Source: a virus. Taken from it: a stretch of DNA of 37,562 nt. Of this stretch, positions 1-37,562 are shown piece by piece. Below the pieces are notes generated by a model. That model was not told the DNA's origin and ran no database searches. It saw nothing but the letters and a program-made list of their open reading frames with translations. The DNA is taken from positions 1 through 37,562 of the IMG/VR virus record IMGVR_UViG_3300020394_001883; one strand, 5' to 3'. The translations under genes were made by a program, and so were the position numbers. Within the stretch, counting starts at the first letter, position 1, and every line of letters begins with the position of its first letter.

Positions 1-166
1 TACCTACTTCGTCATGCACAGGAGAGAAGGTATAAGTCGTCATGTCTTTGTCGCTACCATATCCAAACTCAATCACAATATGGCAATCGTCTAACACATC
101 TTTATTTGTGATAGGACAAGTATGATCTAATGTATCATCATAAAATGGATCTGATTTTTTACTCAT
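1..166 (-). CDS. Hypothetical protein, 3' part outside the window
   Basis: Open frame from an ATG at 166 running off the left edge; 55 codons are visible, beginning MSKKSDPFYDD. It is acidic and has two Cys but no motif I recognise. Its ATG lies inside the last codons of the upstream DUF551-like gene (TATGAGTAA overlap), the usual coupled arrangement here, which supports both genes. It belongs to the operon driven by the promoter at 566-594. Confidence 0.6.
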   Translation of the reverse strand, partial: MSKKSDPFYDDTLDHTCPITNKDVLDDCHIVIEFGYGSDKDMTTYTFSPVHDEVG

Positions 167-479
167 ACTCAAGCATTTCTTTGAAGTTATTGTTCCATTC
201 TATTTGCACTTCTATCATTTCTTTTTTGCTTTCTTTGAAGAATTCTTTATCTTGTTCTTCTCTCCACTCTCCTTCTTCGGGGTAATTAATGTAACACCAA
301 TGAGTAACATCTCCTGTTAGAAATCCTGCTTCGCAACCAAATACATGATTATTTGAGTCGGGATACTCTTCATTTCTGCCATAATAAAAGCCTGTCCAAA
401 CGCCTGTACCTTCAAAAAAGTAAAGCAATCTTTTCCCTTCTTCGGGAGTTTTATCTTCAATATTAACCCAATTAACCAT
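159..479 (-). CDS. DUF551-like small protein
   Basis: 106 aa. The N-terminal half reads WVNIEDKTPEEGKRLL, then an aromatic stretch (GVWTGFYYG), and later THWCYINYPEE. This order (W-[IV]-x-x-x-D-x-x-P-x-x-G-x-x-[VL]-[LY] then a THW-x-x-x-x-x-P ending) is the pattern of DUF551 domains, common in phages and prophages and without known function. The C-terminal 35 residues are charged and probably helical. The gene overlaps the 28-codon reading frame before it and the partial gene after it. The DUF551 assignment is from pattern memory only. Confidence 0.6.
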   Translation of the reverse strand: MVNWVNIEDKTPEEGKRLLYFFEGTGVWTGFYYGRNEEYPDSNNHVFGCEAGFLTGDVTHWCYINYPEEGEWREEQDKEFFKESKKEMIEVQIEWNNNFKEMLEYE

Positions 480-558
480 TTTTTTTATTTTGTTGTTGCT
501 TGATAAGTAATGCTAAATTTTCTATAATTGTTTTTTGATTTTGCATTGGCTGACTCAT
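472..558 (-). CDS. 28-aa leaderless leader ORF
   Basis: Begins ATG AGT CAG only 7 nt after a perfect TATAAT, so the ATG falls at or next to the expected transcription start. It encodes MSQPMQNQKTIIENLALL and ends KKNG; its stop overlaps the ATG of the DUF551-like gene (AATGGTTAA). The reading frame is Gln/Asn/Lys-rich. I infer that it is translated from a leaderless mRNA and couples translation into the next gene. It could instead be a non-coding leader, but the same promoter-to-ATG geometry recurs at ten other operons in the window. Confidence 0.5.
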   Translation of the reverse strand: MSQPMQNQKTIIENLALLIKQQQNKKNG

Positions 559-565
559 GATTGCA

Positions 566-594
566 ATTATAGGAGTAATGTAATTATTTGTCAA
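566..594 (-). promoter_or_regulatory. Sigma70-type promoter, consensus
   Basis: On the minus strand TTGACA (594-589), a 17-nt spacer, then TATAAT (571-566). Both boxes are perfect consensus. The next ATG starts 7 nt after the -10 box. Confidence 0.85.
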
Positions 595-611
595 GACTAT
601 ACTTGACTTTT

Positions 612-923
612 TTAGTATTTAACTTTTAAACCGCCTTGAACATAATTAGGTTCTTCTTTCATCCATTCGGGTATTTTTAATCTTTCTACTCTCATGTAAT
701 CTTGAAGAAAAAACTTAAAAGCATCTTCATCTTGATTCTCTTGAGCGATTCTTATTTCTTCCAATATTTCTCTCTCTAATTTTTTGTTTTCCGCATCCTT
801 TGCTAAAATTTTGTTTATTTCATCTTGCATATCTTTTGATCTAGAAAGTTTTGTATCTTCTGGCTTTGGAAGATGATTGCATCCTAGTAAAAAAAAAGTT
901 ATTATAATTAATAATTTATTCAT
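612..923 (-). CDS. Small predicted lipoprotein
   Basis: 103 aa with a typical lipoprotein signal: MNKLLIIITFFLLGC, a Lys near the N-terminus, a hydrophobic core and the lipobox LLGC with Cys15 as the lipidated residue. The mature part is highly charged, rich in Glu and Lys and probably helical. Phage lipoproteins of this size are sometimes involved in superinfection exclusion or lysis, but nothing here identifies the role. It is the first gene after the promoter at 933-961 and its ATG lies 9 nt after the -10 box. A second exported Cys-rich lipoprotein is at 22513-22740. Confidence 0.7.
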   Translation of the reverse strand: MNKLLIIITFFLLGCNHLPKPEDTKLSRSKDMQDEINKILAKDAENKKLEREILEEIRIAQENQDEDAFKFFLQDYMRVERLKIPEWMKEEPNYVQGGLKVKY

Positions 924-932
924 ATTGTGTAT

Positions 933-961
933 ATTGTATTATGAAATGCGAACTTTGTCAA
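933..961 (-). promoter_or_regulatory. Sigma70-type promoter inside the divergent HIT-like gene
   Basis: Minus strand TTGACA (961-956), 17 nt, TACAAT (938-933), then 9 nt to the lipoprotein ATG. The -35 box lies inside codons 6-7 of the plus-strand gene starting at 941, so the two genes overlap in regulatory space. Confidence 0.8.
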
Positions 962-1228
962 CTTGAAAAGAAAACAAAATGGTACTACGAAGATAAGGAC
1001 ATTGTAGTGTGCGACTGCACTATCTGCAAAATACCTCAAGTTATTTGGAGAAAACACTCAATGACTCCATCTAGATATATAGAAATGAAAATGGTCGCAA
1101 AACTATCTGAAGTTGCGAGAAAATTTTACGGAAACGATGATTGGTATATAGATACTAAACAAAGAAAAATAAAAGATCATCTGCATTGGCATGCAAGACC
1201 AAAAAAGAAAAGATCAAAAAAGAAATAA
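941..1228 (+). CDS. HIT-like (histidine triad) protein
   Basis: 95 aa. Contains CELC near the N-terminus, a second pair CDCTIC, and near the C-terminus DHLHWHARP, which fits the H-x-H-x-H core of histidine-triad nucleotide hydrolases/transferases. The Cys pairs could bind a metal. The family acts on nucleoside phosphoramidates or dinucleotides; the substrate here is unknown. It is one of few plus-strand genes and has no recognisable -35 box upstream, only an AT-rich stretch with TATATT. It is followed directly, tail to tail, by the small membrane ORF ending at 1229. Confidence 0.6.
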   Translation: MKCELCQLEKKTKWYYEDKDIVVCDCTICKIPQVIWRKHSMTPSRYIEMKMVAKLSEVARKFYGNDDWYIDTKQRKIKDHLHWHARPKKKRSKKK

Positions 1229-1342
1229 TTATTTGTCGCTAGTAGAGGTTATAATTAATAAAAAGAGCAATACCAAGACACATCCTGTAATTACGCTTAT
1301 AGCATAAAAAACATCGGGTAAGCTATTGAATAAATTATTCAT
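1229..1342 (-). CDS. 37-aa single-pass membrane protein
   Basis: ATG at 1342; begins MNNLFNSLPDVFYAIS, followed by a strongly hydrophobic segment of about 20 residues (roughly 17-32, VITGCVLVLLFLLIIT), then a short polar tail TSTSDK and TAA. One transmembrane helix is predicted by eye. It sits 8 nt after the 1351-1602 gene in the same operon. Size and topology would fit a holin accessory or another phage micropeptide, but no family is recognised. Confidence 0.5.
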   Translation of the reverse strand: MNNLFNSLPDVFYAISVITGCVLVLLFLLIITSTSDK

Positions 1343-1350
1343 AATAAAAA

Positions 1351-1602
1351 TCAATTTCTTCCACCTGTTGACTCAAAAAATGCTTGATCATCAGGCATTT
1401 CGTCAAAATGAGCATTTGTGCCCTTATCGTGGCACTCATATGCTTCTTCGTATTCATTTAATGCCTTCTTAATGACACTTGCAAGAGCAATGCTTTGTCC
1501 ATATTCTAAATGGCTATACCCCTCGCCAATAAAAATAGAGCGGTCTTCGCATTCAACATAAATTTCTGCTCCACCTTTGCGTGTTTGTATTTCCCATTTC
1601 AT
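1351..1602 (-). CDS. Hypothetical protein, 83 aa
   Basis: Begins MKWEIQTRKGGAEIYVEC. A beta-rich N-terminal half is followed by a helical, acidic middle (ALNEYEEAYE) and a polar C-terminus. No known domain recognised. The ATG overlaps the stop of the upstream gene (ATGA), so translation is probably coupled. Confidence 0.55.
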   Translation of the reverse strand: MKWEIQTRKGGAEIYVECEDRSIFIGEGYSHLEYGQSIALASVIKKALNEYEEAYECHDKGTNAHFDEMPDDQAFFESTGGRN

Positions 1603-1790
1603 TTATTTGCCCCAACTTTTTTTGAACGCTCTTTTCCCAAATTTGTATTATTTTTAATTTTCTCCAAGTTGTAACTAACAAAATGTAAAATATTTAAGTC
1701 TGCATTTGACAGGGTAATTCCTTTAGAGAGATTGGTTAAGATAACCTCCGATGAAGAACATATTTGTTCGATAATTTTATTACTATTCAT
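1599..1790 (-). CDS. Hypothetical protein, 63 aa
   Basis: Begins MNSNKIIEQICSSSEV and ends with a Lys-rich tail (KERSKKVGANK). Mostly helical by composition. No domain recognised. It overlaps both neighbours by a few bases, as expected of a coupled operon gene. Confidence 0.5.
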   Translation of the reverse strand: MNSNKIIEQICSSSEVILTNLSKGITLSNADLNILHFVSYNLEKIKNNTNLGKERSKKVGANK

Positions 1791-2046
1791 GATTATTACT
1801 ATTTGATTCTATTAAACATAAGGCTAATGATTCTAGGTCAAAGCAAGCCTGCTTCATTGTTCCGAAGTTTTTTCTGTCATCCATTTCGCTCCAAACTCTA
1901 GAGGCAATACACACTCTTTTGAAATAGGGGATGTTATCCATTTCTTGAATAATTGGTTTCCAGAATTGATAAGATAGTCTTTTCCTTATTTGTTTTTTTG
2001 GATATTTGAGTTCAACTTCGTTGCAGACATATCCGCAGTAAGGCAT
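1783..2046 (-). CDS. Hypothetical protein, 87 aa
   Basis: I place the start at the ATG at 2046 (MPYCGYVCNEVELKYP), just after the upstream stop at 2067, with AGAGGT lying about 13 nt upstream. A longer version from 2112 (MGMHGKANRTGRPK) would overlap the preceding gene by 46 nt and cannot be excluded. The product is basic and mixed alpha/beta with no recognised motif. Confidence 0.5.
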   Translation of the reverse strand: MPYCGYVCNEVELKYPKKQIRKRLSYQFWKPIIQEMDNIPYFKRVCIASRVWSEMDDRKNFGTMKQACFDLESLALCLIESNSNNHE

Positions 2047-2066
2047 TTTTATTTTATTTACCTCTT

Positions 2067-2282
2067 TCACTTTAGGTCGCCCTGTTCGATTAGCTTTTCC
2101 ATGCATTCCCATGTTGCATCACATCTAACCTTATGTAATTCTATCGAGCCTATAAGTAGGTTCATTTTTTCATCCTCAGTTAAACCTTCTTTTGTATCAA
2201 ATTCTTTGTGCATAATTGATTGAAGATCTTCATTTATTTGGTATAATGATGTTATTTTTTCTTCTAAGTCAAATCTATTCAT
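2067..2282 (-). CDS. Hypothetical protein, 71 aa, helical
   Basis: Begins MNRFDLEEKITSLYQ. Almost entirely helical and acidic, probably coiled coil. First gene of its operon: the ATG is 7 nt after the -10 box at 2290-2295, so the mRNA should be almost leaderless. Function unknown. Confidence 0.6.
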   Translation of the reverse strand: MNRFDLEEKITSLYQINEDLQSIMHKEFDTKEGLTEDEKMNLLIGSIELHKVRCDATWECMEKLIEQGDLK

Positions 2283-2289
2283 AATTATA

Positions 2290-2318
2290 ATATTATACTA
2301 ATTGTTCTTCATAGTCAA
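2290..2318 (-). promoter_or_regulatory. Sigma70-type promoter overlapping the uvsE stop
   Basis: Minus strand TTGACT (2318-2313), 17 nt, TAATAT (2295-2290), 7 nt to ATG. The -35 box is inside the 3' end of the UV endonuclease gene. Confidence 0.75.
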
Positions 2319-3354
2319 GGATATTTTTTGGGGAATTTAATTCCATAGCTTCCACTAGCTTTTGTATGGCAATGTCTTTAAGTTTTACTTCGCATTCCCA
2401 TATCGCAGGTCTATCTGGGTCAACTGCGATGTAAGGTGGAAAATGACCTAGAGCAAAATAATCTGCGTGTGCCCTTGGTTTATCGGGTCTACCTTCAGAC
2501 CAATGAAAAACAGGGGCATGAAAATCTGATATATGTTCACAATGGTCGCTATGAGGCTTATTTGTATTTACCCATGTATATGCACACCGCTCTGCTTGAA
2601 ACGCTACATTAATTGTTTGTGAAGGATTGCAGAAGTCATGCAAGTTGTCGTAGCAAACGGGCAGATTGTATTCGTATTGATCGAATAAGTATTCGCTGAA
2701 TTTAAGGCAATTATCTACATTAAAAAAGCCTTTGTCTTCATTTTCAATTGTTAGTCGCTTGAACACACCGCTATCGCACATAAAAAGATTATTAAAAAAT
2801 CTATCTGCTACTATCTCCAAACTTTCATCCATTTTTGGAGTATAATTAATGTGAATATTCATGGGTGCAGTATGGTCTTGTGGCAAGCCCATTGTATCCA
2901 TTATCCATGCTTGGAAATTTAGTTCTTCAATCGTTTTTGTTACCGCTTCTTCATTTTTAGAAGCAAGAACATTGAACTGATCGGGGTGTATGCTAATTGA
3001 TATATTGTGCCTACTAGGTTTGAGGTGTTTAAGCTGGCTGATAATACGATCAGAGTTTGGAAGATCTGAAACAGAAATTTCCAAAGTGGGATCAGTAATA
3101 AGAGGAAAGAGATTGCTACTGAGGCGATAATGACCAATGTCGCTATTACTACAATGAAATAATATATTTTCAGTTGTGATGACATTGTGAAGAATTCTTT
3201 CAGATAGTTGTTGAAGCGCTTCATCTCTGCCATCTTTTACACACAAATCATTAAACCTTTTGCGGGTCATAGTGCGAAAAGAGTATTTCGCTTTGTCTTT
3301 TAGCTTAAGCTGTTCGCTAATACATGTTAAGCCTAATTTAATTTTTGTTCCCAT
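2293..3354 (-). CDS. uvsE: UV-damage endonuclease (UvdE/UvsE family)
   Basis: 353 aa, close to the family length. The TIM-barrel UvdE family nicks DNA 5' of UV photoproducts using three metal ions. Visible family landmarks: LGLTC near the start, SISIHPDQF (about residues 118-126), TIENEDK (about 202-208), YDNLHDFC (about 235-242), FHWSEGR (about 283-289) and a C-terminal WECEVKLKDIA. These supply the His/Glu/Asp metal ligands. It is the first gene of its transcript, with ATG 7 nt from the -10 box. UV repair enzymes are common in phages of sunlit water. I see no frameshift or missing core motif. Confidence 0.85.
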   Translation of the reverse strand: MGTKIKLGLTCISEQLKLKDKAKYSFRTMTRKRFNDLCVKDGRDEALQQLSERILHNVITTENILFHCSNSDIGHYRLSSNLFPLITDPTLEISVSDLPNSDRIISQLKHLKPSRHNISISIHPDQFNVLASKNEEAVTKTIEELNFQAWIMDTMGLPQDHTAPMNIHINYTPKMDESLEIVADRFFNNLFMCDSGVFKRLTIENEDKGFFNVDNCLKFSEYLFDQYEYNLPVCYDNLHDFCNPSQTINVAFQAERCAYTWVNTNKPHSDHCEHISDFHAPVFHWSEGRPDKPRAHADYFALGHFPPYIAVDPDRPAIWECEVKLKDIAIQKLVEAMELNSPKNILDYEEQLV

Positions 3355-3361
3355 ATTGTAT

Positions 3362-3390
3362 ATATTACTATATTTTTAGCGACAGGTCAA
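3362..3390 (-). promoter_or_regulatory. Sigma70-type promoter of uvsE
   Basis: Minus strand TTGACC (3390-3385), 17 nt, TAATAT (3367-3362), 7 nt to the uvsE ATG. Confidence 0.75.
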
Positions 3391-3393
3391 GTA

Positions 3394-3777
3394 TTATATT
3401 CTTACTTCTTTCCATCCTATTTTTTTATTCAAAATTAAATCTTTAATATGTTTTTGTTTTTGCGTCAATCTTGCCTTACCAGTTTTTATCTCGACAAAAA
3501 CAACTTCATCATCATCAAACACCACATAATCTATAGGTTGACCTAAAAATTGACATTTTTGCGGGTCAAAACCAAAAGAGTCTAAGAAGGGGGCAATTTT
3601 TTCGGCTGATTGACCAAATAAAACTTCTTTACTTTTTTTGAGAGAAAGTTCTTTTTTTTGTTTTTGTTGTAGTGAGCTGAGTTGTTTGAATAATTTATTT
3701 AACTTAAAAATTAATAAAACTAAGAAAGCAGAAAGTATTGCTATAATAATATATTCTAAATTAATTGATTGGATCAT
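3394..3777 (-). CDS. Membrane-anchored Holliday-junction-resolvase-like nuclease
   Basis: 127 aa from the ATG at 3777 (MIQSINLEYI). An N-terminal hydrophobic helix (about residues 7-25) is followed by a Lys/Gln-rich coiled segment, then a PD-(D/E)XK-like core: PIDYVVFDD with an Asp around 83 and VFVEIKTGKA with Glu96-x-Lys98, then a Gln-containing helix (LTQKQKH). This order matches the family annotated as endonuclease related to archaeal Holliday junction resolvase. The membrane anchor before the nuclease core is typical of that family. Substrate and role are unproven. It overlaps the preceding gene by 17 nt. Confidence 0.65.
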   Translation of the reverse strand: MIQSINLEYIIIAILSAFLVLLIFKLNKLFKQLSSLQQKQKKELSLKKSKEVLFGQSAEKIAPFLDSFGFDPQKCQFLGQPIDYVVFDDDEVVFVEIKTGKARLTQKQKHIKDLILNKKIGWKEVRI

Positions 3778-4078
3778 AAAGATGTCGAAGTATTTCAATT
3801 AATGCGTCCATTTGTTCTTGAGAAAGTTTTTGATTTGAACAAATAAATTCAACTATTAATGAGGCATTATCTTTAGTTATGATAAGCTCATCGCTAAAAG
3901 GTTTACCATAGCGTAGGCAATGCCATGAATACCTAAGTCTTTGTAAGAAGGATAGTTTACCGCTTTTAAAGCCTTGTGACCAATATGAAAAGTAGAACAA
4001 ATCTGATTGCTCGTCATATTCTATACCCATGCCTTCGGCAGTACATCCACATTTAATAAAAATTTCTTCTTCTTTCAT
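3761..4078 (-). CDS. Hypothetical protein, 105 aa
   Basis: Begins MKEEEIFIKCGCTAEG; central aromatic stretch (LFYFSYWSQGF) then a region with many Arg/Tyr (LRYSWHCLRYG), and a helical C-terminus. It resembles short phage proteins of unknown function but I cannot name a family. Its ATG touches the stop of the MazG-like gene. Confidence 0.55.
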   Translation of the reverse strand: MKEEEIFIKCGCTAEGMGIEYDEQSDLFYFSYWSQGFKSGKLSFLQRLRYSWHCLRYGKPFSDELIITKDNASLIVEFICSNQKLSQEQMDALIEILRHLYDPIN

Positions 4079-4254
4079 TATAAAATATTTTTAAGATTTT
4101 TTATTCTAAGTTCTACATCAGAAATTTCTGAAAGTATGCTTTTTCTTTTGCGTTTATGAGGTTTATTTATTTGTTGCATTAGTACTGCTGCAAGCTCATT
4201 GAGCTCTTCAACGCATTTTAAGAAAATAGCCGATTGTTTTTCGTCTAGCTTCAT
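4078..4254 (-). CDS. MazG-like fragment (short all-alpha NTP-PPase-like)
   Basis: 58 aa from the ATG at 4254 (MKLDEKQSAIFLKC). It shows the MazG-type metal-binding signature: VEELNE (E-E-x-x-E) about residues 15-20 and EISD (E-x-x-D) about 43-46, on two helices separated by a basic linker. Full MazG proteins hydrolyse NTPs to NMPs and phage versions may affect nucleotide pools. This copy is shorter than a normal domain, so activity is doubtful. A longer start at 4287 gives an unrelated Cys-rich prefix and is less likely. Confidence 0.55.
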   Translation of the reverse strand: MKLDEKQSAIFLKCVEELNELAAVLMQQINKPHKRKRKSILSEISDVELRIKNLKNIL

Positions 4255-4313
4255 GGTATGAGTGCATCTAAAATTAGAATTGCACACATGAATATGCAGA
4301 AATATGTAATCAT
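4251..4313 (-). CDS. Possible 20-aa hydrophobic micropeptide
   Basis: ATG at 4313 just after the stop of the 4315-4557 gene; encodes MITYFCIFMCAILILDALIP and its TGA overlaps the ATG of the MazG-like gene (CCATGAAG). The gap-filling position and ATGA overlap are those of a real coupled gene, and the composition is membrane-like. At this length chance cannot be excluded. Confidence 0.25.
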   Translation of the reverse strand: MITYFCIFMCAILILDALIP

Positions 4314-4314
4314 A

Positions 4315-4557
4315 TCATTTCCCATCATTTAATTGTTTTATTTCTGCGTTAAGATGGTACTCGTCTTGATCTAACGAAACTTTAATTGTTACAGATTTGT
4401 TTCCATCTCTATGGAGTGCGTTTCTAATAATCTCGCTTACTCCATCTTCGTGCAGACCGCCAAAAAATAGACCCTCTTTTATTTTAAATTTTTTTTCGTA
4501 AAGATCCATAAGGTCATCCATCATTTGCCTTGAAATTGATTTGTTTTTATCTTTCAT
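4315..4557 (-). CDS. Hypothetical protein, 80 aa
   Basis: Begins MKDKNKSISRQMMDDL. Helical N-terminal half with alternating charge, then a beta-like C-terminus (KSVTIKVSLDQDEYHL). No family recognised. Overlaps the upstream gene by 11 nt. Confidence 0.5.
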   Translation of the reverse strand: MKDKNKSISRQMMDDLMDLYEKKFKIKEGLFFGGLHEDGVSEIIRNALHRDGNKSVTIKVSLDQDEYHLNAEIKQLNDGK

Positions 4558-4756
4558 ATATTTCTATGTAATCCATGTCCTCTGAGAAAACATTGTCCAC
4601 TATATTTTCTCCCACATCGTCAAGATGTTTTGGGTCGTTCCACCATTTTTCTATGTTATTTGTCTCAAAGTAATTCATATATTCAACTAAAGCGGACTTT
4701 AAATGAATAATTACTTGATCCCGATCCCATAGCCATAAGTAATCTTTGTCACTCAT
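4547..4756 (-). CDS. Hypothetical protein, 69 aa
   Basis: Begins MSDKDYLWLWDRDQV; acidic and Trp-rich, with no recognised domain. Start overlaps the upstream stop (AATGAGTGA), a coupled arrangement. Confidence 0.5.
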   Translation of the reverse strand: MSDKDYLWLWDRDQVIIHLKSALVEYMNYFETNNIEKWWNDPKHLDDVGENIVDNVFSEDMDYIEIYER

Positions 4757-4958
4757 TATTTACTGAAATTGTAATTTGATTATTGTTGTTTTCTTCTATC
4801 CAATTAATAAAATGTTGTATCGCCTCCAATGATTTTATTTCGTCTGTTGGCGTTCCAATACATAGTTGTTCATTTTGCCTTTTATTTATTAAATGCAGTC
4901 TTTCTTTTAAATAATAATTCATTTCACATAATTCATGAAAATTTAAATCATAATTCAT
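4749..4958 (-). CDS. Hypothetical protein, 69 aa
   Basis: Begins MNYDLNFHELCEMNYY; helical, with Asn-rich C-terminus (EENNNNQITIS). No family recognised. Overlaps both neighbours. Confidence 0.5.
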   Translation of the reverse strand: MNYDLNFHELCEMNYYLKERLHLINKRQNEQLCIGTPTDEIKSLEAIQHFINWIEENNNNQITISVNNE

Positions 4959-5175
4959 TATCTTTTTCTAGGTTTTTTATAATGTGTGTGGTAAAAGCCT
5001 CAAATTCATCGTCAGGGAGTTTATTTAAAAATTCATTTAACTCTTCTATGGATGAAAAATGACTTTGGTTTTCTAAATACTTAGAGCACAAGTTTTCTAG
5101 CGGGCTTTCTTTGAGCGTTTCTGCTCTTAGTTTGCTTAAATCTTGAATTGCTTTTGGATTAAAATTCCCTAACAT
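4948..5175 (-). CDS. Hypothetical protein, 75 aa, first gene of operon
   Basis: Begins MLGNFNPKAIQDLSKL; helical and acidic (DDEFEAFTTHI near the C-terminus). No domain recognised. The ATG is only 6 nt from a perfect TATAAT box, so this mRNA should have no 5' untranslated leader. Confidence 0.6.
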   Translation of the reverse strand: MLGNFNPKAIQDLSKLRAETLKESPLENLCSKYLENQSHFSSIEELNEFLNKLPDDEFEAFTTHIIKNLEKDNEL

Positions 5176-5181
5176 GAGAAA

Positions 5182-5210
5182 ATTATATAATAATTATTTG
5201 AAAATGTCAA
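5182..5210 (-). promoter_or_regulatory. Sigma70-type promoter, consensus
   Basis: Minus strand TTGACA (5210-5205), 17 nt, TATAAT (5187-5182), 6 nt to ATG at 5175. Drives the small-gene operon running down to the Hjr-like gene. Confidence 0.85.
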
Positions 5211-5218
5211 GACTTATT

Positions 5219-6898
5219 TTATTCCGCAAGCTTTTCTCTCATTTTTTTCAAAAGATCTTCATATTTAGAGTTGTAAAATTTTGTAATTCTTTTATCTAAA
5301 TCAAGATGGGTATAGTTTGGGTTTTGAAAAAGTAATGCTTCTCTGATTAAGCATTCACAAATATGTAGAGTTATTAGAATAGCATTTGGATTATTTTGTA
5401 ACGATTTAAACTTTATATTTCCACTATTAATTAAAACTCTAAATTTTGTGGTTGTGTCAAGCTTGCATATTACATCTGATTCTGTTTCTCCTAGATCAAG
5501 TATAATATAGGGTAAAATTCTTTTTTTAGGAATTTTCTTATTTTGTTTATCCTTCCAATTTGGCGGTCTTTTGGGTGGTTGGTTTTGACTCTTCTCTAGT
5601 TCAAACTCTAACTCATTTTTGATCACAGATTGAACTGATGATTTGAATTCTCTACCAGAAGAATCTTCATCAACTTCAACTTCTCCATCTTGATAAGTTA
5701 TTAATTCTGCGATTTCATCGTCAAACTCATCAATAATTAAATCTGAAATTTCTAAAGCTAATGCGTCAAGAATGCCAACCTTCGATTCATCTAGCTTTAA
5801 TACATATTCTGCAAGCCAATTCAAAATAACTTCGTACACGCATTCGTAGAAAGGTGTGGTGATTGGATGATCTTCCCTTAAGAAATGATGTGAAAGATCT
5901 TTTGCTGGCATTCCTGTGGAATCCAATATCGTGGATAATTCTTTGCATGAAATTGATCCTATTAATCTAGGGAAAACAGAAAAAACTCTATCGCTATCTA
6001 CTATTGCAAAAGCATCTTGATCTAAAATATTGTCAAGGGTTTTATAATATAAAAAAGAATCTGATAAAGTAAAAGGGCAAATTTTAACATCTGATACTAT
6101 TTGAAGTCCTTTAAGGTGGTAATCTTTTAAAAGATCTTTATTTAAAACCAAAGACATATTAAATTTAACTTCGGCAGTTTTTTTCTCTCCATACAAATCG
6201 AACTCAAAAGTTTTTGATATTTCTGGTATATTTGATCCTGGAAGTTTATAGCTAAAATTTAAACTTTCTTCATTTAAGATGAGGTCAAATGGTTTGTCAT
6301 TTTTGTTTAGTTCATTGACTAGTAAGCCGAAAAAGGAGCGTAGCTCGTCCCTTATTTCAGTTTCATTCCATCCATTTTCTTGGATTTCTGATTTTAAACT
6401 TGCTATTCTTATTTTTGTTCCTGTTTCGCTTGCTATAGAAGAATTTTCAAATGGAAGCTCTTCGATTGTAGGTTGGTAGTCGTCGAGAAATTCAAAATCA
6501 GGATCAGGCTTATATTCAACAAAAAAACATTTTTGCTGAGGGTTTTTTGTTTCTATAGTCCAATGAATATTTTTTTCGTGAGATAGTTTATCGTTTGCAA
6601 TTTTCCCACCTATACCCATGTGACCTAGACGAACACCTTGCCCTTCAGTCTGGTCATAAGAATTGCCAAAAACGAAATACCTGTCAAATGAGTTCATTCC
6701 ATCTTCTCCTTTTATTTCGCTAAATCCAATTCCATCGTCAGTTATTACCACAGAATTTTCTTTTAGTTCTATCTCACAACGAGTTGCATTATTTTGTATA
6801 GCATTTTTAACTAATTCCGTAAAAGCCTGTGGAATATCTACAGTCGATTGAAGGATTTTAGTTATATTTGCTCCTGTCTTTATAGTAATTTTGTCCAT
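5219..6898 (-). CDS. GHKL-type ATPase (Hsp90/MutL/MORC-like fold)
   Basis: 559 aa from the ATG at 6898 (MDKITIKTG); a TTG two codons earlier is a less likely start. The N-terminal third carries the Bergerat ATP-binding signatures: N-box ELVKNAIQNNAT (residues 28-39), G1 box DDGIGF (54-59) and G2 box GHMGIGGK (92-99). The middle is unassigned beta/alpha sequence. A linker rich in acidic residues and then Pro/Lys (about 415-470) precedes a C-terminal helical part. GHKL proteins use ATP-driven dimer clamping in DNA repair, topology, chaperoning or silencing. No His-kinase or topoisomerase domain is seen. It follows the SHD1-like gene by 18 nt. Confidence 0.7.
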   Translation of the reverse strand: MDKITIKTGANITKILQSTVDIPQAFTELVKNAIQNNATRCEIELKENSVVITDDGIGFSEIKGEDGMNSFDRYFVFGNSYDQTEGQGVRLGHMGIGGKIANDKLSHEKNIHWTIETKNPQQKCFFVEYKPDPDFEFLDDYQPTIEELPFENSSIASETGTKIRIASLKSEIQENGWNETEIRDELRSFFGLLVNELNKNDKPFDLILNEESLNFSYKLPGSNIPEISKTFEFDLYGEKKTAEVKFNMSLVLNKDLLKDYHLKGLQIVSDVKICPFTLSDSFLYYKTLDNILDQDAFAIVDSDRVFSVFPRLIGSISCKELSTILDSTGMPAKDLSHHFLREDHPITTPFYECVYEVILNWLAEYVLKLDESKVGILDALALEISDLIIDEFDDEIAELITYQDGEVEVDEDSSGREFKSSVQSVIKNELEFELEKSQNQPPKRPPNWKDKQNKKIPKKRILPYIILDLGETESDVICKLDTTTKFRVLINSGNIKFKSLQNNPNAILITLHICECLIREALLFQNPNYTHLDLDKRITKFYNSKYEDLLKKMREKLAE

Positions 6899-6916
6899 AG
6901 ACAAAGTTACACAAAA

Positions 6917-7483
6917 TTATCTTCTAATCGGGCAAAGTACGCACTTTTTAGGCTTTTCGGGTTCAAATTTTTGTGGCATAATAATTGTGGTCGGACGAGG
7001 CTGATTAATAATTCTCGCTCTAGGAGCAGGATGGATAATCCTCGGTTGAACTTGTCTTGCGACAAACTTTTCGTTCATCTTCCTGACAATAGTTCCATAA
7101 TCATGGTAGTTCATAAGTTTTGGATTGCACAAATTATCTGCCATAATGTTGCCTAAATGAGGTTGAGTTAATATGCATATATTCTTATTTAATGGATTCC
7201 GCTTTCCAACAAAAATATTTGGTCTATTTATAAATAAAGCTTGAACCTGATTTTTGTAAGATTGTGCTATAAAAATTCTATCTTGAAGACTAAACTTAAG
7301 GACATGCGTATTAAATACTTTGCCGTCAACCCTTTTGATTGTGACATTATTAGAATTTGGGTTAAAATCAATTAGGGTAGCTGTAATTTTTCTTGTATTA
7401 TCTTTACTTGTAAAAACCCTAGGGGAATCTCCTAGGCAGAAAAAGCTTAAAGATACAAATATTAATATAATTTTAAATTTCAT
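6917..7483 (-). CDS. Exported protein with SHD1-like domain
   Basis: 188 aa if started at the ATG at 7483: MKFKIILIFVSLSFFCLG is a signal peptide. The following segment (RVFTSKDNTRKITATLIDF, NNVTIKRVDGKVFNTHV, then LQDRIFIAQ) has the pattern F-x-S-x-[DN]-x-R-x-I-x-A-x-[LV] ... V-x-[IL]-x-R-x-D-G ... L-x-x-x-D-x-x-[FY]-I of the SLA1 homology domain 1 (SHD1). That domain is abundant in exported proteins of Planctomycetes and Verrucomicrobia. The C-terminal third is rich in Arg/Pro/Ile with a final CVLCPIRR. A longer start at 7528 would disrupt the signal peptide. This is probably a host-derived gene. Confidence 0.55.
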   Translation of the reverse strand: MKFKIILIFVSLSFFCLGDSPRVFTSKDNTRKITATLIDFNPNSNNVTIKRVDGKVFNTHVLKFSLQDRIFIAQSYKNQVQALFINRPNIFVGKRNPLNKNICILTQPHLGNIMADNLCNPKLMNYHDYGTIVRKMNEKFVARQVQPRIIHPAPRARIINQPRPTTIIMPQKFEPEKPKKCVLCPIRR

Positions 7484-7736
7484 AAAATTCTTCTTTAAAA
7501 TAAATCTGATCAGGATGATCGTCTTCATTTTGAGCTATATTCAGTTCAGCTTTATTAGGCTTTTTTTGTTTTAACCAATTCCTTTGAGCCATTCGAATAA
7601 CAAAACGCATAAATGCAAAAGCGTAAACTTTATTTAGTTCAACAACTCCATATTCTTTATGGTCGGATATAAGAAACTTTTTTGTTTCTTCATCATATTC
7701 AAATGTCGCATTTTTTAATTCTTTAATGACTTTCAT
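7473..7736 (-). CDS. Hypothetical protein, 87 aa, first gene of operon
   Basis: Begins MKVIKELKNATFEYDEE, with a central hydrophobic/aromatic stretch (VYAFAFMRFVIRMAQRNWL) and an acidic C-terminus. No family recognised. The ATG is 8 nt after the -10 box; the gene ends 11 nt inside the SHD1-like gene. Confidence 0.55.
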   Translation of the reverse strand: MKVIKELKNATFEYDEETKKFLISDHKEYGVVELNKVYAFAFMRFVIRMAQRNWLKQKKPNKAELNIAQNEDDHPDQIYFKEEFYEI

Positions 7737-7744
7737 TTATATAA

Positions 7745-7773
7745 ATGATACAGTATATTTGTTGAAATGTCAA
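7745..7773 (-). promoter_or_regulatory. Sigma70-type promoter
   Basis: Minus strand TTGACA (7773-7768), 17 nt, TATCAT (7750-7745), 8 nt to ATG at 7736. Drives the SHD1-like/GHKL operon. Confidence 0.8.
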
Positions 7774-7779
7774 GTGATT

Positions 7780-8775
7780 TTAATGGGATTCTATTAAAGT
7801 TTTCCATTTGACCGCCTGAACTTTCCAGTCAAAGCCGCTTAAATATTTTCTTACTTGTTTGGGATTATTTTTAAAAGAAAAATCTTTGCAATTAAAATTT
7901 CCTAAAGTTGTTTTTAACGAAGCAGTTTCGCTTGATACTGGGGTGATGTTGTGCCCCAACATCTCTAAGGCTGTTATACAAAAAGTTTCTTCATATTTTG
8001 CGGGATAATACCAATACTCCATTTTAGAAAACAAATCGTAAAGTTTATCTCTAGGTAAACAGCCATAAAACTTATGATCGACTAAACTTAAAGCTTTTTT
8101 GTATTCATCTCTCTCCCAGTCTTTTTCGCAATAATTTGGTACGCAAATATAAATTTTTGGATTACAAAGACTTTCTTGTACGAACTCCCAATTATTAACT
8201 ACATCTAAAAAAGCCCTATTGGGTGCGGAGGAATAAACCAATGAGTCTTTTATTTTAAAATTCGATTTTTTAAAATTATCTAAAGCTATTCCATTGTCTA
8301 TATGAATAATTTTATTCGAAAATTTATTAAAAATTTCTTTCATTTTAGATTTGTGCCACTCACTGACGCAAACAATTTTTTTTAACCTTCCATCGTGCAG
8401 TAGGTTTTTGCCACCCAAAGGTAATCTTTCGCCTTGGTACCACTCAAAGAAACTGAGATTATGCATCCAGAAAAAACTCGAAGTAAAGCTTAAGTCGTTG
8501 AGCTCGATTAAATAATTTATATAGTTAACAGCGATTAAGCATTTTATTTGAACTCCTTTAAGTTCTTTTTTAATTGTTTCTATGTCTCTATATTTTACGC
8601 CTTCGATATCTTCATTATTTGACTTATCAAAGCAAACATAAACTTCGTAAGTATCTTTTAGTTCTTGAGAAAGATAGTATGCACACTGCTCTGAACCTCC
8701 AAGACCTTTTTGTATTGGGTGATAATCTACCCAATTTCCTTTTTGGTAGCCAGTATAAATAACAATTTTTTCCAC
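7780..8775 (-). CDS. GT4-like glycosyltransferase
   Basis: 331 aa, GTG start at 8775 sharing its G with the stop of the macro-domain gene (TAGTG), which implies coupled translation. Features of a GT-B family 4 enzyme: an N-terminal IVIYTGYQKG followed by GLGGSEQCAYYL (glycine-rich acceptor loop), a central IVCVSEWHKSKM and IHIDNGIALDNF, and a C-terminal donor-site EETFCITALEML (E-x7-E signature). It probably transfers a sugar from an activated donor onto a surface glycan or phage/host target. It is the last gene of the 7.8-12.0 kb operon. Confidence 0.75.
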   Translation of the reverse strand: MEKIVIYTGYQKGNWVDYHPIQKGLGGSEQCAYYLSQELKDTYEVYVCFDKSNNEDIEGVKYRDIETIKKELKGVQIKCLIAVNYINYLIELNDLSFTSSFFWMHNLSFFEWYQGERLPLGGKNLLHDGRLKKIVCVSEWHKSKMKEIFNKFSNKIIHIDNGIALDNFKKSNFKIKDSLVYSSAPNRAFLDVVNNWEFVQESLCNPKIYICVPNYCEKDWERDEYKKALSLVDHKFYGCLPRDKLYDLFSKMEYWYYPAKYEETFCITALEMLGHNITPVSSETASLKTTLGNFNCKDFSFKNNPKQVRKYLSGFDWKVQAVKWKTLIESH

Positions 8776-9296
8776 TACTGATTATACTTGACGATATAGC
8801 ATTTTAAAGGAGAATCGCTAAAAATATCTTCAATTATTGCTTTTATTATTCTCCAACTGCCCCCTGCAAGTCCACATGAGATGCCGTAGGGTAAGCCAAG
8901 AATAGGTGGAGCAGAGCCATCATATTCATGTTTATTTACATTCATTTGAAAAAGGTCTTGCTCTACTCTTTTTAGTGCTTTCCAAAACACTTCGTAACTA
9001 ACTTGCCTGCCTTCTCCAACACTCGCTTGCGTATACATATTATATATATATTTGCGATCATTTATTTCAGCTTTTGAGAATTTACCTAACCAATGAACAT
9101 ACTGACCATTTTCATCGTATTCAGTATCATAGGCTTTTGTGTCTGCCTCGTATGCTTCGGGGTAACGATCCTTTATTTGTTTTGCAATACCTGCCCCCAT
9201 AATATTTCTAGTATTACAAGAATGCGCTATGACATTGATAGGTTCTGGAAAATCAAGAAGATTTCCTTCTATGGTTAAAACTTTATCTGAATCCAT
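8775..9296 (-). CDS. Macro-domain protein (ADP-ribose binding/hydrolysis)
   Basis: 173 aa from the ATG at 9296 (MDSDKVLTIEGNLLDF). Macro-domain landmarks: VIAHSCNTRNIMGAGIAKQI (residues 22-41, the Asn and the GAGIA loop that contact ADP-ribose), YNMYTQASVG, and PPILGLPYGISCGLAGGSW, the G-x-G-x-A-G-G-x-W phosphate loop. This is the Appr-1''-phosphatase type: such proteins bind or hydrolyse ADP-ribose-1''-phosphate, or remove ADP-ribose from proteins or nucleic acids. In a phage it could counter ADP-ribosylation or NAD-based defence, or recycle nucleotides; that is inference. The RmlD-like gene overlaps its start by 14 nt. Confidence 0.8.
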   Translation of the reverse strand: MDSDKVLTIEGNLLDFPEPINVIAHSCNTRNIMGAGIAKQIKDRYPEAYEADTKAYDTEYDENGQYVHWLGKFSKAEINDRKYIYNMYTQASVGEGRQVSYEVFWKALKRVEQDLFQMNVNKHEYDGSAPPILGLPYGISCGLAGGSWRIIKAIIEDIFSDSPLKCYIVKYNQ

Positions 9297-10149
9297 TTTT
9301 GCCAAGCTCAATTATAGAATTTTCTACCGCTTCTTCTACATGTCTTAGGTTAACATATTGCTCTACTTTAGAAGTATCGAGTACGCAATTTGATCTGGGT
9401 GCAGTTATTTCTTGCATAAAGTAATCTAAATTACTAAAAAACTTGAATTCTTTTTTAATTTTTAAATGTTTTTTCATCATACAGGTGATTGATCTTGCAT
9501 CTATACTGCCTTTATTTGTTATGTTATAAATTCCTTTTGGAGCTTGCTCTTCTATTAATTCAATACAATGTTCCACAAAATCGCCTAAGTGACTAAGGGA
9601 GTTTTGCATACTTATAAGTTTATCATAACTTAAAAGTTTTGTCAAATAATTTCTTTCGCAATTTTCTCCGTTGAAGGGTATTCTTAATCTAAAAATATGA
9701 GACTCGGGATTTGATTTTAAAACTAATTTTTCTCCAAAAGATTTTGAACCGCTATAAAAGCTCCCATTATTAAAATTAAAGTTTGGCTCATCTTCTTCGC
9801 AAAAAGTCTTTTTATAGCCGTTATAGATGCACCCCGACGATATGTGGCAAAAATTATAATTTTCTTCTCTACACAGGCTAGAGAGTAGGAATGGTAAAAT
9901 AGAATTGGCTTCAAGACATTCTTCTTTATTGTTTTCGCATGCATCTACATTTGGTTTTCCAACAAAACCCGCGCAATTAATTATTGTAATTTTACTATCA
10001 AGTGATTTTATATATTCTCTAAGCCTTGTTTTATCATAATAATTTACCTCAGATCTACTAAGCGATTTATGTGGTAGATTTTTTGAATTAAGCGTTTTTA
10101 AAAAAGCTTTTCCTACATAACCTGAGCCTCCCAATATTAAATATTTCAT
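9283..10149 (-). CDS. RmlD-like NAD(P)-dependent sugar reductase/epimerase
   Basis: 288 aa. Short-chain dehydrogenase fold of the extended type: GGSGYVG (7-13) binds NAD(P); SSGCIYNGY supplies the catalytic Ser/Thr; Y132-SGS-K136 is the catalytic pair. IINCAGFVGKPNVDACE is typical of RmlD-type dTDP-4-dehydrorhamnose reductases, where V-D-x-[AC]-E recurs. The exact substrate cannot be read from sequence. Between a SemiSWEET-like transporter and a macro protein, followed by a glycosyltransferase, it fits an activated-sugar pathway. Confidence 0.7.
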   Translation of the reverse strand: MKYLILGGSGYVGKAFLKTLNSKNLPHKSLSRSEVNYYDKTRLREYIKSLDSKITIINCAGFVGKPNVDACENNKEECLEANSILPFLLSSLCREENYNFCHISSGCIYNGYKKTFCEEDEPNFNFNNGSFYSGSKSFGEKLVLKSNPESHIFRLRIPFNGENCERNYLTKLLSYDKLISMQNSLSHLGDFVEHCIELIEEQAPKGIYNITNKGSIDARSITCMMKKHLKIKKEFKFFSNLDYFMQEITAPRSNCVLDTSKVEQYVNLRHVEEAVENSIIELGKNGFR

Positions 10150-10418
10150 TTTCTTAAAAGTTTAACTTTATAAATAATAAGAATAACTATTGAACCACTA
10201 CAAAAATTGCTAACGCAAACTGCCCAAGCTTCTTTTAGGAAGCCATAAATGCACCAAATAGACAATGCAGCTAAAATTATTGACAGAGTTCTTAAATCAA
10301 CACCTTCATGGAGTTTTTTTCTCCATACTGTACTTAACTGCGGTAACCAAGCAAGCAACCCTATTGCTCCCGCTGTAAAGCCAAGCATTTCTATAAAAAA
10401 ATTCATACTATATCCCAC
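10146..10418 (-). CDS. SemiSWEET-like (PQ-loop) sugar transporter
   Basis: Up to 90 aa; the start may be the ATG at 10418 or the fifth codon (MNFFIEML). Three hydrophobic helices at about 9-27, 43-62 and 66-84. The first ends in the PQ motif WLPQLSTVWRKK (residues 24-35). Single triple-helix bundles of this size are the bacterial SemiSWEETs, which dimerise to move sugars across the inner membrane. The family is very unusual in a phage. It overlaps both neighbouring genes, so it belongs to the operon rather than being a stray insertion. Confidence 0.65.
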   Translation of the reverse strand: MGYSMNFFIEMLGFTAGAIGLLAWLPQLSTVWRKKLHEGVDLRTLSIILAALSIWCIYGFLKEAWAVCVSNFCSGSIVILIIYKVKLLRK

Positions 10419-10792
10419 CTGTTATCATAATTTAATCTGAAACTTCCTTCATGTTTTTCTCCCCAAGAACATTCTTCGGGAGCAAAAAGGCTCATAAAAT
10501 ATTTTCCACTATCTTTTTTGTATAAATGATATATGTTGCCTATCACTGGTTTCATTCTCATCTCTGCGTTAAATATTATTTCATTCCATTTTACATCCTC
10601 AGCAAGTTTCTCCAACTCTTTTTTTATTTTGTCAAACCGCTCTTCATAATGTTTATTTGCAGAATGTACTGCACCAACTTTCCAACCACCAAGGCTATGG
10701 TCGGGTTTAATTACAGGTGCAGATAAATTACTGCCGTAAGACAAGGCGTAGGCATTTGGAACATAGCTATCAGGCAATTTTTTTTTACTCAT
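10403..10792 (-). CDS. DUF2452-like protein
   Basis: 129 aa from the ATG at 10792 (MSKKKLPDSYVPNAYAL), whose stop-start overlap with the upstream gene is TAATG. Matches DUF2452 in layout: N-terminal LSYGSNLSAPVIKPD, a central charged helix (FDKIKKELEKLAED), NAEMRMKPVIGNIYHLY then SLFAPEECSWG. The family is a bacterial protein of unknown function also seen in phages. The recognition rests on memory of the G-x-x-Y-H-L-Y ... L-x-x-P-x-E-x-x-W-G pattern. Confidence 0.6.
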   Translation of the reverse strand: MSKKKLPDSYVPNAYALSYGSNLSAPVIKPDHSLGGWKVGAVHSANKHYEERFDKIKKELEKLAEDVKWNEIIFNAEMRMKPVIGNIYHLYKKDSGKYFMSLFAPEECSWGEKHEGSFRLNYDNRWDIV

Positions 10793-10992
10793 TACCAATT
10801 TTTAATTATGTTCGCCATTATAAAAAAACAAGTTGTTACATTTATAACGACAATCAGCGTTCTTAGGATTAAACTAAATCTAGCTTCTTTTAAGGAGAGA
10901 ATTGGTATATCGGGCTGATCTTCGTCTGTTTTACCAACACGATGATCTAAAGTTCTCGCCCAAATTAACCAAAGCTTTTTCAATTCTTGCAA
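10792..10992 (-). CDS. Small single-pass membrane protein, 66 aa
   Basis: No ATG is available; the start is a TTG at 10992 or 10983, next to the upstream TGA. An N-terminal LKKLWLIWARTL amphipathic segment, a polar DEDQPDIPI stretch, then one strong transmembrane helix (about 42-61, LILRTLIVVINVTTCFFIM). Small phage membrane proteins with this topology are common; function unknown. Confidence 0.5.
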   Translation of the reverse strand: MQELKKLWLIWARTLDHRVGKTDEDQPDIPILSLKEARFSLILRTLIVVINVTTCFFIMANIIKNW

Positions 10993-11225
10993 AATTTATC
11001 TTGAGTTAAATCGTTAACGTAAAACTCATTTGTAAAAATATCTCTTATATTTTTTCCGTTATTTGTGATCTTGTTTATATCATTGTGAACTAGCGAGATT
11101 ACTTCTTCAGCCTCTTTTATATTTTTTGTTTTAGAAGAAGCTTTGTTTCTTAATGCTCTGTATTCTTCATAAAGATTAATGAGATCATCTAATTTTTCGT
11201 TAATTTCTCTTGCTAAGTTTTTCAT
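10980..11225 (-). CDS. Coiled-coil hypothetical protein, 81 aa
   Basis: Begins MKNLAREINEKLDDLI; long charged helix with heptad-like hydrophobic spacing up to about residue 45, then a shorter C-terminal part. No family recognised. Overlaps the upstream gene (ATGA). Confidence 0.5.
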   Translation of the reverse strand: MKNLAREINEKLDDLINLYEEYRALRNKASSKTKNIKEAEEVISLVHNDINKITNNGKNIRDIFTNEFYVNDLTQDKFCKN

Positions 11226-11614
11226 AATAATGATTGTTTAATTGATTCAAATAAGTTTGTTGCAGAAAGCATTGATTTTTTAAGATCGGTAGTTAATTTT
11301 TTTAACTCTTCGAGGGTTTCTTGTGATAATTCTCTCTCTGGGGGCATATCTGTCAAACCAAATGATTCTATCTCTTTTATTGTGAGTAAGTGTTTATTAT
11401 AAAAAGAAATTAATGCGTTTAGACTCGATATTCCTTCATTTAAAAACTCTAAATATTCTTCTGTAGAAATGTCTAAATCGCCATCCCCTTTGTAAAAAGT
11501 GGACATTTCGTCTAGACTGTTTAAATAAAAAGATACATCGTCTTCGTACTTTACGATGTTTACGATGGTAAAATCATAAGTCTCCCATAGGGTTTCTATT
11601 TCAGGGTCAACCAT
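11222..11614 (-). CDS. Hypothetical acidic helical protein, 130 aa
   Basis: Begins MVDPEIETLWETYDFT; acidic throughout and largely helical with several Leu-rich heptads (TLEELKKLTTDLKKSML). No domain recognised. Overlaps both neighbours by a few bases. Confidence 0.5.
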   Translation of the reverse strand: MVDPEIETLWETYDFTIVNIVKYEDDVSFYLNSLDEMSTFYKGDGDLDISTEEYLEFLNEGISSLNALISFYNKHLLTIKEIESFGLTDMPPERELSQETLEELKKLTTDLKKSMLSATNLFESIKQSLL

Positions 11615-11816
11615 CTTTAAACATTGATTCTTTTAAATCTTTTAATTGAGTCCTTAAAACGCTCACTGCAGTTTTTAAGTGTCCACAATCTTGGGGTTGT
11701 ATTTGTTTTTCAATTAAATTAATTTCTTCGTACAAAAAAGACATTCTAAGGGTATTATGATATAATTCTTGCCGTTCCATTGCTTCTTTGTATTTATTTA
11801 CTTGTTGATTGCTCAT
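11607..11816 (-). CDS. Coiled-coil hypothetical protein, 69 aa
   Basis: Begins MSNQQVNKYKEAMERQ; one long helix, Gln/Glu/Lys-rich. Starts 3 nt after the stop of the first gene of the operon. No family recognised. Confidence 0.5.
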   Translation of the reverse strand: MSNQQVNKYKEAMERQELYHNTLRMSFLYEEINLIEKQIQPQDCGHLKTAVSVLRTQLKDLKESMFKDG

Positions 11817-11818
11817 TT

Positions 11819-12007
11819 TTAATAAAGAAATTTATATAAAAGATTAAGTTGGTTTACACCAAGATGCCTTGCAAAGTAACTGCAAAATTCTGCAACCCTT
11901 GCTTGCCCCCAATCTTCGTCTGCAATAACTTCACCTACTTCAAAGTAGTCTCCATCTTGCCACATTTCAGTTAAATTTAAGAATTCGCTATATTTTGTAT
12001 TTGTCAT
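11819..12007 (-). CDS. Hypothetical protein, 62 aa, first gene of operon
   Basis: I choose the internal ATG at 12007 (MTNTKYSEFLNL) rather than 12127, because a -35/-10 pair with 17-nt spacing lies just before it and the longer reading has a poor N-terminus. The product is acidic and aromatic with no recognised domain. It heads the operon that continues to the glycosyltransferase at 7780. Confidence 0.5.
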   Translation of the reverse strand: MTNTKYSEFLNLTEMWQDGDYFEVGEVIADEDWGQARVAEFCSYFARHLGVNQLNLLYKFLY

Positions 12008-12014
12008 AGTATAT

Positions 12015-12043
12015 ACAATGACATTTTTTTGAACAGAAGTCAA
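12015..12043 (-). promoter_or_regulatory. Sigma70-type promoter with weak -10 box
   Basis: Minus strand TTGACT (12043-12038), 17 nt, CATTGT (12020-12015), 7 nt to ATG at 12007. The -35 box and geometry match the other promoters; the -10 box is the weakest of the set. Confidence 0.55.
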
Positions 12044-12085
12044 CATTTTTTTTAGTTTTTTTGAAATAGGGGTGTATTTTATGAT

Positions 12086-12271
12086 ATGCGAAAAGATGAG
12101 AAAATGCTCATGTATTTGCGGTGTCACGTTTTAAAATCAATGCTATTTATAGAGAGGTCAGATTTCGAAAGAGGTATGCGCGCCGCAGAGTGGGCCAAAA
12201 GAAGATTAATTGCTATGAATCAAAAGGAGAAAGATGCTTTATGGAAAAAAATTACGAAAGAGGATCAATAA
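12086..12271 (+). CDS. Hypothetical basic helical protein, 61 aa
   Basis: Begins MRKDEKMLMYLRCHVL; basic and helical throughout (RGMRAAEWAKRRL). No family recognised. Opens the short plus-strand cluster that ends with the HAD phosphatase. The next gene starts inside its 3' end in another frame. Confidence 0.5.
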   Translation: MRKDEKMLMYLRCHVLKSMLFIERSDFERGMRAAEWAKRRLIAMNQKEKDALWKKITKEDQ

Positions 12272-12423
12272 TAAATTATTTAACTGTGGAATATATGAAA
12301 GAAGCCGAAGACCATTCGAACCCCGCAACCAGAGTAAGAACTGCATACATAAAAGCTTTAAAGAAGTTCTACAGATTGAGTGAACTTGAAAAACAGAACA
12401 TAATTAATAAAATAAAAGAATGA
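12241..12423 (+). CDS. Hypothetical helical protein, 60 aa
   Basis: I use the ATG at 12241 (MEKNYERGSIINYL); the frame is open back to a GTG at 12121 but that would overlap the previous gene almost entirely. The product is helical and basic at its C-terminus. Its stop overlaps the HAD gene's ATG, so the two are coupled. Confidence 0.45.
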   Translation: MEKNYERGSIINYLTVEYMKEAEDHSNPATRVRTAYIKALKKFYRLSELEKQNIINKIKE

Positions 12424-12791
12424 AAAAAAATAACACAATATTTTGCGATATCGATGGAACGCTATTTAATTATAGAAAATTCGAATCTTATAAAACATCA
12501 AAACCAGATGTTCTCAGTGGAGCTGTAGAAAAAATGCAAGCTTGGAAACAAGAGGGTCATATGATTATATTGACTACGGCAAGGCCAGAATACTTGAGAG
12601 AACATACGGTCTCAGAGCTGGAAGAAAACAAAATTCCATATGATAGGTTAATTATGGAGATTGAAAGAGGTCCGAGATTTTTGATAAATGATATGGATCC
12701 CTCTAAACCTGGAGAAAGAGCTATAGGAATTAATCTCCTTAGAGATGAGGGGTTAGGCTCTATATTTTGGGATCAATGGGATCGCATGTAA
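12420..12791 (+). CDS. HAD-superfamily phosphatase
   Basis: 123 aa. HAD motif I is FCDIDGTLF (nucleophile Asp10, acid Asp12); motif II is ILTTARPEY (about residues 50-58); the acidic motif near NDMDPS (about 96-101) is a candidate motif IV. There is no large cap domain. Small HADs of this type are often found in polysaccharide loci as sugar-phosphate or polynucleotide phosphatases; substrate unknown. Its 3' end overlaps the convergent minus gene by 32 nt. Confidence 0.7.
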   Translation: MKKNNTIFCDIDGTLFNYRKFESYKTSKPDVLSGAVEKMQAWKQEGHMIILTTARPEYLREHTVSELEENKIPYDRLIMEIERGPRFLINDMDPSKPGERAIGINLLRDEGLGSIFWDQWDRM

Positions 12792-13020
12792 TTGGGACTT
12801 GTTCCCATTTTCTTGCATATTTATCGTAACGCTCAACTGAAATCGTTTCAATTTCCCAATGTTTTTTTTCAGCCATGTAGTCCTGAAATGATAAAGCTTG
12901 GTCTGCATCTTCGGCAAGGTAGTAATGGTAACTCGTTGTTACTGCGTGATCATGCCTGTATTTTATTCTAAATTCTTCCATATTAAATCCAAGGAATGTT
13001 GTAAAAAGGTTTTTCGTCAA
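12760..13020 (-). CDS. Hypothetical protein, 86 aa
   Basis: Begins MTKNLFTTFLGFNMEE; an alternative start is the internal ATG MEEFRIKYRHDH. The central segment (FRIKYRHDHAVTTSYHYYLAEDADQAL) resembles small phage proteins with alternating beta and helix. No named family. Converges with the HAD gene and overlaps it. Confidence 0.45.
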   Translation of the reverse strand: MTKNLFTTFLGFNMEEFRIKYRHDHAVTTSYHYYLAEDADQALSFQDYMAEKKHWEIETISVERYDKYARKWEQVPITCDPIDPKI

Positions 13021-13324
13021 CCTTTGCGTTTAAGTAATCTATTGAGTATTTTATTGTTAAAATTTGATTGTTAATTAATTCTTTTTTTCTAGAGTCAGTA
13101 TATTCTAAACGAGAATAAGCCTCGAGTAGATCATGTAAATGTTGTTTTGCAATATTAAAGCCTTCTTCTACTCCCTTGTCATGCTCGATTTTTAATTCTT
13201 CTTCATCTAATATGCTTAGGGAGTTTGAATTTTGATTTTTTTTATTATCTGCAAAATCTTGTTCGCAATCTTCATATCCATGATTATAAGCCTCTAGGTA
13301 TTCTTCTGTATACTCTTCATCCAT
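12983..13324 (-). CDS. Hypothetical protein, 113 aa
   Basis: Begins MDEEYTEEYLEAYNHGYEDC; very acidic N-terminus with a Y-x-x-G-Y-E-D pattern, then helical. A similar GY-N-x-G-F-E-D-A pattern occurs in the 36968-37174 protein. No function recognised. Overlaps the 2OG oxygenase gene upstream by 8 nt. Confidence 0.5.
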   Translation of the reverse strand: MDEEYTEEYLEAYNHGYEDCEQDFADNKKNQNSNSLSILDEEELKIEHDKGVEEGFNIAKQHLHDLLEAYSRLEYTDSRKKELINNQILTIKYSIDYLNAKVDEKPFYNIPWI

Positions 13325-13928
13325 ATTTGCAAAAAGATATTAGGGAATATTTTTCTCCAGAAATAACAGGGCGAACTCCGTGTTTATGAGTCAATCTTCC
13401 TGGGTGTATTAATACCTTGCCTTGTTCTGCCTTTAGTGATAATTTATGTTGAGGCATGTACAAATCTCCTCCTATATAGTTTAAGTCGCTGGAAAGTTGT
13501 ATTCCACAAGTAAAGAGAGATGAGTCATGGTGAAGGTCAAGCATTGACTGATTCGAAGGTTTGTATCTAATTATGAACGTTTCTTCTTTTACCTCTTTCG
13601 GCTTAATGTGTATGCTATAAAGTTTGTTTGTCGCAGGAATTAATATATTTTTCAATATACATTCATATATATCAAAAAGAGGTTTATTGAAATCCTTAAG
13701 TAGTACATCATTAGTAGGGTAATTATCGTGCCTATTCTCCGTCCAACCATCAAAAGACTCAAGGTCCAATACTAATTCTTCGCAAAAATCTTGAGAAAAT
13801 AAGGGAAACAGGAAGGCGCCATTGCAAACTTCGTCAGCTATAAAATCATATTTATATTCAGACTTCAATAAAGTCTTGGAGAGATATTTTTCATCCCAGT
13901 CGTTGTCGTATGAATATAATTCTGCCAT
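13317..13928 (-). CDS. 2OG-Fe(II) oxygenase, lysyl-hydroxylase (PLOD)-like
   Basis: 203 aa. C-terminal double-stranded beta-helix with iron ligands H133-x-D135 (LHHDSS) and a distal His in HPGRLTHKHGVRP (H181), followed by the 2-oxoglutarate-binding basic residue (R186) and YSLISF. The stretch GGDLYMPQ ... GKVLIHPGRLTH closely resembles the catalytic core of procollagen lysyl hydroxylases. Family members hydroxylate Lys or Pro residues, or small molecules, with oxygen and 2OG. It heads its operon with the ATG 9 nt from the -10 box. The divergent neighbour is a glycosyltransferase, the pairing expected for hydroxylysine glycosylation, but the target is unknown. Confidence 0.75.
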   Translation of the reverse strand: MAELYSYDNDWDEKYLSKTLLKSEYKYDFIADEVCNGAFLFPLFSQDFCEELVLDLESFDGWTENRHDNYPTNDVLLKDFNKPLFDIYECILKNILIPATNKLYSIHIKPKEVKEETFIIRYKPSNQSMLDLHHDSSLFTCGIQLSSDLNYIGGDLYMPQHKLSLKAEQGKVLIHPGRLTHKHGVRPVISGEKYSLISFCKYG

Positions 13929-13937
13929 TATGTTTAT

Positions 13938-13966
13938 ATAATATATAAAAACTAATGAATTGTCAA
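13938..13966 (-). promoter_or_regulatory. Sigma70-type promoter overlapping the start of the GT92-like gene
   Basis: Minus strand TTGACA (13966-13961), 17 nt, TATTAT (13943-13938), 9 nt to ATG at 13928. The -35 box lies in codons 3-4 of the plus-strand gene starting at 13955. Confidence 0.8.
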
Positions 13967-14779
13967 GACAATAATATTTTTAGCATTATTGCTATAGCTA
14001 AGTTTGAAAATCAATATCTGGAAGAATGGATTAGTTATCATCTCAAGATAGGTTTTGACTTTATACATATTTATGACAATTCAGATTATGGTGATATTGC
14101 AATACCCGAAAAATATAAAAATAAAGTTATTGTTTACCCATATTCTGGCGAAGCTATGCAGTTAAAAGCATATAAAGATTTTATTGTTAACAAAAGTGGA
14201 TCAAATCTTAATCAATGGATATTGCCTATGGATATAGATGAGTTTTTGGTGTTAAAAAAATATAAAAACATAAAACAGTTTATAAGCCAACGAGGAAATC
14301 AAAAAGCTGTCGCTTTTAATTGGAGGATTTTTGGTTCAAACTTTCATTTGGTAAACAGTGGGCAGTCAGTATTATCGAGATTTACCAGAGCCTCAAGAGA
14401 TATTTGCAAGCCAATAAAATGCATATTCCATAGGTCTGCAATAGATGACTGTAGCGATTGCGTTATCTTTTCAAACCCTCATCTACCTAAAATGAAAAGA
14501 GATTTTCCTATATATAACTGCGAAGGTGGAATCATATTAGATGAACCTCCTTATGGAGGTAACACAACTAACAAAGCTTTGGATATAGCGTATATCGCAC
14601 ATTTCTACACGAAGTCACAAGAAGAATTTAATATAAAAAGAAAAAGAGCGAGGTCTGACAATGGCAGGCTTCGTAATCAAGATAGGTCATTGGAGGACGT
14701 GCTTTCAATGTTTGGATACCTAGATAGCACTGCTGTAGAGGATTTGTCTGCACTAAATTTTTACAAATCTAATAATTAA
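13955..14779 (+). CDS. GT92/GT2-like glycosyltransferase
   Basis: 274 aa. Opens SIIAIAKFENQYLEEWISYH (residues 10-29) with HIYDNSDYGD soon after, the hallmark start of family-92-type (DUF23) glycosyltransferases; the metal-binding D-x-D is in PMDIDEFL (93-95), and FNWRIFGSN follows as in the family. It should transfer a sugar to a glycan or protein acceptor; donor unknown. The plus-strand TATAAT at 13937-13942 is a possible -10 box but no -35 is seen. It converges with, and overlaps by 11 nt, the sulfotransferase gene ending at 14769. Confidence 0.7.
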   Translation: MNCQDNNIFSIIAIAKFENQYLEEWISYHLKIGFDFIHIYDNSDYGDIAIPEKYKNKVIVYPYSGEAMQLKAYKDFIVNKSGSNLNQWILPMDIDEFLVLKKYKNIKQFISQRGNQKAVAFNWRIFGSNFHLVNSGQSVLSRFTRASRDICKPIKCIFHRSAIDDCSDCVIFSNPHLPKMKRDFPIYNCEGGIILDEPPYGGNTTNKALDIAYIAHFYTKSQEEFNIKRKRARSDNGRLRNQDRSLEDVLSMFGYLDSTAVEDLSALNFYKSNN

Positions 14780-15509
14780 ATCTATCAAAATCTGTTTTAT
14801 ATATGCGTTTAATTAAATTTATAACTTCCTCATTGATAAATGAGTCGTAGCTGGGCACAACTCTTTTCCAAAGCTTATCTTTTATTTTTTGATTGCCTTT
14901 AGGATATGAATTAAATTCATGCGTTTTAATTAATGTTTTTTTAATTGCATTATCTACTTCACTGGCTGGTTGATTAAATAAGCCTTCGATATGATTACCT
15001 TTTTTCATGTGATGGAATGAGTCAAAAATCTTTAAATTAAGATTATATTTTGTATTCAAATACTTTGTTTGAGAATGAATATCTTCTATTTTTATGATTT
15101 CTTGGTAATCAATTGAGGGTAATTCATTTTGAACTTGCCAGTGCAGGCCCCCTTCAGTCATTGAAATTTTTCCATCACGCAAAAATTGTAAAAACTCAAG
15201 AAAAGAAGGGTTTAAATTTTTAAAATTAAAAAAATCTTCTGTTGTTTTTTTAACATTTATTCCGTGTATGTAGGAGCTTATAGCTCTCTGAATAGGGTCT
15301 CTCACATACTTTATTTTTATAAAATTTTGAGAAAGAAGATCTTCTTGAGAGGGATGCATATTAAAATCTTCTCTATATTTGTGGACCCAAGGGTGGTAAT
15401 CTAAGGCTTTTTGAAGAAGCCCTGAGTGGCTGAGCCAGCTTTTAAGGACAGTCGTGCAGCCAGATTTTTGAGAAGAATCTATAATAAACTTGTCAATTTT
15501 AATAATCAT
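14769..15509 (-). CDS. Sulfotransferase-like protein (divergent)
   Basis: 246 aa. N-terminal SSQKSGCTTVLKSWL is a plausible 5'-phosphosulfate loop (K-S-G-C-T-T), and KIKYVRDPIQRAISSYIHG is the 3'-phosphate motif (R-D-P-x-x-R-x-x-S). Both are needed to bind PAPS. It is more divergent than the three sulfotransferases upstream and lacks their shared C-terminal block. It is the last gene of the long polycistron. Sulfation of a carbohydrate is likely; acceptor unknown. Confidence 0.7.
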   Translation of the reverse strand: MIIKIDKFIIDSSQKSGCTTVLKSWLSHSGLLQKALDYHPWVHKYREDFNMHPSQEDLLSQNFIKIKYVRDPIQRAISSYIHGINVKKTTEDFFNFKNLNPSFLEFLQFLRDGKISMTEGGLHWQVQNELPSIDYQEIIKIEDIHSQTKYLNTKYNLNLKIFDSFHHMKKGNHIEGLFNQPASEVDNAIKKTLIKTHEFNSYPKGNQKIKDKLWKRVVPSYDSFINEEVINLIKRIYKTDFDRFNY

Positions 15510-15517
15510 AGTTTATA

Positions 15518-16183
15518 CTATTTATACAAAGAAAATTCAACAAGTTTCTGAAATGGGTGACCATAATCGTGTATGTACTTTAGTTCAAATCCTGTATTAA
15601 AGTTTTGTAAATTATTCAATGTATGTTCTGTGTAATGATATGGGTCGTGAATTGATGATGATTTTATATTTGACCCTATTTTCTTTAAGTAACTCCAGTC
15701 ATAACTCAATTTTTCAGTATTATCTGGTAAAACTATCATTGAAGTAAAATAACTTGATCCAGCTTTCATTTTTGAACTAAGGTTTCGCAAACAAAGTATA
15801 ATTGAGTTTATGCTCAAGTGTGAAAAAAGTGAATTAGAAAAAGCTGCATCAATCTCACCCTCCTCAATTAAACTAAAATCAAAATCATGTGAAACCATCT
15901 CACTAAAAATACTTGTGTCTATATTGGTTGATTTAAGTCTTTGTAGACCAGACTCTATTGCTAGTTTATTTAGATCCTGCACGTAAAACTTTCTTGGTTT
16001 TCCAATTTGATCAAGCACTTCCCCAAGAACTATATCACCTGCACCAATGTCAATAAATACTTTGTCAGTTAAATCTCCAATATGTTTTTGGATGGCAGGT
16101 ACTTGCCAAGATGTTAATCTATTACGATATTTTTCTGTTGTAATTCTAGGGTTTTTGAGATAATTATTTTCTGTATATTTCAT
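15518..16183 (-). CDS. SAM-dependent methyltransferase (class I)
   Basis: 221 aa. KVFIDIGAGDIVLGEVL (about residues 38-54) is motif I of the Rossmann methyltransferase fold (D-I-G-A-G-D); DAAFSNSLFSHLS (about 114-126) fits motif IV. Short Tyr-rich C-terminus. The start at 16183 is preceded by GGAGA 7 nt upstream, which is also the end of the upstream sulfotransferase (FGE). Probably methylates a sugar or lipid in this cluster; no closer assignment is possible. Confidence 0.65.
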   Translation of the reverse strand: MKYTENNYLKNPRITTEKYRNRLTSWQVPAIQKHIGDLTDKVFIDIGAGDIVLGEVLDQIGKPRKFYVQDLNKLAIESGLQRLKSTNIDTSIFSEMVSHDFDFSLIEEGEIDAAFSNSLFSHLSINSIILCLRNLSSKMKAGSSYFTSMIVLPDNTEKLSYDWSYLKKIGSNIKSSSIHDPYHYTEHTLNNLQNFNTGFELKYIHDYGHPFQKLVEFSLYK

Positions 16184-16186
16184 AAT

Positions 16187-16747
16187 TTATTCTCCAAATT
16201 TATATCCAAAATATTCTATGTCCTTTGCATATCGCTCCGCAACGATTTCACGGGTTTCGTCATCGTAATATTCGGTGTAGTGCTTGCGGTTACTTTTGTT
16301 TATGTGTGGAAGTTTTCTGCGAGAAATGCCAATTTTGTCGCATACAATGTTAAAGCCTTCTTGGAAGTTTTCAAATTTTATTATATAATCCATAGCAATT
16401 TTATCATTTAGTTTTAAATGATTATAATTTACAGCGTCGAACTCATCATCAGCAAATTTAAATAAGTATTCATTAAAACCTCGCAAGCAATGCATATGAT
16501 TTTCGTGGCCTTTATCTTGTTTGATGTATTCGTATCTTGAGACTTCTCGATCCCAAGGGTTTCGTACAATGCAAAACTTAAAATAGGTTTGAAATATCAT
16601 TTCGGATAATTTCTCTTTAATTTCAAATAAAGTTGAGTGATGGGGGTCATGCAATTCATCATACATGCCTTCCATTGCTACTCGCAAGCTTGTTCCTGCT
16701 GTTTTTGGCACATGCACAAATATGAATTTATATTTGTGACTTATCAT
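16187..16747 (-). CDS. Sulfotransferase (paralogue 1)
   Basis: 186 aa. PAPS-binding motifs: VHVPKTAGTS (residues 11-20, 5'-phosphosulfate loop) and CIVRNPWDREVSR (about 59-71, 3'-phosphate loop). The C-terminal block (KHYTEYYDDETREIVAERY, then AKDIEYFGYKFGE) is almost the same in the genes at 16750 and 19158. SD-like GGAGAG lies 6 nt before the ATG, inside the end of the upstream gene. Small soluble sulfotransferases of this family sulfate carbohydrates. Confidence 0.85.
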   Translation of the reverse strand: MISHKYKFIFVHVPKTAGTSLRVAMEGMYDELHDPHHSTLFEIKEKLSEMIFQTYFKFCIVRNPWDREVSRYEYIKQDKGHENHMHCLRGFNEYLFKFADDEFDAVNYNHLKLNDKIAMDYIIKFENFQEGFNIVCDKIGISRRKLPHINKSNRKHYTEYYDDETREIVAERYAKDIEYFGYKFGE

Positions 16748-16749
16748 CT

Positions 16750-17340
16750 TTACTCTCCAAATTTATAACCGAAATATTCAATGTCTTTTGCGTACTTTTT
16801 TTCAACTATAGATTTTGTCTCGTCATCATAGTATTCGGTATAGTGTTTGTGTTTTGTTTTGTTTTTGTGTGGAAGTTCTTGATGTGGAATTCCTATTTTG
16901 TCGCATATCGTTTTAAAGTCTTCTTGCAGGTTTTTAAATTTTGCAATATAGTCGATTCTTTTTTTATCTACAAAAAAATTAATCTGTGGGATGTTATGAT
17001 TTGGATAGGAGTGTGTGTCTATTTCACCATTCACCACAAATGTTTTAAAATCACGAGATTGTGTCAACCCTCTCCTTCTCGAATAAAAGTATTCACTTAC
17101 GATCCTGTCAAACGGATTTCTTACTACTGTGAATTTAAAGTAACTCTTCAATTCTTGTTTTGAATAAATTTTATAGTAATCATCCAGCGTTCTATGTGGA
17201 TTGCATAAAAATTGGTTAGGTCCGTTAAAACGTCTAGCATTATCATCCATGCCACACGTATCAGTCAAAGCCATCTCAATTGATCGTCCTGATGTTTTTG
17301 GGATATGAATAAAAAGAAATTTATGTTTATGGTTTATCAT
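16750..17340 (-). CDS. Sulfotransferase (paralogue 2)
   Basis: 196 aa. IHIPKTSGRSIEMAL (residues 11-25) and TVVRNPFDRIVSEY (71-84) are the two PAPS-binding loops. The C-terminal HYTEYYDDETK...FGYKFGE block is shared with paralogues 1 and 3, while the middle is different, so acceptor specificity probably differs. It overlaps the dehydrogenase gene by 14 nt. Confidence 0.85.
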   Translation of the reverse strand: MINHKHKFLFIHIPKTSGRSIEMALTDTCGMDDNARRFNGPNQFLCNPHRTLDDYYKIYSKQELKSYFKFTVVRNPFDRIVSEYFYSRRRGLTQSRDFKTFVVNGEIDTHSYPNHNIPQINFFVDKKRIDYIAKFKNLQEDFKTICDKIGIPHQELPHKNKTKHKHYTEYYDDETKSIVEKKYAKDIEYFGYKFGE

Positions 17341-18175
17341 TTATCTCGCTGACTGCCGAACTTTCTTTGTGCCAGTCTTTGAGTTCTCTGTTTAAAAGAT
17401 TAACTTGCCACGCTGCAGAAAGAAGTAGGGGAACCATGTTTTCATCTTGGATTTGACAAATGAGTGAGTTTATGTCTTTAGGAAAGCAGGTTCCTCCGAA
17501 ACCTTTGTTTCCATCTGGCCCTGGAACTTGGCAATGGGACTCGCCTATTCTTTTATCTAATGTTATTCCTTCTATTAGGGTGTCCCAGTTAACATTTTTC
17601 TTCATGCAGAAATCAAAAATCTCGTTAAAAAAAGAAACTTTTGTAGCCAAAAAGCAATTCGCTGTATATTTTATCATTTCTGATTCGTTGCTTGTTGTTA
17701 TTAGGCATGGTGTCGATGGAAACCTTTCTATAAAAAGGTCCCGAACTTTTTTTGCATAAGGTTGTTTTCCTCCTACGATGTTTCTGTCTGGGTTTTCGAA
17801 ATCTTTGTTTGCGTTTGCTGCGGTTAAAAATTCTGGAGAGTGTACGATTTTTAAATTTTTGTATTTATTACAATATTTTTCTGTTGTTCCTACTGGAACT
17901 GTAGATTTTATAATAAAAATTGCATCTGAATTTCTTTTTGAAAGGTCTTCCATTACTTCATTGAGTATGGAGAGGTTTGTTGTTCCACCGTTTGGCCTAG
18001 TCATTGGCGTTGGAACGCAGACAAAAACATAATCTTGATTTAAAACTTCATTAAGCGAGTCTTTTTGCCTGTCTTTACTTACGTCAAACGCTTTTATTTC
18101 ATAATCTTTAAAGCCGTTCTCTACAGCTCCTCCTACGAAGCCTCTTCCTATTACTCCTATTGTTTTATTTTTCAT
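17327..18175 (-). CDS. UDP-glucose/nucleotide-sugar 6-dehydrogenase, short form
   Basis: 282 aa. N-terminal NAD site [10 protein letters not shown] (7-16), [14 protein letters not shown] (51-64), [16 protein letters not shown], the SEMIKYTAN segment (substrate Lys169 region), and the catalytic Cys230 in [10 protein letters not shown]. These show a four-electron oxidation of UDP-glucose to UDP-glucuronate. Typical enzymes have about 400-450 residues; here the third, UDP-binding domain is missing and the protein ends soon after the linker helix. Short forms occur in phages; whether this one is active alone is open. The next gene upstream makes the following enzyme of the UDP-xylose route. Confidence 0.8.
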
Positions 18176-19100
18176 TTTTAAAATATTCTATTGTTTTTTT
18201 TAAGCCTTCTTTTAATTCTATTTCTGGATTCCAGTTATTCAGGTGTTGTTTTGCCAGAGATATATCTGGTTTTCTTTGTGTTGGATCATCTAACGGAAGG
18301 TCTTTGTGAATTATTTTTGATTTTGTTTGAATTTGTGACAAAACCTCTTCCGCAAGTTCGTAAATTGTAAATTCGTTGGGGTTGCCTATGTTTATTGGCC
18401 CAATATGTACTTGCTGATTCATTAATCTAACCATTCCTTCGATTAAGTCGTCAACATAACAAAAGGATCTTGTTTGTTTTCCGTTTCCATATATTGTAAT
18501 ATCTTCTCCCTCTAAGGCTTGAACTATAAAATTGGAAACTACTCGCCCATCATTTCTTAACATTCTTGGTCCGTAGGTATTAAAAATTCTCATAACCCTT
18601 ATGTCTACATTTTCTTGTCTATGGTAATCAAAAAAAAGAGTTTCTGCGCATCTCTTGCCTTCATCATAGCAAGACCTAATTCCTATAGGATTTACGTTTC
18701 CCTTGTAAGATTCTTTTTGCGGGTGAACTTCTGGGTCTCCGTAAACCTCTGAGGTTGATGCGAGAAGTATTTTTGCCCCAGTCCTTTTTGCAAGCCCGAG
18801 CATATTCATTGAACCTTGGACGCAAGTTTTGATCGTCTTTATTGGATTGTATTGATAGTGGACTGGGGATGCTGGACATGCTAAATGGTATATCTCATCA
18901 ACCTCTAATTTTATTTCATCTACAACGTCGTGTCTAATTAGTTCGAAGTTAGGGTTTTTTATTAAATGTTTAATGTTGCATTTTCTTCCAGTAAAAAAAT
19001 TATCAAGACAAATTACTTGGTTTTTTTCTTTGATAAGTCTTTCACATAAATGACTGCCGAGAAATCCTGCCCCTCCAGTAACTAGAATTATTTTTTTCAT
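18165..19100 (-). CDS. UDP-glucuronate decarboxylase (UXS-like)
   Basis: 311 aa from the ATG at 19100 ([15 protein letters not shown]); a GTG at 19109 is possible. Extended SDR: GGAGFLG binds NAD, STSEVYG supplies catalytic Ser/Thr, and R-S-C-Y-D-E-G-K-R holds the Tyr-x3-Lys pair. The R-x-x-Y-D-E-G-K-R version, with [10 protein letters not shown] and [14 protein letters not shown], is typical of UDP-xylose synthases. Product: UDP-xylose from UDP-glucuronate. SD-like AAGGTG just upstream is inside a predicted hairpin. Confidence 0.85.
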
Positions 19101-19106
19101 ATTTTT

Positions 19107-19132
19107 CACCTTACACTGCTATCGCTAAGGTG
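19107..19132 (-). promoter_or_regulatory. Hairpin covering the SD of the UXS-like gene
   Basis: In minus-strand RNA, CACCUUA pairs with UAAGGUG (7 bp, 12-nt loop) immediately before AAAAAUAUG. The 3' arm holds the only SD-like sequence (AAGGUG) for this gene, so translation could be controlled by opening the hairpin. There is no following U-tract, so it is not an intrinsic terminator. Confidence 0.45.
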
Positions 19133-19157
19133 TGAATGCGAATCCTGTTTTCATTTC

Positions 19158-19949
19158 TCATTCTCCAAATTTATATCCAAAATATTCGATATCTTTTGCG
19201 TATTTTTCTGCAACAATTTGACGGGTTTCGTCATCGTAGTATTCTGTGTAATGTTTCCGATTTGTTTTATTTTTGTGTGGAAGCTCAGGATTTGCTATTC
19301 CAAGTTTGTCACAAACAGTTTTAAAGTCTTCTTGCAGGTTTTCGAACTTTCCCACAAAATCAACTGCAATGTTTTCGTTTTCTACAATAAAACTAGATTG
19401 AGTTGCAAAATGATCTGCTCTACCATCACGGTTATTTAAGTGGTTTATTGTAGCAAAAAATCCCTCTTGGAGAAGATAGTTTTTGAGTGGCTCAGTAGGT
19501 TTTATGTCTGCTTGCTCTTGGAGATAAATCCAATCGGAAACAGCTTTGTCCCAAGGGTTTCTAACAAATGCAAATTTAAAATAATCTTTTTTATTACTAA
19601 AATCTTTTATACTTGCGTGTTGTAGCCATTTTGCGCCATCAAAATAATGAAACCAATGGTGTTTATAAAAAGAAGGTATTTCTAATATTCTATTTTCTTT
19701 GTGCCCAAATTTTAAAAAATGAGATTTGCCAAAATTATATTTTGAAGCGTCTCTTGACTTTTGCCATATATTTGACAGATCTTCAAAGTGGTCAACATAT
19801 TCTTCGAAATTAAAGTGTTCAAGGCATTCGTTTATTATAAAATCCTTTAAAGGGTTGATACCATACCAGTCAATAAAAAAGTTTTCGATTGATGTTCCTC
19901 CAGTTCTTGGGATATGAACAAAAATTAAATTTAAAAATTCAATTTTCAT
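19158..19949 (-). CDS. Sulfotransferase (paralogue 3)
   Basis: 263 aa, the longest of the three paralogues. VHIPRTGGTSIENFF (11-25) and FAFVRNPWDKAVSDW (125-139) are the PAPS loops. The extra length is a His/Trp-rich insert between them (about 30-120), probably acceptor-specific. The C-terminal KHYTEYYDDETR...FGYKFGE block matches paralogues 1 and 2. Its ATG overlaps the TGA of the gene upstream (ATGA). Confidence 0.85.
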   Translation of the reverse strand: MKIEFLNLIFVHIPRTGGTSIENFFIDWYGINPLKDFIINECLEHFNFEEYVDHFEDLSNIWQKSRDASKYNFGKSHFLKFGHKENRILEIPSFYKHHWFHYFDGAKWLQHASIKDFSNKKDYFKFAFVRNPWDKAVSDWIYLQEQADIKPTEPLKNYLLQEGFFATINHLNNRDGRADHFATQSSFIVENENIAVDFVGKFENLQEDFKTVCDKLGIANPELPHKNKTNRKHYTEYYDDETRQIVAEKYAKDIEYFGYKFGE

Positions 19950-20647
19950 AAAACAAACGCTGTTCTCTTGTTATATGTTAAAAAATATACGTTTATCATT
20001 CTTTCTAAAATAAAAGGTATATGTGGCCAGCTTGTAAGCCCCGAGGTTTTGGCTAAATTTTCTGGAAATTTATATACGGATTGATAGTCGGAGGTTTTTA
20101 ATGCAAGATTCCTGACTTCATTATCATATTTAATTAGATTAATTGTTGGTTGTAAAATTTTATCTATGTAATCTCTCATTACGTCCTTTTTGCATAAGAA
20201 AGAGTTTGTGTAGATCATGTTCACATTTGAGTTCAATAAATTACCATTGTTTTTGTCTGGAATATTTAATTTCCTTAATATTAAATCTATACATTCCCAC
20301 ATGCCTGGATAATCCTTGTTAGCATGTTGAATTCTTGGATTATGGGGTTTTCTTAATGGTATCCAAGGGTAACCTTCTGTTCTGGGTCCTAGAATATCAA
20401 GCTCTGAATGTCGATTTGCAGCAAGTTCAATATGTTTATAGCAAAAATTTGTAAGCATTTTTTTTGAAACTTTGTGCGAAAAAACTCCAAACCAATCGAA
20501 ATTATCATTTTCATGCTGAGCAAAAAGATCTATCATTACTTGGTTTTCAAGAAAAATATTAGCATTTTTGTTAAAAAATGGCTCAAAGCCTTCTAGTAGA
20601 GTTTTTTTTTGGCTGTCTAAAAAATATATCTGAAAAACTTTTAACAT
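19946..20647 (-). CDS. Unidentified sugar-cluster protein, 233 aa
   Basis: Start at the ATG at 20647 (MLKVFQIYFLDSQKKT), overlapping the stop of the upstream gene (ATGTTAA). Soluble, aromatic-rich, with WFGVFSHKVSKK (about 62-73) and a C-terminal PFILERMINVYF. The layout resembles glycosyltransferase-like proteins in phage and oceanic polysaccharide clusters, but I see no DxD or nucleotide-binding motif that would prove it. Context between a probable glycosyltransferase and a sulfotransferase suggests glycan work. Confidence 0.5.
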   Translation of the reverse strand: MLKVFQIYFLDSQKKTLLEGFEPFFNKNANIFLENQVMIDLFAQHENDNFDWFGVFSHKVSKKMLTNFCYKHIELAANRHSELDILGPRTEGYPWIPLRKPHNPRIQHANKDYPGMWECIDLILRKLNIPDKNNGNLLNSNVNMIYTNSFLCKKDVMRDYIDKILQPTINLIKYDNEVRNLALKTSDYQSVYKFPENLAKTSGLTSWPHIPFILERMINVYFLTYNKRTAFVL

Positions 20648-21522
20648 AATTCTTTTAGTTTTAAATCTTGCCATCGACATATGTTTTGCAAGTTGATGTC
20701 ATATATTCTGTTGGTTTTGAGAAACATTGCATCAAAAGGGTGTATTGTTGAGCCATAATATTTGTTGGGTTTTTGGCAGTCTCCGCTAGGTATTTGGATA
20801 TCTGGGTATTCATACTGCGACATCATAAATGGTTTTATTTTATGCCCATTGTCTTTTATGACTTTTGACATGCCGATTTCGCACCAATGTATATATCTGC
20901 GTTTAAAATTTTTATCTGTAAAATTGGAAAGCCCTAATTCTTTATTGTAATCTGCTTTTAGTACTCTGGATTCTAAAAGCATTTGAATGCCAAGTCTATC
21001 TGTGCCCCAGCATGCTGACTGGATATGCAAATGCCCTTTTTTTCTGTCGGTATCTGTCCAATTCCAGCAGGGGCCTACAAGCCTGACTCTTTTATCAATT
21101 TTATCTAAAAATAAATCTATCCAACTTGTATTGCTTTTAATATAATCTGGAAGGAAAGGTCCCCTACAGGTATCATTAATAAAAATAAAAAAATCAAAAT
21201 TGTCTTCCCCGAAACTTTTTATTGAATGGTAAAATCCAGCAAAATCTCCATAGGTATTTTCTCTTTCTAGAGTGTTTTTCTCTCCAAAATCTATGCCTAA
21301 AGAGTCTTTCTTTCCGTTTATGACAAAACAGGTCTTTGTTAAATCATTATTTATCTCTCCGTGGTTAAAAAAATATTCTATATTTTCTTTGTATAGGTGC
21401 TTATATGATTTCTTATGAAGGGTTGGTTGTGAAAAATAAGTAAAAGCTCTTTCTGGAATTACGAACGTAATTAAAACTCTTGAGGTTTTTGGGTCGAAGC
21501 GTTTGATTGGAAACTTTTTCAT
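20641..21522 (-). CDS. Probable glycosyltransferase-like protein, 293 aa
   Basis: Start at the ATG at 21522 (MKKFPIKRFDPKTS); the TTG at 21534 is less likely. Central block FFIFINDTCRGPFLPDYI followed by VRLVGPCWNW, HIQSACWGTDRLGIQML. The F-I-N-D-T-C-R-G-P-F and Q-S-x-x-W-G-T-D patterns recur in uncharacterised glycosyltransferase-like proteins of viruses and bacteria. I cannot assign donor or acceptor. The ATG overlaps the TGA of a small basic ORF upstream. Confidence 0.5.
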   Translation of the reverse strand: MKKFPIKRFDPKTSRVLITFVIPERAFTYFSQPTLHKKSYKHLYKENIEYFFNHGEINNDLTKTCFVINGKKDSLGIDFGEKNTLERENTYGDFAGFYHSIKSFGEDNFDFFIFINDTCRGPFLPDYIKSNTSWIDLFLDKIDKRVRLVGPCWNWTDTDRKKGHLHIQSACWGTDRLGIQMLLESRVLKADYNKELGLSNFTDKNFKRRYIHWCEIGMSKVIKDNGHKIKPFMMSQYEYPDIQIPSGDCQKPNKYYGSTIHPFDAMFLKTNRIYDINLQNICRWQDLKLKELC

Positions 21523-21683
21523 TTCCACTTGCAATAATTTGGGTTTTCTAACCTTTTTCTTCTCATGTAATCTCTTTTCTGCTTTCTCCTTCTTTCTATA
21601 TCTTCATCGTATTTTTCTTGCGCTTTTTTCTGAGCAGCTTTTCCCTTTTCAGTAGAGAGATATTTTTTTTGTCTATCGTCCAC
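21519..21683 (-). CDS. Small very basic ORF, 54 aa
   Basis: GTG start at 21683 (VDDRQKKYLSTEKGKAAQKK); nearly one continuous Lys/Arg/Glu helix ending PNYCKWK. Its TGA overlaps the ATG of the next gene (AATGAA). It fills what would otherwise be a 180-nt gap between two cluster genes, which supports coding. The sequence resembles the charged helical tails often found next to phage nucleases; function unknown. Confidence 0.45.
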   Translation of the reverse strand: MDDRQKKYLSTEKGKAAQKKAQEKYDEDIERRRKQKRDYMRRKRLENPNYCKWK

Positions 21684-21700
21684 TTTTCTTTTGATTTGTT

Positions 21701-22120
21701 TTAATTTTGCTCAAGGTTTTTTTGTTTCAAGCCTGTAAGATCTGAAGAGCTTCGAATCTTATCACCAAGCCCATCAACCATTTCAATGCCATGCTTTTCG
21801 CAAATAACACTTTCGGGCACTTCACCTGTGCTTCTGTCTCCACCATTTGCAAAAATGTCTGGTTTAATTGCATCAAGAGAAGCGCATACACTTTTGTCTT
21901 CATCTATACTTAGAAATACGCGATCCACCATTCCAAGAGCTTCTACGATTTTCACTCGGTCTGCTTCATCCATGAATGGTTTCCCTTTCTTAAGAACACA
22001 CTGATGGTTGTTGTTTACGATGACAATAAGATTGTCTCCAAGTTTTTTTGCTAATTCAAGATATTCAAGGTGTCCCACATGGATTGGGTCAAAGTATCCA
22101 CTAACTGCTACTGTTTTCAT
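21701..22120 (-). CDS. Cytidylyltransferase-like nucleotidyltransferase (HldE/TagD type)
   Basis: 139 aa. SGYFDPIHVGHLEYL (residues 7-21) has the H-x-G-H nucleotide-binding motif (HVGH 14-17); VNNNHQCVLKKG and FMDEADRVKIVEAL follow as in the family, and RSSSDL near the C-terminus replaces the usual I-S-S-T. Such enzymes load heptose-phosphate, glycerol-phosphate or ethanolamine-phosphate onto a nucleotide. FANGGDRS suggests the HldE-C/RfaE type, but the substrate is not certain. Confidence 0.7.
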   Translation of the reverse strand: MKTVAVSGYFDPIHVGHLEYLELAKKLGDNLIVIVNNNHQCVLKKGKPFMDEADRVKIVEALGMVDRVFLSIDEDKSVCASLDAIKPDIFANGGDRSTGEVPESVICEKHGIEMVDGLGDKIRSSSDLTGLKQKNLEQN

Positions 22121-22143
22121 GTTTCTAAAAATTTATAATTTAT

Positions 22144-22158
22144 GTATATAGTCCACTA
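22144..22158. repeat. 15-bp repeat GTATATAGTCCACTA, copy A
   Basis: Exact 15-bp match to 33159-33173. In both copies the repeat is followed by 10 variable bases, TGC and a long T-rich run on the plus strand. Read on the minus strand this is an A-rich tract, GCA, 10 bases, then TAGTGGACTATATAC, about 23 nt before the ATG at 22120. It may be a second promoter class. Confidence 0.6.
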
Positions 22159-22284
22159 GCGCTCATTTTGCTTTTTAATTTTTTTTTTGGGCTTTGACTT
22201 TTTCCAGTTTATTGATTCGTAATTTTTTTTAAATTCTTTGGAAAAAATATTTCTAGGGGAGTCTCCCTTGCCTGAACTAGACAC
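22156..22284 (-). CDS. Small conserved-looking phage protein, 42 aa
   Basis: GTG start at 22284 overlapping the stop of the upstream gene (GGTGTCTAG). Begins VSSSGKGDSPRNIFSKEF and continues NYESINWKK, ending in a Lys-rich tail. The G-K-G-D-x-P-R ... F-x-x-N-Y-[DE]-x-I-x-W pattern recurs in small phage and plasmid proteins of unknown function. The last bases overlap repeat copy A. Confidence 0.55.
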   Translation of the reverse strand: MSSSGKGDSPRNIFSKEFKKNYESINWKKSKPKKKIKKQNER

Positions 22285-22525
22285 CGTCAACCTCCTCCTC
22301 AAACCAAACAAAGCATTTTTTTTCTGACGCATCTTTTTGTATTTGGGATATTTTAAATCTATTTTTCTTCATGTTTAAAACTAAATCTGTAAAATTATCT
22401 ATATCTATCTCGCATTTATATTCCGCAACTCTTTTAAAAAGGTAATCTCTTTCTACAAGTTTAGTCGCAGTTTCAAAATTAATACAAACCTCTTTGCAGA
22501 AGTTATCTAAATTTACTTCTTGCAT
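22277..22525 (-). CDS. Hypothetical protein, 82 aa
   Basis: Begins MQEVNLDNFCKEVCIN; acidic, helical, ending FEEEVDGV. No family recognised. It overlaps the lipoprotein gene upstream by 13 nt. Confidence 0.5.
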   Translation of the reverse strand: MQEVNLDNFCKEVCINFETATKLVERDYLFKRVAEYKCEIDIDNFTDLVLNMKKNRFKISQIQKDASEKKCFVWFEEEVDGV

Positions 22526-22740
22526 GAGCAGGGCCAGCAGGGCGGAAGAATAATATTCTTTGGAATGCAGTCACAATCGCTGCAATCACAATTATTTTTT
22601 TCGCTAAATGCAACACTCGGAAATTTAGGATGTACGAATGGTACAGTAGGCAGAATTTCTGATTGTTGGGTTAGTTCGATGTTTTTTTTCGAACAAGAGA
22701 ATAAGATAATTAGCAAAAAAAGTGTTGTAAAAATTTTCAT
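22513..22740 (-). CDS. Cys-rich predicted lipoprotein, 75 aa
   Basis: MKIFTTLFLLIILFSCSKK is a lipoprotein signal with lipobox LFSC (Cys16). The mature part is short and Pro-rich, then a dense Cys cluster: NNCDCSDCDCIPK and PCWPCSCKK, eight Cys in about 30 residues. Such clusters form disulfides in the periplasm or bind metal. Function unknown; it may sit in the inner or outer membrane. Confidence 0.65.
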   Translation of the reverse strand: MKIFTTLFLLIILFSCSKKNIELTQQSEILPTVPFVHPKFPSVAFSEKNNCDCSDCDCIPKNIILPPCWPCSCKK

Positions 22741-22741
22741 T

Positions 22742-22966
22742 TTAACACTTTGTCAAAGAGACAATTCTGTCATGCCTAAATGCCCTGACTTGCTTTCTTC
22801 CGTAACAATACGCTTTAAATCCGACATTACCTCTACTTTCTGAAGAGTTGCCAAAAGAATTCTCTAATTTTGGTCTAGAGATTTCATACGTTTTTACTTG
22901 ATTGTTTTCATTCCTGTAAACAAGAAGAAAACGAGGTGAGAATATGTTTTTAATCATGTTTTTCAT
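22742..22966 (-). CDS. WYL-like small protein, 74 aa
   Basis: Begins MKNMIKNIFSPRFLLV. The middle and end (VKTYEIS, then FKAYCYGRKQVRAFRHDRIVSL) recall the beta-strand core of WYL domains, where a Y-C-x-x-R/K ... R-x-F-x-x-D-R-I pattern is common. WYL domains bind ligands such as nucleic acid or nucleotides in regulators. This would be an isolated domain without a DNA-binding part. The assignment is tentative. Confidence 0.4.
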   Translation of the reverse strand: MKNMIKNIFSPRFLLVYRNENNQVKTYEISRPKLENSFGNSSESRGNVGFKAYCYGRKQVRAFRHDRIVSLTKC

Positions 22967-23295
22967 TTTTTAGTTTGTGATAATTTTTTTAATTGTTCTG
23001 GAGTTTTTCCAAAAGGGGGTTTCATGTAATATGGATCATTGTGATCCAGTGTGGGGTCATTGTAAGGACAGTCTCCTAAGTAAGGATCTGAAATTAAATC
23101 TTCAATTTCTTTCTTTAAATCTTCTGATTTTGTTTTGAGGGCTTCTGTTCTATAGTTTTTTAAATTTTTTCTTTTAATTAAAAAATCAATTGAGTGAATA
23201 ATTGTATCAATAGACTTTTCTAGTCTATTTAATTGATTGGGGACTGACTGTAGTTTTTCTACTTCCTCTTCATAATAATTATCATCGTTAATCAT
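22963..23295 (-). CDS. Coiled-coil hypothetical protein, head of the sugar/sulfation operon
   Basis: 110 aa, begins MINDDNYYEEEVEKLQS; helical first 70 residues, then a Pro/Asp-rich segment (DPYLGDCPYNDPTLDHNDPYY). No family recognised. First gene of the long polycistron; the ATG is 6 nt from a perfect TATAAT. Confidence 0.55.
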   Translation of the reverse strand: MINDDNYYEEEVEKLQSVPNQLNRLEKSIDTIIHSIDFLIKRKNLKNYRTEALKTKSEDLKKEIEDLISDPYLGDCPYNDPTLDHNDPYYMKPPFGKTPEQLKKLSQTKK

Positions 23296-23301
23296 GACAT
23301 T

Positions 23302-23330
23302 ATTATACTAAATAAGGCTAAATATGTCAA
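23302..23330 (-). promoter_or_regulatory. Sigma70-type promoter, consensus
   Basis: Minus strand TTGACA (23330-23325), 17 nt, TATAAT (23307-23302), 6 nt to ATG at 23295. It is the only canonical promoter seen upstream of the 8.5-kb gene run ending at 14769. Confidence 0.85.
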
Positions 23331-23827
23331 GAAGTTTTTAAGCTTTTGTCTACAATGTCTAGGGCAAAATGTTTGTCGTGCCAATCATGTATAACCACCT
23401 TTTTATCGTTGAGGTCTTTGTAGTGTTGAAAAAAATTTTTAGAAATTTGTAGAAAAAGCGGGTCAATATCCTGTAGCCCTACATAGGGCCTTATGTGAGA
23501 AGTTGGGACACCTAGTATTTTGTAATCTTTTTGTCCTTCGTCGTCCATGTCTAAGACTCCAATAATTTTACAGTCTACAACAGTTCCTCTCTCTAGAGGA
23601 GAATTGTATACCAAAATATCTAGTGCATCTCCATCTTCCGCAAGAGTATTAGGTATAAAGCCATAATTGCAGGGATAAGTCATCGCACTTAGCAGTGACC
23701 TGTCATATATAAATATACCTATTTCTGGATCGTATTCATATTTTGCAGAAGTTCCTCTTGGTATTTCAATTACAGCCCTTACAACTTTCGGAAAAAGTTT
23801 ATGCTGGGGTATTTTATATAAATTCAT
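23327..23827 (-). CDS. ppa: Inorganic pyrophosphatase, family I
   Basis: 166 aa, the bacterial length. Metal-binding signature DGDALDILV (residues 65-73); EIPRGTSAKYEYD (21-33) has the substrate-binding Lys/Arg, NYGFIPNT (54-61), and KDYKILGVP. It hydrolyses pyrophosphate and so pulls nucleotide-sugar and DNA synthesis forward. The gene ends directly at the -35 box of the next operon. Rare in phages; it looks intact. Its ATG overlaps the upstream TGA. Confidence 0.85.
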   Translation of the reverse strand: MNLYKIPQHKLFPKVVRAVIEIPRGTSAKYEYDPEIGIFIYDRSLLSAMTYPCNYGFIPNTLAEDGDALDILVYNSPLERGTVVDCKIIGVLDMDDEGQKDYKILGVPTSHIRPYVGLQDIDPLFLQISKNFFQHYKDLNDKKVVIHDWHDKHFALDIVDKSLKTS

Positions 23828-24270
23828 TTAGAAAAGTCTTCGATAGAGTCTTGAAGTTTTTTTGCTTCTGATTGGATAGATTCATTTGAGAAACCCCAAA
23901 AAGTAATTTCATACAAAATATGCGCCAAAAGCTCTTTATCGCTGTCAAAATTATATTCATTTACTATTTCAAGGTTGATAAGTTCTGACCAATTGATAAA
24001 ATCAATCGAATAGAGCTCTTCTTCTTTCTCTGAAAAATAACACACGTCAAAAAGGATCTCTTCTGAGCCATCGATTTCTGCGTTAATTACATAAATTTTA
24101 TCATCAGATTGATGGCTGGAATTTAAATTTGAGAGCTCATTCCATGTTGAAAGAAATCCCACATCCATTTTTCTGCATCTATCGGTGTCCCAGTCTGAAA
24201 AATAATGCTTATGTAAAATGTTGAATACAGCTTTGTAGCTGCAAGAATTAATGAGTTCTTTTAATGTCAT
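23824..24270 (-). CDS. Hypothetical protein, 148 aa
   Basis: Begins MTLKELINSCSYKAVF; acidic, with a beta-rich middle (KIYVINAEIDGSEEILF) and a helical C-terminus. The opening T-L-K-E-L-x-N-S-x-S resembles small bacterial proteins of unknown function, but I cannot name a family with confidence. Overlaps the membrane protein upstream by 23 nt. Confidence 0.55.
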   Translation of the reverse strand: MTLKELINSCSYKAVFNILHKHYFSDWDTDRCRKMDVGFLSTWNELSNLNSSHQSDDKIYVINAEIDGSEEILFDVCYFSEKEEELYSIDFINWSELINLEIVNEYNFDSDKELLAHILYEITFWGFSNESIQSEAKKLQDSIEDFSK

Positions 24271-24469
24271 TGTTTTGATATGAAATTGGGTTGTTGTCAG
24301 TATAGTAAAATTTGTATAAAGCTAAAAGCTTTTGTTGAGATGTTATCGCTTCGTTCTGCATGAAAATTGTTTCTCTTAAATATTCAATATCTTTGTGCTG
24401 TTGGTCATTTTTCCAGAGCAAGAATATTGCAAGAGCCAAAAGCGAGAAAATTATAGCTTTATTTTCCAT
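24248..24469 (-). CDS. Small membrane protein, 73 aa
   Basis: MENKAIIFSLLALAIFLLWK is one N-terminal transmembrane helix, followed by a helical polar part (QQHKDIEYLRETI). Topology resembles phage Rz-type or spanin-like inner-membrane subunits, but no proof. Overlaps both neighbours. Confidence 0.5.
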   Translation of the reverse strand: MENKAIIFSLLALAIFLLWKNDQQHKDIEYLRETIFMQNEAITSQQKLLALYKFYYTDNNPISYQNNDIKRTH

Positions 24470-24707
24470 TAAGTTCTTCTTCTGTTGCGGGAGGACATAA
24501 AAGTATAATGTCTGTTACATCTTTGCTTTCTGAAAATTTATGTACATCCTCCATCCCTAAGCCTTCTTGCTCTTTTGACATATACAGTGCCGCTCTGATC
24601 CCGCAATCTTCGAACCAGTCTACATGTAGCAATTGCCTTAGGTTGACAAAATCTTTAAATGTTTCCCTCATGTGAAAATCTAAATATCTTAACCCTAAAT
24701 TACTCAT
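24459..24707 (-). CDS. Hypothetical protein, 82 aa
   Basis: Begins MSNLGLRYLDFHMRET; a mixed sequence with HVDWFEDCGIRAALYM in the middle and an acidic end. No family recognised. ATG overlaps the stop of the gene upstream. Confidence 0.5.
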   Translation of the reverse strand: MSNLGLRYLDFHMRETFKDFVNLRQLLHVDWFEDCGIRAALYMSKEQEGLGMEDVHKFSESKDVTDIILLCPPATEEELNGK

Positions 24708-24963
24708 AATAATTTGAAGATTTGAGCATTAATTTAACATAGTCAAGTGTATATTTTATGGCTGCAATTTTTATTCTAAGCTCCTCTTTTTCTTCTTCTA
24801 AAACCCTATTTAGATCTTTTTTCATGTATTGAGACATAATTTTTTTATTTAAAATGTTTTGTTCGGAATCTCTTTCTGTTAGCATTTTTTTATGGGCAAA
24901 TAGAACGTCTTCAATATGCTGTATAGCATCTTTGCCTGTTTTATTGTTTTTAATGTAAACCAT
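24700..24963 (-). CDS. Coiled-coil hypothetical protein, 87 aa
   Basis: Begins MVYIKNNKTGKDAIQH; then one long charged helix with heptads (LNRVLEEEKEELRIKIAAI). First gene after the ncRNA terminator. Its ATG is 6 nt after TATTAT, with no good -35 box, so it may be read by a weak promoter or by read-through of the terminator. Confidence 0.5.
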   Translation of the reverse strand: MVYIKNNKTGKDAIQHIEDVLFAHKKMLTERDSEQNILNKKIMSQYMKKDLNRVLEEEKEELRIKIAAIKYTLDYVKLMLKSSNYYE

Positions 24964-24995
24964 GCAACTATAATATAATTATTATAGAAAAGTTC

Positions 24996-25028
24996 TAAAA
25001 ACAAAAACCCTAGGTAAGCCTAGGGTTT
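24996..25028 (-). terminator. Intrinsic terminator of the ncRNA
   Basis: Minus-strand RNA AAACCCUAGG-CUUA-CCUAGGGUUU: a perfect 10-bp stem with a 4-nt loop, followed by UUGUUUUU. Confidence 0.9.
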
Positions 25029-25280
25029 AAAATGGTGTGGGGAAGGACTACTGTATACCTCCAACTTTTCGGCGTGAACATCAGTTCTATGTTACCTACT
25101 TCGAACTACAAATCAGACTCGGCACATGGTCTTTAGCTCATCCGATTGGACTCTGCTACCCCGCCACAGGGGATCTGCATACCTTAGCCCGCTCACGACA
25201 GGCTTAGTTCGGTCACCCACAGGAAGGATTATAAGCCCTTCCAAAAGTGTTTAAAATGTTAAAGATCAAAAATAAATTAT
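24996..25280 (-). ncRNA. Independent structured ncRNA, about 280 nt, family unknown
   Basis: A promoter at 25287-25315 and a terminator at 24996-25028 bracket a segment without an ORF and with clearly higher GC than its surroundings. Visible pairings in the RNA: GGAAGG/CCUUCC hairpin near the 5' end, UGUGGG with CCCACA joining 5' and 3' parts, AGCCU/GGGCU, CCCC-UGUGGC-GGGG, and CC(G)AACU/AGUUGG. An alternative outer helix joins GGAAGGGCU to AGUCCUUCC. I tested it by eye against tmRNA, RNase P, 6S, SRP, tRNA and group I signatures and found no match. It could be a phage regulatory or structural RNA. Confidence 0.75.
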
Positions 25281-25286
25281 GTGTAT

Positions 25287-25315
25287 ATATTACTATATTG
25301 AATTCGTTTTGTCAA
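25287..25315 (-). promoter_or_regulatory. Sigma70-type promoter of the ncRNA
   Basis: Minus strand TTGACA (25315-25310), 17 nt, TAATAT (25292-25287). Start expected near 25280; no ORF follows. Confidence 0.85.
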
Positions 25316-25321
25316 GTTTTT

Positions 25322-25822
25322 TTAAGAAAAATTTACGAAAAAGTTTTCTTTGTCTTTTTTTCCGCAAAAATATTGAAAGTAAAATGGCTCTCCATTAAAA
25401 GCGTCTGAACCTTCTTTTGTGAAAATAAATTCTCCTTTTTCTGTTTTTATTAAATTGTTTGAGGAAGCGCGCCCTCTATTTAGTATAAAAATTTTATAAA
25501 TAACATGTTGGTAATTTTCTAGAGAGAGTTTTCCTTGTTTAATTAAAAATCTACTCAGGCTCTTCGCGGCGTTTCTAACTTTATATTTTACTTGTATCGA
25601 CTTTTGATTATTAAATGCAAGCCAATCTTTTCCGTCAATGGTTAATCCGACCAAGCAATCTTTATCGTGATGCTCAAACATTTTTGTAGTTGAGTATCCC
25701 TGATCTACTTGTTCAAAATTGGAGTAAACCTCTGCTCTCATCATGTTCAGTATAAATACTGCATTGTTTTTGCTCCAGTCTCTTTGTCTCAGAGTGTCGA
25801 AATTTTTACTTTTCTTAACCAC
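25322..25822 (-). CDS. Hypothetical protein, 166 aa
   Basis: Begins MVKKSKNFDTLRQRDW; basic in the middle (KYKVRNAAKSLSRFLIKQG), ends PFYFQYFCGKKDKENFF. No domain recognised. It follows phoH with an 8-nt overlap; the ncRNA promoter starts just after its stop. Confidence 0.5.
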   Translation of the reverse strand: MVKKSKNFDTLRQRDWSKNNAVFILNMMRAEVYSNFEQVDQGYSTTKMFEHHDKDCLVGLTIDGKDWLAFNNQKSIQVKYKVRNAAKSLSRFLIKQGKLSLENYQHVIYKIFILNRGRASSNNLIKTEKGEFIFTKEGSDAFNGEPFYFQYFCGKKDKENFFVNFS

Positions 25823-26570
25823 CTTCTTGAATCATTTTTATAATGAATTTTAAAATTTCACTTCTCTTAATGTCTGTATGGTCAAAGTTGAAGCAGTGAA
25901 TCCCTTTGTCTCTACTAGATTGGTTATTAAATATATTGTATAAATCTGTGAATCCGCTCTTGCCATTTATGTCACTCTGCATGGGGTCTCCACATATAAA
26001 AATTGTACATTTCTCTCCAATTCTTGTAATTAATGTAGTTAATTCTTTAAATGAAAAGTTTTGAGCTTCATCTGCAACAATAACTTTATTGTTCCAGCTT
26101 GCTCCTCGAAGGAAATTAACTGGCAAGGCTGATATCCTACCTTTATCAAATAAATCGCTTTTAATCGTTGAATTGCTTGGAAGCATTTCTTCTAGCTTGT
26201 CTAGCAGTGGCAATATATAAGGGTTGAATTTTTCTTCTAAGTCTCCTGGTAGGGCACCCAAGCCTTTATCTGCACTTTCAATAACAGTTCTTATATAAAG
26301 AAGGTCTAAATCTTCATCCGCCGATAGCAACCTCATTGCGGAATATATTGACATATACGTTTTACTGGTCCCTGCTGGGCCAGATATTAACATAATATGC
26401 GTTTCGGGAGCCAAAGACTTTTCTAGAAACAATAGTTGTTTCTCATCTAATTTTTCGCAATTAACTGTTATAGTTTGTTTTAGCTGCGGAATTTGTATGG
26501 AAGTTTTCTTTTTTCTAGGCACTAATTTAGTTACACTTAATTTTCTATTTTGATACCTTTCGCTTCGCAA
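25815..26570 (-). CDS. phoH: PhoH-family ATPase
   Basis: 251 aa with a TTG start at 26570; no ATG is available near the N-terminus. Walker A SGPAGTSKTYMS (residues 63-74) and Walker B KVIVADEAQN (162-171), then IFICGDPMQSD (sensor). The G-P-A-G-T-x-K-T and E-x-E-x-x-F-x-P patterns are those of PhoH. PhoH is widespread in marine phages; proposed roles include RNA helicase/endonuclease-linked activities and host phosphate stress. It starts inside the small membrane gene upstream. Confidence 0.85.
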   Translation of the reverse strand: MRSERYQNRKLSVTKLVPRKKKTSIQIPQLKQTITVNCEKLDEKQLLFLEKSLAPETHIMLISGPAGTSKTYMSIYSAMRLLSADEDLDLLYIRTVIESADKGLGALPGDLEEKFNPYILPLLDKLEEMLPSNSTIKSDLFDKGRISALPVNFLRGASWNNKVIVADEAQNFSFKELTTLITRIGEKCTIFICGDPMQSDINGKSGFTDLYNIFNNQSSRDKGIHCFNFDHTDIKRSEILKFIIKMIQEGG

Positions 26571-26734
26571 AGCCCAACTGCGTAGCCAACCTTATAATTA
26601 AAATGGCAAATATAGAAACTTAAGCCTAAAACTGCATACGCTTCAATTGAATTAAGACCTAATTTATAAAAAAGCAAAAATGCTATAATTATAAAAGGCA
26701 TTGTCTTGTTTAGCATATAATTTAAAACCATCAT
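26537..26734 (-). CDS. Small membrane protein, 65 aa
   Basis: MMVLNYMLNKTMPFIIIAFLL then a second hydrophobic segment (AYAVLGLSFYICHF); two transmembrane helices likely. No family recognised. Overlaps both neighbours. Confidence 0.5.
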   Translation of the reverse strand: MMVLNYMLNKTMPFIIIAFLLFYKLGLNSIEAYAVLGLSFYICHFNYKVGYAVGLCEAKGIKIEN

Positions 26735-26931
26735 GTTATTGTATTAGGATATTTTGTTTTTACGATCCCGACTTTTTTTACATCAGGATCTTTCCATTTC
26801 TTTAAAACTTCCACAAGTTTAGCTGCTCTAATTTGAGCATCTTTCTCTTCTGTGTAGCTTTCGGGCTCGATTCTTCTGCCATCTCTAGTGACTACGAATA
26901 CATTCTCTGTATTAATTTTTACTTTTTCCAT
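26731..26931 (-). CDS. Conserved-looking phage hypothetical, 66 aa
   Basis: Begins MEKVKINTENVFVVTRDGRR and goes on IEPESYTEEKDAQIRAAKLV, then WKDPDVKKVGIVKT. The [VF]-x-V-T-R-[DN]-G-R-R-[IT]-E opening followed by an Ala-rich helix is a pattern I associate with small proteins of T4-like marine phages; function unknown. Confidence 0.5.
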   Translation of the reverse strand: MEKVKINTENVFVVTRDGRRIEPESYTEEKDAQIRAAKLVEVLKKWKDPDVKKVGIVKTKYPNTIT

Positions 26932-27455
26932 GATATAATATTTTTTAACGTTAGTAAATCTTTGAGTTTAATTTGGGTAATTTGATCCCTCCTGCCTTTT
27001 CTTTGGTAGATTCTGTACTTTGCATGCGCTGCGCGATCAACTAGATCTAGATCGAACCTCACATTTGATTTTATAAAATTAACAAGGGTTTTTCTTGGCA
27101 CAAGAAGAAAATCATCTTTTTGCTCAAAAGCTATAAAGTCTGCTTCTCCAAAAAGCCAGCCATTTTTACCTTGAACATTTTTAATCTCAATCCAGACCCA
27201 TTCATAATTAAATTCTTTATCCCTTCTTGAAGTGCGCTTGCTTGCTTTAATATCTACGCTAATAGTTTTTTTGTTTTTAGTTTTTGAGTCTCTCCCTTCT
27301 AGGAACATGTCGATATGTTTGTGCATATTTTCTGAGCGAGTGGCCCTAGTGACAAGATAGTTTTTTGATTTAGCTATTGCTTCAAAAAGATCTTCTGCTG
27401 AATGTCCTTCTTGTGAGCACTTTCCATCTTTATCGAATTTATTTATGTAAGCCAT
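26919..27455 (-). CDS. Putative PD-(D/E)XK-type nuclease-like protein
   Basis: 178 aa, begins MAYINKFDKDGKCSQEG. AEDLFEAIAKSKNYLV (about 20-35) is the usual first helix, followed by KHIDMFL (about 46-52, acidic residue), SVDIKASKR (about 67-75, D-x-K) and WVWIEIKNVQG. This arrangement fits restriction-endonuclease-fold proteins of phages. No partner methylase is nearby. It heads its operon, but with 16 nt between -10 box and ATG, unlike the leaderless set. Confidence 0.5.
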   Translation of the reverse strand: MAYINKFDKDGKCSQEGHSAEDLFEAIAKSKNYLVTRATRSENMHKHIDMFLEGRDSKTKNKKTISVDIKASKRTSRRDKEFNYEWVWIEIKNVQGKNGWLFGEADFIAFEQKDDFLLVPRKTLVNFIKSNVRFDLDLVDRAAHAKYRIYQRKGRRDQITQIKLKDLLTLKNIISWKK

Positions 27456-27471
27456 TTTTTATTATTCATAT

Positions 27472-27500
27472 ATATTACCATTATTGCTAATAAAAGTCAA
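27472..27500 (-). promoter_or_regulatory. Sigma70-type promoter (short leader)
   Basis: Minus strand TTGACT (27500-27495), 17 nt, TAATAT (27477-27472); the ATG at 27455 is 16 nt further, so a leader of about 9 nt is expected. Exception to the leaderless pattern. Confidence 0.75.
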
Positions 27501-27503
27501 GGT

Positions 27504-27935
27504 TTAATTTCCAGTAGAACCAAAACCTCCAACCCCTCTATCCGAAGCTTGAAGCTCTTTGCATTCATTCATTTCTACTTTCGGCAGTTTTATAAAAACA
27601 ATTTGTCCTATTTTGTCTCCAATTCTATATCCAGTAGGACTTGGGTCATCTGTGAATCTAAACCTTATCTCTCCTCTATATCCAGAGTCTATAACGCCTA
27701 CAGAATTTCTTAAAGAATGCCTTGTTTTTGAAATACTTGATCTTGGAAAAAGAAATCCTACATAACCCTTAGGTATTTCCATACTAATTCCTGTGTGAAA
27801 CTCTACGTATAGTCCCGAGTCCGAATGTGATGGAAAAGTTTTATTAGTTGCAAAAAGATCAAATCCTGCGTCCCCTAAATTTGATTGCTCTGGCGCTTTA
27901 GCCATAGCGTTTAATTTTTTGAATTTAATTTTCAT
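27504..27935 (-). CDS. dut: dUTP diphosphatase (dUTPase)
   Basis: 143 aa, standard trimeric dUTPase length. Motif I DAGFDL (22-27), motif II PRSSISKT, motif III GVIDSGYRGEI (catalytic Asp), motif IV IGQIVF, motif V GFGSTGN at the extreme C-terminus. Converts dUTP to dUMP plus pyrophosphate, protecting DNA and feeding dTMP synthesis; the neighbouring dCMP deaminase supplies the same pool. Complete and intact. Confidence 0.95.
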   Translation of the reverse strand: MKIKFKKLNAMAKAPEQSNLGDAGFDLFATNKTFPSHSDSGLYVEFHTGISMEIPKGYVGFLFPRSSISKTRHSLRNSVGVIDSGYRGEIRFRFTDDPSPTGYRIGDKIGQIVFIKLPKVEMNECKELQASDRGVGGFGSTGN

Positions 27936-28362
27936 AACTTGTTATGTCTACTCCTGATTGTTTTAATAGTTTAACTCCATCAAGGTTTTTATAAAAATTT
28001 TTATAAACTACCCTTTTTATTCCAGATTGTATAATTAATTTTGAGCATTCTAGGCATGGGGCTATTGTAATGTACATTGTTGCTCCATTGCTAGAATTAC
28101 TAGACTTTGCTAATTTTGTTATAGCATTACTTTCCGCATGTAAAACTTCTGGTTTAGTGAGTAAAGCTTTTTTATCATGCTCATCAAGATTAATTTCGCA
28201 ATTATTGTCAAAGCCTTTCGGTGTGCCATTATATCCGTCAGAAATAATGGCGCCGTTTTTTACAATAATGCATCCTACTTTTTTTCTTCTTGCCTTGGAT
28301 AGCTTTGACCAAGTCTTGGCCATTTTTAGGTAAGTTTTATCTAAAATAAATTGATCAGGCAT
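27925..28362 (-). CDS. dcd: dCMP deaminase
   Basis: 145 aa. Zinc-site motifs HAE (75-77) and PCLEC (102-106), with the N-terminal GCIIVKNGAIISDGYNGTPKG that marks dCMP deaminases. Makes dUMP from dCMP. Overlaps the dUTPase gene by 11 nt, so both are translated from one mRNA. The symbol used in phages is often cd. Confidence 0.9.
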   Translation of the reverse strand: MPDQFILDKTYLKMAKTWSKLSKARRKKVGCIIVKNGAIISDGYNGTPKGFDNNCEINLDEHDKKALLTKPEVLHAESNAITKLAKSSNSSNGATMYITIAPCLECSKLIIQSGIKRVVYKNFYKNLDGVKLLKQSGVDITSYEN

Positions 28363-28363
28363 C

Positions 28364-29272
28364 TTATAGATCGATTTGATTCTTCCAAATGGGTATCCAG
28401 TCTTCTACATAAACAGTGGGTTGCCAAGATAAAAGCTCTAAAGCTTTAGAAGTGTCACACCATGTAATTCGTGGTTCAATTACGGGGTCTATATTCTTCG
28501 TCTCTCCCCCCATTAAGGCAGCGATTTGATTGACTGACCTGTTTTGGCCGCTACCAATATTAAAAACTTCTCCAGCTCCAATGTTAGGGGTAATTGCAGC
28601 GAGTATGTTTGCCCTAGCAACATCACCAACATAAACAAAATCTCTTTTCTGCTCTCCGTCCCCCCTGATTGTCATTGGTTTTTTATCTAGCATTTGTTTT
28701 GCAAAGACTGCCATAACTAAAGAATAATCTCCTTCCATGGGCATTCTTTCTCCAAATACATTAAAGTAACGTAGGCAAACTGTTTCAAGGTCGTATATAG
28801 ATGAGAAAAGCTTGCAATACTGATCTCCTATCAACTTATGCAAGCCATATGGACTCAAGGGATTGAGTTCTGCGGATTCAGATGTTGGAAATTGATCTGT
28901 ATCTCCATAAACTGCCGAAGAGGAGGTGAAGACAAATCTTTTTACCCCCGATTCGTTTGAGAGCTTTAGCATTCTAAGTGTTGCATTTACATTGACATCG
29001 TGATATTTTTGAGGGTTCTCTATAGAAGGTTGAACCCTTGGTAATGCCGCTAGATGAAAAACATAATCTACTCCATTAAGCGCCGACAAAATTGTTTCTT
29101 CATTTTCTTTTTTTGTTAAATCAAGTTGATAAAACTCTGCTTTACTGTTTAGGTTTTTTGAGTACCCTGATTCGAGATTATCTATAACAACTACATCAAA
29201 GTTTTCTTCGATTAGTCTGTCTACTAAATTACTACCAATAAAGCCTGCGCCACCTGTAACTAGCGTTTTCAT
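28364..29272 (-). CDS. UDP-glucose 4-epimerase-like SDR
   Basis: 302 aa. GGAGFIGSNL (7-16) for NAD; TSSSAVYGD (catalytic Ser/Thr region), Y142-GLH-K146 catalytic pair; RYFNVFGERM and RDFVYVGDVA are standard for GalE/WbpP-like epimerases. It would interconvert UDP-hexoses or UDP-pentoses, for example UDP-xylose and UDP-arabinose; the exact substrate cannot be fixed. Its ATG touches the stop of the GMP reductase gene, placing a sugar enzyme in a nucleotide operon. Confidence 0.8.
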   Translation of the reverse strand: MKTLVTGGAGFIGSNLVDRLIEENFDVVVIDNLESGYSKNLNSKAEFYQLDLTKKENEETILSALNGVDYVFHLAALPRVQPSIENPQKYHDVNVNATLRMLKLSNESGVKRFVFTSSSAVYGDTDQFPTSESAELNPLSPYGLHKLIGDQYCKLFSSIYDLETVCLRYFNVFGERMPMEGDYSLVMAVFAKQMLDKKPMTIRGDGEQKRDFVYVGDVARANILAAITPNIGAGEVFNIGSGQNRSVNQIAALMGGETKNIDPVIEPRITWCDTSKALELLSWQPTVYVEDWIPIWKNQIDL

Positions 29273-30276
29273 TATACTTCCCTATATTCTACGTTTTTAA
29301 AAGCGGAAAGATCGGTTCCTCCCCCGTAAGATATTGCACTCTGTAAGTCCTGTTGTATTTCAAAAAGTTTTTCTTCTAGCGTCATTCCATTTGATGAAAG
29401 TTTTTTTAATGTTCCTTCTATATTATTCTTATGCCTTTTATTTTCAAAAGAAGCTGACCCAAAATAAGCTTTGTGGATCGTTCCATCAATGTTAATAGGT
29501 GTTGCTGGACTATCCGTGCAAGAAGCAAAGATTCCTCCAGCCATTATAAAATCAGCTCCCGCAACCAAAGCTTTTGCAATATCTCCGTTATGCATTAAGC
29601 CGCCATCTGCAATAATTGGAATTTTTTGATAATCATCTTCAATATTGCTACCACAATCATCAAAGATATTGTCTCCGTGGTACTGGTTTGAGCATTCTTG
29701 GATGCAGGAAAACATTGGCATTGTGAATCCAGTTTTGTTTTTAGTAGTACATGGGCTTCCTTGTCCTATACCTATCTTAACGGCGTCTGCGCCCCAAGAA
29801 TAAAGATCCCTTACTGCTTGAGGCGTCGCTACATTCCCAGCAATTAGTTTAGTTTTAGGCAGCTGTTCTTTAAAATATGATAAGGTTTCTTTGACGCTTT
29901 GGCAGTGTCCATGCGCTACATCAATAACCGCTACATCAAGTCTTGCTCCAGAGCTATGAAGGTTATCAACAATTCTTTTATCCTCATATTTTACTCCAAA
30001 ACTTGCCGAAATTAATTTTAAATTTTTTCTATTACAGTCCTCGATAAATTTTTGAATATCTATGTCGAATCTGTGCATGCAGTAAAAATAACCTTTTTCA
30101 CTAAGCCACTCGCACCAATTTTCATTTATTACTGCCTTCATGTTTGCAGGCATAATTGGCAAATTGAAATCGAAACCTAAAAAATTTGTTGATGTATCAC
30201 AAGACTTTCTGGTTTCTACACTGCCGAATTTTGGAATTAGGCATACGTCTTCATACTTAAGTAGTTTTTTTGACAT
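29272..30276 (-). CDS. guaC: GMP reductase (GuaC-type, IMPDH superfamily)
   Basis: 334 aa, without the CBS domain of IMP dehydrogenase. The active-site loop KIGIGQGSPCTTKNKTG (167-183) carries Cys176; DVAHGH (119-124), LIAGNVATPQAV (144-155) and PIIADGGLMHNGDIAKAL follow the TIM-barrel order. GMP reductase makes IMP from GMP with NADPH, moving guanine nucleotides towards adenine ones, which suits an AT-rich genome. IMPDH activity cannot be ruled out from sequence alone. First gene of its operon; ATG 6 nt from TATAAT. Confidence 0.8.
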   Translation of the reverse strand: MSKKLLKYEDVCLIPKFGSVETRKSCDTSTNFLGFDFNLPIMPANMKAVINENWCEWLSEKGYFYCMHRFDIDIQKFIEDCNRKNLKLISASFGVKYEDKRIVDNLHSSGARLDVAVIDVAHGHCQSVKETLSYFKEQLPKTKLIAGNVATPQAVRDLYSWGADAVKIGIGQGSPCTTKNKTGFTMPMFSCIQECSNQYHGDNIFDDCGSNIEDDYQKIPIIADGGLMHNGDIAKALVAGADFIMAGGIFASCTDSPATPINIDGTIHKAYFGSASFENKRHKNNIEGTLKKLSSNGMTLEEKLFEIQQDLQSAISYGGGTDLSAFKNVEYREV

Positions 30277-30282
30277 AAAAAT

Positions 30283-30311
30283 ATTATAAAGGAACTTTTT
30301 CCGAAAGTCAA
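30283..30311 (-). promoter_or_regulatory. Sigma70-type promoter of the nucleotide operon
   Basis: Minus strand TTGACT (30311-30306), 17 nt, TATAAT (30288-30283), 6 nt to ATG at 30276. Confidence 0.85.
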
Positions 30312-30312
30312 G

Positions 30313-30546
30313 CTATTTTCTTCTTCTTCTTGGAACTTTTCTTTTTGGGGCTTGCTTAGATTTTTGAATTGATTCTTTTAAGTCTTTTACGAAGTCAGAA
30401 ATTAATTCAGTATTGTCAACTTCTTCTTTGCCTATGTAAAAAGAAAATTTAAAAGTTGAATTAGGAGTTCTTGTTGCAACAACTGTATATGCTTCGTCTC
30501 CATATCTCCAGTCATAAAATTCTAAAATTTTATTTTTAATTACCAT
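30313..30546 (-). CDS. Hypothetical protein, 77 aa, basic tail
   Basis: Begins MVIKNKILEFYDWRYG; small beta-rich body and a strongly basic C-terminus (KQAPKRKVPRRRRK) that could bind nucleic acid. No family recognised. Overlaps the upstream gene by 11 nt. Confidence 0.5.
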   Translation of the reverse strand: MVIKNKILEFYDWRYGDEAYTVVATRTPNSTFKFSFYIGKEEVDNTELISDFVKDLKESIQKSKQAPKRKVPRRRRK

Positions 30547-30847
30547 TTGTAAAGAAATCTACAACCTCTTCGAGGGACACTTTTTTAGAAAGATCTTGGT
30601 TTTCGATTCTATCCTGCGAGAAACCTTCTTGTTTAGCCCAGTTTTTAATGTAAGTGCTCCATGTTGGAGCATATTCTAATGGTTCAATGATTGCTGCATT
30701 TTCAGAAATGCTCGCTAGATCACCTTTTTTGTTCCATAGTGAGCAAAAAAATATAGGCTTATTGCTATACTTAAAATATAGATACTCCCCTTTATTTTTG
30801 CACTCAAAGAGAACTTTCGTAGCCCTTGAGACAACATTATTGTTCAT
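30536..30847 (-). CDS. Hypothetical protein, 103 aa
   Basis: Begins MNNNVVSRATKVLFEC; mixed alpha/beta with FKYSNKPIFFCSLWNKKG and a helical C-terminus. No family recognised. Confidence 0.5.
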   Translation of the reverse strand: MNNNVVSRATKVLFECKNKGEYLYFKYSNKPIFFCSLWNKKGDLASISENAAIIEPLEYAPTWSTYIKNWAKQEGFSQDRIENQDLSKKVSLEEVVDFFTNGN

Positions 30848-30850
30848 TTT

Positions 30851-31219
30851 TTATCTCCCATAAAGCGCGTTCATGATTTCTTTGGATCTCGCGCGCAATC
30901 TATTTGCTAATCTTTGATTTTGTTCCTCTTCTTCCCTTCGGCGCGCCTCGTCTTCTGCAAGTTTATCTCTTTCGGCTTGTATTCTTGCAAGTTCTTTTTC
31001 TTCCAATTCAAGCCTTTTCCTTTCAGCTTCTTCTTCTTCAGGGGTTCCATGAGCAACAACTAGAACCATTACTTTTTCTGATTCTTTTAGTGGTTTTAGC
31101 TGTTTAGAGTATTCTACCAAGTCATACCATTGTTCTTGGTCAACCTCCATGAACGAATCACTTGCACGCAGTTTTTCTGGAACTGCTGAGCTTGTAATTA
31201 GCCCATACTCAACTTCCAT
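30851..31219 (-). CDS. Coiled-coil protein, 122 aa
   Basis: A short N-terminal part (VEYGLITSSAVPEKLRASD) precedes a long Glu/Arg-rich coiled coil (about residues 59-118). Sits directly after the possible virion protein at 31222; could be a scaffold, chaperone or virion-associated protein. Codons are less A/T-biased than in neighbours. No named family. Confidence 0.5.
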   Translation of the reverse strand: MEVEYGLITSSAVPEKLRASDSFMEVDQEQWYDLVEYSKQLKPLKESEKVMVLVVAHGTPEEEEAERKRLELEEKELARIQAERDKLAEDEARRREEEEQNQRLANRLRARSKEIMNALYGR

Positions 31220-31221
31220 AA

Positions 31222-31608
31222 TTAAACAGACTCGTTTTTAAGATCCATAGACCCGATTTCATATCGGAAACTAAGAGTATAAGTTCTTCTTGAAGAAGCT
31301 TCATCAGTAAATGACAAAGCTCCTCTGGTAACTGTAAAGTTATCAATATCATTGTCTGGAACTAGTCCGTCCATATGAGTGTGATATGCTTCTAGTATAC
31401 CCCAAGCAACTTTTCTATGGTCACTTCCTGCTTCGGCTTCAGTTAGTTCATGGTCTGCTGGAGCAATACCAGCTTTCCCTACTAGAGAAGAGAGTGGAAT
31501 AAAAATTCCAGCTTCTGGCGCAGTACCCATTGCCGCGCTTTTGCTATAAACCTTGTAATTTGAGCCAAATACTCCTGTTGGATCTACATTAAAATCTTTT
31601 CCTGCCAT
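31222..31608 (-). CDS. Possible virion protein, 128 aa
   Basis: Begins MAGKDFNVDPTGVFGSNY, no signal peptide, Ala/Gly/Ser-rich, with a beta-rich C-terminal half (TRGALSFTDEASSRRTYTLSF). The composition differs from the Lys/Asn-rich early proteins and looks like a structural protein. There is no similarity I can name. No canonical promoter lies immediately upstream; the 64 nt before it show no ORF. Confidence 0.5.
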   Translation of the reverse strand: MAGKDFNVDPTGVFGSNYKVYSKSAAMGTAPEAGIFIPLSSLVGKAGIAPADHELTEAEAGSDHRKVAWGILEAYHTHMDGLVPDNDIDNFTVTRGALSFTDEASSRRTYTLSFRYEIGSMDLKNESV

Positions 31609-31672
31609 AATATGTTATTAGTTGAAGTTAAACGTTACTGCATATTACACGGAAAAGAAACAAAATCTATTA

Positions 31673-31957
31673 TTATTTCAATAATTCTTCTAAATCTTCC
31701 TCAACCGCCTCTTGCTTTTGTGCTACGGATTGCTTTTGAGGCTTAGATTCTCCAGCCTGATAAACAACAAAGTCAGGGGCTTTCTCGTTTTCGTTCTTGT
31801 ATTTATTGGTAAACACCATAAGTCTAACCTCTTGGGGTTCAAGCTCATCTCCAAGCTTTACGTAGCCCGAAAGATACTTTTGATTCTTGCCGTTTTTTCT
31901 CCAAAGGGCTCCGATTTCTCGGTCCTTCCAGTCATTATTTTCGTTTTGATTTTCCAT
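31673..31957 (-). CDS. DUF736-like small protein, 94 aa
   Basis: Begins MENQNENNDWKDREIG; EIGALWRKNGKNQKYLSGYV followed by VRLMVFTNKYKNENEKAPDF resembles DUF736-type proteins (G-x-x-W-[KR]-K ... Y-[LF]-[ST]-G ... K-x-P-D-[FY]-x-[VI]-[YF]), found in phages and plasmids and suspected to bind single-stranded DNA. C-terminal acidic tail (EAVEEDLEELLK), as in SSB-like proteins. Tentative. Confidence 0.45.
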   Translation of the reverse strand: MENQNENNDWKDREIGALWRKNGKNQKYLSGYVKLGDELEPQEVRLMVFTNKYKNENEKAPDFVVYQAGESKPQKQSVAQKQEAVEEDLEELLK

Positions 31958-31965
31958 AATTTTTA

Positions 31966-32130
31966 TTATTGATTGTGAATAAGTTCTAAATGTTTTATAA
32001 AGTTTGCTTTTTCTGAAGAAGGCAATCTGGTGTATTTTTTCTTGGCAAGTCTATAGGCTCTTCTGCTTGCTTCACCGCCTTCTTTTGGGTTAAATATTAA
32101 TTTAAGTCTTTTAACTGCCTGTTTGTTCAT
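31966..32130 (-). CDS. Small basic protein, 54 aa
   Basis: ATG at 32130 inside the end of the 32111-32470 gene; MNKQAVKRLKLIFNPKEGGE, then SRRAYRLAKKKYTRLP and a helical end. Very basic first half. It fills the gap before the DUF736-like gene. No family recognised. Confidence 0.55.
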   Translation of the reverse strand: MNKQAVKRLKLIFNPKEGGEASRRAYRLAKKKYTRLPSSEKANFIKHLELIHNQ

Positions 32131-32470
32131 CTTGCATTGCTTGGTTTGCCTTGCCTTGTGCGAAAAATTTGTCCATGCACGAAACTAACGAGTCGTATTT
32201 TTCAATTTCGACAATTTTTGCTTTTACATCTTCTCCTAAATTAATATGGTCTCCAATACCAACAGAGTGCTGAAGCAATACAGTTAGATCTGCTAAGGCT
32301 TGCTCTCTTAGTCCAACATATTGGTTAAAAATTGCTTGAATATATTGGGCATGAGGCCTTTGGGTTTGTGGAGATACATTGCCGAGAACTGCATTAAGCT
32401 GTTCTGCTGTTGGCTCGAATGAGTCTCCCATTCTTGTTGCTCCTTCGAGCGGGTTATTATTTTCTGACAT
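32111..32470 (-). CDS. Hypothetical protein, 119 aa, possible virion-associated
   Basis: Begins MSENNNPLEGATRMGD; mostly helical, Gln/Ala-rich (YIQAIFNQYVGLREQALADL), less Lys/Asn-biased than the early genes. An SD-like AAGGA lies about 11 nt upstream of the ATG. No named family. Confidence 0.5.
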   Translation of the reverse strand: MSENNNPLEGATRMGDSFEPTAEQLNAVLGNVSPQTQRPHAQYIQAIFNQYVGLREQALADLTVLLQHSVGIGDHINLGEDVKAKIVEIEKYDSLVSCMDKFFAQGKANQAMQDEQTGS

Positions 32471-32547
32471 TAATACTTTCCTTTCTCTAAAACGTTATAA
32501 AATAAATAGCTAAAAACTACGAACAATACTAAATCTAAAATCCACAT
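32470..32547 (-). CDS. 25-aa membrane micropeptide
   Basis: ATG at 32547, sequence MWILDLVLFVVFSYLFYNVL then EKGKY; TAA overlaps the ATG of the next gene (TAATG). It fills the gap between the deoxyribosyltransferase-like gene and the 119-aa gene. One transmembrane helix with a positively charged C-terminus. Confidence 0.45.
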   Translation of the reverse strand: MWILDLVLFVVFSYLFYNVLEKGKY

Positions 32548-32555
32548 TTTCTATA

Positions 32556-33092
32556 TTATCTAAATTCTTTTCTTAATAGTCTCCAGCGATCTGAATCTAT
32601 TGGTTTATTTCCATTGTCTATAGCATACAACATTTCAATGATTTCGTCAAGACTATTATAGATATATTTGTGAGGAAACATTCCTAGCATCCATAAAGGA
32701 GTCTTTGATTTGCCTCCTTCCATGCTAACAAACACAGGCTTTTTCATTCTAACGGCTGTTACAATTTCTTCTGCGCTGCCCCATGAAGCTACATCTGGAA
32801 CAAGATGTGCAATAATAAAATCTGATCTATCTACTAAATTAAGATCATATGCTCTGACCGTTTTCATTCTTTCGGTTACCCGATCATATTGTTTTGTTCT
32901 CATCCATGTTTCCATTTCTTGTCTAGAGGCTTCGTCTTCTTCTACATCTTTCATGAATGGTTTCTTGTATGGATCAAAGCAGGTAATGTTGAGTTCAGAA
33001 AGTTTATGTGCAACCTCTTCTCTCCAATTTCTGCCGCTTAGATATTGCATGTGACCTACGAGGTAAGTTTTTGTTTTCTCTAGTAAATTCAT
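32556..33092 (-). CDS. Nucleoside 2-deoxyribosyltransferase-like protein
   Basis: 178 aa. TYLVGHMQYLSGRNWREEV (about 9-27), CFDPYKKPF (about 38-46), VRAYDLNLVDRSDFIIAHL (about 80-98), SWGSAEEIVTAVRMKKPVFV: the pattern of nucleoside deoxyribosyltransferase-type Rossmann-like folds, also found in T4-like marine phages. It may exchange or cleave bases on deoxynucleosides. First gene of its operon; ATG 9 nt from the -10 box. Confidence 0.65.
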   Translation of the reverse strand: MNLLEKTKTYLVGHMQYLSGRNWREEVAHKLSELNITCFDPYKKPFMKDVEEDEASRQEMETWMRTKQYDRVTERMKTVRAYDLNLVDRSDFIIAHLVPDVASWGSAEEIVTAVRMKKPVFVSMEGGKSKTPLWMLGMFPHKYIYNSLDEIIEMLYAIDNGNKPIDSDRWRLLRKEFR

Positions 33093-33101
33093 TATGTTTA
33101 T

Positions 33102-33130
33102 ACTTTAACACATCTAATATAATTTGTCAA
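33102..33130 (-). promoter_or_regulatory. Sigma70-type promoter
   Basis: Minus strand TTGACA (33130-33125), 17 nt, TAAAGT (33107-33102), 9 nt to ATG at 33092. Confidence 0.75.
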
Positions 33131-33158
33131 GCGATTTATATAAAAAAATGAATCTGGC

Positions 33159-33173
33159 GTATATAGTCCACTA
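33159..33173. repeat. 15-bp repeat GTATATAGTCCACTA, copy B
   Basis: Exact copy of 22144-22158 within a longer similar context. It lies in the divergent intergenic region between the deoxyribosyltransferase-like gene (minus) and the APS-kinase fusion (plus). Flanking GGCGUAUA/UAUGCGUU could pair in plus-strand RNA before a T-rich run. Confidence 0.6.
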
Positions 33174-33260
33174 CGGCCGAGTATGCGTTTTTATTTTTTT
33201 TTCTGTTCAGAAAATTTTTATTATTCTTTTTTTTAATTAATTAATGTATAATAGTTTGAC

Positions 33261-34088
33261 ATGAAACCTAAAAGAAAAATACTTATTATGGGGCTTCCAG
33301 GCTCAGGAAAAACGACACTTGCTGAAAAGCTCGTTCCTAGATTAAATGCCGTATGGTATAATGCTGACGCTGTTCGTCAAGAGATTCATAAAGACCTTGG
33401 TTTTTCTGAAGAAGATAGAAATGAGCACTCAAGAAGAATGGGGAAGCTCGCTGACTGGGCAAAACTTGGAGGAGGTTATGTGATCTCTGACTTTTGCTGC
33501 CCAACAGAAGAGGCTCGCAAGCTTTTTAATCCTGACTTTGTTATATGGGTAGACAGAATCAAAGAAGGCAGATACGAAGATACGAATAAATTATTCGAAG
33601 ACCCAACAAAAGATGAAAGGTGGGACGAGCACGACCTTATTTTAAGAGAAGGAACTCCTGAAGAATGGTGCGAAATTGCATTAAAAAATATTTATGAAAC
33701 AGAAAAATGGGACAATCAAGCTCCTACAGCCTTACTTATAGGAAGATATCAACCATTTCATGTTGGGCACAAAACTTTAGTGGCAGAATCCATCAAGCGT
33801 AGCGGTCAATGCTGCATAGCTTTAAGAGATGTTGCTGGAATAGATGACTCTAATCCTTACGATTTCGAAAAAGTAAAAGCTGAAATTCATGCTGCATGTG
33901 TAGAATTTGGAGATAAAATAAAAGTAGTTGAGCTTCCTAATATAACGGATGTTTTTTATGGTAGAGGGGTTGGTTACAATATCGAGCAACTTGAGTTAAG
34001 CAAAGAACTTCAGTCTGTGTCTGCCACAAAAATTAGAGCTGGAGAAATCGGGCAAGACGGAAAACCTACTGGAAAAAGACCTGAGTGA
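33261..34088 (+). CDS. APS-kinase-like / nucleotidyltransferase fusion
   Basis: 275 aa, two domains. N-terminal: P-loop GLPGSGKTTL (11-20), VWYNADAVRQEI (31-42, the D-x-x-R of APS kinase), LGFSEEDRNEHSRRMG (46-61), all as in CysC, which phosphorylates APS to PAPS. C-terminal (about 155-275): GRYQPFHVGHKTLV with the H-x-G-H motif (167-170), NPYDFEKVKAEI, and SATKIR (254-259), as in NMN adenylyltransferase-like or cytidylyltransferase-like enzymes. Which small molecule the second domain activates is unknown; classic ATP sulfurylase has a different motif context. TATAAT lies 8 nt before the ATG, with no clear -35 box. It is followed by a Nudix gene. Confidence 0.75.
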   Translation: MKPKRKILIMGLPGSGKTTLAEKLVPRLNAVWYNADAVRQEIHKDLGFSEEDRNEHSRRMGKLADWAKLGGGYVISDFCCPTEEARKLFNPDFVIWVDRIKEGRYEDTNKLFEDPTKDERWDEHDLILREGTPEEWCEIALKNIYETEKWDNQAPTALLIGRYQPFHVGHKTLVAESIKRSGQCCIALRDVAGIDDSNPYDFEKVKAEIHAACVEFGDKIKVVELPNITDVFYGRGVGYNIEQLELSKELQSVSATKIRAGEIGQDGKPTGKRPE

Positions 34089-34510
34089 CTTATATAGAAG
34101 AAGGGGACTATATAAAAATAATGCAAACCATGCCTGTGGTTTGTGTTGACGCATTAATTCAAAACAAAAAAGGAGAATTTCTTCTTGTTAAAAGAGATAA
34201 TGAACCTTTAAAAGGAAAGTTCTGGATGCCTGGAGGAAGACTTCATAAAGGCGAAACTTCTGCAAATGGAATAATAAGAAAAGTGAAACAAGAACTCGGC
34301 GTAAACTGTAGAATAATTAAATGCCTCGGACACTTTGAGGAGTTTTTTGATAAAGTTGCTCAAGTTGGCGACTGTTCCTTTCACGCAGTAAGTATTGTGT
34401 TTTTAATAGAGTTAGAGAGTGAAGATATTGAGCTTGACTCTCAATCGTCTGAGTGGAAATGGTTTAAAGATCTTCCCCCAATATTAAGAAACTATAAGTT
34501 TTTTAATTAA
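34085..34510 (+). CDS. Nudix hydrolase, GDP-mannose mannosyl hydrolase-like
   Basis: 141 aa, GTG start overlapping the stop of the fusion gene. Nudix box around GRLHKGETSANGII-RKVKQELG (about 57-78): the glycine and first glutamate are kept, but the R-E-x-x-E-E core is R-K-V-K-Q-E. A changed core also marks GDP-mannose mannosyl hydrolases (Gmm), and FWMPGGR and HFEEFFDK fit that subgroup. Likely substrate: a nucleotide sugar. The last few bases overlap the convergent minus gene. Confidence 0.65.
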   Translation: MTYIEEGDYIKIMQTMPVVCVDALIQNKKGEFLLVKRDNEPLKGKFWMPGGRLHKGETSANGIIRKVKQELGVNCRIIKCLGHFEEFFDKVAQVGDCSFHAVSIVFLIELESEDIELDSQSSEWKWFKDLPPILRNYKFFN

Positions 34511-34704
34511 TTTTTATATCTTTTAATTCCCCACCAAACTTTTCTTAACTTAAGTTTTATCTTGGCATAATCGTACCATCTGCCTTCTTGCTTTGCTTGT
34601 AAGGCTTCTTCTTCTGTATTTTTAAATTTTCTGCTAACTTTTTTTCTTTGATTGTATGAAAGCTTCCAAGGCTCTCTTTTTTCGGTTCTTTTAAAGAAAT
34701 TCAT
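34507..34704 (-). CDS. Small basic protein, 65 aa
   Basis: Start at the ATG at 34704 (MNFFKRTEKREPWKL); the longer frame to 34806 overlaps the divergent gene and is unlikely. Very basic, Trp-containing C-terminus (KLRKVWWGIKRYKN). Possibly nucleic-acid binding; no family recognised. Confidence 0.45.
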   Translation of the reverse strand: MNFFKRTEKREPWKLSYNQRKKVSRKFKNTEEEALQAKQEGRWYDYAKIKLKLRKVWWGIKRYKN

Positions 34705-34712
34705 AACGTTTA

Positions 34713-34729
34713 TTACACAATAAGTGTAA
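34713..34729. promoter_or_regulatory. Inverted repeat TTACAC-N5-GTGTAA
   Basis: Perfect 6-bp inverted repeat with a 5-nt centre in the 33-nt gap between divergent genes. Could be an operator, or a hairpin just upstream of the ATG at 34738. Confidence 0.45.
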
Positions 34730-34737
34730 CAAAATAC

Positions 34738-35934
34738 ATGGCAAATCATGCAGGACACGAATGTGAATACGGAGATAAAACCGCAACTCGATGGGTTAAT
34801 GAGCAAAAATCTGGAATTGGATCATGCGCAACTAGAACTTTTTTAGTAGACACGTTGGGCTACGATGATAGCTCTTGGGGTTCAAACCCTTGTGGTGGAG
34901 CCCAGGGGCCTACGGGAGAGCAGGGTGCCGCTGGCCCAGAAGGGGAGGAAGAAGAAGAGGATCCATGTGATGAGACCATTGTTGCATATCAATACGCTGC
35001 ATTAAGCGCTTGCGAAGCCAGCGATCAAAGTTCTGTAGAATATCCTGATGGATTTATATCGTACACTGAACTTTATAAGCCTGCAGGAGGCGGAAGTTTG
35101 CAACATGGAGGGGCTGGAGTTGATTATACTCTTAGCGCAGTTATAAAAGACGGCGCTGGAATATGTGGAACACTTGGAAGTGGCACAGGTATAACTCAAT
35201 GCGAAATGGATGACCTGCACAACGGAAAAAACGGACCTGCAATTCCAACTGGAGGCGCTACAGACTTTACTTTTAATGCAGATATTGATGATTGTGATTG
35301 TTGTGTTTACGACTCTTGCGCTACATGCTCTGATTGTCTTGCACTGCATGCTGACGAAGGAGAAGTAAATGGTCACGCTACCACGCTATCTCCGTCTCAA
35401 GTAACAGCGTCTCTAAGCGATGGAGCAATATATGATAGCGGCACTACTTACAGCACTGGAGATATAGCTTGGGAAAGAGTTGACACTGGTGGTAATAATT
35501 TAAGGTGGAAAAAATACGAATTGAACTCGCACCAGAGTCAACAGGGAGTTTCACCTAGTAGCGGGCAAACGATTACACAATGCTGTGAAGATCAAAGTGG
35601 TGCCAGCGGAAGTTTAACAAAATGTACAAACACTTCTACAAGCTGTTGTAACGCAACAAGAATTCTTGCAAGTGATTATCTCGCCTCAACCTCTACTCAG
35701 TATGACGATTCGGGTCAGCCAGCATATCAAGCCGCCGCTACTGTAACAGATAAGCAAAATGCAGCAGCTGGAACTACTGCATCAGGACAAGTAGAATTAA
35801 TAAGCACTGGAAGTACATATTGGTTCATTGACGTTTATGCTTATACCGAAACGGTTGACGTATGGACTTTACTTGGAACTTGTACCGACTCTGGGGACAC
35901 TTGTAACGGCGTAAAAGAAATAAATCTTGTTTAA
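34738..35934 (+). CDS. Cys-rich protein with collagen-like tract, probable virion/fibre protein
   Basis: 398 aa, no signal peptide. Residues about 57-76 hold six G-x-y triplets (GAQGPTGEQGAAGPEGEE), then an acidic run and many Cys-containing motifs (CDCCVYDSCATCSDC, about 182-196). The C-terminal half is Ser/Thr/Gly-rich and beta-like (TASGQVELISTGSTYW near the end). Base composition is visibly less AT-rich than in neighbours. Phage tail-fibre and adhesin proteins often have short collagen-like tracts. The role is inferred from composition and size only. Confidence 0.55.
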   Translation: MANHAGHECEYGDKTATRWVNEQKSGIGSCATRTFLVDTLGYDDSSWGSNPCGGAQGPTGEQGAAGPEGEEEEEDPCDETIVAYQYAALSACEASDQSSVEYPDGFISYTELYKPAGGGSLQHGGAGVDYTLSAVIKDGAGICGTLGSGTGITQCEMDDLHNGKNGPAIPTGGATDFTFNADIDDCDCCVYDSCATCSDCLALHADEGEVNGHATTLSPSQVTASLSDGAIYDSGTTYSTGDIAWERVDTGGNNLRWKKYELNSHQSQQGVSPSSGQTITQCCEDQSGASGSLTKCTNTSTSCCNATRILASDYLASTSTQYDDSGQPAYQAAATVTDKQNAAAGTTASGQVELISTGSTYWFIDVYAYTETVDVWTLLGTCTDSGDTCNGVKEINLV

Positions 35935-36347
35935 TAAAGCCAAAAATGATTGACTTCTTTAACTGAAGTATCAAACAACTTCCAAACTTGACAGCAAAAA
36001 TTTTTTTTGTTTGTCCAGTTCATGACATTTTGAGTCATGTATACGTTATTTATATGTTCGTCAACTTGTATTTTTGTAAAAGTGCAGTCTATAATGACTT
36101 CGTCTTCTTTTATGTATCTAACTAATATATCGGGAGTTAGGTTTGTTAATCCGCCGATAATTTTTCTGTAATAAGTTAAAGTAAACTTTGGGTTTTTTGA
36201 AAAAGGAATGTCTTCTATATGGGTATATTTGTCTGCTACGCCTGTAACAAGAGCCTGTTCCACGAATAAATCGTGAAATGACTCTAATTTATCGTAGAAC
36301 TCAAGTTCAGCGCGATCTAGAAAAATGTGCTTTTGAGTTTTTCGCAC
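35931..36347 (-). CDS. Hypothetical protein, 138 aa
   Basis: GTG start at 36347 (VRKTQKHIFLDRAELEF) inside the upstream coiled-coil ORF. Aromatic C-terminus (CCQVWKLFDTSVKEVNHFW). No domain recognised. Converges with the collagen-like gene by a 4-nt overlap. Confidence 0.5.
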   Translation of the reverse strand: MRKTQKHIFLDRAELEFYDKLESFHDLFVEQALVTGVADKYTHIEDIPFSKNPKFTLTYYRKIIGGLTNLTPDILVRYIKEDEVIIDCTFTKIQVDEHINNVYMTQNVMNWTNKKNFCCQVWKLFDTSVKEVNHFWLY

Positions 36348-36474
36348 GAGATTTTTGAGCTTTATATTGCTTGAGTTCTTTTTTTAAAGTAACTCTTTCT
36401 CTTTCTGAAGAGCTTAACTTGTTTTGAAGTTTAGTTATTTTTTTTTGAAGAAACCTATGATCTTTTTCGTCCAT
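36307..36474 (-). CDS. Small basic coiled-coil ORF, 55 aa
   Basis: ATG at 36474 (MDEKDHRFLQKKITKL), then a Lys/Arg-rich helix; its end overlaps the start of the next gene by 41 nt in another frame. TATTAT lies 5 nt before the ATG without a clear -35 box. It fills the gap next to the tmRNA. Confidence 0.4.
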   Translation of the reverse strand: MDEKDHRFLQKKITKLQNKLSSSERERVTLKKELKQYKAQKSRAKNSKAHFSRSR

Positions 36475-36508
36475 ACACTATAATATGTTTAAAATTGTTT
36501 TTTTAAAT

Positions 36509-36906
<398 letters not shown>

Positions 36907-36929
36907 ATAATTTTTCAAAGAACTGATAT

Positions 36930-36958
36930 AGTATACAGTTAAAAAATAAAAAAGTCAA
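36930..36958 (-). promoter_or_regulatory. Sigma70-type promoter of tmRNA
   Basis: Minus strand TTGACT (36958-36953), 17 nt, TATACT (36935-36930); start expected about 17 nt before the mature 5' end. Confidence 0.85.
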
Positions 36959-36967
36959 GATTTATTA

Positions 36968-37174
36968 TTACTCCACATCATCTGTCCACTCTAATGGTGG
37001 ATAATTAATTGATACATTGTTCTTTGGTTTATTTCTTAGTGCGTCCCTATAGCCATCGTTGTATGCTTGTTTTACAAGCTCGCTGTATTTTCTTGATAGA
37101 TTTTCTTGAGCGTCTTCAAAACCTTTGTTGTAGCCTTTATCGAAGTAAACGCTTTCTGTTATTTCTTCATTCAT
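36968..37174 (-). CDS. Hypothetical protein, 68 aa
   Basis: Begins MNEEITESVYFDKGYNKG; F-x-K-G-Y-N-x-G-F-E-D-A-x-x and later A-Y-N-D-G-Y-R-D-A are two copies of a short Y-N-x-G-[FY]-x-D-A motif. No known function. Follows the partial gene upstream by 2 nt. Confidence 0.5.
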   Translation of the reverse strand: MNEEITESVYFDKGYNKGFEDAQENLSRKYSELVKQAYNDGYRDALRNKPKNNVSINYPPLEWTDDVE

Positions 37175-37176
37175 AT

Positions 37177-37562
37177 TTAATTAAAATTTTTCCATAAACT
37201 GATATCTATTCCGTAATTTTTTGAAACACTATTTACAATTGGGGTATATTTTTCAATCAAAATATCTCTTGCTTCTTGTGGGAATTCTACATTTTCTTTG
37301 TCATAAAGTTGGTTGCCGCTATGCCAATTTAATTGTTTGATGTTTAGGTTTTTAACGCATAAAAAATTTAAAAGTTTTTGCATCTCTTCTTCGTGATTGG
37401 CTATCAGACTTTCTTGGATTATAGTGTGAATTTGGCTGTATGAAAACATGTTATAATAATGTTCTAAACAAGTGTTGTAATCGGTAAAGAATATGTTTTT
37501 ATCTGGATTATTACCTTTTACAAAATCGAGAAAATTATATTTTTCTGCACATGCCCAGCCTT
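37177..37562 (-). CDS. C-terminal part of a larger protein (N-terminus outside the window)
   Basis: The frame is open from the right edge to 37177: 127 codons, starting GWACAEKYNFLDFVKGNN, so the ATG at 37449 (MFSYSQIHTIIQES) is internal and not the gene start. The end (EKYTPIVNSVSKNYGID) resembles the C-terminal pattern of carbohydrate-modifying enzymes such as sulfotransferases, but no PAPS motif is in view. Function not assigned. Confidence 0.55.
   Translation of the reverse strand, partial: GWACAEKYNFLDFVKGNNPDKNIFFTDYNTCLEHYYNMFSYSQIHTIIQESLIANHEEEMQKLLNFLCVKNLNIKQLNWHSGNQLYDKENVEFPQEARDILIEKYTPIVNSVSKNYGIDISLWKNFN

Follow-up and report, generated by a model that had tools for sequence, protein, structure and literature searches.

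The minus-strand segment 25034–25242 of IMG/VR virus record IMGVR_UViG_3300020394_001883 (37,562 nucleotides, analysed in full and referred to here as the window) is indeed a structured RNA, and its family is known: the manA RNA (RF01745), of which it represents a divergent subtype, designated type B (manA-B). Judging from the signals that surround it, manA-B appears to be made from its own transcription unit behind a boxA-like element, in the window as well as in dozens of uncultured marine phages, a stand-alone form that is not described in the manA literature we found. We regard manA-B as probably a free-standing noncoding RNA gene of these phages, and its most likely origin would be that of a stable phage RNA made by the host's Nus/boxA route.

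Results

The RNA is preceded by a sigma70-type promoter at 25287–25315 on the minus strand (TTGACA at 25315–25310, a 17-nt spacer and TAATAT at 25292–25287; 10/12 matches), from which transcription would start near 25280, and it is followed by an intrinsic terminator at 25005–25028 (minus strand), a perfect 10-bp stem of the form AAACCCTAGG-CTTA-CCTAGGGTTT that leads into TTGTTTTT, with its U-rich tail at 25004–24996. The predicted transcript of ~285 nt agrees with the ~280 nt given in the preliminary description. The G+C content of the segment is 51%, compared with 33.5% for the window, a value reached by 0.3% of 209-nt stretches, and on the minus strand the segment contains no ORF >43 aa. 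A+T-rich sequence (15% G+C) makes up the leader between promoter and manA RNA. Coordinates, base composition and ORF check thus bear out the early view of a GC-richer, ORF-free structured segment bracketed by promoter and terminator. The folding energy of the segment is unremarkable (z = -0.99) and uninformative by itself, unlike the comparative evidence below.

An Rfam scan at curated thresholds returned two matches in the window, tmRNA (36509–36906) and manA RNA at 25242–25032, the latter scoring 70.8 bits (gathering score, 55.2; E = 3.1e-16) and covering model positions 1–192 of 192. The preliminary description had seen no known family here, a claim that falls with this significant, full-length match above the gathering score; its exclusion of tmRNA, RNase P, 6S, SRP and group I RNAs holds, manA being the only family matched at 25032–25242. 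CRISPR-repeat-like matches on the terminator (RF01359, RF01334) scored far below threshold and were rejected; they arise because the terminator is a palindrome. GOLLD, ROOL and HEARO, which like manA-B are large structured noncoding RNAs of phage genomes, gave no match to the window in the Rfam scan. The type B RNA is smaller than GOLLD and ROOL.

The original 2010 description presents manA as a candidate cis-regulatory RNA whose occurrence was nearly confined to marine metagenomes and T4-like cyanophages and which may lie in the 5' UTRs of sugar (mannose/fructose), nucleotide, chaperone and photosynthesis genes (Weinberg et al., PMC2864571). Its structure was corrected in Rfam 14.3 (PMC7779021). 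Rfam classes it as cis-regulatory ('Cis-reg'), and no ligand or tested function was found reported in the literature. The 209-nt RNA of the window, recognized by Rfam, by covariation and by a type B covariance model, shares with canonical manA the full-length model match, the helix order (P1, the closing helix P0, P2, P3, P3a-c and P5, plus a pseudoknot) and the conserved core (GGUAUACAGUARUCC, UAAGGU and the closing helix). It differs in that P0 reads GUGGG/CCCAC instead of the canonical GGGAG/CUCCC, in a longer 3' half, in the boxA-like leader and the terminator of its own, and in not standing ahead of a sugar, photosynthesis or gp32 gene. The 5'-UTR context given in the 2010 description, which lies outside the family's defining model, does not hold for the window or for 31 of 36 relatives, where a strong terminator comes next, and the next ORFs tested matched no Pfam or PHROG family.

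Scanning IMG/VR with the conserved 15-mer GGTATACAGTARTCC yielded 81 contigs, made up of chance matches and two kinds of manA: a cyanophage form with AACCTCCC (type A; 177–181 Rfam bits in the two loci scored) and the window's form with YYYCCCACA (type B; 66–93 bits in relatives). After further scans the type B set comprised 36 distinct full-length sequences and additional divergent ones, all from uncultured phage contigs apart from two bins labelled Rickettsiales and Neomarinimicrobiota, whose copies may be on mis-binned phage contigs. A covariance model built from type B alone (R1) detects six type A loci with 39–47 bits (E 2e-12 to 7e-10), and types A and B are therefore homologous. At blastn sensitivity, no match to type B was obtained among 50,697 isolate phage records, compared with 37 cyanophage and marine virus records matched by type A. 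Isolate phages and plasmids yielded no close DNA relatives of substance, one large type B phage has a terminase whose best isolate matches are just 22–26% identical, and a gp23 search for a T4-like origin of the type B phages, run without a positive control, gave no match. With the T4-like cyanophage manA (S-CREM1, in which manA is annotated, PMC9964418; 37 records) type B has in common the RNA family, marine phages as carriers and a host-type promoter directly upstream; unlike type B, the cyanophage copies examined are promoter-proximal mRNA leaders with neither terminator (0/16) nor boxA.

A structure of 47 base pairs, written out from the window sequence, was tested on the 36-sequence type B alignment. 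Across the 36 relatives 96.0% of cells are paired, both-side changes occur in 24 of the 47 pairs (12.2 ± 2.0 in shuffles), and the covariation score is 0.301, compared with 0.154 for shuffles and ≤0.109 for slid versions of the structure; covariation, for which the preliminary description had proposed to look in related phage genomes, is thus present. The hairpin P1 (GGAAGG...CCUUCC; 25222–25242, minus strand), at the 5' end, is paired in 96.8% of cells and shows compensatory variants. The preliminary description had set this hairpin against a mutually exclusive outer helix, GGAAGGGCU/AGUCCUUCC, which was rejected, since it is paired in 77.8% of cells and decays to 4/9 paired where P1 changes. 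Within type B the closing helix P0 does not vary (UGUGGG/CCCACA); what supports it is the different sequence of the helix in type A (GGGAG/CUCCC).

Clear covariation support now exists for a loop–strand pseudoknot of manA, formed by CGUGA in the P2 loop (25193–25197, minus strand) and UCACG ~120 nt downstream (25073–25077, minus strand). It is paired in 98.9% of cells in the 36 relatives, and among 40 sequences it occurs in six fully compensated versions (CGUGA/UCACG, GAUGA/UCAUC, UGUGA/UCACA, CAUGA/UCAUG, CACAA/UUGUG and GACAA/UUGUC), with 4–5 pairs in 40/40. PMC2864571 marks a pseudoknot with a question mark, which may be this one. By eye, an isolated pair of columns near 25103 and 25065 (minus strand), corresponding to the third base of UUCG and the base after AAAA in the type B alignment, covaries between C-G, G-C and U-A with no neighbouring pairs, a pattern that suggests a single tertiary base pair.

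The layout seen in the window recurs in its relatives. Among type B loci with enough flank, an equivalent promoter (≥10/12 matches, 16–17-nt spacer) and a boxA-like sequence lie upstream in 33 of 35, the boxA pattern having a background expectation of 0.18 per 450 nt. Of the 36 type B loci, 31 have a strong intrinsic terminator ahead of the next ORF, whereas none of 16 type A loci has one and random positions gave 44 in 300. Beyond this terminator, many type B loci show a further TTGACA promoter. Type B copies for the most part thus look like separate transcription units, and the stand-alone structured RNA gene of the preliminary description gains support from covariation and from a promoter, boxA-like leader and terminator layout common to ~35 relatives. 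Between promoter and boxA many loci carry a small hairpin, TTGAGAA..AAACTCAA, that the window, L006 and L035 do without.

The distance from boxA to manA is 24–25 nt in simple loci and rises to >200 nt elsewhere because other RNAs are inserted after boxA. In ~17 loci, 60–250 nt of further hairpin RNA, most of it folding better than shuffles, separates the two (companion RNAs in L025, L038, L048, L050, L061, L081, L083–L085, L087, L089–L091, L093–L095, L097 and L126), and companion RNAs also follow manA (L022, L083, L086, L061 and L098). L126 has two companions in tandem; L022, the continuation of its contig, carries manA and one more unnamed RNA ahead of the terminator. Some companions recur, for example those with GCAAATATGCGGAGG.. 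and CTGAGTATCGGRC.. motifs, and where scanned they matched no Rfam family at gathering scores.

The boxA-like element of the window, GATCTTTAACA (25257–25267, minus strand), lies within TTGATCTTTAACATTTT (25269–25253), between promoter and RNA. It agrees at 10 of 11 positions with GYTCTTTAANA, the boxA consensus of gammaproteobacteria (PMC5725501), which may not be that of the host, and its single mismatch is an A where that consensus has a pyrimidine; GTTCTTTAATA, GTTCTTTAACA and GTTCTTTAAAA of relatives match exactly. As an independent test, IMG/VR was searched for exact copies of the 19-nt leader TTGATCTTTAACATTTTAA alone; of the 14 contigs recovered, 13 have it at the head of a type B manA unit and one is unrelated. 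No matching boxA was seen in the single 16S leader examined, that of bin G002, a bin to which the phage contig may have been wrongly assigned.

The tmRNA genes of the same phages show a comparable leader. tmRNA is encoded by 10 of the 11 type B phages tested, and in a survey of the genes with a readable start, the window's included, nearly every one has a GTTCTTTRAMA-like sequence ending a few bases upstream; most of the phage tmRNA leaders match GYTCTTTAANA exactly. The combined boxA-plus-tmRNA pattern was found in 20 contigs, a count that holds by construction. In the window, the boxA-like GTTCTTTGAAAA (36923–36912, minus strand) stands directly upstream of the tmRNA gene identified by Rfam (36906–36509, minus strand). 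Two known stable RNA genes of these phages thus carry boxA-like leaders. The window's tmRNA gene also has a TTGACT-17-TATACT-like promoter, and most tmRNA genes of the other type B phages are likewise preceded by a promoter and a boxA-like sequence.

Discussion

boxA elements are known upstream of rRNA, suhB and CRISPR arrays, and on rRNA and CRISPR arrays they improve transcription of long untranslated RNA (PMC5725501; PMC7862264). The type B units resemble the rRNA and CRISPR-array cases in that the consensus stands between a promoter and a long untranslated RNA, and they differ from all three in that a phage encodes the element and that the genes behind it are those of manA-family RNA and tmRNA, Nus binding being putative; no report of boxA at phage noncoding RNA genes was found in the open-access literature. 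By analogy with rRNA, the Nus complex of the host (NusB together with ribosomal protein S10) would bind the leader boxA, shield RNA polymerase from Rho-dependent termination on the untranslated manA-B RNA and assist its folding, and the finished, stable RNA might then act in trans, its binding partner being a ligand, a protein, or the transcription or translation machinery of the host.

The chief alternative is that manA-B is a cis-regulatory leader, a riboswitch-like sensor whose fold sets termination at 25028–25005 ahead of the next ORF (87 aa; 24700–24963, minus strand), which belongs to no Pfam or PHROG family. This is possible, though we consider it rather unlikely. Homologues of the ORF directly follow manA-B in all four other loci found (L148, L149, L150 and, by eye, L085), in L148 and L149 at 15–17 nt and with no terminator between, and the only separate promoter candidate for the window's ORF is a weak match at 24999–24972; such conservation beside the RNA suits a cis role and counts against a free-standing RNA. 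The 'Cis-reg' label of the family points the same way, as do the cyanophages, where in most loci a gp32 (SSB) or transaldolase gene begins 20–56 nt beyond the type A copy, with no terminator between. However, most type B copies precede a different ORF family, which encodes an 84-aa protein and has a TTGACA promoter to itself beyond the terminator. We saw no conserved antiterminator pairing, the alternative outer helix is unconserved, and a boxA leader with extra RNAs would be unexpected for a simple attenuator. The earlier proposal of an attenuator for the operon at 24963 accordingly keeps some plausibility in the window's sublineage, because the ORF homologue follows manA-B in those four loci, but it does not extend to most type B copies, which look like separate units. 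Homologues of the 24963 ORF were found only adjoining manA-B RNAs. In many type B phages (L002, L009, L059, L087 and others) the gene immediately beyond the manA-B terminator encodes the conserved 84-aa protein (MKTLKDILSNYGY...), of which the member tested matched no Pfam or PHROG family.

A transcript that begins with a boxA-like element and a structured RNA, in a promoter-proximal position that type A shares, would also befit an element of processive antitermination or transcription control with a role like that of put RNA or a boxA-containing nut site, in which the nascent manA fold and boxA would modify their own polymerase for genes further downstream. A strong terminator directly after the RNA in 31 of 36 type B loci would nevertheless end such a transcript, and type B units restart from a new promoter beyond it, which makes this explanation very unlikely. 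We give even less credence to the idea that the boxA-like sequence is a coincidental stretch of A+T-rich leader, kept by common descent or, for example, for RNase processing, in front of an ordinary manA copy: the leader's base composition and the one-base departure of the window's copy from the published consensus fit it, but the element is retained unchanged even as inserted RNAs shift its distance to manA between 24 and >200 nt, and its perfect consensus form recurs before the unrelated tmRNA gene.

On the preferred reading of manA-B as a free-standing RNA gene, a family regarded since 2010 as a cis-regulatory candidate would include a large stand-alone subtype, co-transcribed with unnamed RNAs behind a boxA-like element, which points to a trans-acting or host-takeover role. 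If so, the stable RNAs encoded by phages would join rRNA and CRISPR arrays among the products of the Nus/boxA route. More tentatively, and with somewhat less than even confidence, we propose that many uncultured marine phages possess rRNA-like noncoding RNA operons, each consisting of a host-type promoter, a boxA that would recruit the host Nus complex, one to four structured RNAs with manA-B as the constant member, and a terminator, with boxA also placed before tmRNA; manA would then be primarily trans-acting, with some cyanophages using it as an mRNA leader.

Elsewhere in the window, at 16187–17340 and 19158–19949 (minus strand), three sulfotransferase-like paralogues lie near genes for a nucleotide-sugar epimerase, a dehydrogenase and a glycosyltransferase, and together with these neighbours they form a sugar-modification island in the phage.
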